From an uncultured Pseudomonadota bacterium (GTDB taxonomy: Bacteria; Pseudomonadota; Gammaproteobacteria; Steroidobacterales; Steroidobacteraceae), in contig CAISHQ010000092.1 in the NCBI GenBank assembly GCA_903885195.1, positions 1 through 45,078 of the forward strand: a stretch of DNA of 45,078 nt. The letters are read 5' to 3'. Made by a program: the position numbers and the translations under genes. How positions within the stretch are numbered: position 1 is the stretch's first letter; each line of letters begins with the position of its first letter. The notes under the pieces were generated by a model that saw nothing but the letters and a program-made list of their open reading frames with translations, had not been told where the DNA came from and made no database searches. Below are positions 1 through 45,078 of the stretch, one piece after another.

Positions 1-501
1 AAGGCCGGCATGTTCGGCTTCAGTGCCGATGGCGGCGGCAATACGGGCGCGCAGATCCGCGGTTACGGGTTCAGCCACGATGGCGCGATCGACACGCTCG
101 ACAACTTCTTCCGCGACCCGGTGTTCTTCTTTCCGGCACCGGCCGATCAGAGCCGTCGGCAGGTCATCTCGTTCGTACTGGCCTTCGACAGCGATTTGGC
201 GCCGGTCGTGGGGCAGCAGGTGACGTGGCGACCCGGCTCACCTGAAGGCGTCGAGTCGCGGCTGGCGTTGTTGCGTGGTCAGGCGACCGCGCCGGGCGGT
301 GCGGCCTGCGATCTCGTCGCGCGCGGCAATATCAACGGCGTGGCCTATAGTGCGTTGTTGCAGCCCGACGGCAGCTGGTCGATGCGGGGCGGCGGCACAC
401 GGAGCGACTCTGCGCTCAAGGAATTGGCTACAGCGGCGCAGCCGCTGACGTTTACCTGCCTGCCTCCCGGAAACGGACGGCGCGCGGCACTCGATCTGTA
501 A
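1..501 (+). CDS. C-terminal fragment of an exported protein (5' end outside window)
   Basis: The reading frame is open from base 1 and ends with TAA at 499-501, so the window holds only the last ~166 residues. The segment starting RGYGFSHDGAIDTLDNFF and the following region (RRQVISFVLAFDSDLAPVVGQQV) recall the C-terminal part of large secreted cytochrome c-like or beta-propeller proteins; this is a remembered family resemblance, not a domain hit. No CxxCH haem motif lies in the visible part. Two cysteines (in GGAACDL and TFTCLPP) could form a disulfide in the periplasm. It converges on the VOC-fold gene with 17 bases between the stop codons. Function cannot be assigned from this fragment. Confidence 0.6.
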   Translation, partial: KAGMFGFSADGGGNTGAQIRGYGFSHDGAIDTLDNFFRDPVFFFPAPADQSRRQVISFVLAFDSDLAPVVGQQVTWRPGSPEGVESRLALLRGQATAPGGAACDLVARGNINGVAYSALLQPDGSWSMRGGGTRSDSALKELATAAQPLTFTCLPPGNGRRAALDL

Positions 502-518
502 ACGCGGCCAGTGTGTTT

Positions 519-1070
519 TTATCGGGGTGCTTGAAGCAACTCGATCAGATAGCCATCCGGGTCGCGCACGTGGAACACCTTGCCACGCAGCGGCGAGCCA
601 TCAGGTGCCGTTTTCTTTGAGGTATACACCTGCGGCGGCTCGATGATCTTCGCGCCGGCCCGCTGCATCGTGGCATGCACGGCATCGGCGTCGGCCACAT
701 CGAACACGAGCACCACATCGCCGCGGCCCGTGCGCTCGGGGTCGCGGCGCGCCTCGGCAGGCGTAGGCCGAGAAAACTCGACGAGGCCAATGCGTCCGCC
801 TGCGCCCGAGCCGCTTTGCATGATGACGAGGCGCACCGCATTCGAGGGCGCGTTCAGCGGAAATGGGTTGCCTTCGGCCTTGCGCGGATTCGCCTGATCC
901 ATCTCCACCCGAAAGCCGAGCAGTTCATAGAACGCCATCGAGCGTGATGCGTCTTCGACAATCAGCGCTGCACGCAGCAGCGTCGGTGATTCGGCGGCCG
1001 CTGGCCGCAGGGCAGCGCCCACCAGCAGTGCAGCCACCAGTAGTGCACGATGGAGTTTAGCGTTCATCAT
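519..1070 (-). CDS. Exported VOC/glyoxalase-fold protein
   Basis: About 183 residues. It begins with a signal peptide (MMNAKLHRALLVAALLVGAA then ..RPAAAES, cleavage probably after AAA). One VOC module follows: a start typical of glyoxalase/bleomycin-resistance proteins (LRAALIVEDASRSMAFYELLGF), then GDVVLVFDVADADAVHATMQRAGAKI and the family-typical end HVRDPDGYLIELLQAP, whose Glu is the usual metal ligand. The start was set at the double ATG (1070/1067) because upstream codons do not look like protein and the signal peptide begins there. Most VOC proteins are cytosolic, so the export signal is unusual. Its 5' end lies 26 bases from the divergent membrane-protein gene, so the two promoters must overlap. 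Substrate unknown. Confidence 0.85.
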   Translation of the reverse strand: MMNAKLHRALLVAALLVGAALRPAAAESPTLLRAALIVEDASRSMAFYELLGFRVEMDQANPRKAEGNPFPLNAPSNAVRLVIMQSGSGAGGRIGLVEFSRPTPAEARRDPERTGRGDVVLVFDVADADAVHATMQRAGAKIIEPPQVYTSKKTAPDGSPLRGKVFHVRDPDGYLIELLQAPR

Positions 1071-1096
1071 CTCAGCATACCGCCGTCGGAGGTCCC

Positions 1097-1771
1097 GTGA
1101 CATACAGCCTGTTGCAATGGGCACATGTGCTGGTGATGGGTTATTGGCTCGGCAGCGAACTCGTCATCAACGCACTCACCCATTACATCGCCCGCACGAC
1201 GAGCCTGTCGGGCGCCGAGCGCATGCGGCTGTGGGATTTCCTGCTCGATGTGGACCAGCACGTGCGCAACGCCATGATCATGTCGGTGCCGCTTGGCTTC
1301 TCGCTCGCGGGCATCCTCGGTCTTGCGCCCATCGAGGGATGGACGATGGTTGCGGTGTGGGTGTTGTCGGCGCTGTGGTTCTGGTTCATGTGGCTGGTGC
1401 ATTGGCGCCGCAATGCACCGGCGGGCGTGATCCTCGCGCGCTGGGACTGGCGGCTGCGCTACGTGCTGATGGCGTTGTTTGGGGGCACGGCGGTCTGGTC
1501 ATTGCTGACCGGCTGGCCTCTTGCCGCGCCCTGGCTTGCGTGGAAGGTGCTGCTCTTTGTCGGCTGCATGGCCTGCGGCATCGCGGTTCGGTACTACATC
1601 CGCGCGGCCTACCGCAGCGCCATACCCGCCATTGCGGCCGATCGCGCAACACCCGCCGATAACGCAGAGTTCGCGATGCTCATGCGTCGTGCGACCTGGG
1701 CGCTCGTCGTGCTGTGGGTCTTGCTGTTCACGATCGGTGCCTTGGGGGCCCTCAAGCCGTACTTCGGCTAG
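1097..1771 (+). CDS. Integral membrane protein, unknown function
   Basis: 224 residues starting at GTG, with CGGAGG at 1087-1092 as ribosome binding site. About five or six hydrophobic segments can be seen, near residues 8-28, 52-72, 78-98, 114-134, 140-160 and 197-219. Histidines (QWAHV, ALTHYI, LVHW) lie in or near membrane segments, as in haem- or metal-linked membrane proteins, but no recognised signature is present. I do not recognise the family with confidence; DUF2269/CopD-like proteins are possible relatives. The stop is 9 bases before the RCC1/Ig lipoprotein start, so the two genes are probably co-transcribed. Confidence 0.8.
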   Translation: MTYSLLQWAHVLVMGYWLGSELVINALTHYIARTTSLSGAERMRLWDFLLDVDQHVRNAMIMSVPLGFSLAGILGLAPIEGWTMVAVWVLSALWFWFMWLVHWRRNAPAGVILARWDWRLRYVLMALFGGTAVWSLLTGWPLAAPWLAWKVLLFVGCMACGIAVRYYIRAAYRSAIPAIAADRATPADNAEFAMLMRRATWALVVLWVLLFTIGALGALKPYFG

Positions 1772-1780
1772 AATCGCCGG

Positions 1781-3760
1781 ATGAACCTGTTCAACGTGTT
1801 GCGTCGTGCCCGGCTTGCGCTCGGGTGTGTGTTGTCGCTCGTGCTGCTGTCGGCCTGTTTGTCGAGCGCGGGGCCCGAAGCACCGACCATCACCGAGCAG
1901 CCGAAGGATCGCGTCGCCTTCGTTGGTCAGGCGGTCAAGTTCGATTTTGGTGGCTCAGGCAAGCCGCCGTTCACCTTCCAGTGGCTCCGCAACGGCGCGT
2001 CCATCTCCGGAGCGACGGCAGCGACTTACACCACGCCGGTGCTGACGGCGGCCGACGACGGCGCGAAGTTTTCGGTACGCATCACCAATGCGGCGGGCAC
2101 GGTGACAAGTTCGGAGGCCACGCTGACCGTCAAGCCCGGCCCCTCGATCACCACCCAGCCCGTGTCGACTACGGTGACTGTGGGTACGGCGGCGAGCTTC
2201 ACGGTGGTGGGGGCCGGCGAGCAGTTGGCCTATCAATGGTTCCGTGACGAGGTGGCCATCTCCGGTGCTACCACCGCCACGTACACCGTGAGTTCACCCA
2301 CGGCCGCGGACGACGGTGCCGTGTTCGTGGCTTTCGTGGTCAATCCCGGCGGTTTCGTCGCCTCAAATCCGGTGACGCTCACGGTTTCCGCGGCACCTGC
2401 GCTCGTCGTGCAGCCGGTGGGTCAGACCGTCGTCGCAGGCGATGCGCTCGCGCTCGCCGTAAGTGCAACGGGCGGCAACCTCAAGTACCAGTGGAAGCGT
2501 AACGGCGTTGACATCGACGGCGCGACCGCGAACGTGTTTCGGATTGCTGCCGCCGCAGCAGGCGACGACAACGCCTCGTTCACGGTAACCGTGAGCAACG
2601 CTTTGGGTTCGGTCACGAGCAGTGCCGCCGTGGTTCGCGTCGTGGCGGGTGCGGTGTCGGCCCTGCCGGTCGCAGCTGCGCAGGTGGCGGTTTCGAAGCC
2701 GGGCTCTGCAGCGGGCAGTTTCACCCTCGTGCGTCGCTCCAATGGCACGCTCGCCAGTTGGGGGTACAACACCGACGGCCAACGCGGTGACGGCACGCTG
2801 ACCCTGCCCAGCGACACCATCGGTACCGTGACGTTGCCGACCGGACGCACGGCGCGTCAGATCGCGGTCGGTGGCTCGCACTCGCTCGTGCTCCTCGACA
2901 ATGGCGATGTGTACGCCTGGGGCCTCAACGATGCCGGCCAGCTTGGGCAGGGCGACGTCGCTACCCGCGCGATTCCGGTCAAAGTGACGTTGCCGGCGCC
3001 CGCCATCGCCATCGCTGCAGGTCGCGTGCATTCGGTCGCCGTACTGAGCGGGGGGGCTGTCTACACCTGGGGCGCCAACACCTTCGGGCAATTGGGCGAT
3101 GGCGGACGTGAGGCGAAGGCCTCGCCAGTCGCCGTTGTGGCGCTCGACGGCGTCGTCAGCGTGGCGGCGGGCAAGGATCACACGCTGGCCCTGCGCAGTG
3201 ACGGAACGGTCAGGGCTTGGGGTGCGAACGCCTCCGGCCAGTTGGGCGACGGCAGCTTCAAGCCAAGCCGGGTGCCCGTACAGACGGCGCTCAGCGGCAT
3301 TGCGCGCATCCGTGCCGGTGGTGATCAATCCTTGGCGATTTCCACGCGTCGCGCGTTGTACGCCTGGGGCGAGAATGGCGATGGTCAACTGGGTCTCGGC
3401 TCTGCCCTCGATGCCGGGGTGCCGACCGGCGTGCTGCGCGATGTGGTGGATGCCGCCACATCCGACCGAAACTCGATCGCCCTCGGGAGCGACGGGCTCG
3501 CTCGTTCGGCCGGCTCCAACGAAGCAGGGTCCTTGGGCGATGGCGGCAGCACGGCGCGCAACACCTTCGGTGCCGTGGCGGTGTTGAGCACCGGCATCGC
3601 CATCGACACGGGCGGTCGCTCGTTCTCGGCGGCCATTGCCGCAGACGGCACGACCTACACCTGGGGCGACAACACCAGCAAGCAACTCGGCAACACCACG
3701 CTGTCTGCGGTGGGCACGTCTACGCCGACCGCAGTGCCGTCGTTCGACGCGGTGCCATAA
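1781..3760 (+). CDS. Lipoprotein with three Ig-like domains and a seven-repeat RCC1 propeller
   Basis: 659 residues. A lipoprotein signal peptide ends in the lipobox LLSAC (Cys26). Three Ig-like domains follow at about 35-118, 120-201 and 205-288, each with the pattern ITxQP...VGxxxxF...YQWxRxG...ISGAT...YT...DDGxxF of bacterial surface Ig repeats. From about 315 to the end there are seven RCC1-type repeats, marked by WGYNTDGQRGDG, WGLNDAGQLGQG, WGANTFGQLGDG, WGANASGQLGDG, WGENGDGQLGLG, SAGSNEAGSLGDG and WGDNTSKQLGN. Seven blades make one complete RCC1 propeller. The protein is likely surface- or periplasm-facing and used for binding; no catalytic motif is seen. It follows the membrane protein by 9 bases and precedes TBDR-1 by 167 bases. 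Confidence 0.9.
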   Translation: MNLFNVLRRARLALGCVLSLVLLSACLSSAGPEAPTITEQPKDRVAFVGQAVKFDFGGSGKPPFTFQWLRNGASISGATAATYTTPVLTAADDGAKFSVRITNAAGTVTSSEATLTVKPGPSITTQPVSTTVTVGTAASFTVVGAGEQLAYQWFRDEVAISGATTATYTVSSPTAADDGAVFVAFVVNPGGFVASNPVTLTVSAAPALVVQPVGQTVVAGDALALAVSATGGNLKYQWKRNGVDIDGATANVFRIAAAAAGDDNASFTVTVSNALGSVTSSAAVVRVVAGAVSALPVAAAQVAVSKPGSAAGSFTLVRRSNGTLASWGYNTDGQRGDGTLTLPSDTIGTVTLPTGRTARQIAVGGSHSLVLLDNGDVYAWGLNDAGQLGQGDVATRAIPVKVTLPAPAIAIAAGRVHSVAVLSGGAVYTWGANTFGQLGDGGREAKASPVAVVALDGVVSVAAGKDHTLALRSDGTVRAWGANASGQLGDGSFKPSRVPVQTALSGIARIRAGGDQSLAISTRRALYAWGENGDGQLGLGSALDAGVPTGVLRDVVDAATSDRNSIALGSDGLARSAGSNEAGSLGDGGSTARNTFGAVAVLSTGIAIDTGGRSFSAAIAADGTTYTWGDNTSKQLGNTTLSAVGTSTPTAVPSFDAVP

Positions 3761-3806
3761 ACGAGCCATCGACGCTACATCGTTGCGAAATTACAACGGA
3801 TTCGCG

Positions 3807-3836
3807 TTGAGAAATGCGATCTGACGTGGTAACAAT
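3807..3836 (+). promoter_or_regulatory. Possible promoter of TBDR-1
   Basis: TTGAGA at 3807-3812 (five of six matches to a sigma-70 -35 box) is followed after 18 bases by AACAAT at 3831-3836 (four of six to a -10 box). The surrounding 3761-3927 is less GC-rich than its flanks. Upstream, CGTTG (3781-3785) and CAACG (3794-3798) form a short inverted repeat; downstream, CGGGC/GCCCG (3860-3873) could form a small hairpin in the leader. This is pattern reading only. Confidence 0.3.
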
Positions 3837-3927
3837 TGCAGGCTATGGGTGAGGGGTACCGGGCGTCAGCCCGTCGCCGGCTTGCCCGTGCGGTTTTAAA
3901 GCAAACAACAGGGAAGGAATCAACACC

Positions 3928-6900
3928 ATGACACGCGTCAATCGCGCTGCCTTGATTTCGGCGTTCGTCGCCGCTGTGGTCGCTCACAGCGCTGCGCTCG
4001 CTGCGCCGCAGTCTTCGGGAAATACGGCTCAGTCGAGTTCGTCATCCGAGTCGGCCATCGAAGAAGTGGTCGTCACCGGTTCGCGCATCAAGCGCACCGA
4101 GTTCACCTCGGCCTCGCCGGTGCTCATCATCACGAGCGAAGAGACCTCCCTCGAGGGCTTGCTCAGTACGTCGGAAATTCTGCAGACGAACACCCTCGCG
4201 GCCGGTTCGCAGCAGATCAACGACCAGACCACTGGCTTCGTTACCGAGAACGGCCCGGGCGCGAACACGGTCGCACTGCGCGGCATCGGTTCCTCGCGCA
4301 CCCTGCTGCTGCTCAACGGTCGTCGCCTCTCGCCCGCGGGTGCCCGCGGTCAGTTGGCCTCCGTCGACCTGAACGTCATCCCCAGCTCCATCGTGCAGCG
4401 CACCGAGATCCTCAAGGACGGCGCTTCGTCGGTGTACGGTTCGGATGCCATCGCGGGCGTCGTCAACCTCATCACCAACAAGAACCTCGACGAGGGCCGC
4501 CTGAGCGCCTCGGCCAACTCCGTGTTCGACGGTGGTGGCGAGACGCAGCTGTTCTCGGCTTCGTGGGGCAAGGTGTGGGACAACGCCAACTTCTCGGTGT
4601 CCTACGAGTACTTCAACCGTGATCCGATGCTGGTCGGTGATCGTGACTTCCTCAGTTGCGCGCAGGACCTGCTGACCAACGTCACCCAGAACCCGAACTC
4701 GATCTTCTATTCGACCGCGGGTCAGTCGCTCGACATCATCGACCCTGCCACGGGGCAGTCGAAGTGCTTCAACCTCCTCGATGCGGTGGCTGATCGCCTC
4801 CAGCGCGGTGGTCGTTTCGTTCCGGATTCCACGGCCGTTGCTGGCGGTGGTGCATTCGGTCTCGATCTGGCTGGCTGGAAGCGTGTCGGGTTGACCTACG
4901 CACAAGTGCTTGGGGCGCGTCCGACTCTGACGCCGGCGCAGGCCCTGCAGGCCTGGCGTGATTCGCAGGCGATCGTGCCGAACGATCCGAAGCGTTTCTT
5001 GAGCCGCACCTTCATCTCGCCGGTGGAGCGTAACTCGGTATTCGCCGAGGGTTCGTATACGTTAAGCGATTCGGCGAAGGTCTACGGCGAAGCTCTGTAC
5101 AACAAGCGCGAGTCGGCCCAGAAGAGCTGGCGTCAGCTCTTCCCGAACATTGCGGCGGCGAACCCGTCCAACCCGTTCGGCGAAATCGCCCGTTCGATCG
5201 TCACCATCCCGACCAATCAGGAGCAGGAGGTGGAGTTCAAGCGTGCGGTGGTCGGCATCACGGGCGAGTGGTCGAGCGGCTTCCTCGATGGCTGGAGCTA
5301 CGATGCGTACATCCAGCGCGCCGAGTCTGACGCGACCTACGTCAACGACATCATCTACAACGATCGCGTCAACGCCACCACGGGTTCCACGGCCTGTAAT
5401 GCGGCGGCGATCACCATCTCGGGTCCCGTGACCTGCCAGCCCATCAACTGGTTCAGCGCGTCGACCATCACCTCAGGCAACTTCTCGGATGCCGAGAAGG
5501 CGTTCCTGTTCACGCGTGACATCGGCAAGACCAGCTACACGCAGAACCTGCTCGGTGCGTCGCTGTCCGGCAACCTCTTCGACCTGCCTGCGGGTTCGAT
5601 CGGTGCGGTGATCGGTATCGAGGCCCGCAAGGACTCGATTAACGATCTGCCGGGGTTCAACGCTCGCAACCAGAACCTCTGGGGCCAGACCTCGGCCGGT
5701 CAGACCAAGGGCGACGACACGGTGAAGGAAGCGTACACGGAGCTCGAAGTGCCGTTGCTGCGCGACATCCCCGGTATCAAGCGCCTGACCTTTAACGGCT
5801 CGTACCGCTGGACGGATTACGAGAGCTACGGTTCGGACAGCACCTACAAGGTGAGCTTGAACTGGCAGTTCATCGACGCGCTTCGTCTGCGTGGCGCCTA
5901 CGGCACCTCGTTCCGTGCCCCGGCGCTGTACGAACTGTATCTCGCCAACCAGACGGGCTTCATCGGTCAGGGTTCGGTCGACCCCTGCATCCAGTGGAAC
6001 CTCAGCTCGAACCAGCAGATCGTCAAGAACTGCGGCCCGAGCGGCATCGGTCTGCCTGAGAACTGGAATAACGTGAACTCCTCGGCGTTGTCCATCACCG
6101 GTGGCGGCGCGGGCATTCTCGAAGCCGAGACTTCGGACAACACCACGGTCGGCCTCATCTGGACGCCGGAGTCGCTGCCCGTTAGTGCCGCCGTCGACTG
6201 GTGGCGCATCGAGATCAACAATCAGGTCTCGCAGTTCGGTTCTGGCAACATCGTGAGCTCCTGCTACGGTTCGCGCGATTTCCCGAACGACCCGTTCTGC
6301 TCGCTGTTCCAGCGTGATTTGAACAAGGCTTCGCCGACGTACGGTAAGGTCGACAACATCCGTAATTCCTACGTGAACATTGCCAATCAGACGGTGGAAG
6401 GCACCGACTGGACGGTGCGCTTCAACAAGCGCTTCGGCAAGACGCAGGTGCGGATCAGCGCGCTGGTGACGTACTTCAACGTCGATCAGTCGCAGACGTT
6501 CGAGACCTTCCCGGTCGTCGACAGCCGCAGCACGATCTACAACAACCGTTGGGTGTCGAACATCGACTTCAACTTCGAGCGTGGTCCCTGGACCTTCAAC
6601 TGGAACATCGATAGCTTCGCGAAAGCCTCCAACGATGATTTCTTTGGTGGTGACACCTTCGGTTGGCGCGGATTCTCCAGTTGCTTGACGTCGGCACCCA
6701 CTTCGACCACCTGCGTGGCGGCGAAGTACGACCAGACCACCGAAATGGCCTTCTACCACGACATGTCGGTTCGCTATCGCGCCGACAAGTGGGAAGCCAT
6801 CGTCGGTCTCGTGAACGTGTTCGACAAGGAGCCGCCGGTGCTCTCGACCGGGTCGGGTGCGAATCGCATCGGCAATGCCGTGGCGATCAGCAACTACGAC

Positions 6901-6945
6901 GTGCTCGGTCGCCGGGCGTTTGCGACGCTGAACTACCGGTTCTGA
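3928..6945 (+). CDS. TonB-dependent outer-membrane receptor (TBDR-1)
   Basis: 1005 residues. A signal peptide (cleavage near ALA-AP, about residue 26) is followed by a Ser-rich linker and a TonB-box-like EEVVVTGSRI. The plug domain (about 50-200) shows VALRGIGSSRTLLLLNGRR and ILKDGASSVYGSDAIAGVVN, both highly typical of the family. A long beta-barrel ends in the terminal aromatic residue needed for outer-membrane assembly (LNYRF). The ATG has AAGGA about 10 bases upstream (3914-3918). The protein imports a ligand across the outer membrane using TonB/ExbBD energy; the plug type (SRTLLLLNGRR) occurs widely in receptors for non-iron substrates, so the ligand is open. It is transcribed alone: a terminator follows, and the preceding Ig/RCC1 lipoprotein could be a surface partner (inference). 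Confidence 0.97.
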   Translation: MTRVNRAALISAFVAAVVAHSAALAAPQSSGNTAQSSSSSESAIEEVVVTGSRIKRTEFTSASPVLIITSEETSLEGLLSTSEILQTNTLAAGSQQINDQTTGFVTENGPGANTVALRGIGSSRTLLLLNGRRLSPAGARGQLASVDLNVIPSSIVQRTEILKDGASSVYGSDAIAGVVNLITNKNLDEGRLSASANSVFDGGGETQLFSASWGKVWDNANFSVSYEYFNRDPMLVGDRDFLSCAQDLLTNVTQNPNSIFYSTAGQSLDIIDPATGQSKCFNLLDAVADRLQRGGRFVPDSTAVAGGGAFGLDLAGWKRVGLTYAQVLGARPTLTPAQALQAWRDSQAIVPNDPKRFLSRTFISPVERNSVFAEGSYTLSDSAKVYGEALYNKRESAQKSWRQLFPNIAAANPSNPFGEIARSIVTIPTNQEQEVEFKRAVVGITGEWSSGFLDGWSYDAYIQRAESDATYVNDIIYNDRVNATTGSTACNAAAITISGPVTCQPINWFSASTITSGNFSDAEKAFLFTRDIGKTSYTQNLLGASLSGNLFDLPAGSIGAVIGIEARKDSINDLPGFNARNQNLWGQTSAGQTKGDDTVKEAYTELEVPLLRDIPGIKRLTFNGSYRWTDYESYGSDSTYKVSLNWQFIDALRLRGAYGTSFRAPALYELYLANQTGFIGQGSVDPCIQWNLSSNQQIVKNCGPSGIGLPENWNNVNSSALSITGGGAGILEAETSDNTTVGLIWTPESLPVSAAVDWWRIEINNQVSQFGSGNIVSSCYGSRDFPNDPFCSLFQRDLNKASPTYGKVDNIRNSYVNIANQTVEGTDWTVRFNKRFGKTQVRISALVTYFNVDQSQTFETFPVVDSRSTIYNNRWVSNIDFNFERGPWTFNWNIDSFAKASNDDFFGGDTFGWRGFSSCLTSAPTSTTCVAAKYDQTTEMAFYHDMSVRYRADKWEAIVGLVNVFDKEPPVLSTGSGANRIGNAVAISNYDVLGRRAFATLNYRF

Positions 6946-6973
6946 CCGCAGAGCTCAGGGTTAGACCCTACTG

Positions 6974-7004
6974 AAAAGGCCCGCTTCGGCGGGCCTTTTC
7001 TTTT
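6974..7004 (+). terminator. Rho-independent terminator after TBDR-1
   Basis: A perfect 11-bp stem (6974-6984 with 6989-6999) closes a TTCG tetraloop and is followed by a T-rich run (TTTTCTTTT, 6996-7004). It lies 28 bases after the TBDR-1 stop and ends 14 bases before the hydrolase start. Confidence 0.93.
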
Positions 7005-7018
7005 GGTAGGCTCGCATC

Positions 7019-7846
7019 ATGACTGCACCGCTACGCTCCACCCTGATCACCACCGACGGCGAGCAGATCGCCTGCTACGACTGGGCCGTCCCGGCACCCC
7101 GCGGCACCGTACTCATCGTGCACGGTCTCGGCGAGCACGCGCTGCGCTACTCGCGGCTGGCCGAATGGCTCAATGCCCGCGGCCATGCGGTGCGTGCGTA
7201 TGACCAGTACGGCCATGGGCTGTCGAGTGGTCGGCGAGGGCACCTCGCTCGTGATCTGCAACTCGTCGAGCATCTGGCCGAAGTCACATCTCGGACGCGT
7301 GAGTCGCTACCCGAAGGGCAGCCGCTGATTGTTTTGGGTCATAGCCTTGGGGGACTCGTGGTGGCCTCGGCAGCGAGTCGCGGGCGCTTGTCGGTACAGG
7401 GGCTCGTGCTCTCCGCCCCCGCGCTGGCGGTGGACATGGCGGGCTGGCAGCGCGCTGCGGTGCGCTGGTTGCCACGGTACGCCCCCGACCTGACGCTCGG
7501 CAACGGCCTGCAGCCGCGCTATCTATCGCACGATCCTGCCGTCGTGGCCGCCTACGAAAGCGATCCGCTTGTGCACGATCGCATCTGCGCCCGCCTTGGT
7601 GCCTTCGTGGCGATGGAAGGAGAGCAGGTGATTGCGGCGGCACCTGCATGGACGCTGCGCACCGCACTGCTGTATGCCGGGGACGATCGGCTCGTCAGCC
7701 CGCGCGGCAGCCGGGCGTTCGCCGCCGCGGCGCCTAAGGGCTGCGTCATGTCACGGTGTTTCGAGACGCTTTACCACGAGATCTTCAACGAGCCCGACGA
7801 GTCGCCGTTCATGGCCCTCGAAACGTGGCTGAACGGCGCGGGTTGA
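7019..7846 (+). CDS. Alpha/beta hydrolase, monoacylglycerol lipase-like
   Basis: 275 residues, cytosolic (no signal peptide). It has the serine-aminopeptidase S33 / monoacylglycerol lipase pattern: VLIVHGLGEHALRYSRLAEWL (oxyanion region), YDQYGHGLSSGRRGH, and the nucleophile elbow GHSLGG with Ser109. The acid and base are probably the Asp in YAGDDRLVSPRGS and the His in YHEIFNE. It probably releases fatty acids from monoacylglycerol or related lysolipids. It starts right after the TBDR-1 terminator. Its 3' end overlaps the convergent TspO-like gene by 38 bases, so the last codons of both genes are read on both strands. Substrate range is not readable from sequence. Confidence 0.9.
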   Translation: MTAPLRSTLITTDGEQIACYDWAVPAPRGTVLIVHGLGEHALRYSRLAEWLNARGHAVRAYDQYGHGLSSGRRGHLARDLQLVEHLAEVTSRTRESLPEGQPLIVLGHSLGGLVVASAASRGRLSVQGLVLSAPALAVDMAGWQRAAVRWLPRYAPDLTLGNGLQPRYLSHDPAVVAAYESDPLVHDRICARLGAFVAMEGEQVIAAAPAWTLRTALLYAGDDRLVSPRGSRAFAAAAPKGCVMSRCFETLYHEIFNEPDESPFMALETWLNGAG

Positions 7847-8570
7847 ATAGCGCCCAGAGCATGCATGTCGCGACCATCGCGACGCCGGTGATCGCGGCGA
7901 GTTTGACCGGTTCGCTGATGGAGGCGCCGCCCATGAAGATGCCCGTGGCGGCCCAGAGAAATACGGCGCAATACACAACATCGCGCGTCACCGCCCCCAT
8001 CCAGACGTAGACGGCGATCGCTGTGCACACCGAGATCAGCGCCCAGCCATCCATCGAGTTGCCGAACGGATAGAAGCCCCAGTCGTAGAACAGGGTCGAG
8101 AAATTGACGAGGGTGGCCGTCGTGATCCAGCCGAAATACAGGCTGAACACGCCATCCACCACGAGGAATTCGCTCCAGGTCGGTCGCTGCAGGTTGCGCA
8201 GTCGCCAGAAGATGACGATCAGCGTAGCGAGGATGAACAGCATCACCAGCACACTCACCAGCACCATTCGACTGTGCCAAACAATGATCCAGGCGCAGTT
8301 GCCGACGGCATTGAGCAGGTAGGGTCCGATGATCCGCTCGATGCGCGCGCGGGTGCGTGGTACGGCGCGAAGGGCTGCGATGCTGAAGGCAATGAGCCCC
8401 AAGTAGATGATCGACCAGATCCCGAATACGTAGCCGGGCGGAGTAAAGCCCGTGGGGTACAAGGCCGACAGCTGGCCCGTGTTGAGACCGCCGAGGGGGA
8501 CGATGTTGGCGGCGGCGTTGACGGCCAGTACTATGACCGTCGCCAGCAAGGCGAGTTTGGTTCGATCCAT
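7809..8570 (-). CDS. TspO/MBR-like multi-pass membrane protein
   Basis: 253 residues with about seven or eight hydrophobic segments. The N-terminal part (PTGFTPPGYVFGIWSIIYLGL) recalls the PPGWVFPPVWTxLY signature of tryptophan-rich sensory proteins, and later W-rich stretches (NCAWIIVWHS, FGWITTAT, DGWALIS) fit that family's longer relatives. TspO proteins bind tetrapyrroles or cholesterol-like ligands; that role is only suggested here. The ATG at 8570 was chosen because AGGGAG lies seven bases upstream on the minus strand and the first membrane segment follows (MDRTKLALLATVIVLAVNAA). Its start codon is one base from the start codon of the divergent amidase gene. Confidence 0.75.
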   Translation of the reverse strand: MDRTKLALLATVIVLAVNAAANIVPLGGLNTGQLSALYPTGFTPPGYVFGIWSIIYLGLIAFSIAALRAVPRTRARIERIIGPYLLNAVGNCAWIIVWHSRMVLVSVLVMLFILATLIVIFWRLRNLQRPTWSEFLVVDGVFSLYFGWITTATLVNFSTLFYDWGFYPFGNSMDGWALISVCTAIAVYVWMGAVTRDVVYCAVFLWAATGIFMGGASISEPVKLAAITGVAMVATCMLWALFNPRRSATFRGP

Positions 8571-8571
8571 A

Positions 8572-9438
8572 ATGCGACTCCCTAAACGTGACCGACCCGG
8601 CTGGGTTCTGCCCATCATACTCATTCCGGCGTTCGTGCTCGCCTCTTGTACCACCATGAAGCCCACCGCACCCGTGATCGATACGAGCCACCGCAGCCGC
8701 AGCCACGAAAGCCGGGTGCGCTACCTCGTGATCCACTTCACCCAGTTGAACTTCGAGCGCTCTTTGCAGGTGCTCACCGAAGGCAACGTCTCCAGCCACT
8801 ACCTCGTTGATGTGGATCCGCCTGTGATCTACCGCCTCGTCGACGAGGAGCGCCGCGCTTGGCACGCGGGGCGCAGCTTCTGGAAGGGCGACACCAACCT
8901 CAACTCGAGTTCCATCGGAATCGAGATCGTGAACCTCGGGGACGACACGCAGCCTGGAGTGTCCTACGCCGAGTATCCGCAGGCACAGGTCGATGCCGTG
9001 GTCGCGCTCGTTCGCGACATCGCGCAGCGGCATGAGATCGCGCCGCACCGCATCTTGGGGCACAGCGACATTGCTCCGCAGCGCAAGAGCGACCCCGGTC
9101 CGCGCTTCCCCTGGTCGCGCCTCGCCGGTGAAGGGTTGATCCCATGGCCGCGCGAAGCCGTGGTGCGCGAGGCCCTCTCCCGTCACATCGCGGGTTTGCC
9201 CGCGATTGGTTGGTTTCAGGAGAAGCTCGCCGAGCACGGTTTCGAGGTTGCGCGCCACGGCGAACTCGATGAGGCAACGCGCCGGGTGATTGCCGCGTTC
9301 CAGATGAAGTACCGTCCCGCCAAGCATGACGGCGAGCCCGATGCCGAAACTGCAGCGCTGCTCGATGCGGTGACGCAGTCGCAGGGGCTTGAGATCCGGC
9401 TCCCCGACGGCAGCGTCAGCGCGTATCCGCGGCGCTGA
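8572..9438 (+). CDS. Lipoprotein N-acetylmuramoyl-L-alanine amidase (AmiD-like) with peptidoglycan-binding domain
   Basis: 288 residues. The signal peptide ends in lipobox VLASC (Cys26), so the enzyme is probably anchored in the outer membrane facing the periplasm. The Amidase_2 domain (about 40-200) shows RYLVIHFTQLNF (first zinc His), AWHAGRSFWKGDTNLNSSSIGIEIVN, and ILGHSDIAPQRKSDPGPRFPW (second His, catalytic Lys, Asp/zinc ligand region). A C-terminal peptidoglycan-binding domain follows (about 207-270; GWFQEKLAEHGF..., VIAAFQMKYRP). It cleaves the MurNAc-L-Ala bond in muropeptides or anhydro-muropeptides, as E. coli AmiD does. The ATG at 8572 gives exactly the lipoprotein signal. No clear ribosome binding site is visible because the upstream bases are the divergent gene's start. 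Confidence 0.9.
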   Translation: MRLPKRDRPGWVLPIILIPAFVLASCTTMKPTAPVIDTSHRSRSHESRVRYLVIHFTQLNFERSLQVLTEGNVSSHYLVDVDPPVIYRLVDEERRAWHAGRSFWKGDTNLNSSSIGIEIVNLGDDTQPGVSYAEYPQAQVDAVVALVRDIAQRHEIAPHRILGHSDIAPQRKSDPGPRFPWSRLAGEGLIPWPREAVVREALSRHIAGLPAIGWFQEKLAEHGFEVARHGELDEATRRVIAAFQMKYRPAKHDGEPDAETAALLDAVTQSQGLEIRLPDGSVSAYPRR

Positions 9439-9453
9439 GTTGCAGCGCCAAAG

Positions 9454-9493
9454 AAAAAGGGCGGTTGTGCCATGCACAACCGCCCTTGTTTTT
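9454..9493. terminator. Bidirectional terminator between amidase and TBDR-2
   Basis: A 12-bp perfect stem (9459-9470 with 9474-9485, extendable by two A-T pairs) closes a three-base loop. A-rich sequence lies on the left and T-rich sequence on the right, so it can end transcripts on both strands. It sits between the convergent amidase (ends 9438) and TBDR-2 (ends 9510). Confidence 0.93.
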
Positions 9494-9509
9494 GCCTGAT
9501 CGGCCGAAC

Positions 9510-12047
9510 TTAGAAGTTCTTGCGGACCGTCACGCCATAGGTGCGCGGCTGGTTCGGGTAACCCGAGAAGCTGCCCGTCTGCGCCACCGCCGGGAAGGCG
9601 CTGAGCAGATAGTTATCGTCCGTGAGGTTGCGACCCCAAACCATGAAGTCCCAACCGTCACGCGCGAAGCCTACGCTCGCGTTCAGTGTGTTGACCTGAC
9701 GCGAGGCCAGCGTGATCGGCAGGTTGTCGACGGCCTGCACCTTGCTCTCGTAGAGGTAGTCCGCCCGAGCGAAGCCATCCACGGCGCCCACGCTCCAGTT
9801 GTACGTCAGTCCCGTTGAGACGCTCCACTCGTGGATGCCCGCCGGGCGCCGGCCACTCAGGTCCTGCGTACCATTCGGTCCCTGTGCATTCGGGTACGAG
9901 TCGTACTTCGGATCGAGGTAGGTGGTCGAGAAGTCGAGCTGCCAGGCATTGCTGAGCTTGAACTGCGTCTCAAGCTCGAAGCCCTGCGTCGACTGCTTGC
10001 CTGCGTTGCCGAGCACGAAGCCCGTGCCGAGGAAGGTGTTCGCCTGGAAGTTCTTGATCTCTTGGTCGAACAGCGCGAAGTTGACCGCAACGCGCTCCCA
10101 ACGCCCCTTCACGCCGATTTCCTTGACGGTCGACTCTTCCGGCAGCGCGTAGCGGGTGCCGTAGCGCGGGTACCAGGGGTTGACCGCGCCGCCGAGCGGC
10201 GAGCGAGCCGGTGTAGCGGGCGCGAACGGCTTGCTGTCACGCGACAGGTTCCAGGACGTCGCCTTGAAGCCCGTGGAGATGCCGCCGTAGACGTTGAGGT
10301 TATCGCTGGCTTCGAAGGCAAGACGCACGGTGTAGGTGGTCTTGCTGTCATCGGAGCTTTCCGCGTACGGCACTACCGGCGAGAGGAACTGCAGCGCGTA
10401 GAGGCCGAGCCCCGAGTTGCAGAGCGGACCCGCCGGGAAGGCCGGTTGACCCGCGACGCAGGCTCGCACGCTCGCCGTGTCGGCCAGTGAGGCCTGCGCC
10501 GGGAAGGCCGCGAAGTTCGCCGGTGTCGGCGCACGACCGCCGGTGAGCGCACCGAAGATCTGCGCAAAGCCCAACTGGACGAGATCGACGCCCGAGAAGG
10601 CTTCAGAGTTGGTGACCGCGAAGTTCACGTCCTTCTTGGTGTTGGTGTAGGCAGCACCTGCCGTCAACGTCACTCGATCGTTGATATCGAAGTCGAGCTG
10701 ACCGAAGAGGTTGTAGGCGTCGTTGTCCTGCTTGGTGTTGATCGTCGTACCCGTGTTGGCGCGGAAGAACGTGCCCACCGGCAGGCCGAGCGCGGCCTCG
10801 AGCGAGGGGAACGTTTGCAAACCGGCGGCCGGGTTGGTCGGATTCGTCAGCACGCCCGCGTAGTTGCGAAACGCCGTCCCGAGCAGGATGTTGTTGTCGT
10901 ACTTCACCTTCTCGTCGAAGTAGTACGCGCCGACGAGACCGCGGATCGCACCGCCTGCATCGTAAGAGAGACGCAGTTCCTGCGTGACCGTGTCGATGTC
11001 GCCGGTGTTGACGTTGTACTCGCCGAGGCTGCCGCTCGTGAAGTCGAAGTCGTAATCGAAGCTCGTCTTCTGATTGCGCGACGAGGTGATCGAGGCGAGG
11101 TTGAAGTCACCGAGATCCCAGTCGAGGTGCAGCGAGAAGCCGCTGTTCTTGACGATATTGCGCGGCAGCTTGTTGAGGTACGCCGCGCGATCGTAGGGGG
11201 CTCCGTCGGCATTGGCCACGCCCGGGTAGATCCGGCCATTGACGATCGGCGACTGAATCACTGCCCCGGTCGGCCCGTTAAGCAGGTTCGACACTCCGCA
11301 GCACAGCTCATCGATGTTGCTGAGGTCGGCGACAAAACGCACTTCGAGGGCGTCCGAGGCCTTCCAGAGCAACTGGCCGCGTACGTCCGAGCGGTCGCGA
11401 TCGTTGATGTAGGTGTTCGTGACGAGCTCGCGGAAGTAGCCGTCACGCTTGTTGAGCGTCGAGGTCAGGCTGAAGGCGACGGTGTCGCTGATGGGCCCCG
11501 TGACCTTGCTCTTCAAAATCTGCTGGTTGTAGTTGCCGAGCGTGCCCTCGACGAGTCCACTCCACTCGAACTGCGGCTTCTGCGTGACGACGCTGATGAC
11601 GCCTGCCGACGCATTCTGGCCGAAGAGCGTGCTCTGCGGGCCACGCAGCACTTCAACGCGCGATACATCGATGAGATCGCCGATCGCACCGGCCGAGCGC
11701 GAGCGATACACGCCATCGATGAACACGCCCACCGAGGGCTCGATGCCCGGGTTGTTGGCGCCGTTACCGAAGCCGCGGATCACGAAGTTGGTTTGCGTCG
11801 AGGTCTGCAGCGTGGTGACGCGCAGCGAGGTGACGATGCTCGCAAGATCCGTGATGTCCTGGATCGACGCCTTCTGGATGGTCTCGACGGGCGTGACCGT
11901 GACGGCTACCGGCACATCTTGCAAGGTCTGCTCGCGCTTGGTCGCCGTGACGACGATTTCCTCGAGCGCGGTGACGTCCTGCGCAGTCGCTGTGCCAGCC
12001 AGTACGGCGGCTGCGACGGCCAGGGCGACGGGTGAATATGACTTCAT
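9510..12047 (-). CDS. TonB-dependent outer-membrane receptor (TBDR-2)
   Basis: 845 residues. The signal peptide MKSYSPVALAVAAAVLAGTA ends near TAQ. The TonB-box-like EEIVVTATKREQTLQDVPVAVTV is the hallmark of the iron-complex-type receptors abundant in Sphingomonadales, Caulobacterales and steroid-degrading gammaproteobacteria. The plug shows NFVIRGFGNG, PSVGVFIDGVYRSR and VEVLRGPQSTLFGQNASAGVISVVT. The barrel ends in VTVRKNF with the terminal Phe. AGGGG at 12056-12060 sets the ATG. Substrate could be a siderophore, a polysaccharide fragment or a hydrophobic compound. It lies 131 bases downstream of the receiver-MarR gene on the same strand and may be its target or be co-transcribed. Confidence 0.97.
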   Translation of the reverse strand: MKSYSPVALAVAAAVLAGTATAQDVTALEEIVVTATKREQTLQDVPVAVTVTPVETIQKASIQDITDLASIVTSLRVTTLQTSTQTNFVIRGFGNGANNPGIEPSVGVFIDGVYRSRSAGAIGDLIDVSRVEVLRGPQSTLFGQNASAGVISVVTQKPQFEWSGLVEGTLGNYNQQILKSKVTGPISDTVAFSLTSTLNKRDGYFRELVTNTYINDRDRSDVRGQLLWKASDALEVRFVADLSNIDELCCGVSNLLNGPTGAVIQSPIVNGRIYPGVANADGAPYDRAAYLNKLPRNIVKNSGFSLHLDWDLGDFNLASITSSRNQKTSFDYDFDFTSGSLGEYNVNTGDIDTVTQELRLSYDAGGAIRGLVGAYYFDEKVKYDNNILLGTAFRNYAGVLTNPTNPAAGLQTFPSLEAALGLPVGTFFRANTGTTINTKQDNDAYNLFGQLDFDINDRVTLTAGAAYTNTKKDVNFAVTNSEAFSGVDLVQLGFAQIFGALTGGRAPTPANFAAFPAQASLADTASVRACVAGQPAFPAGPLCNSGLGLYALQFLSPVVPYAESSDDSKTTYTVRLAFEASDNLNVYGGISTGFKATSWNLSRDSKPFAPATPARSPLGGAVNPWYPRYGTRYALPEESTVKEIGVKGRWERVAVNFALFDQEIKNFQANTFLGTGFVLGNAGKQSTQGFELETQFKLSNAWQLDFSTTYLDPKYDSYPNAQGPNGTQDLSGRRPAGIHEWSVSTGLTYNWSVGAVDGFARADYLYESKVQAVDNLPITLASRQVNTLNASVGFARDGWDFMVWGRNLTDDNYLLSAFPAVAQTGSFSGYPNQPRTYGVTVRKNF

Positions 12048-12178
12048 GTGAAAAGCCCCTCTGTAAATTGTTCCCGAGATCGGCGTCCGGCCGGACGGGC
12101 TGACTTATCGTTCAGTTCGGATTTTAACCACATTTTATGCAAAAAAGCCGCAATCACGGCCCTTACGTATCCCGGGGG

Positions 12179-13069
12179 TCAAGGGGGCGCAGCGTCGTCC
12201 GCCAAGCGCCGGGAAACACCCCGGATGACCTCGGTGACCCGGGCGGTTCCGGTAGCCGTCAATTCAATGTATTTGCGTCGGCGATCCTTCGGGTCGTGGT
12301 TGAAGGTCACTAGGCCTGCCCCCTGTAGCCGTTCGATACGGCGCAGCGCGGTGGTGACCGGGCTGCGCGAGGCCAGACAGAGGCTCGTGACCGAAATGTG
12401 CCTGCGGAGCAATTGCGCTCGCAGCAACTCCGACAGCATGCTCCAAGTCGCGTCGGTCTCGAAGACATCGACCAGAGCGCTGCAGCGAAACTCGTCGATG
12501 TCCGCGAGCAGTTGCAGGGTTCGAAGGTCCGGATTGGCGGCTTCTCGAGTTGGCAGGCGGCGAGGCAGTCCCGGTCGATCCGGCATACGGACCACGACGG
12601 CTTCCCCCAGAGGGTCCCGGCTGGAGGCATGACGGCGCTGAGCTTCGAATACCGCGCGGACCAAGGTTCCTCGGGCCAGTGGTTTGGGCAGCAGGTCTGC
12701 TACTTCGAGGGCCTGGGTGTCGGAGATGCGCGAGAATTCCGCGGGTTCGGCGATCAGAATGATCTGCAGATCCGGACGCATCGTTGCCGCACGCTGCACG
12801 AACTCGGCGGTTTGCGAGCTGGTGTGGCCGGCAAAACTGGTCGGATCAATCACCAGGATTCCGGCATCGAGCTGGCCGCGAAGCAAATCCAGCGTCGCCT
12901 CCAAGCCAAGGCTGCCATCGCTCGTTGACACCTGAGTGCCGCGTTGCGAAAGCGCACGAACCATGAACTCGAGCGAGGCCGCGTTAGCGTCGATGAGCAG
13001 CACTGCCGCGTCCGAGCGGGGAGAGGTGCCGGACAGCCGCACGCTAATATCAACCGGTTGGCTATTCAT
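12179..13069 (-). CDS. Receiver-like plus MarR-type winged-helix regulator
   Basis: 296 residues. Residues 20-145 look like a CheY-type receiver: strand 1 AVLLIDAN with Asp27, probable phospho-acceptor Asp75 in ILVIDPTSF, and the conserved Lys129 in LLPKPL. The acidic pair is reduced to one residue and the usual switch Ser/Thr after strand 4 is Ala107, so normal phosphorylation signalling may be altered. Residues 207-290 form a MarR-type winged helix: LLRRHISVTSLCLASRSPVT, LRRIERLQGAGLVTF, and the wing HDPKDRRRKYIELTATG. Receiver-MarR fusions are uncommon. No partner kinase lies in the window. The gene stands between TBDR-2 (same strand, downstream) and TBDR-3 (divergent, 330 bases away), which suggests it controls one or both. 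Confidence 0.85.
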   Translation of the reverse strand: MNSQPVDISVRLSGTSPRSDAAVLLIDANAASLEFMVRALSQRGTQVSTSDGSLGLEATLDLLRGQLDAGILVIDPTSFAGHTSSQTAEFVQRAATMRPDLQIILIAEPAEFSRISDTQALEVADLLPKPLARGTLVRAVFEAQRRHASSRDPLGEAVVVRMPDRPGLPRRLPTREAANPDLRTLQLLADIDEFRCSALVDVFETDATWSMLSELLRAQLLRRHISVTSLCLASRSPVTTALRRIERLQGAGLVTFNHDPKDRRRKYIELTATGTARVTEVIRGVSRRLADDAAPP

Positions 13070-13228
13070 GCGCGAATATCTGCATCAGTGATCATCGGCT
13101 TCAGAGGCCCCGTTTGATCCGAAATGGCGGTATTTGTATTCGATTGGCGGTCAACTTGGCGTTGATTAACCGCTGGATTCTTATGAAATTTTTTCGTCAC
13201 TGTACCGATTTGGTAGCGAGTGCTCAAT

Positions 13229-13262
13229 GCTTTCGCAGGAAACAGGCTTTCGCAGGAAACAG
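13229..13262. repeat. Perfect 17-bp tandem duplication
   Basis: The unit GCTTTCGCAGGAAACAG occurs twice without any gap (13229-13245 and 13246-13262). It sits midway between the receiver-MarR regulator start and the TBDR-3 start, where an activator or repressor would bind. Confidence 0.95.
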
Positions 13263-13299
13263 TCGAATTCCATCCAGGTTCGTGTGCATCCATGACGAT

Positions 13300-13322
13300 T
13301 TGTTGTATCGATAAAACAAGTA
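13300..13322. promoter_or_regulatory. TTGTTGTA-type site upstream of TBDR-3
   Basis: TTGTTGTA at 13300-13307 is followed eleven bases after GTTG by CAAG (13317-13320); TTGTT and AACAA form a small inverted repeat. By my alignment 17 of 23 positions match the site at 40025-40047 upstream of TBDR-4. A further TTGTTGT lies at 13325-13331. Confidence 0.45.
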
Positions 13323-13331
13323 GTTTGTTGT

Positions 13332-13362
13332 GGGCGCGGCTTTTTTCCGGTAAAAAGCGCCC
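13332..13362 (+). promoter_or_regulatory. Hairpin in the TBDR-3 leader
   Basis: GGGCGC at 13332-13337 pairs with GCGCCC at 13357-13362. The stem continues through T-rich and A-rich arms (about 13341-13355) with a small bulge. No T-run follows, so it is not an ordinary terminator. It ends 37 bases before the TBDR-3 ATG and could affect mRNA stability or initiation. Confidence 0.45.
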
Positions 13363-13399
13363 ATACCGACGAATTCCGTCGATTTTCAAGGAGTTGTAC

Positions 13400-15955
13400 A
13401 TGCGCAACAATATCGTTGCTCTGTTCGTTGCTGCCGCTCTGGCCCAGGCCGCAGCCGCGCAGGAAGCGGATACCTCGGGCGCTGACGCGCTAGAGCAAGT
13501 GGTCGTTACCGGCACCCGTGTTGCCAATCGCTCGGTGCTCGACACCGCCGTCCCGGTTGATGTGGTCAGCAGCGACGCGCTGAGCAATCTCGGCGTGACC
13601 GAAATCAATCAAGCGCTGTCGGTGGCATTGCCGTCGTTCAACTTCCCGCGTCCGGGTTTGACCGACGGCACGGACACCGTTCGCCCTGCCACGCTTCGTA
13701 GCCTTGCGCCGGATCAGACGCTGGTGCTCGTCAACGGCAAGCGTCGTCACACGGCAGCGCTCGTCAACGTCAACGGCACGATTGGTCGCGGCGCTGCCGC
13801 CACCGACCTCAACACCATCCCGACGGCCGCCATTCGCGCCATCGAAGTGCTGCGCGACGGTGCCTCGGCACAGTACGGTTCGGATGCCATCGCCGGTGTG
13901 ATCAACCTGCGCCTGCGCGAGGATCGCGACGGTGGTGAAGCGAGCATTAGCTACGGCTGGCGCGACACCACGTACGAGAACCTCACCGGTACACCTCCGG
14001 CAGGCGCCACCTGGTCGGCCCCCGCGGTGCTCAAGCGCAGCCGTTCGGACGGCGAGACGCTGACGGTCTCGGTGTGGAAGGGCTTTTCGCTCGGGGACAG
14101 CGGCTTTTTGACCGTGACCGGTGAATTCAAAGAGCAAGAGCGCACTGAGCGTGGTGGCTGGGACGCGCGTTCGCAGTACGCACGTACGTCGACGGGCGGC
14201 TTCGACCCGCGTGAGGCCACGTTCAACCGCTTCAGCCAGTGGTACGGCGAGCCGGAGATTTCGCAAAAGACGCTCTTCGTCAATGCCGGCACGGAGCTCG
14301 CCGGTGGCAACGAGCTCTACGCGAGTGCGAGCTGGCAGGACCGCTCGGCATTGTCAGCGGGCTTCTCCCGACTGGCCAACGACCCATCGGGTCGTAACGT
14401 GGCCTCCATTTATCCGGATGGCTTTCTGCCGTTGATCGCCCCGGACGTCACGGACTTCGCGGCTTCGACGGGCGTGCGCTGGGATGCCGCGGGTTGGGAT
14501 ATGGACTTGTCGCTCGGCTACGGTCGCAACGACATGAAGTTCACCATCAAGAACACGCTGAACCGCTCGATTGGTGCGACGAGCAAGACCGAGTTCAATG
14601 CGGGTGGCTATGCCTACGACCAGCTCGTGCTGAACCTCGGCGGCGTGCGCGGATTTGACGTGGCCGGGTTCTCGTCCCCGCTCAACGTTGCGATGGGTAT
14701 CGAGGCACGTCGTGAAGCGTACTCGATCACGGCCGGTGAGCCTGATTCCTACCGCAACGGCGGTGTTCGCATTCCGCTCAACACCCCGGGCTGCACGGGC
14801 GCTGCAGCGGCGTTGGCCGCCAACGTGGCCGCGGGCGGTTGCCCGGCCCCGTCGGGTGCGCAGGTGTTCCCGGGCTTCCGTCCGGCGAACCAGGTCAATG
14901 AAAACCGCCGCGCCTTCGGCGTCTACGTGGATCTCGAAGCCAACGTAACGGAAAAGTTGCTCTACTCCGCAGCACTGCGTCTCGAGGACTACTCGGACTT
15001 CGGCAGCAATGCCTCGGGTAAGGTGGCGCTGCGTTACGACTTCTCTGATACCTTCGCCCTGCGTGGCTCGATATCCACGGGTTTCCGTGCTCCGTCGCTG
15101 CAACAGCAGTACTTCGCTACGACGTCGACCAACTTCATCAATGGCATACCGTTCGACATCACCACCTTCCCGGCAACGGACCCGGTGGCTGTCGCGCTCG
15201 GTGCCCAGCCGCTTGATGCGGAAGAGTCGGCGAACTACTCCATCGGCGCGGTGGTGCGGACCGGTGATCTGTCGCTGACCGTTGATGCGTACCGCATCAA
15301 CATCACTGACCGGATCGTGTTGTCGGAGAATCTGACCTCGGACGCCGTGCGCAACTTCCTCACCGCGCGTGGGTTCATCGGTATCGGCGGCGGTCGTTTC
15401 TTTATCAACGGCGTTGATACCGAGACGACGGGCGTCGACATCGTGGCGAGCTACCCGGTGGTCACCGAGTCGCTCGGCAAGTTCGACTTCACGGCGACGG
15501 CGAACTTCACCTCCACAGACGTCACGAGAGTGCCGGCCACGCCGCAGCTCTCGGCGCTGAGCCCTGCTCCGATTCTCTTCGATCGCGGCAACCGCCTCAC
15601 GTTCGAGGAGGGCAACCCGGAGAACAAGTTCACCCTCGCGGTGAACTGGGCGATGAACGGCTTCGGTGCCACGCTGCGTGCCACGCGCTACGGCGATGCA
15701 CTGAGTCCGCAGAATGCCCCCACGGTGACTGCGCCGGACTTCGTGCTCACGGCCAAGACCCTGATCGATCTCGAAGGACGCTACGCCTTCAACGACAAGG
15801 TCAAGGTCGCGATCGGTGCCGACAACCTGCTCGATGAGTATCCGGATCCGCTGCCGCCGGGTTTGAACAGCACGGGTGCGACGTCGTTCTCGAACTTCTC
15901 GCCCTTCGGTCGTTCTGGCCGCTTCGTCTACGGACGGGTGACGGTCGGCTTCTGA
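13400..15955 (+). CDS. TonB-dependent outer-membrane receptor (TBDR-3)
   Basis: 851 residues. The ATG at 13400 is supported by AAGGAG at 13388-13393 and starts a signal peptide (MRNNIVALFVAAALAQAAAA, then Q). TonB-box-like EQVVVTGTRVANRS follows. The plug shows TLRSLAPDQTLVLVNGKRRH and IEVLRDGASAQYGSDAIAGVINLRL. The barrel ends in YGRVTVGF with terminal Phe. A shorter plug-barrel architecture and the LVNGKRRH signature separate it from TBDR-1 and TBDR-4. It is divergent from the receiver-MarR regulator across a 330-base regulatory region and is followed after about 20 bases by alkB on the same strand. Ligand unknown. Confidence 0.97.
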   Translation: MRNNIVALFVAAALAQAAAAQEADTSGADALEQVVVTGTRVANRSVLDTAVPVDVVSSDALSNLGVTEINQALSVALPSFNFPRPGLTDGTDTVRPATLRSLAPDQTLVLVNGKRRHTAALVNVNGTIGRGAAATDLNTIPTAAIRAIEVLRDGASAQYGSDAIAGVINLRLREDRDGGEASISYGWRDTTYENLTGTPPAGATWSAPAVLKRSRSDGETLTVSVWKGFSLGDSGFLTVTGEFKEQERTERGGWDARSQYARTSTGGFDPREATFNRFSQWYGEPEISQKTLFVNAGTELAGGNELYASASWQDRSALSAGFSRLANDPSGRNVASIYPDGFLPLIAPDVTDFAASTGVRWDAAGWDMDLSLGYGRNDMKFTIKNTLNRSIGATSKTEFNAGGYAYDQLVLNLGGVRGFDVAGFSSPLNVAMGIEARREAYSITAGEPDSYRNGGVRIPLNTPGCTGAAAALAANVAAGGCPAPSGAQVFPGFRPANQVNENRRAFGVYVDLEANVTEKLLYSAALRLEDYSDFGSNASGKVALRYDFSDTFALRGSISTGFRAPSLQQQYFATTSTNFINGIPFDITTFPATDPVAVALGAQPLDAEESANYSIGAVVRTGDLSLTVDAYRINITDRIVLSENLTSDAVRNFLTARGFIGIGGGRFFINGVDTETTGVDIVASYPVVTESLGKFDFTATANFTSTDVTRVPATPQLSALSPAPILFDRGNRLTFEEGNPENKFTLAVNWAMNGFGATLRATRYGDALSPQNAPTVTAPDFVLTAKTLIDLEGRYAFNDKVKVAIGADNLLDEYPDPLPPGLNSTGATSFSNFSPFGRSGRFVYGRVTVGF

Positions 15956-15975
15956 TCGAAGCTGCACCACTCGAA

Positions 15976-16551
15976 GTGGCGCCGCAGGTCGTGCTGTTGC
16001 ACGGCTTTGCGGCAGCCACCGGCGATCTAGACGCGGCGGTCGAGCTTGTCTCGGCCGCCGCGCCGTTTCGGCAACTCAAAACACCGGGCGGTCGGTTGAT
16101 GTCGGCCGCGATGACAAGTTGCGGCGCCTGCGGTTGGTACAGCGATGCACGTGGCTATCGTTATGAGCGCCTTGATCCGCTGACTGGGCAGCCATGGCCT
16201 GCGATCCCTGAGCCCTTCTTGCGGCTCGCGCGAGCCTCGTCCGAGGTGGCCGGCTTCGGGACTTACGAGCCCGACACCTGTCTGATAAACCGCTACGTAC
16301 CCACGGCCCAGATGGGCATCCATCACGATGCCGACGAGCGGGACTTTTCCCAGCCCATCGTTTCCGTGACGTTAGGGGCGCCGGCGACTTTTCTTTGGTA
16401 TGGGCCCAGCAAACGCGGCTCTCCGCTGCGCATTCGCTTGTTACCCGGGGACGTGCTTGTCTGGGGTGGCGCAGCGCGCAAGGGCTATCACGCCGTGCAG
16501 AAGCCCGAAGGCGGTACGCGCTACAACCTCACGTTCCGCAAGGCGCTTTGA
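15976..16551 (+). CDS. alkB: AlkB-like alpha-ketoglutarate-dependent DNA repair dioxygenase
   Basis: About 191 residues. It repairs 1-methyladenine and 3-methylcytosine by oxidative demethylation with Fe(II) and 2-oxoglutarate. The sequence follows E. coli AlkB closely: FRQLKTPGGRLMSAAMTSCG, YRYERLDPLTGQPWPAIP, DTCLINRYVP, iron ligands His116 and Asp118 (IHHDADERD) and His172 (GYHAVQ), and the 2-oxoglutarate/substrate arginines Arg182 and Arg188 in RYNLTFRKAL. The N-terminus is short compared with E. coli. The GTG at 15976 is the only ordinary start in frame and has no strong ribosome binding site, so translation may begin a little upstream or be coupled to TBDR-3. It ends 2 bases before the convergent antitoxin gene. 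Confidence 0.93.
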   Translation: MAPQVVLLHGFAAATGDLDAAVELVSAAAPFRQLKTPGGRLMSAAMTSCGACGWYSDARGYRYERLDPLTGQPWPAIPEPFLRLARASSEVAGFGTYEPDTCLINRYVPTAQMGIHHDADERDFSQPIVSVTLGAPATFLWYGPSKRGSPLRIRLLPGDVLVWGGAARKGYHAVQKPEGGTRYNLTFRKAL

Positions 16552-16553
16552 CA

Positions 16554-16820
16554 TCAGGCGGTTTGCAGTTCCTCTCTGAGGATTCGGCGAAACTCGTCGG
16601 CGGTGACGTGCTGAGCTCCTTTCGATCGTCGTTTCGCGGTCGATATCGCCTCGAGCAACGCCTGATTGATGAGCGTTTGATACCCGACGCCCTGTCGCTC
16701 CCCTTCCTTACGGAAGTGTGCGAGGACAGAGTCATCGAGCATGATCGTGATCCTCGTCTTGTGGCGGGAGGTCACCGCGGGCCCGCGACGAGCGGTCGAA
16801 AAATCATATTCCTTTCGCAT
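16554..16820 (-). CDS. brnA: BrnA-type antitoxin
   Basis: 88 residues. It starts MRKEYDFSTARRGPAV, typical of BrnA, followed by the ribbon-helix-helix segment TRITIMLDDSVLAHFRKEGERQGVGYQTLINQALLEAI that binds DNA and neutralises the toxin. A C-terminal helix (ADEFRRILREELQ) ends the protein. The ATG at 16820 was chosen for the BrnA-like start; it overlaps the end of the toxin gene by 17 bases, the usual toxin-first order of brnTA, and implies translational coupling. The pair should autorepress through the operator near the toxin start. Confidence 0.9.
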   Translation of the reverse strand: MRKEYDFSTARRGPAVTSRHKTRITIMLDDSVLAHFRKEGERQGVGYQTLINQALLEAISTAKRRSKGAQHVTADEFRRILREELQTA

Positions 16821-17094
16821 GGTACGTCTCCGTTTCCCTTCGGCTGGCCCTTCGAGCTGAAATGATCCGCGTGCGATCCCCACGGGGCGCATGGATCACC
16901 ACTAGCACTCTACCCAGGGCATCGAGCCCGATGGTGACGAGCCTCAATTCATGCAGGGCGTCTGAGTCCTCCAGTGTGAGCGCGCGTGAGTCCCGCAACG
17001 CCATTTCGGCATCACCAAAGGAGACGCCGTGCTTTATGAAGTTGCGTCGCGCCTTTTCCGGATCGAATTCGATCCATTCCGCGTGAGTATACAT
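16804..17094 (-). CDS. brnT: BrnT-type ribonuclease toxin
   Basis: 96 residues of the RelE-like BrnT family. The N-terminus (IEFDPEKARRNFIKHGVSFGDAEMAL) is the clearest family signature. The middle (ELRLVTIGLDALGRVLVVIHAPRGDRTRIISARRASRRE) matches the BrnT core, including the Arg/His-rich active region and the RIISAR..A...E ending. BrnT toxins block translation by cleaving RNA, and BrnA binds them. It starts at the only available ATG, which lies inside an inverted repeat, so no classical ribosome binding site is seen and translation may be weak or leaderless. The pair looks intact. Confidence 0.92.
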   Translation of the reverse strand: MYTHAEWIEFDPEKARRNFIKHGVSFGDAEMALRDSRALTLEDSDALHELRLVTIGLDALGRVLVVIHAPRGDRTRIISARRASRRETETYHAKGI

Positions 17095-17111
17095 ATAACA
17101 TGCATATACTC
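17085..17111. promoter_or_regulatory. Probable brnTA operator
   Basis: GAGTATA (17085-17091) and TATACTC (17105-17111) are perfect inverted arms, 13 bases apart, and enclose the palindrome ATGCAT (17100-17105). The repeat overlaps the toxin start codon (17092-17094). This is the expected place for a BrnA autorepression site. Confidence 0.6.
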
Positions 17112-17174
17112 AACGCAGAGTTTGGATGGCAAAGCTCGAAAGCCCCAGTCTTTCTCAGCAACGCCTGTTGACGA

Positions 17175-20100
17175 TCAGACGAGGACGCGCTCGATGCCAC
17201 CGTCGTTGGCGCGCGCGACGTAGTCGCGCATCCAGTGTTCGCCGAGCAGGTGCTTGGCGATCTCCACCACGATGTAGTCCGCATCGAGGTCGGTCTCATC
17301 CTCGTAGCGCTTGAGCCCCTGCAGGCAGGAGGGGCATGATGTCAGTACCTTGACCGGGCCGTCGAACCCGTCAGCCCGTGCTGCCGTCGCTCCCTTCTGC
17401 ATTTCCTGCGCCTTGCGGAACCTGACCTGCGTGGAGACATCAGGGCGTGAGATCGCAAACGTGCCGCTCTCGCCGCAGCAACGATCATTCTTGACGATCT
17501 TGCCGTTCGCCTCGGCATTCATGAGCTGATTGACGACCTTCAGCGGCTCGTGCTGCTTCATCGGCGAGTGGCAGGGATCGTGGTACAGGTAGCGAACGCC
17601 CGTCACGCCATCGAGGCGCACACCTTTCTCCATGAGAAATTCGTGGATGTCGACGATGCGACAGCCCGGGAAGATCTTGTCGAATTCATAGCCCTGCAAT
17701 TGGTCGTAGCAGGTGCCGCAGCTGACCACGACCGTCTTGATGTCGAGGTAGTTGAGCGTGTTGGCAACGCGGTGGAACAGCACCCGGTTGTCGGTGATCA
17801 TCTTCTCGGCCTTGTCGAAATCGCCCGAGCCGCGCTGCGGGTAGCCGCAGCACAGATAGCCTGGAGGCAGCACTGTCTGCACGCCGACGTGCCAGAGCAT
17901 TGCCTGGGTGGCGAGGCCTACCTGCGAGAAAAGGCGCTCGGAGCCGCAACCCGGGAAATAGAACACGGCCTCCGCATCCACGCTGGTCAGTCGCGGGTCG
18001 CGGATTACGGGGACATAATCCCGATCTTCGATGTCGAGCAGTGCCCGCGCCGTTTTCTTCGGTAGCCCCGCCGGCATACGACGGTTGACGAAGTGCACCA
18101 CTTGCTCGCGTACCGGTGCCTTGCCCGTGGTGGCGGGCGGTGCCTTGACCTGGGGTTTCGCAAAGGCCTTGAGCACTCCATGTGCGAAGCGCTGTGCCTT
18201 GAAACCCCAGTCGATCATGCCTTTGCGTACGAGCTTGATGGTCTCGGGCCGCGTGGCGTTGAGGAACAGCATCGATGCCGCTGTGCCCGGGTTGAATCGC
18301 TTCTTGCCCATGCGTCGCAGCAGATCGCGCATTGCCATGGAGACGTCGCCGAAGTCGATGTCGACCGGGCAGGGCGACTCGCACTTGTGACACACCGTGC
18401 AGTGATCGGCGACGTCGCTGAACTCGTCCCAGTGACGCAGTGATACGCCGCGTCGTGTCTGTTCTTCGTAGAGGAAGGCCTCAATGAGCAGCGAGGTGGC
18501 GAGAATCTTGTTCCGCGGGCTGTAGAGCAGGTTGGCGCGCGGCACATGCGTCGCACAGACCGGCTTGCACTTGCCGCAGCGCAGACAGTCCTTGATGGCC
18601 GTGGAGATCGTGCCGATATCCGACTGCTGCATGATCAGCGATTCGTGACCGAGCAGGTTGAAGCTCGGCGTGTAGGCGTAGCGCAGATCGCCGCCGGGTA
18701 ACAGCTTGCCCTTGTTGAAGCGGCCCTCCGGGTCGATTCGCTGCTTGTAGGCACGAAGGCCTGCCGTCTCCTCAGCGGTGAGGAACTCGAGTTTGGTGAT
18801 GCCGATGCCGTGCTCACCGGAGATCACGCCGCCGAGGTCTCGCGCGATCTGCATGATGCGGGCTACGGCGGCATTGGCCTCCTGCAGCATCAGGTAGTCG
18901 TCGGAGTTGACCGGGATGTTCGTGTGGACGTTGCCATCGCCCGCATGCATGTGCAGTGCGACCCAGACGCGACCCTTGAGCACGCGCTGGTGGATGCCCT
19001 GCAAGTCGTGGCGGATCGGAGCGAAGGCATCGCCCGCGAAGATCGCCGCGAGCGGCTCACGCAGTTCCTTTTTCCATGACACGCGCAGCGTCCGGTCCTG
19101 CAACTGCTGGAATACGTTGCGCCCGAGAATACGTCCGTCAGGCTCGGCTGCGGGGGTATCAAGTCGGTTGAGTAGATCCTTCCACTGTCGGCGTACTTCG
19201 ATGACGAGCGCGCGGGCTCGCGCCGGCCGATCGCCCAGGATCTCGGCGCGTGACAGGGCATCGAGCTCGGCGTCACCGGTTTTGCCGGGCTTGAGTTCGC
19301 CGCGCAGATGCTCTTCGAGAGCATCGGCCAGCCGCAGCTTGTTGCTGATCGACAGCTCGATGTTGATGCGCTCGATGGCGTCGGTGTAATCGCCGAGCCG
19401 CGGCAGCGGGATGACGACATCCTCGTTGATCTTGAACGCGTTGGTGTGTTTGGCGATCGCTGCGGTACGCGCGCGATCGAGCCAAAACTTCTTTCGTGCC
19501 TCGGCTCCAACGGCGATGAAGCCCTCGCCGCCACGCAGGTTGGCCACGCGTACGGTTTCGGAGGTGGCGAGCGCCACGGCGGACTCGTCGTCGCCGACGA
19601 TGTCGCCGATCAGCACCATCTTGGGCAGTGCAGCCCGCTTGCTCTTGGTGACGTACCCAACGGCCTTGAGGTAGCGCTCGTCGAGGTGCTCGAGACCCGC
19701 AAGTTTCACGCCGCTCGCCCGATCGGCCGCATCGAGGTGGCTGATGATCTCGACGATCGAGGGGATGGCGTCACGGGCTTGGCCAAAATATTCGAGGCAT
19801 ACCGTGCGCATGTGCTTCGGCATGCGATGGACGATCCAGCGCGCGGCGGTGATCAGGCCGTCACAGCCCTCCTTCTGCACGCCGGGCAGCCCACCCAGGA
19901 ACTTGTCGGTGACATCCTTGCCGAGCCCCGCCTTGCGAAACAGGGCGCCCGGCATGCGCAGCGTCTCGGTGCGCAGCACCGTGGCGCGCTCGGCCGGCAA
20001 CCGTCCGTCTTTCCAGCAGAGGCGCCATTCGACCTGCGGTGCGTCGTGGATCTTGCCGAGGTTGTGGCCGATGCGCTCGACCTCCAGCCAGTTGCCCTCG

Positions 20101-21089
20101 GGGTCGACCATGCGCCACCAGGCGAGGTTATCGACGGCGGTGCCCCACAGCACCGCTTTCTTGCCGCCGGCATTCATGGCGACGTTCCCGCCGATGCAGG
20201 AGGCATCGATCGAGGTGGGGTCGACGGCGAACACGAAGCCGGCGCGTTCGGCGGCATCGGCCACTCGCTTGGTGACGACGCCCGCTTCGGAGTACACGGT
20301 CGGTACGGTGAGCTCTACGGTAACGCCGGGCAGTGCGACATGCTCCACTTCCGACACGCGCTCGAGTTTTTCGGTGTTGATGACGGCGGATAAGGGCGTG
20401 AGCGGAATCGCACCACCGGTGTAGCCGGTGCCGCCGCCGCGCGGAATGATGCTGAGGCCTAGATCGATGCAGGCACGCACGAGCCCCGGGATCTCGTCTT
20501 CCGCATCGGGGCAAATCACCACGAAAGGGTATTCAACGCGCCAGTCCGTGGCGTCGGTGACATGCGAGACGCGCGCGTACGCGTCGAAGCGAATGGCGTC
20601 GGCGCGCGTGTGCCGACCGAGCAGGCGCCGCGCGCGACGGCGTAACTTCGTCGTGCGCTCGAATCCTGCACCGAAAGACTCCACCGCACGACGCGCGGCC
20701 TCAAGCAGCAAGCCGACCTTGCGATCGCGTTCCGCATCGGCGGAGAGTTCAGTGGCCTCGCGCCGCTTTTCGATCTCTCCAAGGCGGTGAGCAAGGGCCC
20801 CGAGCAGCAGTTTGCGGCGACGCGGGTTGTCGAGCAGGTCGTCTTCGAGATACGGGTTGCGCTGTACCGCCCAGATATCGCCGAGAACTTCGTACAGCAT
20901 GCGCGCCGAACGGCCCGTCCGGCGTTCACCGCGCAGTTCATCGAGCAGCGCCCAACTGTCTTCACCGAGCAGTCGGATGACGATTTCGCGATCCGAGAAC
21001 GAGGTGTAGTTGTAAGGGATCTCGCGAATGCGCGGTGCCGCGCTCTCGGGTGGGGCAAACAGGGGTAGTTCGGTGGGTACGGCGCTCAT
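17175..21089 (-). CDS. Fused FAD-linked oxidase and Fe-S/CCG-domain oxidoreductase (DUF3683 type)
   Basis: 1304 residues. It fuses the two halves of a GlcD/GlcF- or Dld-like 2-hydroxyacid dehydrogenase. In order: an N-terminal DUF3683-like region (about 1-160); an FAD-binding PCMH domain with [15 protein letters not shown] near 213; the FAD-oxidase C-terminal domain with [14 protein letters not shown] and [13 protein letters not shown]; two 4Fe-4S clusters ([11 protein letters not shown] near 835, [14 protein letters not shown] near 898); and two CCG modules (PGCGSERLF...CCGYP...SCGTCYD and HDPCHSP...CCGESG...SCPSC). It probably oxidises D-lactate, glycolate or a related acid and passes electrons to the respiratory chain. 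The start at 21089 begins the region recognisable in relatives. It is divergent from the methyltransferase gene, 46 bases away. Exact substrate is unknown. Confidence 0.9.
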
Positions 21090-21135
21090 GGGAGGCCCCA
21101 ATTGTCCCACCGTTCCCCTATCATTTGCGAGGATC

Positions 21136-21969
21136 ATGAACACTTCCAGCGAACGAAACCCGCAAGCGGCGCAGATGGCCGACGAGTCGATGCTGCGCAC
21201 GCTGCGCTTTCAGATCGAGGCTATTTGGCCGCAGGAATCGCGGCTGTTTGCCCGCTACGCCCTGCCCGTCGATGCCCACATTCTCGATATTGGCTGCGGC
21301 ACGGGCGAAGCCACATTGCGCCTGGCCGCAATGTTTCCGGGTGCCGGGCTGGTGTGCGGTGTTGATGTGATGCCGGAGTTGCTCGCGGTGGCGCAGCGCC
21401 AGCCGCCGCCGATTGCAGGGCGCATGCCGGTGTTTGAACAGGGGGACGGTTATGCCCTGCGGTTCGCCGATGCCAGCTTCGATCTTGTGGTCTGTCGGCA
21501 CGTCACTCAGCTCTTGCCCGAGCCAGAGCGGCTGCTGGCCGAACTGCGGCGAGTGCTCAAGCCCGGCGGCTGGCTGCACGTGTTATCCGAGGACTACGGC
21601 ATGCTGCATTTCCCGACCCGCAACGGGGTCGACCCCGACCGACTGTGGCATGAGGCGGTCGTGCCCTTCACCCACAGCACCGGGACCGATGCACGGATCG
21701 GTCGATCGACGCTGCCGATGCTAAGGGGGCTTGGGTTTACGCACACGAGTGTCCAGTACCTGACGATCGACACCGAGCGAGTGCCCCGTGAACACCTCGC
21801 CGGGATTTTCACGGCCTGGCGCGATGGCTACGTCGAGGCTCTGGCGGCGGCCGGACGATTATCGCGGATGGAGGTTCGCGCCATGTTCGATGCCATCATC
21901 GACACCGTGAGCGATCCGCAGGCCTATGGCGTGTGGCACGTGCCCGTGGTGGCAGGACGGTGTCCGTGA
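21136..21969 (+). CDS. Class I SAM-dependent methyltransferase
   Basis: 277 residues. Motif I is [16 protein letters not shown] (about residue 52), motif II ends VCGVDVMPE, then [25 protein letters not shown] (motifs III-IV) and [19 protein letters not shown] (motif VI), as in UbiE/COQ5-like methyltransferases. The ATG at 21136 follows GAGG a few bases upstream. The C-terminal ~100 residues ([25 protein letters not shown]...) are a substrate lid without a diagnostic motif. It heads a plus-strand series. The stop overlaps the start of the DOMON-like gene by four bases (GTGA), so translation of the two is coupled. Methyl acceptor unknown. Confidence 0.9.
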
Positions 21970-22595
21970 TCGCGGGGCACGGCACGGGGCCGCGAAAGCA
22001 GCGCGCCTTGCAGGTGGCTCTGCAGCCGCATCCGATCACCGCAGGTTCGTCAGACCGGGCCCTCGAAGTCAGGCTGACTCCGCGTGAGCAAGGGGTGGAA
22101 CTGCGCTACCTCTGGTCCGGGCCCTCGGCACAGATCCTATGGCCGGATCGGGTCCCACCCGCGGACGTTCGTGGCGAACGCCGCGATTATCTGTGGCACC
22201 ACACCTGTGGCGAGTGGTTCATCGGCGAGGTGGGCTCACCCGGCTACATCGAATTCAATTTTTCGCCCTCAGGGCATTGGGCGGCGTACCGCTTCGCGGA
22301 CTATCGACAGAGTCTTGGCGATCTGGTGTGGGAGGGCTCGCCGCCCGAGATCGAATTTTCACTTGAAGCGCAGCGCGCCGAATTGCGCGCGTGGGTGCCG
22401 TGGGCGGCGTTCGCGAGCTTCGTGTCCGAGCCCGTGCGCGAATGGCAGCTCGGATTTACCTGCGTTGTCGAGCGGAGGGTGGGTGTTTCGCCCGCAGGCA
22501 CGGCGAGCGCAGACACGCTCGAGTACTGGGCGGTCAGCCATCCGCGGGCACAACCCGAATTCCACGATCGCCGTGGGTTCAGCGTTTCATGGTGA
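21966..22595 (+). CDS. DOMON-like domain protein
   Basis: 209 residues, starting at the GTG that overlaps the methyltransferase stop. The sequence (EVRLTPREQGVELRYLWSG..., DYLWHHTCGEWFIGEVGSPGYIEFNFSPSGHWAAYRFADYR, LRAWVPWAAF, VVERRVG..YWAVSHPRAQPEFHDRRGF) resembles the DOMON-like proteins encoded next to DUF1343 genes in proteobacteria and cyanobacteria; I recognise it by pattern. DOMON-type folds bind sugars or haem. No signal peptide is seen. It is 7 bases upstream of the NamZ-type gene, and the repeated pairing of these families suggests a sugar-binding partner for it. Confidence 0.7.
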   Translation: MIAGHGTGPRKQRALQVALQPHPITAGSSDRALEVRLTPREQGVELRYLWSGPSAQILWPDRVPPADVRGERRDYLWHHTCGEWFIGEVGSPGYIEFNFSPSGHWAAYRFADYRQSLGDLVWEGSPPEIEFSLEAQRAELRAWVPWAAFASFVSEPVREWQLGFTCVVERRVGVSPAGTASADTLEYWAVSHPRAQPEFHDRRGFSVSW

Positions 22596-22602
22596 GCGTC
22601 CA

Positions 22603-23808
22603 ATGACCATCCTCTTCGGTATCGACGTGTTGCTCGCCGATGCGGCCTTGCAGGCGAAGCTTCGCGGCCGTCGTATCGCATTACTTGCACACCCCGCCTC
22701 GATGACCGCACAGGGCCAGCACAGCCTCGATGCGCTCGCGCAGGTGCCGCATTTGCGAGTGACCGCGGCGTTGGGTCCGCAGCACGGTTTGCGCGGCGAT
22801 AAGCAGGACAACATGGTCGAATCGGCGGATTTCCTCGATCCGCGCCACGGCATACCCGTATACAGCCTGTACGGACGCGTGCGCCGACCGACCGACGAGA
22901 TGCTCGCACACTGCGATGTGATCCTCGTCGATCTGCAGGACCTCGGTTGCCGGATCTATACCTTCATCACGACCCTGCTGTATGTGCTCGAGGCTGCTGC
23001 ACGGCTTGGCAAGGCGGTGTGGGTGCTCGATCGGCCGAACCCGGCGGGCCGACCCGTCGAAGGTTTGTCGCTGCGCAAGGGAGAGGAGAGTTTCGTCGGT
23101 GCGGGTGTGATGCCGATGCGCCACGGCCTGACGCTCGGTGAAATGGCCCGCTGGTTCGTTCGCGAATACTCGCTCGCGGTCGAGCTGCAGGTGGTCGCCA
23201 TGCCTCAGTGGGACGACTCCGCCCCCGACCATGGCTGGCCGCTCGGCCAACGCAGCTGGGTGAATCCGAGCCCCAACGCCCCCAGCGTGTGGATGGCCCG
23301 AGCCTATGCCGGTACCGTGATGCTCGAGGGCACGACGCTCTCCGAAGGACGCGGTACGACCCGACCGCTAGAGCTTTTTGGTGCACCGGACATCGATGCC
23401 GGCCGTGTGCTCGAGGAGATGCAGCGCCTCGCGCCCGAGTGGTTGGTCGGTTGCCGATTGCGCGAGTGCTGGTTCGAGCCCACCTTCCACAAGCATGTCG
23501 GCAAGCTCTGTCACGGGATACAGATCCATACCGACGATCTCGCCTACGACCACCTGAGATTCCAGCCTTGGCGTTTGCAGGCACTGGCGTTCAAGGCCAT
23601 CCGGCGGTTGTGGCCGGAGTATCCGCTGTGGCGGGATTTCCCCTACGAGTACGAACTCGAGCGACTGGCGATCGACGTCATCAATGGCGGCCCGCAGCTG
23701 CGTGAGTGGGTCGACGATAAGGCGGCCGCGCCCGGGGATCTGCAGCGGCTGGCGGAGGCCGACGAGCAGGCCTGGCTTGAACGGACTTCGGAATTACTGG
23801 TCTACTGA
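22603..23808 (+). CDS. NamZ-type exo-beta-N-acetylmuramidase (DUF1343, GH171)
   Basis: 401 residues across the full DUF1343 length. Characteristic stretches are GIDVLLAD, RIALLAHPASMTAQGQHSLDAL, LGPQHGLRGDKQDNMVESADF, PVYSLYGRVRRPTDEML, VDLQDLGCRIYTFITTLLYVLEAA, VLDRPNPAGRPVEG, PMRHGLTLGEMARWF and YAGTVMLEGTTLSEGRGTTRPLELFGAPDI. B. subtilis YbbC of this family was shown to be NamZ, which removes terminal MurNAc from peptidoglycan fragments. Here there is no signal peptide, so it may act on imported or recycled muropeptides in the cytosol. GGTGAG lies six bases upstream of the ATG. It is coupled to the DOMON-like gene upstream and precedes the YqjD-type gene by 30 bases. Confidence 0.9.
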   Translation: MTILFGIDVLLADAALQAKLRGRRIALLAHPASMTAQGQHSLDALAQVPHLRVTAALGPQHGLRGDKQDNMVESADFLDPRHGIPVYSLYGRVRRPTDEMLAHCDVILVDLQDLGCRIYTFITTLLYVLEAAARLGKAVWVLDRPNPAGRPVEGLSLRKGEESFVGAGVMPMRHGLTLGEMARWFVREYSLAVELQVVAMPQWDDSAPDHGWPLGQRSWVNPSPNAPSVWMARAYAGTVMLEGTTLSEGRGTTRPLELFGAPDIDAGRVLEEMQRLAPEWLVGCRLRECWFEPTFHKHVGKLCHGIQIHTDDLAYDHLRFQPWRLQALAFKAIRRLWPEYPLWRDFPYEYELERLAIDVINGGPQLREWVDDKAAAPGDLQRLAEADEQAWLERTSELLVY

Positions 23809-23838
23809 GTAGGCAAGACGCATGAAGAGGGAAAAAAC

Positions 23839-24141
23839 ATGACCACCGCCCATACCGATCGAGTCATCGAAGATTTGCGGCGGGTCGTCGAGGATGCCGA
23901 AGACTTGCTTCGCGAAACGGCGGGGCTGGCCGGTGAGCGTGTCAGCGAAGTGCGTGAACGCGCGAGCGACTCGCTGCGATCGGCTCGCGAGCAACTGGGC
24001 ACGCTCGAGCAGGAGGTGCTGACGCGAGCCAAGGAGGCCGCCCGCGACGCCGATGGCTACGTGCGCGAGCACCCGTGGCAGGCGGTCGGGATCGCAGCAG
24101 GCGTTGGCTTGCTACTTGGCATCCTGATCAGCCGGCGTTGA
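23839..24141 (+). CDS. YqjD/ElaB-family (DUF883) tail-anchored inner-membrane protein
   Basis: 100 residues: a long charged helix (about 5-75, coiled-coil-like, rich in Glu/Arg/Ala) and a C-terminal membrane anchor (HPWQAVGIAAGVGLLLGILI) ending in the family's usual SRR. E. coli YqjD and ElaB bind ribosomes at the inner membrane in stationary phase. GAGGGA upstream of the ATG is a good ribosome binding site. It starts the yqjD-yqjE-yqjK-like cluster, with 8 bases to the next gene. Confidence 0.92.
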   Translation: MTTAHTDRVIEDLRRVVEDAEDLLRETAGLAGERVSEVRERASDSLRSAREQLGTLEQEVLTRAKEAARDADGYVREHPWQAVGIAAGVGLLLGILISRR

Positions 24142-24149
24142 GCCGACCG

Positions 24150-24536
24150 ATGTTCGACTCCCTCCGCTCACTTCTCGCGCACCTGCTGGAGTTGTTGCAG
24201 GTTCGTCTGGAATTGTTGACGACCGAACTGTCGGGCGAGGTCAAACGCGCGGCGCTGATACTACTTTACGCGTTCGTTGCGCTTGTTTTTGGCGCGCTCA
24301 GCCTGTTGCTGCTCGCGGTGACTGTGGTCATCGCGATGTGGAGCGAGCACCGACTGCTGGCGGCGGCCCTCGTCACGGGCGTGTTTCTCGTAATTACGGC
24401 GGTAGCACTCTGGCAAGTCGTGCGTCGGCTCAAGGGGCAACCGCGATTACTGGCCGGCACGCTCGATGAACTGCGACGTGACCGCGAAGCTCTGCAGGGT
24501 CGCGGCACTCAGGACGGCGGCGGAGCCGGGAAATGA
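24150..24536 (+). CDS. YqjE-like membrane protein (phage-holin-3 superfamily name)
   Basis: 128 residues. An amphipathic N-terminus (MFDSLRSLLAHLLELLQVRLELLTTELSGEVKR) is followed by two hydrophobic segments (about 36-63 and 68-92) and a charged C-terminal tail (DELRRDREALQGRG). This is the architecture of YqjE, which databases label phage holin family; there are no phage genes here. The function is not known, though in E. coli it is co-transcribed with yqjD. The last bases overlap the next gene (ATGA). Confidence 0.88.
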   Translation: MFDSLRSLLAHLLELLQVRLELLTTELSGEVKRAALILLYAFVALVFGALSLLLLAVTVVIAMWSEHRLLAAALVTGVFLVITAVALWQVVRRLKGQPRLLAGTLDELRRDREALQGRGTQDGGGAGK

Positions 24537-24826
24537 CGCGCGAGGATCCCATCGCGATTCGCCGCCGCCAATTGCTGGCACGCAGCGCGACGCTGCGTGG
24601 TCAGATCAGCGAGGACGCCGCCACGGTAGTGCGTAGCGCGCCGTGGCTGGAGCGCGGTGCGCGCGTGGCTCGCACCGCTTCGAGTAACAAAGCAGTGCTG
24701 GCAGTGCTCGCGTTGATCACCCTAATGGCAGGGCCGACCCGTGCGGCGAGCGTTGCGAGCCGTGGTTGGCTCGCGCTGAGCACGCTGCGACGGGTCGTGA
24801 GCTGGTTTAGCGCTTCGAAACCTTGA
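24533..24826 (+). CDS. YqjK-like small protein
   Basis: 97 residues, starting in the ATGA overlap with the YqjE-like gene. A basic N-terminus (REDPIAIRRRQLLARSATLRGQI) is typical of YqjK, and a hydrophobic stretch follows (AVLAVLALITLMAGPTRAA). It completes the yqjD-E-K order found in E. coli and many beta/gammaproteobacteria. Biological role unknown. Its 3' end overlaps the convergent small SANT-like gene by 20 bases. Confidence 0.8.
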   Translation: MTREDPIAIRRRQLLARSATLRGQISEDAATVVRSAPWLERGARVARTASSNKAVLAVLALITLMAGPTRAASVASRGWLALSTLRRVVSWFSASKP

Positions 24827-25055
24827 GGCGCCGGCCGCGATTCGAGCTCGGCAAGCGCAGCGACAGGCGCAGCGCAAAAGCCTTGAACGTGACGGCGGCG
24901 ACGGACCGGTTGAGGGCCTTGGCAATCTTCGGGGTGGACAACTTGCCCGCCAGCTTGCGCAACTTCTGTTCGTCAGCCGGCGTCCAGCCTGCAAAGCTGC
25001 GCTTGGATTTGGTCTTCTTGCCGGCGCGTGCCGGACGAGCGGTCTTCTTGGCCAT
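24807..25055 (-). CDS. Small basic SANT/Myb-like protein
   Basis: 82 residues, very basic. After a Lys/Arg-rich N-terminus comes FAGWTPADEQKLRKLAGKLS and TPKIAKALNRSVAAVTFKAF, then ALRLSLRLP. The W..E...LRKLA....S...IA..L.RS..AV..KA..L pattern resembles Myb/SANT-type helix-turn-helix proteins common as small orphan proteins in proteobacteria. It probably binds DNA or nucleic acid; targets unknown. A good sigma-70 promoter lies 43 bases upstream, and the last codons overlap the YqjK-like gene on the other strand. Confidence 0.75.
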   Translation of the reverse strand: MAKKTARPARAGKKTKSKRSFAGWTPADEQKLRKLAGKLSTPKIAKALNRSVAAVTFKAFALRLSLRLPSSNRGRRLKVSKR

Positions 25056-25097
25056 GAATGCAAGGTCCTCGACGTATCAGCAATTGAAACGCCGCAG

Positions 25098-25126
25098 ATT
25101 ATAGGTGAGCGCCGCCTCTTTGACTA
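25098..25126 (-). promoter_or_regulatory. Sigma-70 promoter of the SANT-like gene
   Basis: On the minus strand TAGTCA (25126-25121, four of six to the -35 consensus) is followed after exactly 17 bases by a perfect TATAAT (25103-25098). This gives an untranslated leader of about 35 bases before the ATG at 25055. Confidence 0.65.
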
Positions 25127-25151
25127 CGCAATTTCATTGCTGCAGCCGCAG

Positions 25152-27260
25152 TCAATTATTGAACCCGCGCTTTCGCATCAACGCTTCGATTCCGGGGTCG
25201 CGACCACGGAATGATCGGTACGCGTCGGCCGGATCACGCGTATTGCCGATCGAGAACACGTTATCGCGCAGGCGTTGCGCAACGTCCTTGTCCCACGCGC
25301 CCTTGCTCTCGACGAAAGCGTCCCAGGCGTCGGCGGTGAGCGTATCGGCCCACAGATAGCTGTAGTAGCCCGCGGAATAGCCGTCGCCCGAGAACACGTG
25401 ACCGAACTGCGGCGTGCGATGCCGCATGACGATTTCTTTGGGCATGCCAAGTGAAGTCAGCGTTTCGCGCTCGAACGCGTCGGCATCGATGCGCGAGTCC
25501 TTGCGCGCCGCCAAATGCAGCTTCATGTCGATCAGGGCGGCCGAGAGGTACTCGACCGTGGCGAAACCCTGGTTGAAGGTCTTCGCCCGCTCCACCTTCG
25601 CGACGAGTTCGGCAGGAATGGGCTTGCCGGTCTGGTAGTGCACGGCGAATCGGTCGAGCACTTCCTTGACGGGCAGCCAGTGCTCGAGCAGTTGCGAGGG
25701 GAACTCGACGTAGTCGCGAGCCACGTTCGTGCCCGACACGCTCGGGTAGGTGACGTTGGATGACAGTCCATGCAGCGCGTGGCCGAATTCGTGAAACAGC
25801 GTGACGGCATCGTCCCAGCTGATCAGCACGGGTTCGCCGGGCTTGCCCTTCACGAAGTTGGAATTGTTCGAGACGATGGTCGTGACTGCCCCGTCAAAAC
25901 GCTCCTGGTTGCGATAGGCGTTCATCCAGGCGCCGGATTGCTTGCCCACTCGCGCATACGGATCGAAGTACCACAGCCCCACGAGCTTGCCCGCGGCATC
26001 GTCCACACGCCAAACGCGCACATCGGGGTGGTACACGGGCACGGTGCCCGCGGCGAGTTCCGAGAAGCGCATGCCGAACAGTTCGCCCGCCACGTAGAAC
26101 ATGCCCTCCCGAAGCTTCTCGAGCTGCAGATAGGGTTTCAGTTCGTTGGTGTCGAGGTCGTACTTCGCCTTGCGGACTTTCTCCGCGTAGTAGCGATAGT
26201 CCCAGGGCTCGATGCGGATCCCGGCGCTCTCCGCGTCGGCGAGTTTCTGCATGTCGGCGACCTCTTCGCGAACCCGCAACACGGCCGGCTTCCACACGGC
26301 TTCCATGAGTTCCATGGCCCGTTCCGGCGTTCGTGCCATCGAGTCCTCGAGACGCCAGTGCGCGTGTGTCGCGTAGCCCAGCAGGCCAGCCCGCTCGGCG
26401 CGCAGCTGCAGGATCTCGCCGATCAGCGCGTTGTTATCTCGCGCGTCGCCGTTGTCGCCGCGGTTGACGAAAGTGCGCCAGACTTTCTCGCGCAGCTCAC
26501 GGCGCGTGGAGTAGGTGAGGAAGGGTTCGACCGACGAGCGCGTGTTGGCCACGATCCACTTGCCCTTCTGCCCGCGGCGCTCCGCGTCCGCTGCGAACCC
26601 GGCGCGCAGCGACTCAGGTAGGCCGGCCAGATCCGCTTCCGACTGCAGCACGAGAAAGCGCTCGCTTTCATCAGCGAGCAGATTTTGGCTGAAGCGGGTG
26701 AAGAGTCCGGCGAGGCTCTGGTTGATCGCCGCGAGCCGTTGCTTGGCCGAGGCGTCGAGCTTGGCGCCCGCCCGTACGAAGTTGTTGTGCACGAGCCAGG
26801 TCAGCCTTTGCTGCTCGGGCGTCAGGCCCGCCGATTCGCGGGTCGCGTACACCGAAGCGATGCGCTTGAAGAGCTTCTCGTTCTGCGTGATGCGATCACG
26901 AAAGGCCGCGAGCTTGGGTTCGATGTCCCGCTCGACCTGCTGCACGGCGTCATCACTCAGCGTGGAGCCGTAGATGTAGTACACCGTGGCGGCCCGATCG
27001 AGCGCTCGACCGGAACGTTCCATGGCGGCGATGGTGTTTTCGAAGGTCGGCGGCGCGGGGTTGTCGGCAATCGCCTGCAGCTCCTGCAGATGCAACGCCA
27101 TGCCTTCCTCGAGCGCCGGCGCGAGCAGCGCGGGCGAGGCCTGGTCGAATGGCGGCACTCCGCCGAAGGGACCCGCCCAGGGTCGCAACAAAGGATTGTC
27201 GGCAGCGACAGCAGTGGTGATGAGGGCTGTGGTCATGAGCAGGGGTAGCACGTGGCGCAT
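25152..27260 (-). CDS. M3-family metallopeptidase, exported dipeptidyl carboxypeptidase-like
   Basis: 702 residues with a signal peptide (MRHVLPLLMTTALITTAVAA, then DNPLL). The zinc-binding motif FHEFGHALHG lies near residue 490, with the third ligand Glu downstream (DYVEFPSQLLEHW). The N-terminal helical half (ALEEGMALHLQELQAIADNPAPPTFENTIAAME) and the C-terminal ending (YSAGYYSYLWADTLTADAWDAF...DPADAYRSFRGRDPGIEALMRKRG) are typical of Dcp/oligopeptidase A. Export suggests a periplasmic enzyme trimming C-terminal dipeptides, like other secreted M3 peptidases. It follows the acyltransferase gene by 41 bases on the same strand and could be the last gene of that run. Confidence 0.95.
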   Translation of the reverse strand: MRHVLPLLMTTALITTAVAADNPLLRPWAGPFGGVPPFDQASPALLAPALEEGMALHLQELQAIADNPAPPTFENTIAAMERSGRALDRAATVYYIYGSTLSDDAVQQVERDIEPKLAAFRDRITQNEKLFKRIASVYATRESAGLTPEQQRLTWLVHNNFVRAGAKLDASAKQRLAAINQSLAGLFTRFSQNLLADESERFLVLQSEADLAGLPESLRAGFAADAERRGQKGKWIVANTRSSVEPFLTYSTRRELREKVWRTFVNRGDNGDARDNNALIGEILQLRAERAGLLGYATHAHWRLEDSMARTPERAMELMEAVWKPAVLRVREEVADMQKLADAESAGIRIEPWDYRYYAEKVRKAKYDLDTNELKPYLQLEKLREGMFYVAGELFGMRFSELAAGTVPVYHPDVRVWRVDDAAGKLVGLWYFDPYARVGKQSGAWMNAYRNQERFDGAVTTIVSNNSNFVKGKPGEPVLISWDDAVTLFHEFGHALHGLSSNVTYPSVSGTNVARDYVEFPSQLLEHWLPVKEVLDRFAVHYQTGKPIPAELVAKVERAKTFNQGFATVEYLSAALIDMKLHLAARKDSRIDADAFERETLTSLGMPKEIVMRHRTPQFGHVFSGDGYSAGYYSYLWADTLTADAWDAFVESKGAWDKDVAQRLRDNVFSIGNTRDPADAYRSFRGRDPGIEALMRKRGFNN

Positions 27261-27278
27261 GTCAAAGATCCATTCATG

Positions 27279-27306
27279 GGGCAGTGTTCAGAGGGCAGTG
27301 TTCAGG
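27279..27306. repeat. Imperfect 14-bp tandem duplication at the acyltransferase 3' end
   Basis: GGGCAGTGTTCAGA (27279-27292) is repeated directly as GGGCAGTGTTCAGG (27293-27306), 13 of 14 identical. The second copy covers the acyltransferase stop codon (27302-27304). Confidence 0.9.
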
Positions 27307-28039
27307 AGACAGGGGTTGTGGCCGCGGACCGCCGCAGCGGTTCCTCGTCCTGATAACCGGTTTGCCGATCGAGGCCGGAGTGCAGCTCGAACAGCGTATC
27401 TTCTAGACGCTGGCGGAGGCTCTCGAGTTCCACCTCGTTCATCTTGGCAGGGACTTCGATGGGCTCAGCGGCCTGTACCGCCACGGTAGCACCGGGTTTC
27501 GGGATGATGGTGCGGTCCCAGGAGCGGTTCCAGCGCCAGCAGTCACGCGTCGAGGCGGCAACCGGGAGCAACAGGCTGCCGGTCTTTTGCGCGAGCGTGA
27601 TGGTACCGAGTTGGGCGATGCCCCGCGGTCCGCGGGAGCCATCGACGGCGAGGCAGGAGTTCAAACCCCGATCCTCGCGCTGGGCCTTGATCATCTCGAC
27701 GAGTGCGCGGGCACCGCCTTTACCCGAGGAGCCGCGCGCGACGCGAAAGCCGAGTCCTTCCTCGATACGTGTCATGGCTTCGCCGTCGCGACTCTGCGAG
27801 CACATCAGGATCCATCGGCCCTGTTCCGGCAGGCTGAAATAGTGGAGCATCGCGAAGGTGCGCGAGTGCAGGAACGCGCCCACGACTGGTTGCCCCGCTG
27901 CGATCAGCCGATGCAGCACTTCGATGTTGCGACTGTCGTAGGTCCAGGAGCGGCCGAGACTGCGATACATCCGCCAACCGATCGGCGGCAGGACCTTGTG
28001 CAGCAGAAAGCGCCGCACGGGCTTGCGTTGACGCGTCAT
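27302..28039 (-). CDS. DUF374 lysophospholipid acyltransferase-like protein
   Basis: 245 residues. Features of the DUF374 branch of the LPLAT acyltransferases are AFLHSRTFAMLHYFSLPEQGRWILMCSQSRDGEAMTRIEEGLGFRVARGSSGKGGARAL and LAVDGSRGPRGIAQLGTITLAQKTGSLLLPVA, where the HS(G)R motif replaces the classical HxxxxD pattern. These proteins sit at the inner membrane and are thought to transfer acyl chains to lipid A or lysophospholipids, but the branch is poorly characterised. The gene lies 14 bases behind the HMG-CoA reductase gene, so the two are almost certainly co-transcribed. Confidence 0.85.
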   Translation of the reverse strand: MTRQRKPVRRFLLHKVLPPIGWRMYRSLGRSWTYDSRNIEVLHRLIAAGQPVVGAFLHSRTFAMLHYFSLPEQGRWILMCSQSRDGEAMTRIEEGLGFRVARGSSGKGGARALVEMIKAQREDRGLNSCLAVDGSRGPRGIAQLGTITLAQKTGSLLLPVAASTRDCWRWNRSWDRTIIPKPGATVAVQAAEPIEVPAKMNEVELESLRQRLEDTLFELHSGLDRQTGYQDEEPLRRSAATTPVS

Positions 28040-28053
28040 GCTCGAGGGGCTCC

Positions 28054-29259
28054 TCAGGCGGCGCCCGTACCGCGACCCTTGCGGCCGCCGCTCGCATGCG
28101 CTGCGGCAAAGGCGCCGCTCGCCATGGCGCCGATGACGGCGAGCTCCCCGGCCAGCGCGACTACGGCGCAGATCTCCGCAAATTTGGCCGCCGTTCCGGG
28201 GCCGGTGCAGCCGAGCATGCCGAGGCTCTCTTTGGCGGTGGGCAGGAAGGTGCCACCGCCGACCGTGCCGACGATCAGATTGGGCATGGTCACCGAGACA
28301 TACAGATCGGACTGCGCGGTCAGTTCACAGCGTGTGATGGAGGTGGTTGCCTCCGAGACGCAGGCCACGTCCTGACCGCAAGCGATGAAGAGGGCCGCCA
28401 GTGCATTGGCCACATTCCCCTGCAGGCCGACGGCACCGGTCTGCGCCGCGCCGACGGTGGCCTGATTCCAGCTACGGGCCATGCCCGCCGCATCCGAACG
28501 CCAGTAGCGACCAATGACTCGCGAGGACAGCACGATCTCGGCCGAGGCATTGCGACCGCGGGCACCGAGGAAGGCCTGCGCCGAGGCGCGCTTGTCGCCC
28601 GACAGTACCGACTCGACAAGCCAGCTCTCGGGGGCGTGCGGCATCAGCGGCAGCAGTTGCTGGCACACCGCCTGCGTGGCGAGTGTGACCATGTTCTGTC
28701 CCGCAGCGTCGCCCGTCGAATACTCGAGCATCATGTAGACGGTGTTGCCGACCAACGAGGTTTTGGCGCTCTGCAGGCGGCAATAGCGGGAGGTGGTCGC
28801 CGCCGCGGCTTGCATGAGCGGCAACTGCGTCGGCAACCATTCGACGATTGTCATCGCTGTGGCGATATCGGTGAATGTGAAGCAGGGTGCTCGTCCGACC
28901 AGTTGTCGACTGCACGCGGCCACTGCACCGCCGCAGCGGTTGATGACGTTGAAGGCGTGCTGGAAAGAAGCGACCAGCGTGCCTTCGGTGGTCGCGAGCG
29001 GCACGATGAAATCACCGTCGGCGTGCCGACCGCGGATACGTACGGGACCTGCCACCCCGAGCGGGATGCGGGCGAAGCCGATGAACCCCTCGATGCTGCC
29101 CGCCAGTGCCTCCGGTGCCATATCCGGCGCTACCCCGCTGATCGCCTCCAGCGAGTGGCCGTCCTCGCCGAGGCGCGCCAGACGGGCATCCCGCGCGGCA
29201 GGCGAGCAGTCGGTGGTGGCAGGCAGGCGGCGGGTCGCCCCGCGGGCTTCTTCGGTCAT
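28054..29259 (-). CDS. Hydroxymethylglutaryl-CoA reductase, class I-like
   Basis: 401 residues. It converts HMG-CoA to mevalonate with NADPH. Class I-type motifs are all visible: IEGFIGFARIPLGVAGP with catalytic Glu near 56, ATTEGTLVAS, SGDKRASAQAFLGARGRNASAE with catalytic Lys near 221, AVGLQGNVANALAALFIACGQDVA with catalytic Asp near 294, TVGGGTFLPTAKESLGMLG, and a His near 388 (AAHASGGRKG). The second Lys of the usual DKK is Arg. The ATG at 29259 begins just before the conserved N-terminal region. No other mevalonate-pathway gene is in the window, although most gammaproteobacteria use the MEP route, so acquisition by transfer is possible. It lies between an outer-membrane protein and a DUF374 acyltransferase gene. 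Confidence 0.93.
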   Translation of the reverse strand: MTEEARGATRRLPATTDCSPAARDARLARLGEDGHSLEAISGVAPDMAPEALAGSIEGFIGFARIPLGVAGPVRIRGRHADGDFIVPLATTEGTLVASFQHAFNVINRCGGAVAACSRQLVGRAPCFTFTDIATAMTIVEWLPTQLPLMQAAAATTSRYCRLQSAKTSLVGNTVYMMLEYSTGDAAGQNMVTLATQAVCQQLLPLMPHAPESWLVESVLSGDKRASAQAFLGARGRNASAEIVLSSRVIGRYWRSDAAGMARSWNQATVGAAQTGAVGLQGNVANALAALFIACGQDVACVSEATTSITRCELTAQSDLYVSVTMPNLIVGTVGGGTFLPTAKESLGMLGCTGPGTAAKFAEICAVVALAGELAVIGAMASGAFAAAHASGGRKGRGTGAA

Positions 29260-29305
29260 GGTGCGCAATTGTGAGCGGCGGCGTGGGATGCAGCAACCGC
29301 TGCGT

Positions 29306-30184
29306 TCAAAAGGCTTCGCCGAACACCAGACTGATGGCCTCGAGATCGCGTCCCACCCGATAACTGAGCCCCACGCGTGGCAGGGTAAAGCGGCCGATGC
29401 GCACGGGTTCCAAGGACCCAAACATGATACCGACCTCCGCCTGTAACGGCGCAACGCGCTGCGCCGAGCGCACGGCCAGCAACGCCGCGCCGGGCGGCTG
29501 CGGGTACCAGCGCAAGGCCGCATAGGGCGCGTAGCCCCAGGGCTTGCGACCGGGCGAGCGCCTAAGCTCCCGCTGCACTTCGAGTCCGCTCACGATCTGC
29601 ACGAGGCTGTCGCGACCGATCTCGTCGGTGCTGCTTAGGGCGTAAATGGCCGAAAATTTCCGGCGTAGCGGCCCGAAGCGCGAGGGGTCCGTGCGCTCGG
29701 CCTCGAGGCCTGCGGTGAAGACCTGCGAGTTTCGATCGTTGCGTCGATCGCGCGCCACGCCAGCCTCGATGAAGGGGCTGACCTGCCAAGCGTTGCCGGC
29801 CGTGAAATTCCAGCGCAGGCCTGGAACGAGCGCCACCGTAGATACGTCTGTCGGCAGACCTTCCTCGAGCAGCAACTCGGGCTTGAAGTCAAAAAAACCG
29901 AGCGTGAGGGGGACTGTGACCATGACGCCCGCATGTCGCTCGGACGTTTCGCGCCACTGCCACTCGAAGGGCAGACGATAGACTTGCACCGTGCGCCCCG
30001 AGATCTCGTAGATGCCGCTGCCGAGTCGATGCGCAAAGGCGAAATTACCTTGCGGAAGCACTTGCTCCGGCGGCTCGGCGGCAATCGCCGCGGATGTGGT
30101 CCATGACAGCGCCAGCGCGCAGAGGGCACCGAGACGATGGCCGCGGGCGAGGCGGCGAGCAGCGGGCAGGCGGGCAGCAGACAT
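29306..30184 (-). CDS. Exported outer-membrane beta-barrel-like protein
   Basis: 292 residues. A basic N-terminus and signal peptide (LGALCALALSWTTSAAIAA, then EPPEQ) precede alternating beta-strand-like stretches (GTVQVYRLPFEWQWRE-type, VMVTVPLTLGFFDF, SPFIEAGVARD, YAPYAALRWYPQPPG, LPRVGLSYRVGRDL). The last residue is Phe (VFGEAF), as expected for an outer-membrane barrel. I do not recognise a named family. A TTG two codons upstream (30190) is an alternative start, but the ATG at 30184 fits the signal peptide. It is 46 bases upstream of the HMG-CoA reductase gene on the same strand, probably the first gene of that transcript, and diverges from the OsmC-like gene 57 bases away. Confidence 0.75.
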   Translation of the reverse strand: MSAARLPAARRLARGHRLGALCALALSWTTSAAIAAEPPEQVLPQGNFAFAHRLGSGIYEISGRTVQVYRLPFEWQWRETSERHAGVMVTVPLTLGFFDFKPELLLEEGLPTDVSTVALVPGLRWNFTAGNAWQVSPFIEAGVARDRRNDRNSQVFTAGLEAERTDPSRFGPLRRKFSAIYALSSTDEIGRDSLVQIVSGLEVQRELRRSPGRKPWGYAPYAALRWYPQPPGAALLAVRSAQRVAPLQAEVGIMFGSLEPVRIGRFTLPRVGLSYRVGRDLEAISLVFGEAF

Positions 30185-30241
30185 GGGCAAAATCTACAAT
30201 GAACGCCCACCGAAAGTCGCCCTGAGCCTGAGGATCCGTCC

Positions 30242-30676
30242 ATGCAGCCACTTCCCCATCACTACACGGTGTCCGCCGAAGCGGCGCCGAGTGGTGCCGT
30301 CACCCTAGGCTCGAGCGGCGTCGAGCCACTGCGCAGCGATGGTCCTGCGGAGTTCGATGGTCCGGGGGACTTGTGGTCGCCTGAGACTTTGCTGACCGCC
30401 GCGCTCGTCGATTGCTTCGTGCTGAGTTTTCGCGCCGTGGCGCGGGCCTCGCGCTTCGAGTGGAAGCGGCTCGATTGCAGGGCCGAGGGGACGCTGGAGC
30501 GCATCGAGCGGGTGACGAGTTTCACGGCCTTCACCGTCAAGGCGCGGCTCGAGGTGCCATCGGGGACCGACATCGAGCGCGCGCGCAAACTGCTGGCGAA
30601 GGCGGAGGAGGTCTGCCTGATCTCGAACTCGCTGAAGGGCAGTCACCGCCTCGAGGCCGAGGTCGTACTGGTCTAG
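30242..30676 (+). CDS. OsmC-family peroxiredoxin-like protein
   Basis: 144 residues. The two reactive cysteines of the OsmC/Ohr fold are present: Cys58 in LTAALVDCFVLSFRAVA and Cys125 in AEEVCLISNSL. The N-terminal SPETLLTAALVDC and C-terminal SLKGSHRLEAEV segments are characteristic. These proteins reduce organic or lipid hydroperoxides in the cytosol. The length equals the family norm. It diverges from the outer-membrane gene; its stop is followed by a cluster of TAGGGGGCG-type repeats. Confidence 0.92.
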   Translation: MQPLPHHYTVSAEAAPSGAVTLGSSGVEPLRSDGPAEFDGPGDLWSPETLLTAALVDCFVLSFRAVARASRFEWKRLDCRAEGTLERIERVTSFTAFTVKARLEVPSGTDIERARKLLAKAEEVCLISNSLKGSHRLEAEVVLV

Positions 30677-30740
30677 GGGCGACGCGTGCTTGTAGGGGGC
30701 GTTTCCGGGAGGGCGCTTCTAGGGGGCGCTTCTAGGGGGC
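30672..30740. repeat. TAGGGGGCG-type short repeats between two converging genes
   Basis: Four copies of a TAGGGG(G)CG-like unit occur at about 30674, 30692, 30720 and 30733. A 13-bp period (GGGCGCTTCTAGG at 30711 and 30724) is exact. The first copy contains the OsmC stop codon and the last the minus-strand gene's stop. No hairpin is obvious. Confidence 0.75.
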
Positions 30741-31442
30741 GATGCGCGCTTCGCCGAGCATCAGCGCGCGGATGTACTCCGGGGCGACCAGGTGGCAGTA
30801 GTGATTGCCGCGCCAGCTCTCGGGCATGATTTTCCAGCGCCAATCTTCCCATTCGGCAAAGAGCGCATACGCGCGCAAGTGGATCCGTCCGTCTTCGCCG
30901 CGATAGGCCTCTGCTGCGGACTTCACCCACTGCGAGCCGGTGTAGCGCAGCACATCTGGATCGAGCATCACGCGATGAGGTGGCTCGCGCAGCCCCGCCC
31001 GCTCGGTCGGTGAAAATTTGGTCATGATCTCGCGGATCATCTCGCGGTGCAGGTCACGACAGCTGTGTTGGTTGGCGGGCACCGTGGGGTCGGCTGCGGC
31101 GCTCGCGCCATGTGCGCTGCGCAAATGATCAGCAGATTTGGTTTTGCAGGACACAGCGATGGGCATGCCGCGCGCATCGCGGGTGACGAACTGGTGGGTG
31201 CGCACGGGCCCGATGCCTGGCTTGGAGAGCTTGAAGGCTTCGAAGTCAGGCTCGATGACGTTGCGCAGCGGTAGCTGCGTAGCCACGAGCCGTCGCTGCA
31301 CTTCGCCGCAGAAATCGTCGTGGGTGGTGCTGAGTGAGCCCGACGTGCTGAGTGCCCCCGTCGTGGTGAGTGCGGCCGTCGCGGTCGTCGCGAGCAGGCC
31401 GAGCGCCAGTGATAGTGCGGCAGCAGCAGACGAACGGATCAT
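30732..31442 (-). CDS. Exported protein of unknown function
   Basis: 236 residues with a signal peptide (MIRSSAAAALSLALGLLATT, then ATA) and a low-complexity Thr/Ser linker (TTTGALSTSGSLSTT). The mature part has several Cys (CGEVQRRL, VSCKTK, HSCRDLHREM, HYCHLV), probably paired in the periplasm. The rest includes a W-rich segment (FAEWEDWRWKIMPESWRGNHYCHL). I recognise no family or active site. It lies 14 bases downstream of the NhaR-like gene on the same strand and is probably co-transcribed with it. Confidence 0.75.
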   Translation of the reverse strand: MIRSSAAAALSLALGLLATTATAALTTTGALSTSGSLSTTHDDFCGEVQRRLVATQLPLRNVIEPDFEAFKLSKPGIGPVRTHQFVTRDARGMPIAVSCKTKSADHLRSAHGASAAADPTVPANQHSCRDLHREMIREIMTKFSPTERAGLREPPHRVMLDPDVLRYTGSQWVKSAAEAYRGEDGRIHLRAYALFAEWEDWRWKIMPESWRGNHYCHLVAPEYIRALMLGEARIAP

Positions 31443-31456
31443 CGGCGGTTCTCCGA

Positions 31457-32437
31457 TCAGGCAGTGCGCCGCAGTGTAGCACCGCCCTTGCCGCGCTTCG
31501 GTGTGGCGGGCGCAGCGACGTCGGCCTCGCCCTCGGCTCGCATCGAGTAGAACTCGCGCGCCGATTGCGTGATGGTGGAGATGGCCGGGTGCTTGATCTT
31601 GCGCTCCGTGGAGATCGCAAAAAATCTCGCTCTAAGGCCTTCGATGCGCCCAATACGCAGCACACCGTACTGGCGGGTGATTTCCTTCTCGACCGCGAGC
31701 GGTGCGGCGAAGGCGCCGATGCCGTGCTGTGCGAATGTCTTGACCAAGGCACTGTCGTCGAGCTCACCGACGATGCGCGGCACGATACCGAACTTTTCGA
31801 ACCAGGCATCGAGCATGCGCCGGTTGGCCGTGCGATCGGTGGGCAGTAGCAGGGGAGCCTCGTGCAGGCTTTGTGGAAAATTGCCGCGCAGCTTGCGGGC
31901 GAGTGCAGGAGCCGCGAAGAAACCGATGGCCGACTCGCCGAGCAGGTGACTGAAGGCCTTGAAGCCGGCATCCGCGGGTACCGCGCTCGTCGAGAGCACC
32001 AGATCGAGCCGGTGCGCCGCCAGCTCGCCGAGCAGGCTCTCCAGCGGACCCTCGTGACACAGCACGTGGAAGGGTCCATCGCCCGTCAGCAAAGGTTCGA
32101 GAATGCGCCAGGTGACGAGTTTCGGCACCGCATCGGCGACACCGATGGCTACCGACCGCCTGCCACGCGCGCCGGCGCCCCGCAGCACGCTGGCGAGCTC
32201 GAGGCCGCGCGGGAAGATTTCCTCGGCGTAGGCGTAGGCAATTCGCCCGAGTTCCGTGGGCACGAGGCGTCGACCCTGCTTCTCGAACAGCGCGCCTTGC
32301 CATTGAGCTTCGAGCAACTTGATTTGGCCGCTTACGGTCTGCGGCGTCAGGTGCAGGGCCGCTGCCGCCTGCGCCACGCCGCCCTCGCGGATCACAGTCC
32401 AGAAGTACAGCAGGTGGGTGTAGTTCGGATGACGCAT
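31457..32437 (-). CDS. nhaR: NhaR-like LysR-family transcriptional regulator
   Basis: 326 residues. The N-terminus matches NhaR rather than generic LysR proteins: NYTHLLYFWTVIREGGVAQAAAALHLTPQTVSGQIKLLE, then LEAQWQGALFEKQGRRLVPTELGRIAYAYAEEIF. The effector domain shows SVAIGVADAVPKLV and GELDDSALVKTFAQHGIGAFAAP, close to E. coli NhaR. That protein senses Na+ and activates the NhaA antiporter; no nhaA lies here, so the targets may be elsewhere. The C-terminal tail (PATPKRGKGGATLRR) is longer and basic. The ATG at 32437 was preferred over a TTG at 32452. It is divergent from the methyltransferase gene across 90 AT-rich bases with a likely LysR site. Confidence 0.88.
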   Translation of the reverse strand: MRHPNYTHLLYFWTVIREGGVAQAAAALHLTPQTVSGQIKLLEAQWQGALFEKQGRRLVPTELGRIAYAYAEEIFPRGLELASVLRGAGARGRRSVAIGVADAVPKLVTWRILEPLLTGDGPFHVLCHEGPLESLLGELAAHRLDLVLSTSAVPADAGFKAFSHLLGESAIGFFAAPALARKLRGNFPQSLHEAPLLLPTDRTANRRMLDAWFEKFGIVPRIVGELDDSALVKTFAQHGIGAFAAPLAVEKEITRQYGVLRIGRIEGLRARFFAISTERKIKHPAISTITQSAREFYSMRAEGEADVAAPATPKRGKGGATLRRTA

Positions 32438-32468
32438 GGGCTGACTCAGCAATAGTTCGGTAAAACCA

Positions 32469-32489
32469 GATTATCAGTCACGAATAATC
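32469..32489. promoter_or_regulatory. Probable LysR-type operator between nhaR and the methyltransferase
   Basis: GATTAT (32469-32474) and ATAATC (32484-32489) are perfect inverted arms with a 9-base spacer. The arrangement includes a T-N11-A pattern typical of LysR-family binding sites. It lies 31 bases upstream of the NhaR-like start, and a GATAAT-like -10 box overlaps it on the minus strand. Confidence 0.45.
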
Positions 32490-32527
32490 GATTTTCCAGA
32501 AATGAGTCGGTTCGCTATGGTTGGGCC

Positions 32528-33721
32528 ATGAGCCTGCCCAAGCCTTGGCACGAAATCGGTCAGCACCAGATGCTGCCGCAGTTGACGCACGACGAACTCG
32601 TGCGCTTCGACATGATCGGCCAGCTCAATACCTTCGCCGCGCAGCGCCTTGCTCCGCGGGTGCGAACCGCCTACGAAACCCGCGTGGTCAATGCCTGGCG
32701 GATGCGCCACGGCCATGCGCCCAAGGACCGTCACGAAGTGGCCGATGCTATGGCGCCCGATGCGGATTACCGGTCGTGGAGCCTCGTGCGCCGCAACACG
32801 ATGGAGATGCGCCAGCACGCAGGTCGTCGAGTGATGCTGCGGCAGGCGCGCGAACTGCGCGATCGCGCTGCGGCGTTCAATGCCGGAGCGAACACGCTGC
32901 AACTCGATGAGTCGTTACCGGTGCCTCGGTACGTGTCGGCCGTGGACACGCACCTCATGCCGGGTGGCTATGCGGCCGAGCATCTGCAGGGCGATGTGGT
33001 GAACCCTGCCAACTACGATGCCGGCTTGTTCGCAACCGTCGGGGGTAGCGCTGGGCCGTGGAACGATGCGGCAGGCCGTGCACTCGTCAACTGGTTGCGC
33101 GAGCAGCACCCGAACTTTCGCCCGCGACGGATCGTCGATCTGGGTTGCGGCGTGGGTCACAACACGCTGCCCTTGCGCGCGGCGTATCCACAGGCGGAAA
33201 TCATTGCGATCGATGTCGCGGCGCCTATGCTGCGTTACGGCCATGCCCGGGCGCGAGCGCTCGGTGTCGATGACGTCCTCTTCCGTCAGGAGGACGCCAC
33301 GCACACCTCGATCGCGAGCGGCTCCTGTGATCTCGTCTATACGACGATGGTGCTGCACGAGACCTCGCACGACGTACTTCCCAAGATCATGGTCGAGGCG
33401 CAGCGTTTGTTACGCGCCGGTGGACTCACTATTCACCTCGAGCAGCCGCCCTATCGAGGGTTCGAGCCCTTCGAGCAGTTCATGCGCGATTGGGATGGCC
33501 GTTACAACAACGAGCCGTTCTGGAGTGCGATGCACGAAACTTTCGTACCGGAACTGCTCGAGCGCGCGGGGTTCGCGCCGCAACGCATATTCGAGTCTCG
33601 CTGCTCGGCGGCGGGTGCGGGCTCGGCACAAGAGGATTTCGGACGGGCGCCCTCGTGGTACGCCGTCGGTGCATGGCAAACGGCAGACGGATTTGCCGCG
33701 ACTGGAGAGCACGGATCATGA
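32528..33721 (+). CDS. Class I methyltransferase with a long N-terminal domain
   Basis: 397 residues. Residues 1-200 form a domain of unknown type (MSLPKPWHEIGQHQMLPQLT..., RMRHGHAPKDRHEVADAMAP, RYVSAVDTHLMPGGYAAEH). Motif I is RIVDLGCGVGHNTLPLRAAYP (about 201), motif II IIAIDVAAPMLRYG, then QEDATHTSIASGSCDLVYTTMVLHE and AQRLLRAGGLTIHLEQPPYR, a typical SAM-dependent fold. The C-terminal part could shape the acceptor site. It is translationally coupled to the next small gene (ATGA). The short leader (TATGGT at 32514-32519) leaves little room for a ribosome binding site. Acceptor unknown; it could belong to the modification block downstream (inference). Confidence 0.88.
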   Translation: MSLPKPWHEIGQHQMLPQLTHDELVRFDMIGQLNTFAAQRLAPRVRTAYETRVVNAWRMRHGHAPKDRHEVADAMAPDADYRSWSLVRRNTMEMRQHAGRRVMLRQARELRDRAAAFNAGANTLQLDESLPVPRYVSAVDTHLMPGGYAAEHLQGDVVNPANYDAGLFATVGGSAGPWNDAAGRALVNWLREQHPNFRPRRIVDLGCGVGHNTLPLRAAYPQAEIIAIDVAAPMLRYGHARARALGVDDVLFRQEDATHTSIASGSCDLVYTTMVLHETSHDVLPKIMVEAQRLLRAGGLTIHLEQPPYRGFEPFEQFMRDWDGRYNNEPFWSAMHETFVPELLERAGFAPQRIFESRCSAAGAGSAQEDFGRAPSWYAVGAWQTADGFAATGEHGS

Positions 33722-34029
33722 ATTCCCTCCCACTGGAAGCTGACCCCATCCAGCCTGCACCGGCGGTCCCACGAGGGCGTCGCCCGGAATTCACCGACGA
33801 CCCGATGCTCGATCGGCTCTACTCCGTGACGCTCGCATTGGTGTCGGAACTGGCGGTTACGCGTACACGGCTCGATACCGTCGAGCGGCTACTCGCCGAG
33901 CGAGCCGTACTGCCCACGGCCGACGTAGAGGGCTTCAAGCCCGATGTGGCGCAGGCCACCGCGCGCGCCGAGTGGCAGCAGGCTTATCTCGAGCGCGTGC
34001 TGCGCGGCTTGCTCAACGAACCCGCCTGA
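33718..34029 (+). CDS. Small hypothetical protein coupled to the methyltransferase
   Basis: 103 residues with its ATG overlapping the methyltransferase TGA. The start is Pro/Glu-rich (NSLPLEADPIQPAPAVPRGRRP); the middle is helical (MLDRLYSVTLALVSELAVTRTRLDTVERLLAE) and so is the end (EWQQAYLERVLRGLLNEP), with no signal peptide. I recognise no family. Stop-start overlap suggests a 1:1 partner of the methyltransferase. Its 3' end overlaps the minus-strand gene at 34013 by 17 bases. Confidence 0.7.
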   Translation: MNSLPLEADPIQPAPAVPRGRRPEFTDDPMLDRLYSVTLALVSELAVTRTRLDTVERLLAERAVLPTADVEGFKPDVAQATARAEWQQAYLERVLRGLLNEPA

Positions 34030-34543
34030 CTTTTGCGGCCCGACCTGAGGCCGCCACCAGCGTAAAGGAGCCGAGTGCACCCGGCTTAATCACTACGCTC
34101 TCACCACTTTTCAGGCGCAGCGTCACGCCGCTCGCAAGCTGCTGCCATTGCTGTCCATTGTCGAGGCTGACTCGGAACGTGCCGTTGCCGAGGTAATCCA
34201 CGGCGTCGACGCGAGCGGTCAACTCGGTGAGATTCGAAGCGAGTGCCTTGGTCTGCTCGTCGCGAGCTTCCTGCGCGATCTTGCCGCGGTAGCCGAACAG
34301 CGCCTCGTCGGTTTTCGGGACATCGCTTTTCGATGCAGTGCCGACCTGCTCAATGCGGAACAGTCGGTCGTAGCAGGCGAGCCGCTGTCCCGTGTCGGCG
34401 AGACTGCCGCAGCGTCGGGCGTCGGTGACGAGGCTTGCGTCCTGCGGTGCATTGGGGGATGTATCAGCCACTGCGGTGACGGCCGCAGCACACAGCAGTG
34501 CCGCGACAGACAGCACGCGGGCGTTGCGATAGGTTGGTTGCAT
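34013..34543 (-). CDS. Periplasmic protein of a conserved unknown family
   Basis: 176 residues with a signal peptide (RVLSVAALLCAAAVTAVADT). It has the segment RRCGSLADTGQRLACYDRLF, a Cys-containing motif shared by many small exported gamma/betaproteobacterial proteins, and a C-terminal beta-rich region (YLGNGTFRVSLDNGQQWQQL..., LRLKSGESVVIKPGALGSFTLVA, AKVRRVR) of the type seen in those proteins. The ATG at 34543 starts the signal peptide and is 11 bases after the hydroxylase stop, so the two are probably one transcript. No function is known to me. Confidence 0.75.
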   Translation of the reverse strand: MQPTYRNARVLSVAALLCAAAVTAVADTSPNAPQDASLVTDARRCGSLADTGQRLACYDRLFRIEQVGTASKSDVPKTDEALFGYRGKIAQEARDEQTKALASNLTELTARVDAVDYLGNGTFRVSLDNGQQWQQLASGVTLRLKSGESVVIKPGALGSFTLVAASGRAAKVRRVR

Positions 34544-34554
34544 CAGGTTCACGG

Positions 34555-35541
34555 TCAAATCTCCCACGCCGGCGGTGCGCCGTTGTACCGATCGATGCCG
34601 ACGAACAATTGCGTTACCCATTCACGTTCCTGTGCCGTGAGCTCCGGGCGCCAGATTTCAAAGAGCAGTATTACCCGCGTCTCTTCCGAGTCGTTCCACG
34701 CTTCGTGTTCTATGGTGTCGTCGAATGCCCAGGTGACGCCCTTGCGCCACTCGCGCACTTCGTTGCCGACGCGGAATCGGCAGCCGGTGGGCACGATCAA
34801 CGGCAGATGACAAATCAGCCGCGTGTTGACGAGGCCACAGTGCGGCGGAATGTGCGCACCGGGTCGCAGCAGCGAGAACAGTACGGATGGTGAGCGTTGC
34901 GGCAGCGAGCCGAGCGGGACTTTTTGTAGTGCTGCCATGGTGCGCGGACAACGGCGAGCGTTCTCGGTGACTACGCTACCGTTTTTCCAAAGATAAAACG
35001 CGCTCCAATCCGGGTTATCGAGCATGCCGGCTTCAGCCTTGCGGGGGCGGTTAGGATCGCCCTGCACGTAGGGCTTGAAGTCGTTGGGCGTACGCAGCAA
35101 CTCGAGCAATTCGTCACGTATGGCGTCGGTGTGCGATTCGAGTTCGGCAAACCACGGGAACGGGGCGCGATCGTAGAACTGGATTTGCGGCAGACCCGGG
35201 AAAAAGTAGTAGCGGGGATTCTGGAAGAAAATCTGCTTGCGACCGAGCACGATATCGAGCGACTCGGCGAAGCGGGGGCTCGAGGCGCCAGCGCGATAGC
35301 CCTGCGCAGCCAAGTGATCGGTCAGGTACTGCTCATACTTCCGTGCGTAGCCGGCGAGGACGGTGCGCACACGTTCGACTTCGCTCTCAAGCGTCGGGTT
35401 ATATGGCGCCGCCGCGGCCGCGCGCAGGCCAGCTTGGTAGAAGGCTCCGGCCGAGCGCGCGTCGCCCGAGGCAGCGAGTTCGTCACCGCGACGGATGAGC
35501 GCGAGCGGGTTGGCGGTCGTATTTGGGGCGGAGGCGCTCAT
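34555..35541 (-). CDS. Aspartyl/asparaginyl beta-hydroxylase-like 2-oxoglutarate dioxygenase (A)
   Basis: 328 residues, no signal peptide. The catalytic part has YYFFPGLPQIQFYDRAPFPWF, PPHCGLVNTRLICHLPLIVPTGCRFRVGN and FDDTIEHEAWNDSEETRVILLFEIWRPELT. His234 and His279 are the likely iron ligands (this family lacks the usual acidic third ligand) and Arg289 the 2-oxoglutarate binder. The N-terminal ~70 residues (LALIRRGDELAASGDARSAGAFYQAGLRAAAA) look like one TPR-like helix pair. The enzyme family hydroxylates Asp/Asn residues or small molecules. The gene diverges from its paralogue B and is upstream of the periplasmic protein at 34013. Substrate unknown. Confidence 0.9.
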   Translation of the reverse strand: MSASAPNTTANPLALIRRGDELAASGDARSAGAFYQAGLRAAAAAPYNPTLESEVERVRTVLAGYARKYEQYLTDHLAAQGYRAGASSPRFAESLDIVLGRKQIFFQNPRYYFFPGLPQIQFYDRAPFPWFAELESHTDAIRDELLELLRTPNDFKPYVQGDPNRPRKAEAGMLDNPDWSAFYLWKNGSVVTENARRCPRTMAALQKVPLGSLPQRSPSVLFSLLRPGAHIPPHCGLVNTRLICHLPLIVPTGCRFRVGNEVREWRKGVTWAFDDTIEHEAWNDSEETRVILLFEIWRPELTAQEREWVTQLFVGIDRYNGAPPAWEI

Positions 35542-35641
35542 GCTAGAGTTTGAGTCGAGGTCGGCCTGCCGCAGTATCCATCGCGTGGCGCAGCGGGTAA
35601 AGCCGGTCGCGACTTACTCGATATCAGGGAGCCTTCAGCCG

Positions 35642-36835
35642 GTGGAGCGCACAACTTCCGCACGGACGAGTGCCGAGCTCGAGCAGGCGGCGGGCCGTGC
35701 GCTGCAGGCGGGTGATTTTGCTACGGCGCGCGGTTTGCTCGATGCCTGGGTTCGGCAGGAGCCCGGTAATCTCGGCGCCTGGTTGCGTCGCGCGGCGGTG
35801 TGTCGGCAGCAGGGCGACACTGCGCAGGCCTTCGAATCGCTAAGCAGCGCCCTGAAGATCGACCCGCGCTGTTTTCCCGCTCTGCTCATGGTGGCGACGC
35901 TTCTTGAGCGTGAGGGGGACCTGCCCGCGGCCGCTCGTCAGTACGACATCGCGATCGCCCAGGCGCCGCCCGACGATAGGCTCGATGCCGCCACGCGCGC
36001 AGCGCTTGAGCATGGTCGCCAATTGGCGGCCAAGCACGCGCGCGAGCTGCGCGATTTCATCCATGCGGAACTCGATGTCGTTCGCGGTGAGTGCACAGCG
36101 AGCGAGCAGCGGCGAGTCGAAACTTTCGTTGATACAACTCTGCGCCTGCGCAAGCGTTACGTGCAGGAGCCGATGGAGTACTGCTACCCGGGGATGCCCT
36201 CGATCGAGTTCTACGATCGCGCGATGTTCCCCTGGATCGCGGAGCTCGAGGCCGCGACGCCTGATATTCGTCGCGAGTTGCTCTCGTTGCTGGCTGAGGG
36301 CGCAGAGGGATTCTCACCTTACGTGAACTATGCCGAGCACATGCCGCTCGATCAGTGGCGCGAACTCAATCGCTCACCGCGCTGGACGGCCTGGCATTTC
36401 TACGAACGCGCGGAGCCTATTGCCGAGCGCTGGGCGCGCGCGCCTGCGACTGCCGCTGCATTTTCGCGGATACCGCAGGCCAAGGTGCCGCTGCGCTCGC
36501 CCACGGCCTTGTTTTCCGCGCTGCGCCCGAAGACGCGTATTCCGGCGCATACGGGGATCGCGAATTTCCGGCTTCTTGTGCACCTTGCCCTCGTTATTCC
36601 GCCCGGCTGCGGCTTTCGCGTGGGCGGTGAGAAGCGCTCCTGGAGCGAAGGGGAGGCCTGGATCTTCGATGACACCATCGAGCACGAAGCCTGGAACGAC
36701 AGCGATGAGTTGCGCGTGATCCTGATCTGCGACATCTGGAGCCCGTTGCTCTCGCCCGCCGAGCGCGAGGCGATCACCGCAGTGATCCGCGCCCGTGATG
36801 CCTACACGGGCATCGTGCCGCGCATGGATGGCTGA
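35642..36835 (+). CDS. TPR-containing aspartyl/asparaginyl beta-hydroxylase-like dioxygenase (B)
   Basis: 397 residues. The N-terminal TPR region (about 5-110; ELEQAAGRALQAGDFATARGLLDAWVRQEPGNLGAWL, YDIAIAQAPPDDR) is followed by the hydroxylase domain: YCYPGMPSIEFYDRAMFPWI, PTALFSALRPKTRIPAHTGIANFRLLVHLALVIPPGCGFRVGG and FDDTIEHEAWNDSDELRVILICDIW, with both iron His present. It is a clear paralogue of protein A. The GTG at 35642 was chosen because AGGGAG (35626-35631) lies 10 bases upstream; an ATG at 35540 is possible, but the extra 34 residues look non-domain-like. The TPR part probably binds a protein substrate or partner. It converges on TBDR-4. Confidence 0.85.
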   Translation: MERTTSARTSAELEQAAGRALQAGDFATARGLLDAWVRQEPGNLGAWLRRAAVCRQQGDTAQAFESLSSALKIDPRCFPALLMVATLLEREGDLPAAARQYDIAIAQAPPDDRLDAATRAALEHGRQLAAKHARELRDFIHAELDVVRGECTASEQRRVETFVDTTLRLRKRYVQEPMEYCYPGMPSIEFYDRAMFPWIAELEAATPDIRRELLSLLAEGAEGFSPYVNYAEHMPLDQWRELNRSPRWTAWHFYERAEPIAERWARAPATAAAFSRIPQAKVPLRSPTALFSALRPKTRIPAHTGIANFRLLVHLALVIPPGCGFRVGGEKRSWSEGEAWIFDDTIEHEAWNDSDELRVILICDIWSPLLSPAEREAITAVIRARDAYTGIVPRMDG

Positions 36836-36892
36836 CGGGCTGCCCCCCCCCGCGCTCGTATCTCGACGCGTCATCTATCGCGGCGACTACTC

Positions 36893-36928
36893 AAAAAAAA
36901 GCGGCGGTTCCCTTTCGGAAACCGCCGC
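36893..36928 (-). terminator. Terminator of TBDR-4
   Basis: A 9-bp stem (36901-36909 with 36920-36928) and a ten-base loop are followed on the minus strand by eight T (36900-36893). It lies 36 bases after the TBDR-4 stop. Confidence 0.9.
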
Positions 36929-36964
36929 TGGTGTCAGCCCCTCGCGGGGTCCGACAGGCTCGTC

Positions 36965-39910
36965 TTAGAACGCCACCTTGACGCGGGCGAACAAGTAACG
37001 GCCCAGAGCGTCGTACGTCTGGGGATACGTGTTGCCGTTGCCGGTGGTGCCGACGCTTGCGTTGATCGAGGGATCGTTGTCGAGGACGTTGTTCACGCCG
37101 ATCGTGGCAGCAATCTTCTCGTTGAACACGTACGTGCCGGCGAGGTCGAAGTAGCTCTCAGCCGCAAACGACCGGTCGATACGGGTCGCCGCCTGCTGGT
37201 AGCCCTCGACGCTGCCGTAGTAGCGCCAGGTCAGAGCGAGGTCGAGGTTCCACGGGGTCTCGTAACCCACGCGGAACTGGTGACGCCACTCGGGGTTCGG
37301 GGTGCCGCACGCGCCTGCGAAGAAGCCCACGCAGTCATACTTGGCGAGACCCGGACCCGGTTCCGTTGACAGTTCATCAAGGAGGGTGCCCGTGAGGTTG
37401 AAGTTCAGGCTGCCCGCACCGATGTCGAGGCCCGAGTAACTGAGGTTGAGATCCCAGCCCTTGGTGCCGATCGAGCCGATGTTGATCGACAGATCTTCAA
37501 CGTAACCCGAACCCAACCACAACTGGCCGAGCGCGTTGCGCTTGATGCGCGAGCACGCCGAGGCGTCGTTGTTGTTGTAGCAGGCCTTGATGGTGTTGTT
37601 CGGACCGAACGAGCTGACGGTTTCATCGACCTTGATGTCGAAGTAGTCAACCGAAGCCACGAAGCCCGGCAACGCCGACGGGGTGATGATGATGCCCGCC
37701 GTGAAGGTGTCCGACTTCTCCGGCTGGAGGTTCGGGTTACCACCACCCAACAGCTGGTACTGACCCGCCGGGCTGTCGATCGCATCCTTGCCGATCTGCG
37801 CCGCCGGCACGCCGGTGGCCAGACACTGGGCCGCGGTCGCCTTGGCGCCACTGACCGTGGTGCCGATGGCGGCACCGCAGGGATCGCCGTCGATGTCGAA
37901 CAGACCAAAGCCCTGGGCGGTGAACAACTCGATGATGTTCGCCGCACGGACCGCACGCTGGAAACTACCGCGAACGCGGAAGTCAGACACCGGCGACCAC
38001 TCGAGACCCAGCTTGTAGGTGTCGGTGTTGATCTTGCCGTAGTCCGAGTAGCGGTAGGCCGCATCGAGGCTCAGGCTCTCTGCGAAGGTCTTGCCCTGCA
38101 CGAGCGGCAGACGGCCTTCGAAGAAGAGGTCCTTGACCTGGGTCGCACCCTTGAGGCCGTTGGTCGGACCACCGGTGCCCGAGAGGCCAGCGCTCGCGAG
38201 CAGCGCATCGGTGGTGTTCTCCAGCGAGTCACGACGGTATTCGGCACCGAAGGCCACCTGGGCGCCTTCCTCAGCCGCCGGCAGCTTGACGCCGTAGCCG
38301 TTCAGATCGCCCGTGAAGGTCAGCGTGTAGACCTCCTGGTCGACCGTGCCGGTCTGCAGGCCCGGGGCCTGCAGGTAGTCGAGGGCGGCTTGCGTCACAG
38401 CACCGGTCTTGAACGCGTTGTAGGGCTTGCAATCCGAATCCGAACCACCCGGCAGGGCGGAGCGGCAGGTCGGCACGCCGTTGAACAACACCACGTCGAG
38501 CGCGTTCTTGATGCGATCGATCACGAAGTAGTTCAGCGTCTGCTGATCGGCCTTCAGGGTCGAACGCTGCGCGGCGAAGTCGTAGTTCCACGCGTCGTTG
38601 ATGTCGCCCCGCACGCCGACGACGGCGCGGTAGGACTGGTTGGTGAACGACTGCTGACGACCACCGCCTTCGGTGTTGCGACGACCGATGTACATGGTCG
38701 TGCTTTCCTTGGCAGCGATCTTGGCGGGCGTACAACCGATGGCAGCGAGGTTCGCGGTCGGGATGAACGGGTTGTCGCAGTTGATGGTCGAGGTGTCGAG
38801 GAAGATACCGCCCGGGGCGATCTGCGCGATCGAGCGGTAATCCGTGAACATCAACTGGGTGTAGACGTCGGCCTTGTCGTTCAGCTCGTAGTGGCCGCTG
38901 GCACCCATGGTGTAGCGGTCAGCCGGACGCAGGAAGTGGTTGGTCGGACCGAAGTTGTACTGGTCCGTCGCACCACTGAATCCGCGCCAGGTCGAGCCAT
39001 CCGAACCCACCGTGAAGTTGTAGGTGGCGAAGTCCGTGAAGCGACCCGGTGAGGCCGTGGAAGAACCACCGCAAGTGAACGACGGCGGCGTGCCGGCTTG
39101 TCCACCGAGGGAGCAGGCCGAGAAGTCGCGATCGCGCTGCAGGATCTCGTCGTTGGTCTGGGCATTGAAGTACGCGACAAAATTGCCGCGGCCATCGCCC
39201 GAGTTCACGCCGACGATGATGCCACCCTCGCGGCCGAAGCCGTCGGTGACATTGCCCGGGGGCAGCTTGAACTGCGCCGGGTTGGTGGCGGCACGACCGG
39301 CAATGACCTGCCGAAGGCCCGTGGCGCCTGGGCCACCGAAGCCGTTGTTGTGCTGGTAGAAGCTGTACTGGCCCGAGATCTCCACACCTTCGAATTCTTT
39401 CTTGGTGATGAAGTTCACGACGCCCGCGATGGCGTCCGAACCGTACACGGCCGACGCACCGCCGGTGAGCACTTCGACGCGCTCGACGAGCTGGGTCGGG
39501 ATCTGGTTGAGGTCAGCCGCTGAGTTGCTGACACCGCCGTAGGGCATGCGGCGACCATCGACGAGCACCAGGGTGCGCGAGGAGCCGAGGCCGCGCAGGT
39601 TGACCGTGGCAGTACCCGAGGCGCCGTTGGCGACCGTGGCGTTCTGCGCGGCAAAAGCCTGCGGCAGCTGGTTGATGAGATCCTCGATACGGGTCACACC
39701 TTGCGTGGTGATGTCCGCCGCAGTGACCTGCGTGATCGGGCTCGATGATTCAAGGTTCGCCTGCTTCAGGCGCGAACCGGTCACGACGACCGTTTCGAGC
39801 GATTCAGCAGTGGCCGCTTCTTGAGCCAGTGCCGGCGTCATGCTCGCCGGAACCAGCCCCAGAATCAGCGCACGCCGAACGGCGAGTGCGATATTGGAGT
39901 TGGGTTGCAT
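36965..39910 (-). CDS. TonB-dependent outer-membrane receptor (TBDR-4)
   Basis: 981 residues. The signal peptide (RRALILGLVPASMTPALAQE) is followed by ETVVVTGSRLKQANLES as TonB-box region. The plug has INQLPQAFAAQNATVANGAS, TVNLRGLGSSRTLVLVDGRRMPYGG, and VEVLTGGASAVYGSDAIAGVVNFIT. A large barrel ends in FARVKVAF with the terminal Phe. It is related to TBDR-1 by the SRTLxLxxGRR plug. The ATG has GAGGGAA just upstream. It sits between hydroxylase B and sulfotransferase 1, and its own terminator shows it is a separate transcript. Its ligand could be the product or substrate of the surrounding modification genes (inference). Confidence 0.97.
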   Translation of the reverse strand: MQPNSNIALAVRRALILGLVPASMTPALAQEAATAESLETVVVTGSRLKQANLESSSPITQVTAADITTQGVTRIEDLINQLPQAFAAQNATVANGASGTATVNLRGLGSSRTLVLVDGRRMPYGGVSNSAADLNQIPTQLVERVEVLTGGASAVYGSDAIAGVVNFITKKEFEGVEISGQYSFYQHNNGFGGPGATGLRQVIAGRAATNPAQFKLPPGNVTDGFGREGGIIVGVNSGDGRGNFVAYFNAQTNDEILQRDRDFSACSLGGQAGTPPSFTCGGSSTASPGRFTDFATYNFTVGSDGSTWRGFSGATDQYNFGPTNHFLRPADRYTMGASGHYELNDKADVYTQLMFTDYRSIAQIAPGGIFLDTSTINCDNPFIPTANLAAIGCTPAKIAAKESTTMYIGRRNTEGGGRQQSFTNQSYRAVVGVRGDINDAWNYDFAAQRSTLKADQQTLNYFVIDRIKNALDVVLFNGVPTCRSALPGGSDSDCKPYNAFKTGAVTQAALDYLQAPGLQTGTVDQEVYTLTFTGDLNGYGVKLPAAEEGAQVAFGAEYRRDSLENTTDALLASAGLSGTGGPTNGLKGATQVKDLFFEGRLPLVQGKTFAESLSLDAAYRYSDYGKINTDTYKLGLEWSPVSDFRVRGSFQRAVRAANIIELFTAQGFGLFDIDGDPCGAAIGTTVSGAKATAAQCLATGVPAAQIGKDAIDSPAGQYQLLGGGNPNLQPEKSDTFTAGIIITPSALPGFVASVDYFDIKVDETVSSFGPNNTIKACYNNNDASACSRIKRNALGQLWLGSGYVEDLSINIGSIGTKGWDLNLSYSGLDIGAGSLNFNLTGTLLDELSTEPGPGLAKYDCVGFFAGACGTPNPEWRHQFRVGYETPWNLDLALTWRYYGSVEGYQQAATRIDRSFAAESYFDLAGTYVFNEKIAATIGVNNVLDNDPSINASVGTTGNGNTYPQTYDALGRYLFARVKVAF

Positions 39911-40122
39911 TTGTTTCCCTCGTTGTTACGACACTAGTGTTCCTGCGCAGAGCCGATGACCTCCGGAGGCAATTCCGGCGCGGACAGGTGCACGAATGCT
40001 ACCGAATTTGTCGCGGGAATGAAATTGTTGTAGCAAAAACACAACAACGAGCCGCGAGGCCGTCTCTTTTCGGCGACGACCATCCCCGGCCGTGGGCTTC
40101 GACCTTTATGATGCGCGCCACC
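39911..40122. promoter_or_regulatory. Divergent control region between TBDR-4 and sulfotransferase 1
   Basis: 212 bases with no gene. Palindromes ACACTAGTGT (39931-39940) and CCTCCGGAGG (39960-39969) and the inverted repeat TTGTTGT/ACAACAA (40025-40047) make it unusually rich in possible protein-binding sites. I see no clear -35/-10 pair. Confidence 0.5.
40025..40047. promoter_or_regulatory. TTGTTGTA inverted repeat upstream of TBDR-4
   Basis: TTGTTGT (40025-40031) and ACAACAA (40041-40047) are perfect 7-bp inverted arms with a 9-base spacer. 17 of 23 positions match the site at 13300-13322 upstream of TBDR-3. Confidence 0.5.
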
Positions 40123-42108
40123 ATGAGCACGCTGACCCTTGATCAGGCCCTGGACCGCGGACTGCGTGCGCAGTCGGCGCGTGACTTCGCGGTAGCCGAA
40201 CAGGCGTACCGGGAGGCTTTATCGATCGCCCCCAACGATCCGGAGACCAACAGCCTGCTGGGACTCGTGCTCGCTCAAGCGGGGCGGCTCGAGGAGGGCG
40301 TGGTACTGCTGCAGCGTGCCGTCGAGCTCGACCCGGACGAGAGTGCCCTGCAGATGAACCTCGCTGGCGGTCTCGCCGAGGCCCAGCGCTGGCGCGACGC
40401 GCAGCAGGTGTTGCTGGCCTTGATCGAGCGCTGGCCGGTGCAGGGGCCCGCATGGACGCGCCTCGGTGATGCCTGCCTTGCGCTCGAAGAGCGCGAGGCT
40501 GCGTTGCTGGCCTGGCGCCGGGCCCACGAGCTTGATGTCGACGCCGTCGAGCCCGCGCGCAAGCTCGCGACGCTGGCTCGAGAAACGGGTCAGCGCGATG
40601 AGGCCGTTGCCGTACTCGAGCAGACGCTATCGCTACGCCCGACGGAGCCGACGCTGCTCGCGGTGCTTTGCGAGGTGCTCGTCGATCAGCGCGCTTGGGG
40701 GCGCCTGCAAGCGGCGGCGCAGTCCTGGGCCGGCGGTGCCCGTAACGAACCGCTGCCTTGGTACTTCATCGCGCAGTCGCTGTTCGAGCAGGGTCGGCAC
40801 CGCGAAGCCGTCGAAGCGTTTGCGAACTATCTCTCGCTCGGTGCACACGGTGTGGCGGATCTTGCGGCCTTCGCCGGCCTCTGCCTGCACGCCCACGACT
40901 ACTCGGGCGCGGAGGCTGCGCTCGCCGCGGCGCGCGAGATCGACGCCCAGCATCCCGAAGTGCTCGCGAAGAGTGCGCTGCTGCACATGTACTTTGGGCG
41001 TTTCGAAGAAGCGAAGTCGGCCTGTCTCGCGTGCCTCGAGCGCGAACCGCTGCATGTGCCCGTGCACACCTTGCTTTCGCGCCTCTCGCGTGGCGAGTTG
41101 TCGACTGAGTCGCTACAACGCATGGAGCAGGTGGCCGGCACCGTGGCGGCACCGTTCGATCTGCGTATTCCGGCGGCCTTCGCCGTGGCTCACGCGTTCG
41201 ATGCAATGGACGACACCGACAGCGCGTTTGTCGCCTATGCACGGGCGCATGCCCTGTCTGCCGAGCGCGATCGGCTGGAAGGGCGCGTTTACGATCGTTC
41301 GCTCGTCGAGTCCCGCACGCGTCGGTTGATGGAACTCGACTGGGACGCGCCGTTGGTTGAGCAGGCCGGTGAGGCGCGGCTGATTTTCGTCGTCGGCATG
41401 CCCCGCTCGGGCACGACGCTCATCGAAGCCATGCTCGGCGCCCATCCGCAGGTTCAGGCGAATGGCGAGTTGCTCGGCATGCAGGCGCTGCTCGCGCAGT
41501 TCGAAACTGAGGATCGCGCCGCGCGCCGCATCGATACGGCCGGGCTGCAGGCGATGGCGGCTCATTACCGCGCCGAATTGCCGAGAGCGACGGGTAAGTC
41601 GCACGTTACCGACAAGCATCCGCTGAATTTTCTGGCGGTCGGGCTCATTCTCACGCTGTTCCCGAACGCCGTGATTGTGCATACCCGCCGCGATCCGTTG
41701 GAGACCGGCTGGTCGGTTTATCGGCAGGAGTTCAGCAAGCGCTGGTCCTTTACGCATCAGCTCGAAGACATCGGGCATTTCTACGGCGAGTACGTGAGGC
41801 TGATGGATCACTGGGAGCGACTGTTCCCGGGGCGTATCGTCACCGTGCAGTATGAGCAGTTTGCTGGCGAGTTCGCGGCCGCTGCGCCGGCGCTTGTTCG
41901 CTCTTGCGGTCTGGACTGGGATGAGCGGTGCCTTGCTTTCGCCGGCGCACCGCAGCCGATCGCCACCTTCAGCACGGTGGAAGTCCGTCGGCCCGTCAGC
42001 GTTCGCCGTGGCCGCGCGGCGCTCTATGCAACCCACCTCGAGCCGTTGCGTCAGATTCTCGAGGCCGCGGGTGTTGATCTTCAGACCGGGGCTTCGGTCA
42101 ACGCCTGA
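40123..42108 (+). CDS. TPR-repeat sulfotransferase 1
   Basis: 661 residues. About ten TPR repeats occupy roughly 5-330 (for example RDFAVAEQAYREALSIAPND, TNSLLGLVLAQAGRLEEGVV). The C-terminal sulfotransferase domain (about 415-650) shows the PAPS 5'-phosphosulfate loop VGMPRSGTTLIEAMLGAHPQV near 424, then SHVTDKHPLNFLAVGLI and VIVHTRRDPLETGWSVYRQEF, the 3'-phosphate region. Such proteins transfer sulfate from PAPS to sugars, lipids or protein tyrosines; the TPR part probably holds the acceptor or partner. The ATG at 40123 fits the first TPR; ATGs at 40108 and 40111 are alternatives. It overlaps sulfotransferase 2 by 28 bases at their 3' ends. Confidence 0.9.
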   Translation: MSTLTLDQALDRGLRAQSARDFAVAEQAYREALSIAPNDPETNSLLGLVLAQAGRLEEGVVLLQRAVELDPDESALQMNLAGGLAEAQRWRDAQQVLLALIERWPVQGPAWTRLGDACLALEEREAALLAWRRAHELDVDAVEPARKLATLARETGQRDEAVAVLEQTLSLRPTEPTLLAVLCEVLVDQRAWGRLQAAAQSWAGGARNEPLPWYFIAQSLFEQGRHREAVEAFANYLSLGAHGVADLAAFAGLCLHAHDYSGAEAALAAAREIDAQHPEVLAKSALLHMYFGRFEEAKSACLACLEREPLHVPVHTLLSRLSRGELSTESLQRMEQVAGTVAAPFDLRIPAAFAVAHAFDAMDDTDSAFVAYARAHALSAERDRLEGRVYDRSLVESRTRRLMELDWDAPLVEQAGEARLIFVVGMPRSGTTLIEAMLGAHPQVQANGELLGMQALLAQFETEDRAARRIDTAGLQAMAAHYRAELPRATGKSHVTDKHPLNFLAVGLILTLFPNAVIVHTRRDPLETGWSVYRQEFSKRWSFTHQLEDIGHFYGEYVRLMDHWERLFPGRIVTVQYEQFAGEFAAAAPALVRSCGLDWDERCLAFAGAPQPIATFSTVEVRRPVSVRRGRAALYATHLEPLRQILEAAGVDLQTGASVNA

Positions 42109-43613
42109 CGCCAAGGTTCGAGTTCGGTCGCGTAATTCTGCCAGCGCCCCAAGGAGCGGCGGTGCAGCGGCTCGCGCACCTGCCACACGCTCGCCGTTTT
42201 GACCAGCGAACGCTGGCGATAGAACTCAAGACAGGCGGGCTCCCACGGTAGCTCCAATGCATCGAGTAGGCGACGCACTTCGGTCTCCGGTGAGCGCACC
42301 AGCGATTCGTAGTCCACGTCGATGAGATCTTGCGAATACACGGTGTGCCAGTGGCGCATCAATCTTTGGTATTCGCGGATGTGATGGGTGATGTCGCCAA
42401 GATCGGTGGCATACGCCATCGCATGATCGAGATGCAGGAACCAGATCGACAAGGCGTTGTCGAGCGCGTTGCGGCGCGTATGCACGATGCGCGTCTGCGG
42501 CAACATGGTTTTGATAAGGCCGATGTGATGGAAATTGTCCGGTCTTTTGTCCGTAATGTATTGCGCACCCGGATGAATTCTTTTAATGCCTTGCAGATAC
42601 GCCGTCGCGGCGACGCTGATGCGGGCGGCATCGAGCGATCTGCAAGCCTGCGGGTAGGGTTGGAAATGCTCCTGCACGATCGCGGGCAGCAGCGGTAACT
42701 CGCCACCGCGGCGTACCTGCGGATGGGCGGCGAGGATTTGCTCCACGAGTGTCGATCCCGAACGGAACATGCCGCAGATAAAGATCGGTTGCGGCGACGG
42801 TGACGGCGCGACCGACTGCGACTGCAATCGCCCGGGCGTTGATTCCCCGGGCGCCTGCGTCGCAGCCGCTGCGGGAAATGCGGCGATCAGGGCGTCGACG
42901 TGGCGCGCGTAGGCGGCGCGGTCGTAGCGAGCTCCTGCGGCCAGTGCGCTCATGCGGCTGGCCGAATTGGCGGTGCGGTAGGCCCGCCAAGCTTCGGCGT
43001 ATTCGCCCACCGCATCGAGGGCGCGACCGAGTGCGAAGCCGAGTTCGGCACGCTGGGTCCACTCGGTGCCCGTGGAGGCGAGCGCCGCACGCAGGCGAGA
43101 AATCAGTGGATCGTCGGCGCGATCGATGATCGAAGCGTTGGTAAGCCGCGCGAGCGTCTCGGGGTGATCGGGTTGCAACGCGAGCGCGCGCTCGTAGGCG
43201 AGGCGTGCCGCCTCGCGCTCGCCGCGATCTTCATGCAGGTTGGCGAGGTTCAGCCATGCGGGCAGGTAATTCGGGTTGAGTGCAAGCGCGCGTTGCAACT
43301 CAGTTTCCGCAAGCTCCGCGCATTGCAGATCATCAGCGTAGATCACGCCTCGATTCAGATGCGCCTCTTCGGGGCCATCGAGCCCGAGTTCGAGCGCTCG
43401 GGCGTAGCTGGCGAGCGCCGCCTCCGGTTCGCCGCAGCGCCGCTGCATCCGCCCGAGGTTGTACCAGGTGTCGGCGAGGGCAGGCCATTGCCCGAGGACT
43501 GTGCGCAGTGTGCCGGCCGCCGCCGCCCAGTCCCCCGCTCGCTCCTGCTCTGCGGCTCGAGCGAGCAGACGCTCGGCCGCGGCGCGCTCCTCGTTCGCCG
43601 GGCGCTTGCTCAC
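42081..43613 (-). CDS. TPR-repeat sulfotransferase 2
   Basis: 510 residues starting at GTG, coupled to the DUF192 gene (GTGA overlap). About four TPR repeats are visible in the first 150 residues (NLGRMQRRCGEPEAALASYARALELG, NLANLHEDRGEREAARLAYERALALQPDH), then a linker rich in Ala/Pro/Ser (about 250-270). The sulfotransferase domain has the PAPS loop ICGMFRSGSTLVEQILAAHPQVRRGGE near 276, YITDKRPDNFHHIGLI, RIVHTRRNALDNALSIWF and a C-terminal YESLVRSPETEVRRLLDAL. It is shorter and only distantly similar to sulfotransferase 1, so the acceptors may differ. The 3' end overlaps sulfotransferase 1. Confidence 0.9.
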   Translation of the reverse strand: MSKRPANEERAAAERLLARAAEQERAGDWAAAAGTLRTVLGQWPALADTWYNLGRMQRRCGEPEAALASYARALELGLDGPEEAHLNRGVIYADDLQCAELAETELQRALALNPNYLPAWLNLANLHEDRGEREAARLAYERALALQPDHPETLARLTNASIIDRADDPLISRLRAALASTGTEWTQRAELGFALGRALDAVGEYAEAWRAYRTANSASRMSALAAGARYDRAAYARHVDALIAAFPAAAATQAPGESTPGRLQSQSVAPSPSPQPIFICGMFRSGSTLVEQILAAHPQVRRGGELPLLPAIVQEHFQPYPQACRSLDAARISVAATAYLQGIKRIHPGAQYITDKRPDNFHHIGLIKTMLPQTRIVHTRRNALDNALSIWFLHLDHAMAYATDLGDITHHIREYQRLMRHWHTVYSQDLIDVDYESLVRSPETEVRRLLDALELPWEPACLEFYRQRSLVKTASVWQVREPLHRRSLGRWQNYATELEPWRQALTEAPV

Positions 43614-44110
43614 CGGAAGGCGGAATGCAGCACTCGATCGCCGGCGCGGATGCCACGGCGTGCGGCCTCACCACCGCGCAACTCGAGGATGGCCTTGACC
43701 GGTACGTCCGGACCTACGGGGTCGAGTGAGTGCGGCGTCGTGTTGGCGAAGATCGCCACAATGCGTCCGCGCGCGTCGATAAACAGCATGTCGAGTGGGA
43801 TGTACGTGTTCTTCATCCAGAAGTACGACGGGCGCGGCGCTTCGTTGACGAACAACATCCCCTGGTCGGCGGGCAGATCGCGGACGAACATCAGTCCCTG
43901 GCGCTGACGCGAGGCCGTGTCGGCGATCCAGATGCGAAAACGATGGCTGCTGCCCTGCGTGCGAATGTCGAGCTCACCTTGCGGGTAGGTGGCGAGGTCC
44001 TGCAGCGGCGGATCGCCCATGCCGCCCTGGGCGGGCGCCCATGCCGCGCCCCCGCCGGCGAGCAGCAGCGCCAAGCCCAAAGCCGACATCCAGCGGAAGC
44101 GTCGATTCAT
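43610..44110 (-). CDS. DUF192-family exported protein
   Basis: 166 residues with a signal peptide (MNRRFRWMSALGLALLLAGG, then GAAWA). The DUF192 core is clear: FRIWIADTASRQRQGLMFVRDLPADQGMLFV, YFWMKNTYIPLDMLFID, and KAILELRGGEAARRGIRAGDRV. The family is small, beta-rich and of unknown activity; it is often found as an exported or membrane-linked protein. The ATG at 44110 gives the signal peptide. Its stop overlaps the GTG of sulfotransferase 2, so the two are translated together, which may tie this protein to the sulfation genes. Confidence 0.92.
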   Translation of the reverse strand: MNRRFRWMSALGLALLLAGGGAAWAPAQGGMGDPPLQDLATYPQGELDIRTQGSSHRFRIWIADTASRQRQGLMFVRDLPADQGMLFVNEAPRPSYFWMKNTYIPLDMLFIDARGRIVAIFANTTPHSLDPVGPDVPVKAILELRGGEAARRGIRAGDRVLHSAFR

Positions 44111-44234
44111 AGGCCCCGCAGCATACCCCGACCGACCCATGGAGGCCGAATCGGGCCGCGCCGCTCGCCAGAGTCAGCCGCAGGGGGTGACGGGGCCGAA
44201 AATCGGTCGCGACCTTGCTAGACTCAAGGCACTG

Positions 44235-44720
44235 ATGGACGGGCAAGTGCGCAAAGGGGTCTTACGTGGCGCGGCGATTGTCGTGCTGCCCTGCGTGCTT
44301 GCGGCCTGCGCCGCGTTCGGGCCGCGGCTCGAAACCCCGGAGTTGTCGATCGCGGGCGTCGAACTCGTCAAGGGCGATCTGTTCGAGCAGCGTTTCAAGG
44401 CGCGATTGCGCGTGCAGAACCCGAACAACGTCGAACTCGCTGTACGCGGCATTACCTACACGCTGGAACTCGGCGGCGAGGAGCTGGGCCGAGGGCTCTC
44501 CGGCAGCAGTTTCGTCGTGCCCGCGCGAGGCGAGGCGGAATTCGACATGCTGGTCACGGCCAACCTGGCGGGCACGCTGCTGAAAATCGTCGAACGTGCG
44601 CGGCGTGACGGTGGCCTGCCCGATGAGCTTGAGTACCACTTGCGCGGACAGGTCAAACTCGACCGTGGCGCCGTGCGTACCGTGCCCTTCGACGAGCAGG
44701 GCAAGTTGCGAATTCGTTGA
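44235..44720 (+). CDS. LEA14-like (LEA_2/WHy) lipoprotein
   Basis: 161 residues. The signal peptide ends in lipobox VLAAC (Cys25), so it is probably anchored in the outer membrane. The WHy/LEA_2 domain follows: ETPELSIAGVELVKGDLFEQRFKARLRVQNPNNVELAVRGITYTLEL, then GRGLSGSSFVVPARGEAEFDMLV. This fold occurs in plant desiccation proteins and many gammaproteobacterial lipoproteins; a direct role is not established. The next small frame begins 11 bases after its stop, possibly in the same transcript. Confidence 0.88.
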   Translation: MDGQVRKGVLRGAAIVVLPCVLAACAAFGPRLETPELSIAGVELVKGDLFEQRFKARLRVQNPNNVELAVRGITYTLELGGEELGRGLSGSSFVVPARGEAEFDMLVTANLAGTLLKIVERARRDGGLPDELEYHLRGQVKLDRGAVRTVPFDEQGKLRIR

Positions 44721-44731
44721 GCGCGCCGCGC

Positions 44732-44833
44732 ATGACCGCAAGGCGCATTGCCCTCGTGATCGTACTCGTCCTGCTGGTGGCAGGCTCGATCGCCATCGGC
44801 TGGATCACCGCCAACTGGCCGCACCTCGACTAA
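44732..44833 (+). CDS. 33-residue single-span membrane peptide
   Basis: ATG at 44732, stop TAA at 44831-44833. The translation is MTARRIALVIVLVLLVAGSI followed by AIGWITANWPHLD: a basic N-terminus, one ~18-residue membrane span and an aromatic end. No strong ribosome binding site is seen, but it follows the LEA14-like gene by 11 bases. It may be an uncharacterised membrane microprotein; chance is not excluded. Confidence 0.4.
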   Translation: MTARRIALVIVLVLLVAGSIAIGWITANWPHLD

Positions 44834-44882
44834 GGTATCGCAACAGAGTCGGGTCCTCGGGGTCGCGTGCGATACTTGGAAA

Positions 44883-45078
44883 ATGGCTGAATCTCTCAAT
44901 CGAACCACCCTCATTGCCATCGTCGTCGCCGTGCTGTGCGCAGGCTGGGCCGTGTACGCCACGCGTCATCCGGCCGGCGGCTCCGCCGGCATGGGGCCAC
45001 CCGGGATGGGTGGGCCTGGAGCGGGTGGGCCGGGCCGGGGCGGACCCGGCGGCGCCTCGATGGCCAATCGCGGCGGCG
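44883..45078 (+). CDS. N-terminal part of an exported/membrane-anchored protein, possibly an efflux adaptor (3' end outside window)
   Basis: 65 residues are visible, starting with an ATG preceded by TTGGAAA. A single membrane anchor (TLIAIVVAVLCAGWAVYA) follows a short basic start, then a Gly/Pro/Met-rich linker (GMGPPGMGGPGAGGPGRGG). This layout is usual for membrane-fusion adaptor subunits of RND efflux pumps, where the biotinyl-lipoyl and hairpin domains come next, but those lie beyond the window. Other periplasmic anchored proteins fit too. Confidence 0.45.
   Translation, partial: MAESLNRTTLIAIVVAVLCAGWAVYATRHPAGGSAGMGPPGMGGPGAGGPGRGGPGGASMANRGG

Follow-up and report, generated by a model that had tools for sequence, protein, structure and literature searches.

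A conserved cluster of AspH-type oxygenases and TPR-sulfotransferases around a TonB-dependent receptor

Gene content of the cluster

The window (the whole stretch of DNA analysed, 45,078 nucleotides from an uncultured Steroidobacteraceae bacterium) contains, between 34,555 and 43,613, two AspH-like oxygenases, one of them fused to TPRs, and two TPR-sulfotransferases that surround a TonB-dependent receptor (TBDR), all at the positions given in the initial annotation. P0001 (34555..35541, minus strand) is an AspH-type 2-oxoglutarate oxygenase that matches PF05118 with 166 bits and has no Pfam TPR match, and P0002 (35642..36835, plus strand) is a TPR-AspH fusion, with 138 bits to PF05118 in addition to TPR matches; its start is uncertain, being either an ATG at 35495, which overlaps P0001, or an alternative GTG at 35642. 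The receptor, P0003 (36965..39910, minus strand), carries PF07715 and PF00593 and falls within the receptor clade that is linked to these enzymes. The TPR-sulfotransferases, both with TPST-like catalytic domains, are P0004 (40123..42108, plus strand; TPRs and PF13469, 143 bits), for which the ATG at 40123 is, by eye, the likely start rather than the ORF start at 39745, and P0005 (42081..43613, minus strand; TPRs and PF13469, 149 bits). The DUF192 protein P0006 (43610..44140, minus strand, 108 bits) overlaps P0005 by four nucleotides, GTGA, consistent with the coupling of these two genes proposed earlier. A further gene, absent from that earlier list of parts, lies directly 3' of P0001 at 34013..34543 on the minus strand, with a likely start just past the P0001 stop, and encodes a small protein of the P0007 family. 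Judged by eye, P0007, the DUF192 protein and the receptor have signal peptides, and none is evident in the oxygenases and sulfotransferases, which are therefore presumed to be cytosolic.

Across the whole host genome, P0001 and P0002 are the only PF05118 matches, and two of the four PF13469 genes (P0004 and P0005) are found in this cluster. On host contig C49, a TPR-sulfotransferase gene starts immediately behind a same-strand receptor gene (L226:3833-8824); this receptor is weakly like P0003, and the pairing of sulfotransferase and receptor thus reaches beyond the P0003 clade. A receptor beside the sulfotransferase on host contig C172 (L004) was not reproduced on a longer stretch (L227), and that pair was therefore left uncounted.

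Relatedness of the enzymes to human protein-modifying enzymes

By sequence, the TPR part of P0002 matched TPR proteins, and its oxygenase domain was closest to human AspH structures (approximately 1e-24). The P0002 model (pLDDT 89.9) matched the oxygenase and TPR parts of human AspH with 3.2e-19 over 376 columns, the next oxygenase family following at 1e-5, and the catalytic domain alone gave a target TM of 0.83 against human AspH; the mutual placement of the two domains relative to the human enzyme remains undemonstrated, because the whole-chain rmsd was 14. H303, G305, H348 and R358 were invariant in 25/25 AspH-type sequences, with equivalence assigned through the human AspH alignment, and are also kept in P0001; we take them to be the two-histidine iron site, with Gly replacing Asp, and the 2-oxoglutarate arginine. 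P0002 therefore has in common with human AspH the combination of TPRs and a PF05118 oxygenase, the iron site and the 2-oxoglutarate arginine (P0001 all of these except the TPRs), but it is bacterial, has no membrane anchor by eye, and is linked to a receptor.

For the sulfotransferase domains of P0004 and P0005, the nearest solved structures were TPST1/2 (E 2e-8 to 4e-6). Arg24 (in the P-loop), Glu45, Lys94 and Arg119 were present in 74/74 sequences, these being what was left of 92 after anchoring and removal of duplicates; presumably, the conserved P-loop is PAPS-binding and Glu45 is catalytic. The P-loop and the Glu are shared with TPST1/2, whereas P0004 and P0005 are distant from these, fused to TPRs and apparently cytosolic. 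Since P0002 is nearest to human AspH and the sulfotransferase domains are nearest to TPST1/2, we read the substrate as probably a polypeptide.

PF05118 was the sole oxygenase family matched by the window oxygenases, which are not of the PiuC/YbiX (PKHD) type. Their best NCBIfam matches were to OlsC (104 bits for P0001 and 88 for P0002, cut-off 450) and to LpxO (57 bits each, cut-off 500), as would be expected if the hydroxylases acted on lipids in an LpxO/OlsC-like manner and the sulfotransferases then used the hydroxyl so formed, altering the outer membrane around the receptor. We consider this quite improbable: the scores are far under the cut-offs, the TPR architecture and the best solved-structure match (human AspH) speak against it, and PF05118 genes of the other class, from the same set of genomes, show no receptor linkage (1/6, a small set).

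Conservation of the gene neighborhood

Relatives of P0002 were collected in a scan; of 453, the best 80 were considered, which come from alpha-, beta- and gammaproteobacteria, with genes taken as open frames matched by HMMs from window proteins, without a gene caller. Within the stretches examined, a TBDR was found for 57 of these 80 best relatives (38 of the 47 having full 10-kb flanks), a sulfotransferase for 34, a P0007-family protein for 34, and a TPR-2OG-FeII_Oxy_5-type protein for 23, the HMMs of accessory families having been built from the same loci they were counted in. The remaining 23 had no TBDR over the score used, nine of them with full flanks, and one of the loci scored in this way (L081) carries a partial TBDR in another annotation. 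Five Nitrospirillum loci (L040, L041, L052, L056 and L066) carry a TPR-AspH gene for which no TBDR was seen inside 10 kb.

A second sample, not seeded with P0002, came from searching 60 genomes that belong to the taxonomic family for PF05118, which 32 of them had. Forty regions were picked by hand to cover the PF05118 matches of at least 88 bits, leaving out the window's own region and weaker matches as centres. A TBDR lay within 10 kb in 28 of the 34 TPR-AspH regions versus 6.0 expected from receptor density and rounded genome sizes; the resulting P of approximately 7e-17 ignores relatedness and is too small, because related genomes were treated as independent. Among the six TPR-AspH regions without a TBDR, five were incomplete because the contig ended or the chosen stretch did. 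Sulfotransferases were present in 24 of the 34. The other PF05118 class had a TBDR in 1/6 regions (1.4 expected) and a sulfotransferase in 0/6, one of the six (L156) being an AspH fragment cut off where its contig ends; the contrast between the two classes in TBDR linkage stands despite relatedness.

These data confirm the grouping as a real, conserved, receptor-linked module that is more than chance. Gene order in related genomes, the comparison put forward in the initial annotation, shows AspH, sulfotransferase and receptor together, and since the neighborhoods are conserved in other genomes, the outcome that was to refute it, namely that these genes never co-occur elsewhere, did not arise. 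The recurrence of DUF192 (see below) suggests that position alone can yield repeated proximity, as it would if the grouping were a positional accident or a hotspot without functional link, but the same families stay together over three proteobacterial classes while gene order and strands vary, and the association is limited to one AspH class and concentrated in two receptor clades, which makes such an accident very improbable.

A receptor clade associated with the enzymes

Receptors were surveyed in the 60 family genomes, with at most 14 candidates scored per genome, and P0003-like receptors (E up to 1e-30) were present in at least 51 of them. AspH and/or a sulfotransferase was found by 30 of the 38 listed receptors most like P0003 (E approximately 1e-109 or better), the other eight (L186, L191, L193-L196, L199 and L200) being enzyme-free in the stretches fetched. 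Neither enzyme was seen in the 27 regions L199-L225, which give no unbiased rate because they were picked among receptors outside AspH regions. In the receptor tree, whose loci were mostly fetched through AspH and thus form an AspH-biased sample, 66/73 members of the core clade (support 1.0) and 8/8 members of a second clade had AspH and/or a sulfotransferase in the same stretch. Four genomes (G006, G010, G018 and G045) have a core-clade receptor and no PF05118, with a TPR-sulfotransferase beside the receptor. Two core-clade receptors without AspH or sulfotransferase (L194:5642-8848 and L196:11259-14399) lie near large proteins that look RND-pump-like by eye, which hints at a metal-related sub-branch.

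If the receptor itself were the modified target, as the initial annotation had allowed, Asp or Asn columns should track AspH. They did not: for D/N-rich columns in 61 AspH-linked versus 12 other core-clade receptors, the best p was 5e-4, and 18/72 circular shifts did equally well. Candidate sulfation columns in core-clade receptors gave a best p of 0.0016, a value obtained without shift control. Earlier column lists were set aside as confounded by clade, one of them having used own-genome receptors, many partial, as background.

The P0007 companion protein

P0007-family proteins are of approximately 170 aa and apparently exported (signal peptide by eye), with a CxxxxRLxCYD region and a LDNGQxW beta-barrel-like C-terminal domain. 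The predicted structure of P0007 combines a helical N-terminal part with a confident beta-barrel-like C-terminal domain, for which structure searches returned no reliable match; P0007 itself had no Pfam match, and one relative scanned gave only a sub-threshold VasI match. Among 61 distinct members in the loci, 27 immediately follow AspH on its strand, 8 immediately follow a TBDR and 26 do neither. A family match was found in 32 of the 60 family genomes, and proximity was compared for 48 of the 56 listed matches: all 23 of the strongest homologues (at least 129.8 bits) were within 7 kb of a PF05118 match or a core-clade receptor, as were 7 of the 25 weaker ones, and for 6 more of the latter a different listed receptor lay no further than 5 kb away. 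The search for a conserved peptide gene suggested in the initial annotation thus turned up a conserved companion gene, but its product is a protein of some 170 aa, apparently exported, and not a recognisable Asp/Asn/Tyr-rich peptide.

Our second choice of substrate, doubtful at present, is the receptor itself or P0007, which the enzymes would hydroxylate on Asp/Asn and sulfate on Tyr or some other hydroxyl in the cytosol before export, either to make the receptor functional or to evade phages and bacteriocins. The enzymes appear cytosolic and are mostly TPR-linked, both types have protein-modifying human relatives, P0007 immediately follows AspH in 27/61 cases, and the position aligned to its N138 is N or D in 60/61 members. 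This N/D also persists at L187, L190, L192 and L203, loci in whose vicinity AspH was not found, and it resembles a beta-turn residue; together with the failure of receptor columns to track AspH, this weighs on the other side. The stronger claim that TonB-dependent uptake hinges on such pre-export modification by TPR-AspH and TPR-sulfotransferases is rather unlikely; if true, it would amount to a bacterial counterpart of the protein modifications of the animal secretory pathway, and would also explain the need of CciT for CciO (see below).

Proposed function and relation to known systems

Some loci point to peptide import. In Nevskia (L027), the genes for a TBDR, TPR-AspH, P0007, SBP_bac_5, two permeases and an oligo_HPY ATPase follow one another on one strand, and OppB-like genes were found in 10/80 loci, with Opp models built from those same loci. 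Because Opp genes are in line at L027, a peptide ligand is favored, at least in Opp-bearing lineages. Among the window ORFs and the recurrent families, no precursor peptide and no lasso or RiPP maturation genes were recognised, as judged without dedicated models.

Our first choice, which we hold tentatively and somewhat short of even, is that a receptor-dedicated cytosolic module modifies a polypeptide, most likely the ligand of the receptor. The cluster would then be a conserved functional unit built on one clade of large TBDRs, in which the receptor may import a ligand, probably a peptide or a metal complex carried by one, that an Opp-type ABC transporter would move over the inner membrane in some lineages. 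The apparently exported P0007-family companion would act in the periplasm, and TPR-AspH with its relatives, together with the TPR-sulfotransferases, would modify in the cytosol a polypeptide held by the TPR domains; this polypeptide would most likely be the ligand after import, or a peptide of that kind made by the cell itself.

We take the closest known system to be CciT-CciO and the module to be a variant of this receptor-plus-cytosolic-oxygenase kind. In Caulobacter, CciT depends strictly for its function on the cytoplasmic dioxygenase CciO, for which the authors of the study consider ligand synthesis, inhibitor removal or ligand oxidation, and pairs of a TBDR and a cytoplasmic Fe(II)/2OG dioxygenase (CciT-CciO, Fiu-YbiX, PiuA-PiuC) are broadly co-conserved (PMC12004947). 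The feature in common with these pairs is a TBDR adjoining a 2OG oxygenase that is cytosolic by eye. The module differs from CciT-CciO in that its oxygenases are AspH-type, one with TPRs, in the added sulfotransferases and P0007, and in its receptor, which does not look like a catecholate or siderophore receptor (P0003 scored 54 bits against the 223.5-bit TonB-siderophor cut-off, and was below cut-off for all 25 listed of its 27 NCBIfam matches). This bears on whether the enzymes might, in a PiuC/CciO-like manner, make or degrade an iron-binding small molecule, not a polypeptide, as the receptor ligand. The CciT-CciO precedent and a PF13640-type dioxygenase family present in the loci of 18 of the 80 best relatives (of 453) favor such a ligand, but given the receptor scores, and with no siderophore synthesis genes recognised in the cluster on inspection without a dedicated search, we find it unlikely.

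For Pontixanthobacter, another report lists consecutively numbered genes for lasso B2, a sulfotransferase, an aspartyl beta-hydroxylase, a second sulfotransferase, PqqD and asparagine synthase, the numbers suggesting that the genes are neighbors (PMC10040529). Compared with the lasso sets as given there, the window cluster has no lasso genes that were recognised without a dedicated search. Among the open-licence papers listed in the searches, none was seen to describe a TBDR/AspH/sulfotransferase gene set; term searches of PMC7142613, PMC3400609 and PMC1790865 gave no match to sulfotransferase or hydroxylase, and the passages of PMC9203511 proved unrelated. A receptor-linked hydroxylase/sulfotransferase module is thus apparently undescribed, in agreement with the initial annotation, which knew of no system of this make-up.

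Why some outer-membrane receptors need cytosolic oxygenases is a question raised for CciT-CciO, and to it the module brings enzymes of two types that resemble human protein-modifying ones, along with a conserved protein that appears to be exported. The module could bring to light peptide ligands of a new class, or a modification system specific to TonB-dependent uptake, and direct testing is possible because named cultured strains are among the carriers, for example Povalibacter uvarum DSM 26723 (L011) and Caulobacter ginsengisoli DSM 18695 (L047).

DUF192 and other recurring neighbors

The functional link that had been drawn from proximity is supported for the enzymes and the receptor by the conserved neighborhoods and the receptor clade, but DUF192 reads as a neighbor. 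It is found near the cluster more often than chance would lead one to expect, in 11 of the 34 TPR-AspH regions of the family genomes, and 19/51 strong DUF192 copies have a strong AspH match or a core receptor no more than 15 kb away; in 20/60 family genomes DUF192 is present without any of the strong AspH genes or core receptors listed, and for this reason we regard it as a chromosomal neighbor. At L214 it lies by a receptor without AspH and sulfotransferase, and on both counts DUF192 was set aside as a component; it looks like a chromosomal landmark. In the window, a LEA_2-domain protein comes after DUF192 (43610-44720), and a relative of this protein was seen in seven loci including the window, 7/7 with DUF192, and this recurrence suggests a conserved landmark where the cluster often sits.

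Clustering of the unassigned frames, with Pfam searches of representatives, gave TPR-2OG-FeII_Oxy_5 (PF13759), two families of the PF13640 type, a PF13661 oxygenase that we take to be OGFOD1-like, a Sulfotransfer_2 protein, another sulfotransferase-like family and a retropepsin-like protease. The recurring theme is one of oxygenases and sulfotransferases around the receptor.

Single loci add further neighbors. At L049:4768-5727, immediately behind a TPR-AspH gene, lies another PF05118 type that is shorter (54 bits), and L048:2799-4697 and L048:10045-12015, near a TPR-AspH gene, encode TPR proteins that by eye resemble OGT/SPINDLY-type glycosyltransferases, a possible third TPR-linked modification. 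A Peptidase M3 gene lies by the cluster at L145:2406-4670, with relatives in L142, L143, L145, L147 and L153, and may be a landmark or else a partner in peptide degradation.
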